This document shows, in pieces, positions 1 to 12,067 of a stretch of DNA of 12,067 nucleotides. How positions within the stretch are numbered: the stretch's first letter is position 1; each line of letters begins with the position of its first letter. The DNA lies in assembly GCA_029978815.1 (NCBI GenBank), contig JAPOIQ010000010.1, positions 1 to 12,067 of the forward strand, given 5' to 3'. Source of the stretch: a bacterium. GTDB lineage: Bacteria > Actinomycetota > Acidimicrobiia > Acidimicrobiales > Ilumatobacteraceae. The notes below the pieces were generated by a model that saw only the letters and a list, made by a program, of their open reading frames with translations, ran no database searches and was not told the DNA's origin. The translations under genes were made by a program, and so were the position numbers.

Positions 1-165
1 ATGCTCAGGGTCGATCTCCACGGTGTGGTCTGCCTGAACAAGCATTGCGATCGTTGGATCAAAAGGCCACTCGCTGAGATGAAGTGTCGGCTGAGAAGAA
101 GATGCAACGGTGAGCGCGCGCGGAGACGCTACGGCGTCAACAGGTCGCTTCCGCTCGGGTTGCAT
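1..165 (-). CDS. possible 5' end of an unidentified protein, divergent from cca
   Basis: Reading the minus strand from an ATG at 165 gives an uninterrupted frame of 55 codons to the window edge. It starts MQPERKRPVD and ends HTVEIDPEH, and its composition looks like a real protein. I do not recognise the family and see no signal peptide or motif. A TANNNT hexamer (minus-strand TACCGT, plus-strand 174-179) lies 8 nt upstream of the ATG, which fits the near-leaderless starts of other genes here. In mycobacteria the gene divergent from the CCA-adding enzyme is a Nudix protein followed by a DUF6049 protein. The visible residues show no Nudix box, so the identity stays open. Another minus-strand frame (129-359) overlaps this stretch but runs into the start of cca and is not credible. 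The evidence is an open frame plus context only. Confidence 0.35.
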   Translation of the reverse strand, partial: MQPERKRPVDAVASPRALTVASSSQPTLHLSEWPFDPTIAMLVQADHTVEIDPEH

Positions 166-216
166 GATCTCTGACGGTAGTCGCCAACGGTGACTTTCTG
201 GAGACGGTGTCGGCGG

Positions 217-222
217 TAGCCT
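217..222 (+). promoter_or_regulatory. candidate -10 element for a leaderless cca transcript
   Basis: The hexamer TAGCCT fits the actinobacterial -10 pattern TANNNT and ends 7 nt before the GTG at 230. Transcription would therefore begin at or next to the start codon. No Shine-Dalgarno sequence is visible before the GTG, which supports a leaderless mRNA. No convincing -35 is present. Confidence 0.4.
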
Positions 223-229
223 CGCATGA

Positions 230-1654
230 GTGATCCCTGCCCGGTTTGAACCCGTGCTCCAAGAACTTTCTCCGCTTGCGGAGCGCTTCCGAGATGCTGG
301 TCATCGTCTGTATGTCGTTGGTGGCACAGTGCGAGATCTCCTCCTCGGTGACGACTCATTTGGGTTCGCTGATGATATTGACCTCACAACATCAGCTCGT
401 CCTGAGCAAATTCACGCCTGTCTCGATGGGTGGGCAGATGCGGTATGGAACCAGGGTGAAAAATTCGGAACTGTCGGTGCGCGTGTAGGAGACCGCGTCC
501 TCGAGATCACGACGTTCCGGGCAGAGTCGTACACCGATGACTCGCGGAAGCCGCATGTTGTCTACGCAGATGATGTCGAGACCGATCTCTCACGGCGCGA
601 TTTCACCGTGAACGCAATGGCTCTCGAATTGACGAACGACACTCCCACACTCGTCGACCCTCACAACGGAGCAGTCGATCTACTGCAACGGGTCTTGCGA
701 ACCCCCCTGTCGCCTGAGGAGAGTTTTAGCGACGATCCACTCCGAATGCTTCGAGCTGCTCGATTCATTACAAAGCTCGAACTTGTCCCTGAAGAGGGGC
801 TGCTCGCGGCGGTGAGTGAAATGGCACCGCGTCTTGAGATCGTTTCGGCTGAACGAGTTCGTGATGAATTTGAGAAGATCATTTGCGCTCCGCACCCGAC
901 CGCCGCCTTGTGGTTCCTTGTTGAGACAGGGCTCGCGGACATGTTTTTCCCGGAACTTCCCGCAATGCGGCTGGAACATGATCCAATCCATCGACATAAA
1001 GACGTGTTGACCCATACCTTTGCTGTCGTCGAGAACGTTCGTCCTCACGACGAACTCGAAGAAGAAGCCCAGAATTTTGATTTTCGGATTGTTCGGCTTG
1101 CTGCACTCTTTCATGACATCGGCAAGCCGCGGACACGAGGGTTCCAAAAGGGCAAGGGAACAACGTTCCACCACCATGATGTTGTCGGCGCAAAGATGAC
1201 GCGTAAGCGACTCAGCGCAATGCGGTTCTCAAATGATGACGTCGAGTCCATTACAGAGTTAGTCGCACTTCACCTTCGATTCCATACGTATCGACTTGGA
1301 TGGAGTGACGCTGCGGTGAGGCGCTACGTCCGAGATGCCGGAGACCTACTCAATGAGCTCAATGTGCTCACTCGATGTGATTGCACCACACGAAATGAGA
1401 AGAAAGCTCGAACGCTGGCTCGGCGAATGGATGAACTCGAAGCGCGTATCGCTGAACTGGCCGCCGAGGAAGAACTGAAAGCCCTCCGACCTGAACTCGA
1501 TGGCAAGCGAGTCATGGAACACCTCGGCCTTACGCCAGGTCCTGAGATCGGCAAAGCGCTTGCCTTTTTGATGGAGATTCGCCTCGACGAGGGCTTGATT
1601 GGCGAGGAGGCTTTACTTGCTCGCCTCGACGAGTGGTACGCAAGCCAGCAGTAA
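230..1654 (+). CDS. cca: CCA tRNA nucleotidyltransferase (class II, HD domain)
   Basis: Adds or repairs the 3'-CCA end of tRNAs in the cytoplasm using CTP and ATP without a nucleic-acid template. The 474 residues match the usual length of the actinobacterial enzymes, often named PcnA. In order: the nucleotidyltransferase signature GGTVRDLLLG (31-40), the metal-binding DID motif (D49, D51), motif C RRDFTVNAMAL (122-132), motif D DPLRMLRAARF (169-179), a helical tRNA-binding region, and an HD phosphohydrolase-type domain with LFHDIGKP (H295-D296) and a nearby HHH cluster (314-316). The GTG at 230 is chosen because the conserved domain begins soon after it and a -10-like hexamer lies 7 nt upstream. 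The overlapping ATG at 226 is in another frame. The gene stands divergent from a possible gene at the window edge and 38 bp before the GGDEF-EAL gene. Class II motifs alone do not separate CCA addition from poly(A) polymerase activity, but the domain set is that of the actinobacterial CCA-adding type. Confidence 0.95.
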   Translation: MIPARFEPVLQELSPLAERFRDAGHRLYVVGGTVRDLLLGDDSFGFADDIDLTTSARPEQIHACLDGWADAVWNQGEKFGTVGARVGDRVLEITTFRAESYTDDSRKPHVVYADDVETDLSRRDFTVNAMALELTNDTPTLVDPHNGAVDLLQRVLRTPLSPEESFSDDPLRMLRAARFITKLELVPEEGLLAAVSEMAPRLEIVSAERVRDEFEKIICAPHPTAALWFLVETGLADMFFPELPAMRLEHDPIHRHKDVLTHTFAVVENVRPHDELEEEAQNFDFRIVRLAALFHDIGKPRTRGFQKGKGTTFHHHDVVGAKMTRKRLSAMRFSNDDVESITELVALHLRFHTYRLGWSDAAVRRYVRDAGDLLNELNVLTRCDCTTRNEKKARTLARRMDELEARIAELAAEEELKALRPELDGKRVMEHLGLTPGPEIGKALAFLMEIRLDEGLIGEEALLARLDEWYASQQ

Positions 1655-1680
1655 TCCAGCGGTCGCCACCGGTTGATCTG

Positions 1681-1686
1681 TAGCGT
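1681..1686 (+). promoter_or_regulatory. candidate -10 element for the GGDEF-EAL gene
   Basis: TAGCGT fits TANNNT and ends exactly 6 nt before the GTG at 1693, the distance expected if transcription starts on the first base of the codon. No Shine-Dalgarno sequence is seen in the 38-bp gap after cca. Confidence 0.42.
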
Positions 1687-1692
1687 CTCAAT

Positions 1693-3909
1693 GTGGGCAT
1701 TGGTTCGCTGTCAAGTGTTGCTACACCGGTAGCCGTTGGTGTTGGCGTCATCGTTATTGGTGTTTTCCTGCTCATTCGCGAGCGGCGAACAACCTCGTCG
1801 AGCGTCGAGGTTGAACCTCAATCGATGACCACATCGATGACGAAAAGCCAGTCACAGATCAACGAAAGGTCATCGGCGCGAGCGCTGCTTGACGCACTTG
1901 ATGAGGCGCTTCTGCATGTAGATCATTCGGGGATCATCATTGAGGTGAACCGAGCTGGCAGTGATCTGTTGGGCTCTCCGGTGAGTTCGATTGTTGGGTC
2001 CTCGTTCGATATGTGGCTCGATGACGCAGATCGTGGCACCCTTGATCCGTGGATCACACGGCTTCCTTCTGAGGTACACCACGGACACGGCGGACCACAT
2101 TCAGCGGTTGAGGTCTCGGTGACAACGACCGATGGGCGTGTTGTTCCGATCGAGGTCACCGTGCAACGCCCAGACGATACGGGCCCAATTCTTGTGAGGT
2201 TGACCGATCGAGATGAGGTCGCCGGTCAGCGCAGAGCCCTCGACGAGGCTCGCCACCGATTTCATCAGGCTTTTCACTCTGCACCGACTGGAATGGTGCT
2301 CGTTCGTCTTGACGACGGGAGAATTGTCGAAGCGAATGAAGCGCTTGCCACCATTCTTCAGCGTTCACCAGAAGAGCTCGTTGGTCGAACATTGCGAGAA
2401 CTCACACATCCCGAAGACATCCGTTCCTCTCAAACGCATCGTGCGCAACTCGAGTTGGGTGTCATCGATTCGTATCTCGTCGATCAGCGTTATCGGCGGC
2501 GGGATGGCGCATACGTCACCACGAGAACGAGAGTTGCTGTCTCAGAGGACGACGGAATCTTGTTTGCTCTTCATCACATCGAAGATGTCACCGAGGAGCG
2601 TCGTACTGCAGAGCAGTTAACTCATGCGGCGCGCCACGATGAACTCACGGGCCTTGCCAACAGGTCATATTTTCAACAAGTCCTTGAGCAACGATTAACC
2701 GGCTCGCGCCCAGGCCTTGTCGGGTTGTTATTCATCGACCTTGATCACTTCAAGGTGGTGAACGACAGCCTCGGGCACGCTCGCGGCGATGAGTTACTGC
2801 GGCAGGTCGCGAAACGACTCGAAGGGGCTGTTCGCGAAGGAGATCTTCTTGCTCGCTTTGGAGGTGACGAATTCGTCGTCGTCCTCGACGGTCGGGGCGG
2901 GCCAGTTGATGCGGCGACGGCAGCCGAGCGGCTTCGAGCGGCTGTCCATCCGGCGGTGACGGTCGATGGACACGAATTCTTTGTGACGGTAAGTATCGGC
3001 TGGTCGACAAATCACGATGCTGGGATGTCTCCCGATGAGATGTTGAGAGACGCCGACGCAGCGATGTATCGAGCTAAAAGCCGAGGACGCGATTGTGTTG
3101 AGGCGTTCCAAGTTGGCAGCCATCAGTCAGGAATGCAGGCACTTCGAACGGTCGGTGAGCTTCGGCGTGGTGTTGAGCGCAACGAGATTGTGCCGTACTT
3201 CCAGCCAATCGTTGAGTTGCAGAGCGGTCGCATTGTTGGATTCGAGGTTGTCGCTCGTTGGCTACATCCAGACCGCGGGTTGTTACCTCCAAGCGAATTT
3301 CTTCCATTCGCTGAAGAGTCAGGTCTTCTCGTGTCACTCGGTGCTTCGATGATGCGAAACTCGCTATCTCAGATGGCTCGGTGGCGTGCCGCTGGACACG
3401 CGTTTGCGAATGGATCGGTCGCAGTAAATGTTGGTAGCCGCCAACTCGTTGACAACTCGTTTTTGCCGACGGTGGTGGAAATACTTGATGAGACCGGTGT
3501 CGACCCAGATTCGGTGTGGTTTGAGATCACAGAATCGGCGTTGCTCGCAGATGCTCGTGCGGCAACGTCGACACTTCGAGAAATCCGGGGGCTTGGCATA
3601 CATCTCAGTGTCGATGACTTCGGCACCGGCTACTCATCGTTGACCTACCTCAAGCGGTTCCCGGTCGAGGCGATCAAAATCGATCGAAGTTTTGTGAGTG
3701 GTCTTGGAATCGAAGATGAAGACTCAACGATTGTTGAAGCGGTGATTCAACTTGGCAGAGCTTTGGGGCTCACTGTGGTCGCAGAGGGAGTTGAGAGCCC
3801 GTTGCAACTCCAACGGCTACGCGATCTCAATTGTGACCGAGGGCAGGGATATCTCTTTGGTCGCCCTCGGCCAGCGAATCTCATCGAAACCGAGCTCGCA
3901 ACGAACTAG
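1693..3909 (+). CDS. membrane-anchored PAS-PAS-GGDEF-EAL cyclic-di-GMP enzyme
   Basis: A 738-residue signalling protein that probably both makes and breaks down cyclic-di-GMP. One transmembrane helix lies at about 11-28, followed by RERR, which would place the rest in the cytoplasm. Two PAS sensor domains follow (about 62-175 and 186-302; the second is clearer, with NEALATIL and a PEELVGRTL segment). The diguanylate cyclase domain (about 312-470) has an intact GGDEF (390-394) and a product-inhibition I-site RxxD (R381-D384) five residues upstream. The phosphodiesterase domain (about 485-735) has EVVAR (518-522) in place of the EAL core. It keeps the expected metal and catalytic residues in register: E518, N579, E611, D641/D642, K662, E698, Q718. 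Loop 6 reads DDFGTGYSSL. The GTG start is chosen for the helix directly after it and the -10-like hexamer upstream; an ATG at 1691 is in another frame. The sensed signal is unknown. Which activity dominates cannot be read from sequence. Confidence 0.93.
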   Translation: MGIGSLSSVATPVAVGVGVIVIGVFLLIRERRTTSSSVEVEPQSMTTSMTKSQSQINERSSARALLDALDEALLHVDHSGIIIEVNRAGSDLLGSPVSSIVGSSFDMWLDDADRGTLDPWITRLPSEVHHGHGGPHSAVEVSVTTTDGRVVPIEVTVQRPDDTGPILVRLTDRDEVAGQRRALDEARHRFHQAFHSAPTGMVLVRLDDGRIVEANEALATILQRSPEELVGRTLRELTHPEDIRSSQTHRAQLELGVIDSYLVDQRYRRRDGAYVTTRTRVAVSEDDGILFALHHIEDVTEERRTAEQLTHAARHDELTGLANRSYFQQVLEQRLTGSRPGLVGLLFIDLDHFKVVNDSLGHARGDELLRQVAKRLEGAVREGDLLARFGGDEFVVVLDGRGGPVDAATAAERLRAAVHPAVTVDGHEFFVTVSIGWSTNHDAGMSPDEMLRDADAAMYRAKSRGRDCVEAFQVGSHQSGMQALRTVGELRRGVERNEIVPYFQPIVELQSGRIVGFEVVARWLHPDRGLLPPSEFLPFAEESGLLVSLGASMMRNSLSQMARWRAAGHAFANGSVAVNVGSRQLVDNSFLPTVVEILDETGVDPDSVWFEITESALLADARAATSTLREIRGLGIHLSVDDFGTGYSSLTYLKRFPVEAIKIDRSFVSGLGIEDEDSTIVEAVIQLGRALGLTVVAEGVESPLQLQRLRDLNCDRGQGYLFGRPRPANLIETELATN

Positions 3910-3942
3910 TTGTCACCGAGCGACTGGTCGCTGATTGGCCGC

Positions 3943-3948
3943 TATTGT
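3943..3948 (+). promoter_or_regulatory. candidate -10 element for the DUF5318 gene
   Basis: TATTGT fits TANNNT and ends exactly 6 nt before the ATG at 3955, the geometry of a leaderless start. It is the main reason for preferring 3955 over other starts of this gene. Confidence 0.42.
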
Positions 3949-3954
3949 CAAGGC

Positions 3955-4350
3955 ATGTCGGTTGTCGGCTCTTTCTCGGTGAGTTCAATGCGCGGCTCAA
4001 CCGATGGCGGGGGAGTCGTTGACCATCGCTTGGCCCGCCGGATGCTGATCAATCAGGTTCGCATCGGCAGGTTGCGGCGCGATGAGGTGTGCGATGCGCA
4101 CCCTGAACTCATCCGTGCTGCGGGGAATGTTGGAACAGAAACCGAAGCGATCTGTCCGATATGCGAAGAAGAGAATCTCCGGCTTGTGACGTATGTGTTT
4201 GGTCATCGACTTCCAGCACACGGCCGTTGTGTTTCGTCATCAAAGGAATTACGTGAGTTATCTGCAAAGGGCAGAGACTTGCGGGCATATGTGGTTGAGG
4301 CGTGCTGTGGATGTCGCTGGCACCACCTTCTTCGTATTGTGCCAGTCTGA
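3955..4350 (+). CDS. DUF5318 family protein, putative zinc ribbon
   Basis: This 131-residue protein resembles mycobacterial Rv0049 (DUF5318) as I remember it: VVD near the start of the domain, then VCDAxPxLxRAA, ICPIC, LVxxVFG and a Cys-rich WxHL segment near the C-terminus. Here these are VVD (21-23), VCDAHPELIRAA (45-56), CPIC (67-70), LVTYVFG (77-83) and CCGCRWHHL (117-125). The two CxxC pairs (C67/C70 and C117/C120) suggest one zinc site. The molecular function of the family is unknown. In mycobacteria this gene also lies shortly upstream of rpsF-ssb-rpsR-rplI-dnaB, so the neighbourhood supports the call. The start is uncertain: ATG 3955 has a well-placed -10 element, ATG 3988 has GGTGAG four bases upstream, and TTG 3910 is open but has no support. 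The stop overlaps the next gene by one base (TGATG), implying a shared transcript. Confidence 0.82.
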   Translation: MSVVGSFSVSSMRGSTDGGGVVDHRLARRMLINQVRIGRLRRDEVCDAHPELIRAAGNVGTETEAICPICEEENLRLVTYVFGHRLPAHGRCVSSSKELRELSAKGRDLRAYVVEACCGCRWHHLLRIVPV

Positions 4351-4898
4351 TGAACCTGCGCCGGGCGCCCTGGGGTGTTTCGGTTGCGGTGATCGTGCTG
4401 ATCACCGCATGTGGGAGTTCGTCATCTGTCGTAGGAATGAGTGACCCATCGGCTGGTCCCGTCGAGTTTGAGCGACAAGTGATGTTGGTGTCATCGGTGG
4501 ACCCAGACGTTTCTTCTGAAGTGATTGAACGTTGTGTGTGGGTTGCTGCAACAACTGATCAACGCCGGCAGGGTTTAATGAATGTCATTTCTTTGGGTGC
4601 GGCGGACGGGATGCTGTTCGTTCAGGACAAACCGACATCTGGTGCTTTTTGGATGAAAGACACGTTGATTGATCTTTCAATCGCGTATTTCGATGCAAAC
4701 GGCTTGTTTCTTGAGGCGACCGACATGACGCCGTGCACTTCAACGGATGCCGCAGACTGTCGTCGGTACTCGACCCCATCTGGGTACCTCTTTGCTCTTG
4801 AGGTCAATCGAGGCGATCTTGCCGATTTCGGTATCGGTACCTCGAGTGTTATCAGCCTCAGTGACGAATCCTGTTCCGCATCAACCCTGGCTGAGTGA
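4350..4898 (+). CDS. DUF192 domain lipoprotein
   Basis: A 182-residue exported protein. The N-terminus has arginines (MNLRRAP), a hydrophobic stretch (9-19) and a lipobox LITAC with Cys21 as the likely lipid-modified residue, so it should sit on the outer face of the cytoplasmic membrane. The DUF192 domain (about 60-172) shows TTDQRRQGLM (68-77), GMLFV (87-91), FWMKDTLIDLSIAYF (100-114) and GYLFALEVNRG (145-155), all typical of the family. The biochemical role of DUF192 is not established. The ATG at 4350 is chosen because it gives a proper lipoprotein signal and overlaps the preceding stop codon by one base, pointing to coupled translation with the DUF5318 gene. The frame is open upstream to 4302, but that would bury the signal peptide. 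Two cysteines within the domain region (C129, C137) could form a disulfide outside the cell. Confidence 0.88.
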   Translation: MNLRRAPWGVSVAVIVLITACGSSSSVVGMSDPSAGPVEFERQVMLVSSVDPDVSSEVIERCVWVAATTDQRRQGLMNVISLGAADGMLFVQDKPTSGAFWMKDTLIDLSIAYFDANGLFLEATDMTPCTSTDAADCRRYSTPSGYLFALEVNRGDLADFGIGTSSVISLSDESCSASTLAE

Positions 4899-4949
4899 CA
4901 CACCCCTCAGACAACATCGTTGGCATGTCGAAGTTGGCGCGTTTAGCGA

Positions 4950-4955
4950 TATCGT
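4950..4955 (+). promoter_or_regulatory. weak candidate -10 element for the rpsF operon
   Basis: TATCGT fits TANNNT within the 160-bp gap after the DUF192 gene. A start about 7 nt downstream would give a leader of nearly 100 nt before rpsF. No good -35 lies at the right distance, so this rests on the hexamer and on the need for a promoter here. Confidence 0.25.
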
Positions 4956-4995
4956 CTCCCTTTCCATATCCACCCTGCTCCATTTCGCTGGTTTC

Positions 4996-5053
4996 GACTT
5001 GTGTGATGGGGCCAACGGCCACACACGGTGGCCACGTCCGAAGGGAGTCAAGT
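4996..5053 (+). ncRNA. candidate rpsF leader structure (possible S6:S18 binding site)
   Basis: A hairpin of GGCCAC (5017-5022) and GTGGCC (5028-5033) with a 5-nt loop is followed by ACGTCCGAAGGGAG, which carries the rpsF Shine-Dalgarno sequence. ACTTG (4997-5001) can pair with CAAGT (5049-5053), enclosing the hairpin, the CCG and the Shine-Dalgarno region. In many bacteria S6 and S18 together bind a hairpin with a conserved CCG in the leader of their own mRNA and repress translation. Position and layout agree with that, but I cannot fold or align it, so assignment to the known motif is an inference. Confidence 0.35.
5039..5051 (+). repeat. 13-nt Shine-Dalgarno element, copy 1 (before rpsF)
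   Basis: CGAAGGGAGTCAA occurs here and again unchanged at 5402-5414 before ssb. Both copies follow a short hairpin. This copy lies 7 nt before the rpsF ATG counted from its last base. Confidence 0.6.
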
Positions 5054-5058
5054 AGCAC

Positions 5059-5391
5059 ATGAATCGTGCCTATGAACTCATGGTGATCATCGACGGCGAC
5101 GTCGAAGACCCGAACGCCCAAGCCTGGGTGAAGACGGTGTCTGATGGCATCACCTCAGCCGGAGGTTCCCTCCATGGCAAGCCAGATTGGTGGGGTAAGC
5201 GTGCGTACGCATATCCAATCAATAAGAAAGAATCGGGGTATTACCTCGTTGTCGAGTGTGTGGCACCAGCCGGTGCTCTCGATGAACTCGAGCGTTCCCT
5301 CCGTCTTGCGGACGACATCGTTCGCCACAAACTCATCCGTCTTCCCGAGGCTGAAGCAGAGCGCCGCGGTATGACCGGAGCAGCTGCCTGA
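5059..5391 (+). CDS. rpsF: 30S ribosomal protein S6
   Basis: S6 binds the 30S platform as a heterodimer with S18. The 110 residues include the family start MNRAYELMVIID (1-12), a GGSLHGKPDWWGKRAYAYPI-like central segment that contacts rRNA and S18, and YYLVVE (about 61-66) in the last strands. The C-terminus (about 90-110) is a charged helix, slightly longer than the roughly 95-100 residues common in other bacteria. It is the first gene of rpsF-ssb-rpsR-rplI. The Shine-Dalgarno AAGGGAG (5041-5047) lies 11 nt before the ATG, a rather long spacing, and could be sequestered by the leader structure. Its stop is 25 nt before ssb. Confidence 0.97.
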   Translation: MNRAYELMVIIDGDVEDPNAQAWVKTVSDGITSAGGSLHGKPDWWGKRAYAYPINKKESGYYLVVECVAPAGALDELERSLRLADDIVRHKLIRLPEAEAERRGMTGAAA

Positions 5392-5398
5392 GAGCAGC
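5383..5398 (+). other. small hairpin across the rpsF stop codon
   Basis: GCTGC (5383-5387) and GCAGC (5394-5398) can pair around a 6-nt loop that contains the rpsF stop codon (TGA 5389-5391). It stands 3 nt before the second copy of the 13-nt element. The five-base-pair stem is modest and could be chance; its main interest is the parallel with the rpsF leader. Confidence 0.3.
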
Positions 5399-5401
5399 AC
5401 A

Positions 5402-5414
5402 CGAAGGGAGTCAA
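5402..5414 (+). repeat. 13-nt Shine-Dalgarno element, copy 2 (before ssb)
   Basis: Identical to 5039-5051. The AAGGGAG core is about 6 nt from the ssb ATG, better spaced than at rpsF, so ssb should be well translated. Confidence 0.6.
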
Positions 5415-5416
5415 AG

Positions 5417-5854
5417 ATGGCAACAAATACCATCACCCTGATCGGCAATCTCACCCGAGATCCTGAACTTCGGTACACCACCGGTGGCCGGGGTGTGGCG
5501 AGCTTTGGCCTAGCGGTCAACCGTCGCTATCAGGTCAACGGTGAATGGCAGGAGCAAGTGTCCTATTTCAACATTGTGTGTTGGGGCGATCTCGGCGAGA
5601 ACGCCGCAGCAACACTCACAAAGGGCAATCGCTGCATTGTGACTGGTCGCATGGATCAACGCGACTACGAGACAAACGCAGGCGAGAAGCGCACCGTGTT
5701 TGAAGTAGTGGCGGACGAAATTGGGCCGAGTCTTCGTTGGGCGACCGCACAGGTTGAGCGCACCGAGCGGTCCGGAGGTCCTGGGGGCGGTGCCCCAAGT
5801 CAGTCAGCTCAAGCAGCATCCGATCCGGTCTACGGCGACGAAGAGCCGTTCTGA
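5417..5854 (+). CDS. ssb: single-stranded DNA-binding protein SSB
   Basis: Coats single-stranded DNA during replication, repair and recombination, normally as a tetramer of OB folds. The OB domain spans about 4-110, with TITLIGNLTRDPELRY (5-20), a FGLAVNRRY segment (30-38), FNIVCWGDLGENAA (51-64) and a GRMDQRDYE segment (77-85). A short Gly/Pro/Ser/Gln-rich linker (about 118-138) leads to the acidic tip DEEPF (141-145), which recruits partner proteins. At 145 residues it is short for actinobacterial SSBs because the linker is brief. It sits between rpsF and rpsR, the standard position of the main replicative SSB, and is probably co-transcribed with them. Confidence 0.97.
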   Translation: MATNTITLIGNLTRDPELRYTTGGRGVASFGLAVNRRYQVNGEWQEQVSYFNIVCWGDLGENAAATLTKGNRCIVTGRMDQRDYETNAGEKRTVFEVVADEIGPSLRWATAQVERTERSGGPGGGAPSQSAQAASDPVYGDEEPF

Positions 5855-5904
5855 CCACACAACATTCGTAGTTTCAACACATTCGTCCAGGAGGACCAAG
5901 AACA

Positions 5905-6321
5905 ATGGCGAAAAGCCCAGCCCGCGGCCAGCGTGCACGAGATGCCGCTCCCCGCAAATTTAAGAAGAAGACCAGCCCACTCATCATCGAGAAAGTGGAA
6001 TACGTCGACTACAAAGACGTCGACCTACTTTCACGTTTCATGAGCGACCGTGGGAAGATCCGTGGCCAGCGCCTCAACGGAAACGACGTCCAGCAGCAGC
6101 GCGAGGTGGCAAACGCCATCAAGATCGCTCGCGAGATGGGACTGTTGCCATACGCCCGTCGTGTTGCCTCAGCATCACGTGGTCGTCCATCACGTGATGG
6201 TGGCCGTCCTCGTAACGACGATCAAAACGTCGAGAACCCCGAGGTCGAGAACGACGAGGTAATGGAGGATCAGGTCGAAGAGCAGACCGAGGCCACTACT
6301 GACGACGGGGAGGAGTCCTGA
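5905..6321 (+). CDS. rpsR: 30S ribosomal protein S18 with acidic C-terminal extension
   Basis: S18 partners S6 on the 30S platform. The core (about 25-92) has [19 protein letters not shown] (34-52), [21 protein letters not shown] (63-83) and the basic end [12 protein letters not shown]. There are no cysteines, so this is the zinc-independent (C-minus) form. The protein has 138 residues, whereas bacterial S18 is usually about 75-95. Residues 105-138 carry 16 Asp/Glu and no Lys/Arg and should be disordered. The frame is uninterrupted, and the last codons (GACGGGGAGGAG) also form the Shine-Dalgarno region of rplI one base downstream of the stop, so the tail is part of the operon layout and not a read-past artefact. 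AGGAGG (5889-5894) lies 10 nt before the ATG. Confidence 0.96.
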
Positions 6322-6322
6322 G

Positions 6323-6769
6323 ATGAAGGTCATTCTTCGTGAAGACATGCAAGACCTCGGTAAGCGTGGGGACATCGTGGAAGTCGCTGATGGACATGCC
6401 CGCAACTTTCTGCTTCCAAAAGGTAAGGCGATGATCGCTACTGACGGCGCAATTGAGCAGGCAGCAAAAATGCGTCGTGCCCGTGATCTTCGTGATGCCA
6501 GCGACCGTGAGGCCGCAACCACCGTCGCCTCGAAACTCGTCCCGATGGTGTTCACTATCGAGGCTAAAGTAGGCAGCGAAGGCAAGCTCTTCGGTTCGGT
6601 GACCGCAGCCGATATCGCTGACGCGATTGAAGCCCAGTCTTCAGTGGTCATCGATCGTCGCAAGATTGAGGTTGCTGATCAGATCAAGACAGCCGGGCAG
6701 CACGTTGTCACGGCATCTCTCCACCCAGAGGTGTCCTTCCCGATCACTGTCGAGGTGGTCGCTTCCTGA
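6323..6769 (+). CDS. rplI: 50S ribosomal protein L9
   Basis: L9 binds 23S rRNA near the L1 stalk and helps reading-frame maintenance. The 148 residues match the family length. The N-terminal RNA-binding domain shows MKVILREDMQDLGKRGDIVEV (1-21) and GHARNFLLPKGKA (24-36). A long connecting helix covers about 41-75, and the C-terminal domain has GKLFGSVTAADIADAI (87-102) and a VVIDRRKIE segment (108-116). The ATG follows the rpsR stop by one base, with GGGGAGGAG just upstream, so translation is probably coupled to rpsR. It is the last gene before a strong hairpin. Confidence 0.97.
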   Translation: MKVILREDMQDLGKRGDIVEVADGHARNFLLPKGKAMIATDGAIEQAAKMRRARDLRDASDREAATTVASKLVPMVFTIEAKVGSEGKLFGSVTAADIADAIEAQSSVVIDRRKIEVADQIKTAGQHVVTASLHPEVSFPITVEVVAS

Positions 6770-6779
6770 TTGCTCAGGA

Positions 6780-6788
6780 AAATCCACA
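6780..6788 (+). promoter_or_regulatory. isolated DnaA-box-like site
   Basis: AAATCCACA matches 7 of 9 positions of the DnaA box TTATCCACA. It lies between the rplI stop and the terminator hairpin, outside the phased array that begins at 6867. Alone it would mean little. Confidence 0.25.
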
Positions 6789-6796
6789 CTGTGTAC

Positions 6797-6829
6797 ACAG
6801 CCGGCTCGATCCCGCATCGAGCCGGCTGT
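6797..6829 (+). terminator. strong hairpin ending the rpsF-ssb-rpsR-rplI operon
   Basis: A perfect 14-bp GC-rich stem (ACAGCCGGCTCGAT at 6797-6810 with ATCGAGCCGGCTGT at 6816-6829) closes a CCCGC loop and is followed by the T-rich stretch TGTGTGTTT. It starts 28 bases after the rplI stop. The T run is broken by G, so it may be an imperfect intrinsic terminator, a common form in actinobacteria. It should insulate dnaB from ribosomal-operon transcription. Confidence 0.8.
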
Positions 6830-6866
6830 TGTGTGTTTACTGCTAAATCTGATGCCCCACGGTGAG

Positions 6867-6938
6867 AAATCCACATGTTTTTCCACAACTGAATTCACAT
6901 GGTTTTCCACAGAGTTGTACCCCTTCCTTCCCACAGGC
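6867..6938 (+). promoter_or_regulatory. 12-bp-phased array of DnaA-box-like sequences upstream of dnaB
   Basis: Six consecutive 12-bp slots start at 6867, 6879, 6891, 6903, 6915 and 6927. Their first nine bases are AAATCCACA, TTTTCCACA, GAATTCACA, TTTTCCACA, TTGTACCCC and CTTCCCACA. The two TTTTCCACA copies fit the relaxed DnaA box TTWTNCACA exactly; slots 1, 3 and 6 match TTATCCACA-type boxes at 7 of 9 positions; slot 5 is degenerate. The first two slots and the next two form a 24-bp imperfect tandem repeat (18 of 24 bases alike). All sites point the same way and end 24 bp before the dnaB ATG. A DnaA-bound control region for dnaB is the natural reading; another regulator recognising TCCACA is possible. 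Confidence 0.6.
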
Positions 6939-6962
6939 GAGACGTGAGAGAGTAGAGATCTG

Positions 6963-8420
6963 ATGAGTGAAGACGCGCCATTCCCCCCGCTACCACCCGA
7001 TGAGTACGGCCAAGACTCCGACGGGCCTGAAGCGTCGAGAGGTGGGAGTTCGTCGCGCAGTAACGCTCGAGGAAATCGCCGTCGATCTGGCTCAGTCGGT
7101 CGAGTGCCACCACACAACCTTGAGGCAGAAGAGTCAGTGCTCGGAGCGTTGCTGCTTTCTCGCGAAGCAATCGGCACGGTCTCTGAACTTGGCCTAAATC
7201 CCGACGATTTCTACCGTCCGGCTCACCGCCACATTTACGACGCAGTCCGCTCGCTGTACGCGAGTGCAGGCCCAGTCGATGTAGTGACGGTGGCCGATGA
7301 ACTTCGACGTCATGGACTGCTCGATGAAATCGGTGGATCGGAGAGTCTCCACGAACTGCAGAACATGACCCCAGCAGTTTCAAGTGTTGGCCACTACGCA
7401 AAAATCGTTCAAGACACCGCCCTTCTTCGGCGCCTCATTTTTGTTGCCGGAGATATCGCTGAAATTGCGTATGGAGAGCCTGATGATGTTGCCCAAGCGC
7501 TCGATGCAGCAGAAACGAAAGTGTTTCAGATCGCAGAAGATCGTGTCGCGGACACCACCCGAAGCCTCGATGATCTTCTGCCAGAAATCTTCCAGCAACT
7601 TGAAGACACGTTCCATCGCGGCGACGTCGTCACTGGCGTGCAAACCGGATTCGTCGATCTCGACGAGTTGCTATCTGGGCTACAACCCAACGCCCTGTAC
7701 ATCGTTGGGGCACGACCAGCAATGGGTAAGAGTGCATTTGGGCTCAATATTGCCTCCCATGTCGCAATGAACTCAGGACAACCGGTACTCGTGTTCTCAC
7801 TCGAGATGGGACACACCGAACTGTCGCATCGAATTCTCTCCTCGGAAGCGCGAGTGGATTCAGTGAAAATGCGAAAGGGCAATCTCCAAGACACCGATTG
7901 GACAAAGATCGGAAAGGCGATTGGCCGTCTCGAGGTGCCGATGTTCCTGGATGACAACCCTCGCGTCACCGTCATGGAAATCAGAGCGAAGGCCCGTCGC
8001 ATCAAAGCTCGCTATGGCGGACTTGGGCTCATCGTCATCGACTACATCCAGCTCATGACATCTGGGAACTTCGCAGAAAACCGTCAGCTCGAAGTTTCTG
8101 AGATCAGCAGAAACTTGAAGATCCTTGCACGAGAGCTCGAAGTGCCAATTATTGCGCTCAGTCAGCTAAGCCGTCGGCTTGAAGAACGGTCCGATAAGCG
8201 CCCCATGCTCTCCGACCTTCGCGAATCAGGGTCGCTTGAACAGGACGCAGACGTCGTCATGTTTTTGTATCGCGATGAGGTGTACAACCCTGACACAAAT
8301 GACCGAGCAAGTGCAGAGGTCATTGTGGCGAAACATCGTGCGGGCCCAATCGGCACGAGAAAGCTGGTTTGGCTTGGCCAGTACACGAGGTTCGAAAACG
8401 CTGCTCGCGGTGGCGTCTAA
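6963..8420 (+). CDS. dnaB: replicative DNA helicase DnaB
   Basis: The hexameric 5'-3' helicase that opens the replication fork. Of 485 residues, 1-47 are a Pro/Ser/Arg-rich, probably disordered leader absent from E. coli DnaB. The N-terminal domain follows (about 48-150, from PPHNLEAEESVLGALL), then a linker, then the RecA-like motor with Walker A GARPAMGKS (249-257), the SLEM segment (279-282), Walker B LIVIDYIQLM (356-365), SQLSRRLEER (400-409), the SDLRESGSLEQDADVV region (417-432) and KHRAGPIGT (457-465). No intein interrupts Walker A, although inteins are frequent in actinobacterial dnaB. The ATG at 6963 follows GAGAGTAGAG, a weak Shine-Dalgarno region, and gives a full N-terminal domain. 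A terminator separates it from rplI and the DnaA-box-like array lies directly upstream. Confidence 0.97.
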   Translation: MSEDAPFPPLPPDEYGQDSDGPEASRGGSSSRSNARGNRRRSGSVGRVPPHNLEAEESVLGALLLSREAIGTVSELGLNPDDFYRPAHRHIYDAVRSLYASAGPVDVVTVADELRRHGLLDEIGGSESLHELQNMTPAVSSVGHYAKIVQDTALLRRLIFVAGDIAEIAYGEPDDVAQALDAAETKVFQIAEDRVADTTRSLDDLLPEIFQQLEDTFHRGDVVTGVQTGFVDLDELLSGLQPNALYIVGARPAMGKSAFGLNIASHVAMNSGQPVLVFSLEMGHTELSHRILSSEARVDSVKMRKGNLQDTDWTKIGKAIGRLEVPMFLDDNPRVTVMEIRAKARRIKARYGGLGLIVIDYIQLMTSGNFAENRQLEVSEISRNLKILARELEVPIIALSQLSRRLEERSDKRPMLSDLRESGSLEQDADVVMFLYRDEVYNPDTNDRASAEVIVAKHRAGPIGTRKLVWLGQYTRFENAARGGV

Positions 8421-8438
8421 ATCACCCTCAAGCGCAGG

Positions 8439-8444
8439 CATACT
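8439..8444 (+). promoter_or_regulatory. candidate -10 element for the ABC exporter genes
   Basis: CATACT matches TATAAT at four positions, including the key second A and last T, and ends exactly 6 nt before the GTG at 8451. It fits a leaderless transcript starting within the 30-bp gap after dnaB. Confidence 0.35.
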
Positions 8445-8450
8445 CAACCT

Positions 8451-9413
8451 GTGACAGACCATCTTGCAGTTGAGATGCGAGGAGTGGTGAAGCGATTTGG
8501 CGACACCATTGCGTTGAACGGCGTTGACCTTTCCGTCCCGACCGGAGCCGTCTATGGATTGCTTGGTCCGAATGGTGCCGGCAAGACCACATAAGTCAAA
8601 GTTCTCACCACGCTTATTCGCCCCGATGCCGGAACAGCATTCATCGATGGAATCGACGTTGTTTCCCGACCTAATGAGGTTCGCCGTCGTATTGGTCTGA
8701 CCGGCCAGTATGCAGCGGTCGACGAACGACTCACTGCCCGTGAAAACCTCGTCTATGTTGGTCGACTCTTTCACCTTGGAACATCTGAGGCACGAAAACG
8801 AGCAGGCAACTTGCTCGATCGGTTCGATCTTTCTGACTCCGCAGATCGAGTGGTGAAGGGCTTTTCCGGAGGAATGCGCCGTCGCCTCGATATCGCAATG
8901 AGCCTTATTGCCGATCCATCGGTGTTATTTCTCGATGAGCCAACGACGGGTCTCGACCCGAGAAGCCGTCTTGGAATGTGGGATGTCATCGAAAACCTCG
9001 CAGCAGATGGAACAACAGTGCTCCTTACCACCCAGTACCTCGAAGAGGCCGACCGCCTAGCAGAGCAAATCGTCGTGATCGATCACGGTCATGTCATCGC
9101 GGAAGGCACTCCTGATGAACTGAAATCTCGAACCGGAGGAGCGTTGCTTCAGGTGTCAATCGCTCGTGCCGAAAATCGAGAGGTTGCACTCGCGGTGTTG
9201 TCGCCAATGTGTACTGGTCGGGTTGAGGTTCGGGACGATCGAACCTTTGAGGCTCCGATCGTTGCCGGTGACCGAGTGGTGCCAAGTGTGATTCGTGCAC
9301 TTGATGATGCTGGTGTTGACGTGCTCGACGTCGTCGTTCGACGCCCTTCACTTGACGACGTGTTTCTTGCGTTAACTGGTCACGCCGCTTCTACTGAGGA
9401 GGTTGAGTCATGA
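8451..9413 (+). pseudogene. DrrA-type ABC transporter ATPase with in-frame stop
   Basis: The reading frame from GTG 8451 encodes a complete DrrA-like ATPase of about 320 residues, except that codon 48 is TAA (8592-8594). Before it lie [12 protein letters not shown] and Walker [10 protein letters not shown] (39-47). After it, in the same frame, come the Q-loop (TGQYAAVDERLT, Q86), the signature FSGGM (138-142), Walker B FLDEPTTGLDP (160-170) and TTQYLEEAD, where Gln replaces the switch His as is common in DrrA-type ATPases. The C-terminal domain runs to the TGA that overlaps the permease start (ATGA). A normal product would pair with the permease to export a drug or lipid. As written, only a 47-residue stub is made, and any internal restart (for example TTG 8811) lacks Walker A. 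It could be a recent nonsense mutation or a sequence error. TAA also ends cca and dnaB, so the codon is not reassigned. Confidence 0.8.
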
Positions 9414-10186
9414 ATCGGTTCCAAACAACCCTTCACGACTCGATTGTCGAAGCAGAGCGACACCTGCGTGTGATTCCTCGCAATATCGAGTTACTTATTT
9501 TCGCGACGATCCAACCCATCATGTTTCTCGCACTGTTCGCATATGTGTTCGGTGGGTCAATTTCGATCCCCGGCTTCGAGAACTACGACCAGTTCCTCAT
9601 GCCTGGAATTTTCAGTCAATCGCTCGTCTTCGGCTCGGCATTTACCTCTATTGGTCTCGCAGAGGACCTCTCAAAAGGGCTCGTCGATCGTTTGCGTTCA
9701 CTCCCAATGAGTCGCTCAGCAGTCATCATTGGTCGGACGGTCAGTGACCTCGTTCGCAATCTCCTCACATTCTGCGTCATGCTCGCGGCAGCATTTCTGC
9801 TTGGCTTTCGTTTCGGTGGTTCGATCGTTGACGCAGCAATCGCCACAGGGCTGCTCGTGCTCTTCTCATATGCATTGAGTTGGGTGCAAGCTCTCATCGG
9901 CCTCGCAGTGTCTTCGGTTGAAGCAGCAAACTCCGCCGGATTCATTTGGATGTTCCCGTTGACGTTTGTGTCGTCAGCATTTGTTGACCCGTCGACCATG
10001 CCGAAATGGCTAGAGGTCGTTGCAAATGCGAATCCCTTCACCGTCGTGACAAACGCAGCACGAGCGCTTTATAACGGGTTACCAGTGGGCAACGATGCGT
10101 GGCTCTCACTCGCGTGGTCTATCGGGCTCATCGCAGTGTTCTCACTCATCGCCACCCGGAAGTTTTCGCGCTCAACATCGTCGTGA
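9410..10186 (+). CDS. DrrB-type ABC-2 transporter permease
   Basis: The membrane half of a drug- or lipid-export ABC transporter, 258 residues with about six transmembrane helices: near 28-47 (IFATIQPIMFLALFAYVFGG), 67-85, 112-131, 139-163, 171-190 and 232-247. A coupling helix region is suggested by LSKGLVDRLRSLPMSRSA (88-105), the usual ABC-2 pattern. The C-terminal ATRKFSRSTSS ending is typical of DrrB-like permeases. The ATG overlaps the ATPase stop by 4 bp (ATGA), so its translation would normally be coupled to the ATPase. The nonsense codon in the ATPase may therefore lower its expression or leave it without a partner. The substrate cannot be inferred. Confidence 0.92.
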   Translation: MNRFQTTLHDSIVEAERHLRVIPRNIELLIFATIQPIMFLALFAYVFGGSISIPGFENYDQFLMPGIFSQSLVFGSAFTSIGLAEDLSKGLVDRLRSLPMSRSAVIIGRTVSDLVRNLLTFCVMLAAAFLLGFRFGGSIVDAAIATGLLVLFSYALSWVQALIGLAVSSVEAANSAGFIWMFPLTFVSSAFVDPSTMPKWLEVVANANPFTVVTNAARALYNGLPVGNDAWLSLAWSIGLIAVFSLIATRKFSRSTSS

Positions 10187-10202
10187 TCGCTCCCGACGAT
10201 GT
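10175..10202. terminator. candidate bidirectional terminator between convergent genes
   Basis: ACATCGTCG (10175-10183) and CGACGATGT (10194-10202) form a perfect 9-bp stem with a 10-nt loop. It spans the permease stop codon (10184-10186) and ends just before the stop of the convergent gene (10205). No T run follows on either strand, so termination efficiency is doubtful. Confidence 0.4.
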
Positions 10203-10204
10203 GA

Positions 10205-11623
10205 TTACGTCAAGAGTTCAGTGGCACGTTCTCGAAGTTCGGTCAGCCGAATCTTGACTCCGTTCGGTCCATCAGTAATTGGGAACTCACTGAGGGGCAC
10301 CACGCGAACAGGAACCTTGTAGCGAGCGAGACGGCCGCGACAGTGCTCGATGACGGCATCTTCATCGATTACGGCTCCTGCTTCGGGGATCACGAATGCA
10401 ACTGGTCGTGACCCAGTCTCAAGTCCGACAGCGACGACCTGCGCATCAGCCACACCGGGGGCGCTGCACAGCGCTTCAGCGATTTCCGCCGGTGCAACAA
10501 GAAACCCACCGAGGCGAAGGATGTCACCGAGCCGCGAGATGTAGTGGAAGGTGCGTTCGTCGTCCATTTCCGCAAGATCACCGGTTTTGAACCAGACATT
10601 TCCTTCGTCATCAGTGACGCGGTGTTGATTAGTGAGATCGTCATCAACGGCGGCACCACCCTCTTGCAAGTAACCAGCAAACAAGCTTGGGCCACGAAGT
10701 TGCAGTTCACCATCGATAACACGTGCGGCCGCTCGCGGTGACACCAATGTGCCTCCAGCCCGCGAACGGCCTTTGGTGTCGAGATTTGGGTCACGTAACG
10801 AAAAGAGTGCCTGCACCTCGCTCATTCCATAGAGCCCCGTTAGGCGAGCACCCTTCGCATCAGCGCGGGTCACGATGTCGCTGAGTGATGTATTGAATTG
10901 GGCATATCCACTGAGCCGAATGTGCGAAAGATCGGCATCAGCGATCAACAACCGATGAAACATGTCGTCACTGCCATTCATCGCAGTGATGCGTTCTCGA
11001 TGGGTTAATGCTGCGGTTCCGTCCACCGAGAACTGGTGCACTAATACCCGTGCCCCAGAGGCAACAGCGGCGATAAGGCTGCTGAGACCGAAGGTTCCGC
11101 AGAGAGGTAGTGCCATAAGGATGGTGTCTGATGATGAGTACCCAAAGTGCTCAACGATTTCAATCGTGTGCTCGACGATCGAGCGTTGGTGATGCAAGAC
11201 CATTTTTGGCTTCGATGTGGTTCCTGAGGTCGTGAAGATGATGAACGGAAGATCAAGTGCGTCATTGCGAATCTCCGCGTCAGATTCTTCGATCACGGAA
11301 AGATCAGGATGACGGGCACCCGAGCGTTCTACGAGATCATCGACTTCAACCGGCGAATACTTCGTGTTCACCGCAACAACAACGATTCCTCCGAGTGCGG
11401 CAGCGAGGAGTAACTCGAGTGCCTCGATGTCGTTCCCACGATGGAGTGCCATTCTGTCGCCCGTGCTGAAACCCTGCGCGCGAAGCCGACGGAGTTGAGT
11501 TTCGGCACGAGCAACAAGGTCCTTGCTCGCAATTTCTTCACCATTGTCGAAGATGAGAACCGCATCAGATGATGAGAACAGGTCCGCCACATTCCGAAGA
11601 GTTGTTTCACGAAGAGACGCCAT
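10205..11623 (-). CDS. acyl-adenylate-forming enzyme (AMP-binding; acyl-CoA synthetase-like)
   Basis: A 472-residue member of the ANL superfamily, which activates a carboxylic acid with ATP to an acyl-AMP, usually before transfer to CoA. Motifs: phosphate-binding loop FTTSGTTSKPK (130-140; the usual Gly after TT is Ser), GLYGMSEV (263-270, the YGxTE motif), FKTGDLAEMD (345-354), SRLGDILRLGGFLVAPAEI (363-381; hinge and core A8), and NGVKIR (454-459) with K457 as the likely catalytic lysine. It is somewhat short for a fatty-acyl-CoA synthetase, mainly in the N-terminal domain. The ATG at 11623 is chosen; a GTG at 11638 in frame would add five residues. The gene is convergent with the ABC permease and divergent from the small membrane gene. 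The substrate is unknown, and no carrier protein, thioesterase or CoA-pathway gene is nearby. Confidence 0.88.
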   Translation of the reverse strand: MASLRETTLRNVADLFSSSDAVLIFDNGEEIASKDLVARAETQLRRLRAQGFSTGDRMALHRGNDIEALELLLAAALGGIVVVAVNTKYSPVEVDDLVERSGARHPDLSVIEESDAEIRNDALDLPFIIFTTSGTTSKPKMVLHHQRSIVEHTIEIVEHFGYSSSDTILMALPLCGTFGLSSLIAAVASGARVLVHQFSVDGTAALTHRERITAMNGSDDMFHRLLIADADLSHIRLSGYAQFNTSLSDIVTRADAKGARLTGLYGMSEVQALFSLRDPNLDTKGRSRAGGTLVSPRAAARVIDGELQLRGPSLFAGYLQEGGAAVDDDLTNQHRVTDDEGNVWFKTGDLAEMDDERTFHYISRLGDILRLGGFLVAPAEIAEALCSAPGVADAQVVAVGLETGSRPVAFVIPEAGAVIDEDAVIEHCRGRLARYKVPVRVVPLSEFPITDGPNGVKIRLTELRERATELLT

Positions 11624-11640
11624 ACTGCAGTGTCGCACGG

Positions 11641-11646
11641 CAGACT
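11641..11646 (+). promoter_or_regulatory. candidate -10 element for the small membrane protein gene
   Basis: CAGACT keeps the second A, fourth A and final T of TATAAT and ends exactly 6 nt before the ATG at 11653. It lies in the 29-bp gap between divergent start codons. On the other strand GACACT lies 5 nt before the ATG at 11623. Confidence 0.3.
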
Positions 11647-11652
11647 GTTGAG

Positions 11653-11880
11653 ATGTTCCTCGGAGAGGACCTCATTGCCTGGTTGTTACTTGCACTTGGC
11701 GGCGCGTTATGCGTCGGCAACCTGCTTGCACTTGTTCGCCCCCCAACGCCCCCGGAAGGATCCGTTGAGGCGCTGACCGATGCGGCCCCGCCACGACCAC
11801 CGCTTTTCCGCAGCCTGTTTTACGCAACACTTGGGTTCGTTGCGGCGGCATGGGCGCTTGCCACTTTGATCGCTGGGTAG
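11653..11880 (+). CDS. small two-helix membrane protein, function unknown
   Basis: A 75-residue protein with two predicted transmembrane helices (about 7-27, rich in Leu/Ala/Gly, and about 54-74, FYATLGFVAAAWALATLIAG). They are joined by a proline-rich acidic loop containing RPPTPPEG and PPRPP. I do not recognise a family. The ATG at 11653 follows a -10-like hexamer at the leaderless distance. A longer frame from 11569 exists but would overlap the divergent start codon and lacks support. Its stop lies 6 bp before the engB start, so the two are very probably co-transcribed. That suggests, but does not show, a link to cell-envelope or ribosome-assembly functions. Confidence 0.72.
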   Translation: MFLGEDLIAWLLLALGGALCVGNLLALVRPPTPPEGSVEALTDAAPPRPPLFRSLFYATLGFVAAAWALATLIAG

Positions 11881-11886
11881 GGACCA

Positions 11887-12067
11887 GTGGCAACAAAACC
11901 ATTGCAGTTGAAGTTCGTGCAGTCTGGCACTCGAGTTCATCAATTGCCGGAGATGGGTCCCGAAGTAGCGTTCGTCGGACGTTCGAATGTTGGTAAGAGC
12001 TCACTCATTAATGCTCTCGCTCATCAACGTCAGTTGGCGCGAGTATCAAATACTCCTGGCCGAACAC
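11887..12067 (+). CDS. engB: ribosome biogenesis GTP-binding protein EngB/YsxC (5' part)
   Basis: The first 60 codons of a small GTPase that acts in late assembly of the large ribosomal subunit; the rest lies beyond the window. Visible features: a short N-terminal strand [14 protein letters not shown], then [20 protein letters not shown] (25-44), which contains the G1 loop (G31 to S38), and VSNTPGRT (53-60), the switch I region characteristic of EngB. The GTG start at 11887 follows AGGGA (11879-11883) by 3 nt, a close but usable Shine-Dalgarno placement overlapping the stop codon of the preceding gene. This spacing suggests coupled translation. Confidence 0.93.

What the first reader, a model, noticed from the sequence alone, without database searches (positions are those of the whole stretch)
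6867..6938. Phased array of DnaA-box-like sites directly upstream of dnaB
Six consecutive 12-bp slots share a TCCACA-type core, two of them exactly TTTTCCACA, all in the same orientation, ending 24 bp before the dnaB ATG. A seventh similar site lies at 6780. The exact 12-bp register over 72 bp is unlikely to be chance. DnaA loads DnaB at origins, so DnaA control of dnaB transcription, a DnaA-titration site, or an origin-like element are all conceivable. I do not know of a described array of this form at dnaB.
Basis: partly seen in the sequence, partly recalled or inferred. Interest (0 to 1): 0.72.

Follow-up and report, generated by a model that had tools for sequence, protein, structure and literature searches.

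The report
DnaA-binding array at dnaB promoter
In this actinobacterium and its relatives, a row of evenly spaced sites that look like binding sites of the replication starter protein DnaA sits in front of the gene for the DNA-unwinding helicase DnaB, so the cell probably ties helicase supply to the protein that starts DNA replication.

Summary
The array is real: six 9-bp slots with 3-bp gaps (6867-6935, all on +) end 27 bp before the dnaB ATG. Five have a [CT]CACA core in one 12-bp register; the best of 20,000 shuffles had three.

It is conserved. In 44 non-redundant dnaB upstream regions of the family, cores face dnaB (160 + against 18 -) and recur at 10-12, 20-24 and 31-36 bp. Boxes remain at dnaB in three loci where rplI was not found next to it.

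Similar boxes with 10-13 bp steps lie in the clade's dnaA-dnaN gap, and a 12-bp pair lies upstream of dnaA in 12 of 13 genomes. E. coli DnaA prefers boxes 2-3 bp apart, an 11-12 bp period.

It is probably not an origin: dnaA-dnaN looks like oriC and lies 22-53 kb from dnaB. DnaA binding upstream of dnaB is known in mycobacteria, where I find the same phasing.

Best reading: a DnaA oligomer assembles here and controls dnaB, more likely as activator. New are the ordered array and its conservation; binding and sign of control are untested in this clade.

The parts
6867..6875 (+). Box 1, AAATCCACA; TTGTCCCCA in three of the five closest relatives
6879..6887 (+). Box 2, TTTTCCACA; TTATCCACA or TTGTCCACA in three of the five closest relatives
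6891..6899 (+). Box 3, GAATTCACA; CAATCCACA in three of the five closest relatives
6903..6911 (+). Box 4, TTTTCCACA; invariant in the window and its five closest relatives
6915..6923 (+). Slot 5, TTGTACCCC: degenerate box in register, start of a promoter-proximal element seen across the family
6927..6935 (+). Slot 6, CTTCCCACA(GG), about where a -35 region would lie; the corresponding element in a number of other genera is CTAGCGATNMACAG
6948..6953 (+). -10-like hexamer GAGAGT, 9 bp before the ATG; by eye nAnnnT recurs at this place in relatives, which would give a leader of 0-3 nt (inference)
   Evidence: one search found no sigma-70 consensus promoter
6963..8420 (+). dnaB, replicative DNA helicase, 485 aa
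   Evidence: Pfam DnaB and DnaB_C
6797..6829 (+). Terminator-like hairpin after rplI, so dnaB probably has its own promoter
6780..6788 (+).

Best explanation
The array is a cis-regulatory DnaA-binding site of the dnaB promoter. Several DnaA molecules bind the head-to-tail 9-bp boxes cooperatively, one per 10-12 bp, as they do on direct-repeat boxes at origins. The bound row reaches the core promoter (slots 5-6 near the -35 position, -10-like GAGAGT, nearly leaderless start) and sets dnaB transcription according to active DnaA. Activation is favoured (about 0.55), repression or a two-way response less so (about 0.35). Shown: the array, its conservation, phasing and strand bias, and likeness to boxes at dnaA-dnaN and upstream of dnaA. 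Inferred: that DnaA is the binder in this clade, cooperativity, a transcriptional response, and its sign.
For: Order beyond chance. In 20 family regions fetched one or two per genus: 38 boxes on +, 0 on -, expected 1.8 and 0.6. In 44 non-redundant family regions lags of 10, 11, 12 bp occur 8, 16, 14 times (shuffle means about 0.3), with repeats at 20-24 and 31-36 and 7 in all at 13-19. Of 52 family regions, 50 have two or more + cores and 32 have a pair 10-12 bp apart; 0 of 52 have such a pair on the - strand. In the window and its five closest relatives the array has no gaps; in slots 1-4, 17 of 20 core columns are invariant against 12 of 28 others. Boxes are kept at dnaB where rplI was not found beside it: L022, L127, L133. 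In nine genomes of the genus 10 of 14 TCCACA-N6-TCCACA pairs lie at dnaB, 1 upstream of dnaA, 3 elsewhere; control pattern 4. In the dnaA-dnaN gap, reverse-strand [CT]CACN cores recur at 10, 11, 12, 13 bp 7, 16, 11, 6 times (shuffle means about 0.7), and 12 of 13 dnaA upstream regions have a 12-bp reverse-strand pair. This genome's DnaA C-terminus has the Bac_DnaA_C domain and matches DnaA chains 3pvp and 1j1v (recalled as domain IV on DnaA boxes). E. coli DnaA prefers boxes 2-3 bp apart; T. maritima DnaA pairs best at 2 bp. M. tuberculosis DnaA in vitro and M. smegmatis DnaA in vivo bind upstream of dnaB, and mutant I282T binds less there and under-expresses dnaB; in 24 mycobacterial dnaB upstream regions loose cores recur 30 times at 11 and 29 times at 12 bp (shuffle means 0.5-0.6).
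Against: No binding or expression data for this clade. Of the window's six slots only two match TTWTNCACA exactly and slot 5 lacks the core. Spacing is not strictly 12: other genera use 10, 11 or mixed steps, 20 of 52 regions have no [CT]CACA pair at 10-12 bp, two have a single core, and 3 of 20 family regions have no box by the stricter count. In the rest of the class boxes occur on both strands (37 +, 15 -) and only 11 of 39 regions have two or more on +; outside the class 2 of 40. With the strict core the dnaA-dnaN gap peaks at 13 bp (6) and not at 11-12 (2, 0); the 10-13 peak there needs the relaxed core. A site at the -35 position is also what a repressor would use.
Confidence: 0.8

Rival explanations
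1. A secondary or relict origin of replication: DnaA on the array opens the DNA and loads DnaB beside its own gene.
For: Head-to-tail phased boxes resemble those in the dnaA-dnaN gap.
Against: The dnaA-dnaN gap of this genome and relatives carries a box cluster plus a conserved CTACTATCACTA-like stretch (likeness to DnaA-trios is recalled); dnaN confirmed in this genome. dnaB lies about 22-53 kb from dnaA in nine genomes. In 8 local skew profiles (20-180 kb) the minimum is within 8 kb of dnaA in 4 and at dnaB in none; 4 are indecisive. No such stretch follows the dnaB array (by eye).
Confidence: 0.03
2. A DnaA titration or recharging site (datA- or DARS-like) whose main job is to hold or reload DnaA, with dnaB adjacent by chance.
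For: Several boxes some tens of kb from the likely origin; E. coli DARS sites are also closely spaced box pairs.
Against: In the family nearly all cores face dnaB and the array abuts its start; boxes remain at dnaB where rplI is not adjacent. Titration would not need this.
Confidence: 0.08
3. The sites bind another transcription factor with a TCCACA-like, DNA-phased motif, not DnaA.
For: No binding data in this clade; some slots match a DnaA box poorly; the promoter-proximal element CTAGCGATNMACAG is nearly dnaB-specific (27 of 31 hits in 121 genomes lie at dnaB; 7 control hits) and is not a plain DnaA box.
Against: TTGTCCACA and TTATCCACA occur in the arrays, upstream of dnaA and in some dnaA-dnaN gaps of these genomes, and the period is the one DnaA prefers.
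Confidence: 0.07
4. A tandem duplication or RNA-level feature of the dnaB leader, not a protein-binding array.
For: A weak 12-bp tandem repeat is called at 6870-6911.
Against: Linkers vary while cores and register stay; similar registers with different linkers recur across genera; no Rfam family reaches its threshold in the window.
Confidence: 0.02

Closest known systems
DnaA site upstream of dnaB in Mycobacterium tuberculosis and M. smegmatis (PMC7738170, passages read)
   Same: DnaA site near dnaB in Actinomycetota. In the genus of G297, whose DnaB N-terminus is nearly identical to PDB 2r5u (recalled as the M. tuberculosis protein), dnaB upstream regions show loose head-to-tail cores recurring at 11 and 12 bp (24 regions).
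   Different: Binding was shown there by IDAP-seq and ChIP-seq, not here. In that genus the array lies farther from dnaB (by eye); here it abuts the core promoter. The passages seen do not describe an ordered array at dnaB.
Caulobacter crescentus dnaB as a DnaA regulon member (Hottes 2005, not read; via passages of PMC8203912 and PMC7738170)
   Same: Predicted DnaA boxes upstream of dnaB and DnaA-dependent expression
   Different: Alphaproteobacterium; no ordered array mentioned in the passages seen
E. coli 'double DnaA boxes' (PMC11317965, abstract and passages read)
   Same: Boxes 2 or 3 bp apart, used at promoters, DARS sites and others
   Different: Pairs, not six slots; dnaB is not among the bound regions named in the passages seen
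Direct-repeat box arrays of oriC in E. coli and T. maritima (PMC10316083, abstract and passages read)
   Same: Closely spaced same-direction boxes on which DnaA forms head-to-tail oligomers
   Different: Origin with an unwinding element; none seen here

Membership tests
DnaA-regulated promoter | Cluster of DnaA-type boxes next to the gene's start, beyond chance | tested here: met
DnaA-regulated promoter | Boxes conserved with the gene across relatives | tested here: met
   50 of 52 family regions have two or more + cores; kept in three loci where rplI was not found beside dnaB. Weaker outside the family
DnaA-regulated promoter | Box sequence agrees with the genome's own oriC and dnaA boxes | tested here: met
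   Exact TTTTCCACA is not in this genome's dnaA-dnaN gap but lies upstream of dnaA in close relatives; the window genome's own dnaA upstream is not on its contig
DnaA-regulated promoter | Spacing compatible with cooperative DnaA binding (2-3 bp between boxes) | tested here: met
   3 bp in the window; 10-12 bp steps across the family; preference
DnaA-regulated promoter | DnaA binds, and transcription changes with DnaA | not testable with these tools
   published only for other bacteria
oriC | Lies at the GC-skew minimum | tested here: not met
   none of 8 local profiles has its minimum at dnaB; 4 have it within 8 kb of dnaA, 4 indecisive
oriC | Unwinding element or DnaA-trio-like stretch next to the boxes | tested here: not met
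   seen at dnaA-dnaN, not after the dnaB array; by eye only
datA/DARS-type DnaA reservoir | Changes DnaA-ATP level or initiation timing | not testable with these tools
   needs genetics

The most novel reading that the evidence does not exclude
The dnaB promoter carries the same box register as the dnaA-dnaN origin, so that the ATP-DnaA row that triggers initiation also fires dnaB: helicase synthesis and origin firing share one cooperative threshold, and this design is old in Actinomycetota (Acidimicrobiia and the mycobacterial lineage).
Probability: 0.25. Interest if true: 0.72.

Novelty: new member of a known kind. Interest (0 to 1): 0.52.

Why it matters
It would link the initiator DnaA to the supply of the helicase it recruits, in a clade with little molecular genetics. 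Relatives offer a natural series of promoters with 10, 11 and 12-bp steps for testing how DnaA rows assemble away from origins. It also suggests that the mycobacterial DnaA-dnaB connection rests on an ordered array and may be an old trait of the phylum.

Tried and rejected
Origin reading: rejected by the dnaA-dnaN gap, distance and the decisive skew profiles. RNA element: no Rfam match at gathering threshold. Sigma-70 scan: no promoter match, so the -10 assignment rests on conservation seen by eye. A one-mismatch TTWTNCACA count in the window was uninformative. Pfam on seven ORFs near other box pairs: in G012 a thiolase, a glutamine amidotransferase and one without match; in G019 four without match; not pursued. 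The genome-contig scan reached far beyond the clade; only its listing was read. A first genus alignment mixed orientations and was redone. The first DnaA fragment query used a wrong frame and found nothing; repeated correctly. The strict-core lag count at dnaA-dnaN gave no 11-12 peak; the relaxed core with shuffles did, chosen after seeing the sequences. The loose mycobacterial core was likewise chosen after reading. Family-wide hits of TCCACA-N6-TCCACA were sorted by place only for the genus, because the list is cut and many large genomes have as many control hits. Literature searches; nothing in the listings or passages seen describes a phased array at dnaB. PMC4447404 and PMC6478999 (passages) held nothing on DnaA control of the dnaB helicase gene. 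Dropped rows: one class region with N (G130); second-locus matches L332 and L333 were counted among the 26 and left out of the 24.

Full report
What is there. The window carries rpsF-ssb-rpsR-rplI followed by dnaB. A terminator-like hairpin at 6797-6829 follows rplI, so dnaB at 6963 probably has its own promoter. Between them lie six 9-bp slots with 3-bp gaps, all on the + strand: AAATCCACA, TTTTCCACA, GAATTCACA, TTTTCCACA, TTGTACCCC, CTTCCCACA. Five have a [CT]CACA core in one 12-bp register; the best of 20,000 dinucleotide shuffles of the gap had three. TTTTCCACA occurs four times in the 1.83-Mb, 69.5%-complete assembly, twice here.

Conservation in the family. In the window and its five closest relatives the array is gap-free; in slots 1-4, 17 of 20 core columns are invariant against 12 of 28 other columns. 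dnaB was found in 114 of 121 family genomes; I read the upstream of 52: the 30 loci, which are the nearest matches, 20 fetched one or two per genus, and G012 and G022. 50 of 52 have two or more + cores and 32 have a pair 10-12 bp apart; none has such a pair on the - strand. In 44 non-redundant regions core distances pile up at 10-12, 20-24 and 31-36 bp, with 7 in all at 13-19; cores are 160 on + and 18 on -. So the 12-bp step of the window is one form of a 10-12 bp design. The sequences are related, so shuffles overstate independence; differing linkers across genera argue against simple inherited duplication. rplI was found in 46 of 50 loci tested. Of the four without it, L140 comes from a contig end; the other three still have boxes: L022 (4 cores, 2 pairs), L133 (6 cores, 2 pairs), L127 (4 cores, no 10-12 bp pair).

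Wider sampling. Stricter boxes in 300 bp upstream of dnaB: 20 family regions, 38 on + and 0 on - (expected 1.8, 0.6; 12 of 20 with two or more on +, 3 with none); 39 regions from other families of the class, 37 and 15 (expected 1.7, 1.5; 11 of 39); 40 phylum regions outside the class, 9 and 10 (expected 0.9, 2.0; 2 of 40). The feature is strong in the family, patchy and less one-sided in the class, rare in the phylum sample. One of the two positive phylum genomes, G297, has a DnaB N-terminus nearly identical to PDB 2r5u, recalled as M. tuberculosis DnaB. 24 of 26 genomes of its genus had a dnaB match. In the 24 best loci strict cores recur at 11 bp (10 pairs, shuffle mean 0.1) and loose cores ([CTG][CA]ACA) at 11 and 12 bp (30 and 29 pairs, shuffle means 0.6 and 0.5; 1 each at 9, 10 and 13). 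Mycobacteria are where DnaA binding upstream of dnaB has been measured.

Comparison with other DnaA sites of the clade. dnaA and dnaB are about 22-53 kb apart in the nine relatives where both lie on one contig. The window's own assembly has the dnaA end, a 235-bp gap and dnaN on contig C210; the gap has degenerate boxes and a TTATCCCCAATCCACAGCACCTACTATCACTA stretch like an origin. With the strict core the reverse strand of 14 such gaps shows 1, 2, 0, 6 pairs at 10, 11, 12, 13 bp; with [CT]CACN it shows 7, 16, 11, 6 against shuffle means of about 0.7. Upstream of dnaA 12 of 13 regions have a reverse-strand pair exactly 12 bp apart. Skew minima of 8 local profiles fall within 8 kb of dnaA in 4 (G019, G077, G100, G111) and at dnaB in none; G065, G038, G012 and G026 are indecisive. 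In nine genomes of the genus TCCACA-N6-TCCACA occurs 14 times: 10 at dnaB, 1 upstream of dnaA, 3 elsewhere; the reversed control pattern 4 times. In the window's assembly the array is the only hit, but the control has 2.

Promoter anatomy. Slots 5-6 belong to a promoter-proximal element. Its form in other genera, CTAGCGATNMACAG, hits 31 places in 30 of 121 family genomes; 27 lie at the dnaB start by my comparison, against 7 control hits; the window's genus has another form there. A -10-like nAnnnT hexamer (GAGAGT here) about 9 bp before the ATG recurs by eye. No sigma-70 consensus is found. A weak -35 covered by box-like slots fits a DnaA-dependent promoter, but also occlusion.

Mechanism. E. 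coli DnaA prefers pairs of boxes 2 or 3 bp apart; adding one base pair strongly lowers binding, removing one does not. T. maritima same-direction boxes pair best at 2 bp. The window's 3-bp gaps and the family's 10-12 bp steps fit that arrangement. In M. tuberculosis (in vitro) and M. smegmatis (in vivo) the region upstream of dnaB is one of five main DnaA sites, and mutant I282T binds it less and under-expresses dnaB. A 2021 review says Caulobacter dnaB has predicted boxes and belongs to the DnaA regulon. I therefore favour activation of dnaB by a cooperative DnaA row; binding and sign are untested in this clade.

Novelty. DnaA at dnaB is known. An ordered head-to-tail array at dnaB, recurring in Acidimicrobiia-type genomes and in a mycobacterial genus, was not described in anything my searches listed. 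I file it as a new member of a known kind, with an unusually regular architecture.

Noticed in passing
window 6915-6938 and relatives: A promoter-proximal element (TTGTnCCnCTAGCGATnmACAGG in other genera) is nearly dnaB-specific in the family (27 of 31 hits of its core); what reads it is unknown.
   Followed up: partly
G014, G018, G020, G037, G055 and others: dnaB matches split inside open frames of about 800-900 aa, as expected for inteins; the window's DnaB has none.
   Followed up: no
L222 2675-2727 (G019) and L223 (G038 3025537-3025590): TTGTCCACA and TTATCCACA 44-45 bp apart in two complete genomes, perhaps the same locus; Pfam found nothing for four ORFs near it in G019. Possibly another DnaA site.
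   Followed up: partly
L225 2519-2540 (G012 222519-222540): Inverted TTGTCCACA pair 13 bp apart, about 545 bp before a glutamine amidotransferase ORF.
   Followed up: partly
dnaA upstream regions in relatives: A box with an inverted partner and a further box 12 bp on; the 12-bp pair is in 12 of 13 regions: a likely autoregulatory site.
   Followed up: partly
window 1693-3909: PAS-GGDEF-EAL protein (cyclic-di-GMP enzyme) upstream of the ribosomal operon.
   Followed up: no
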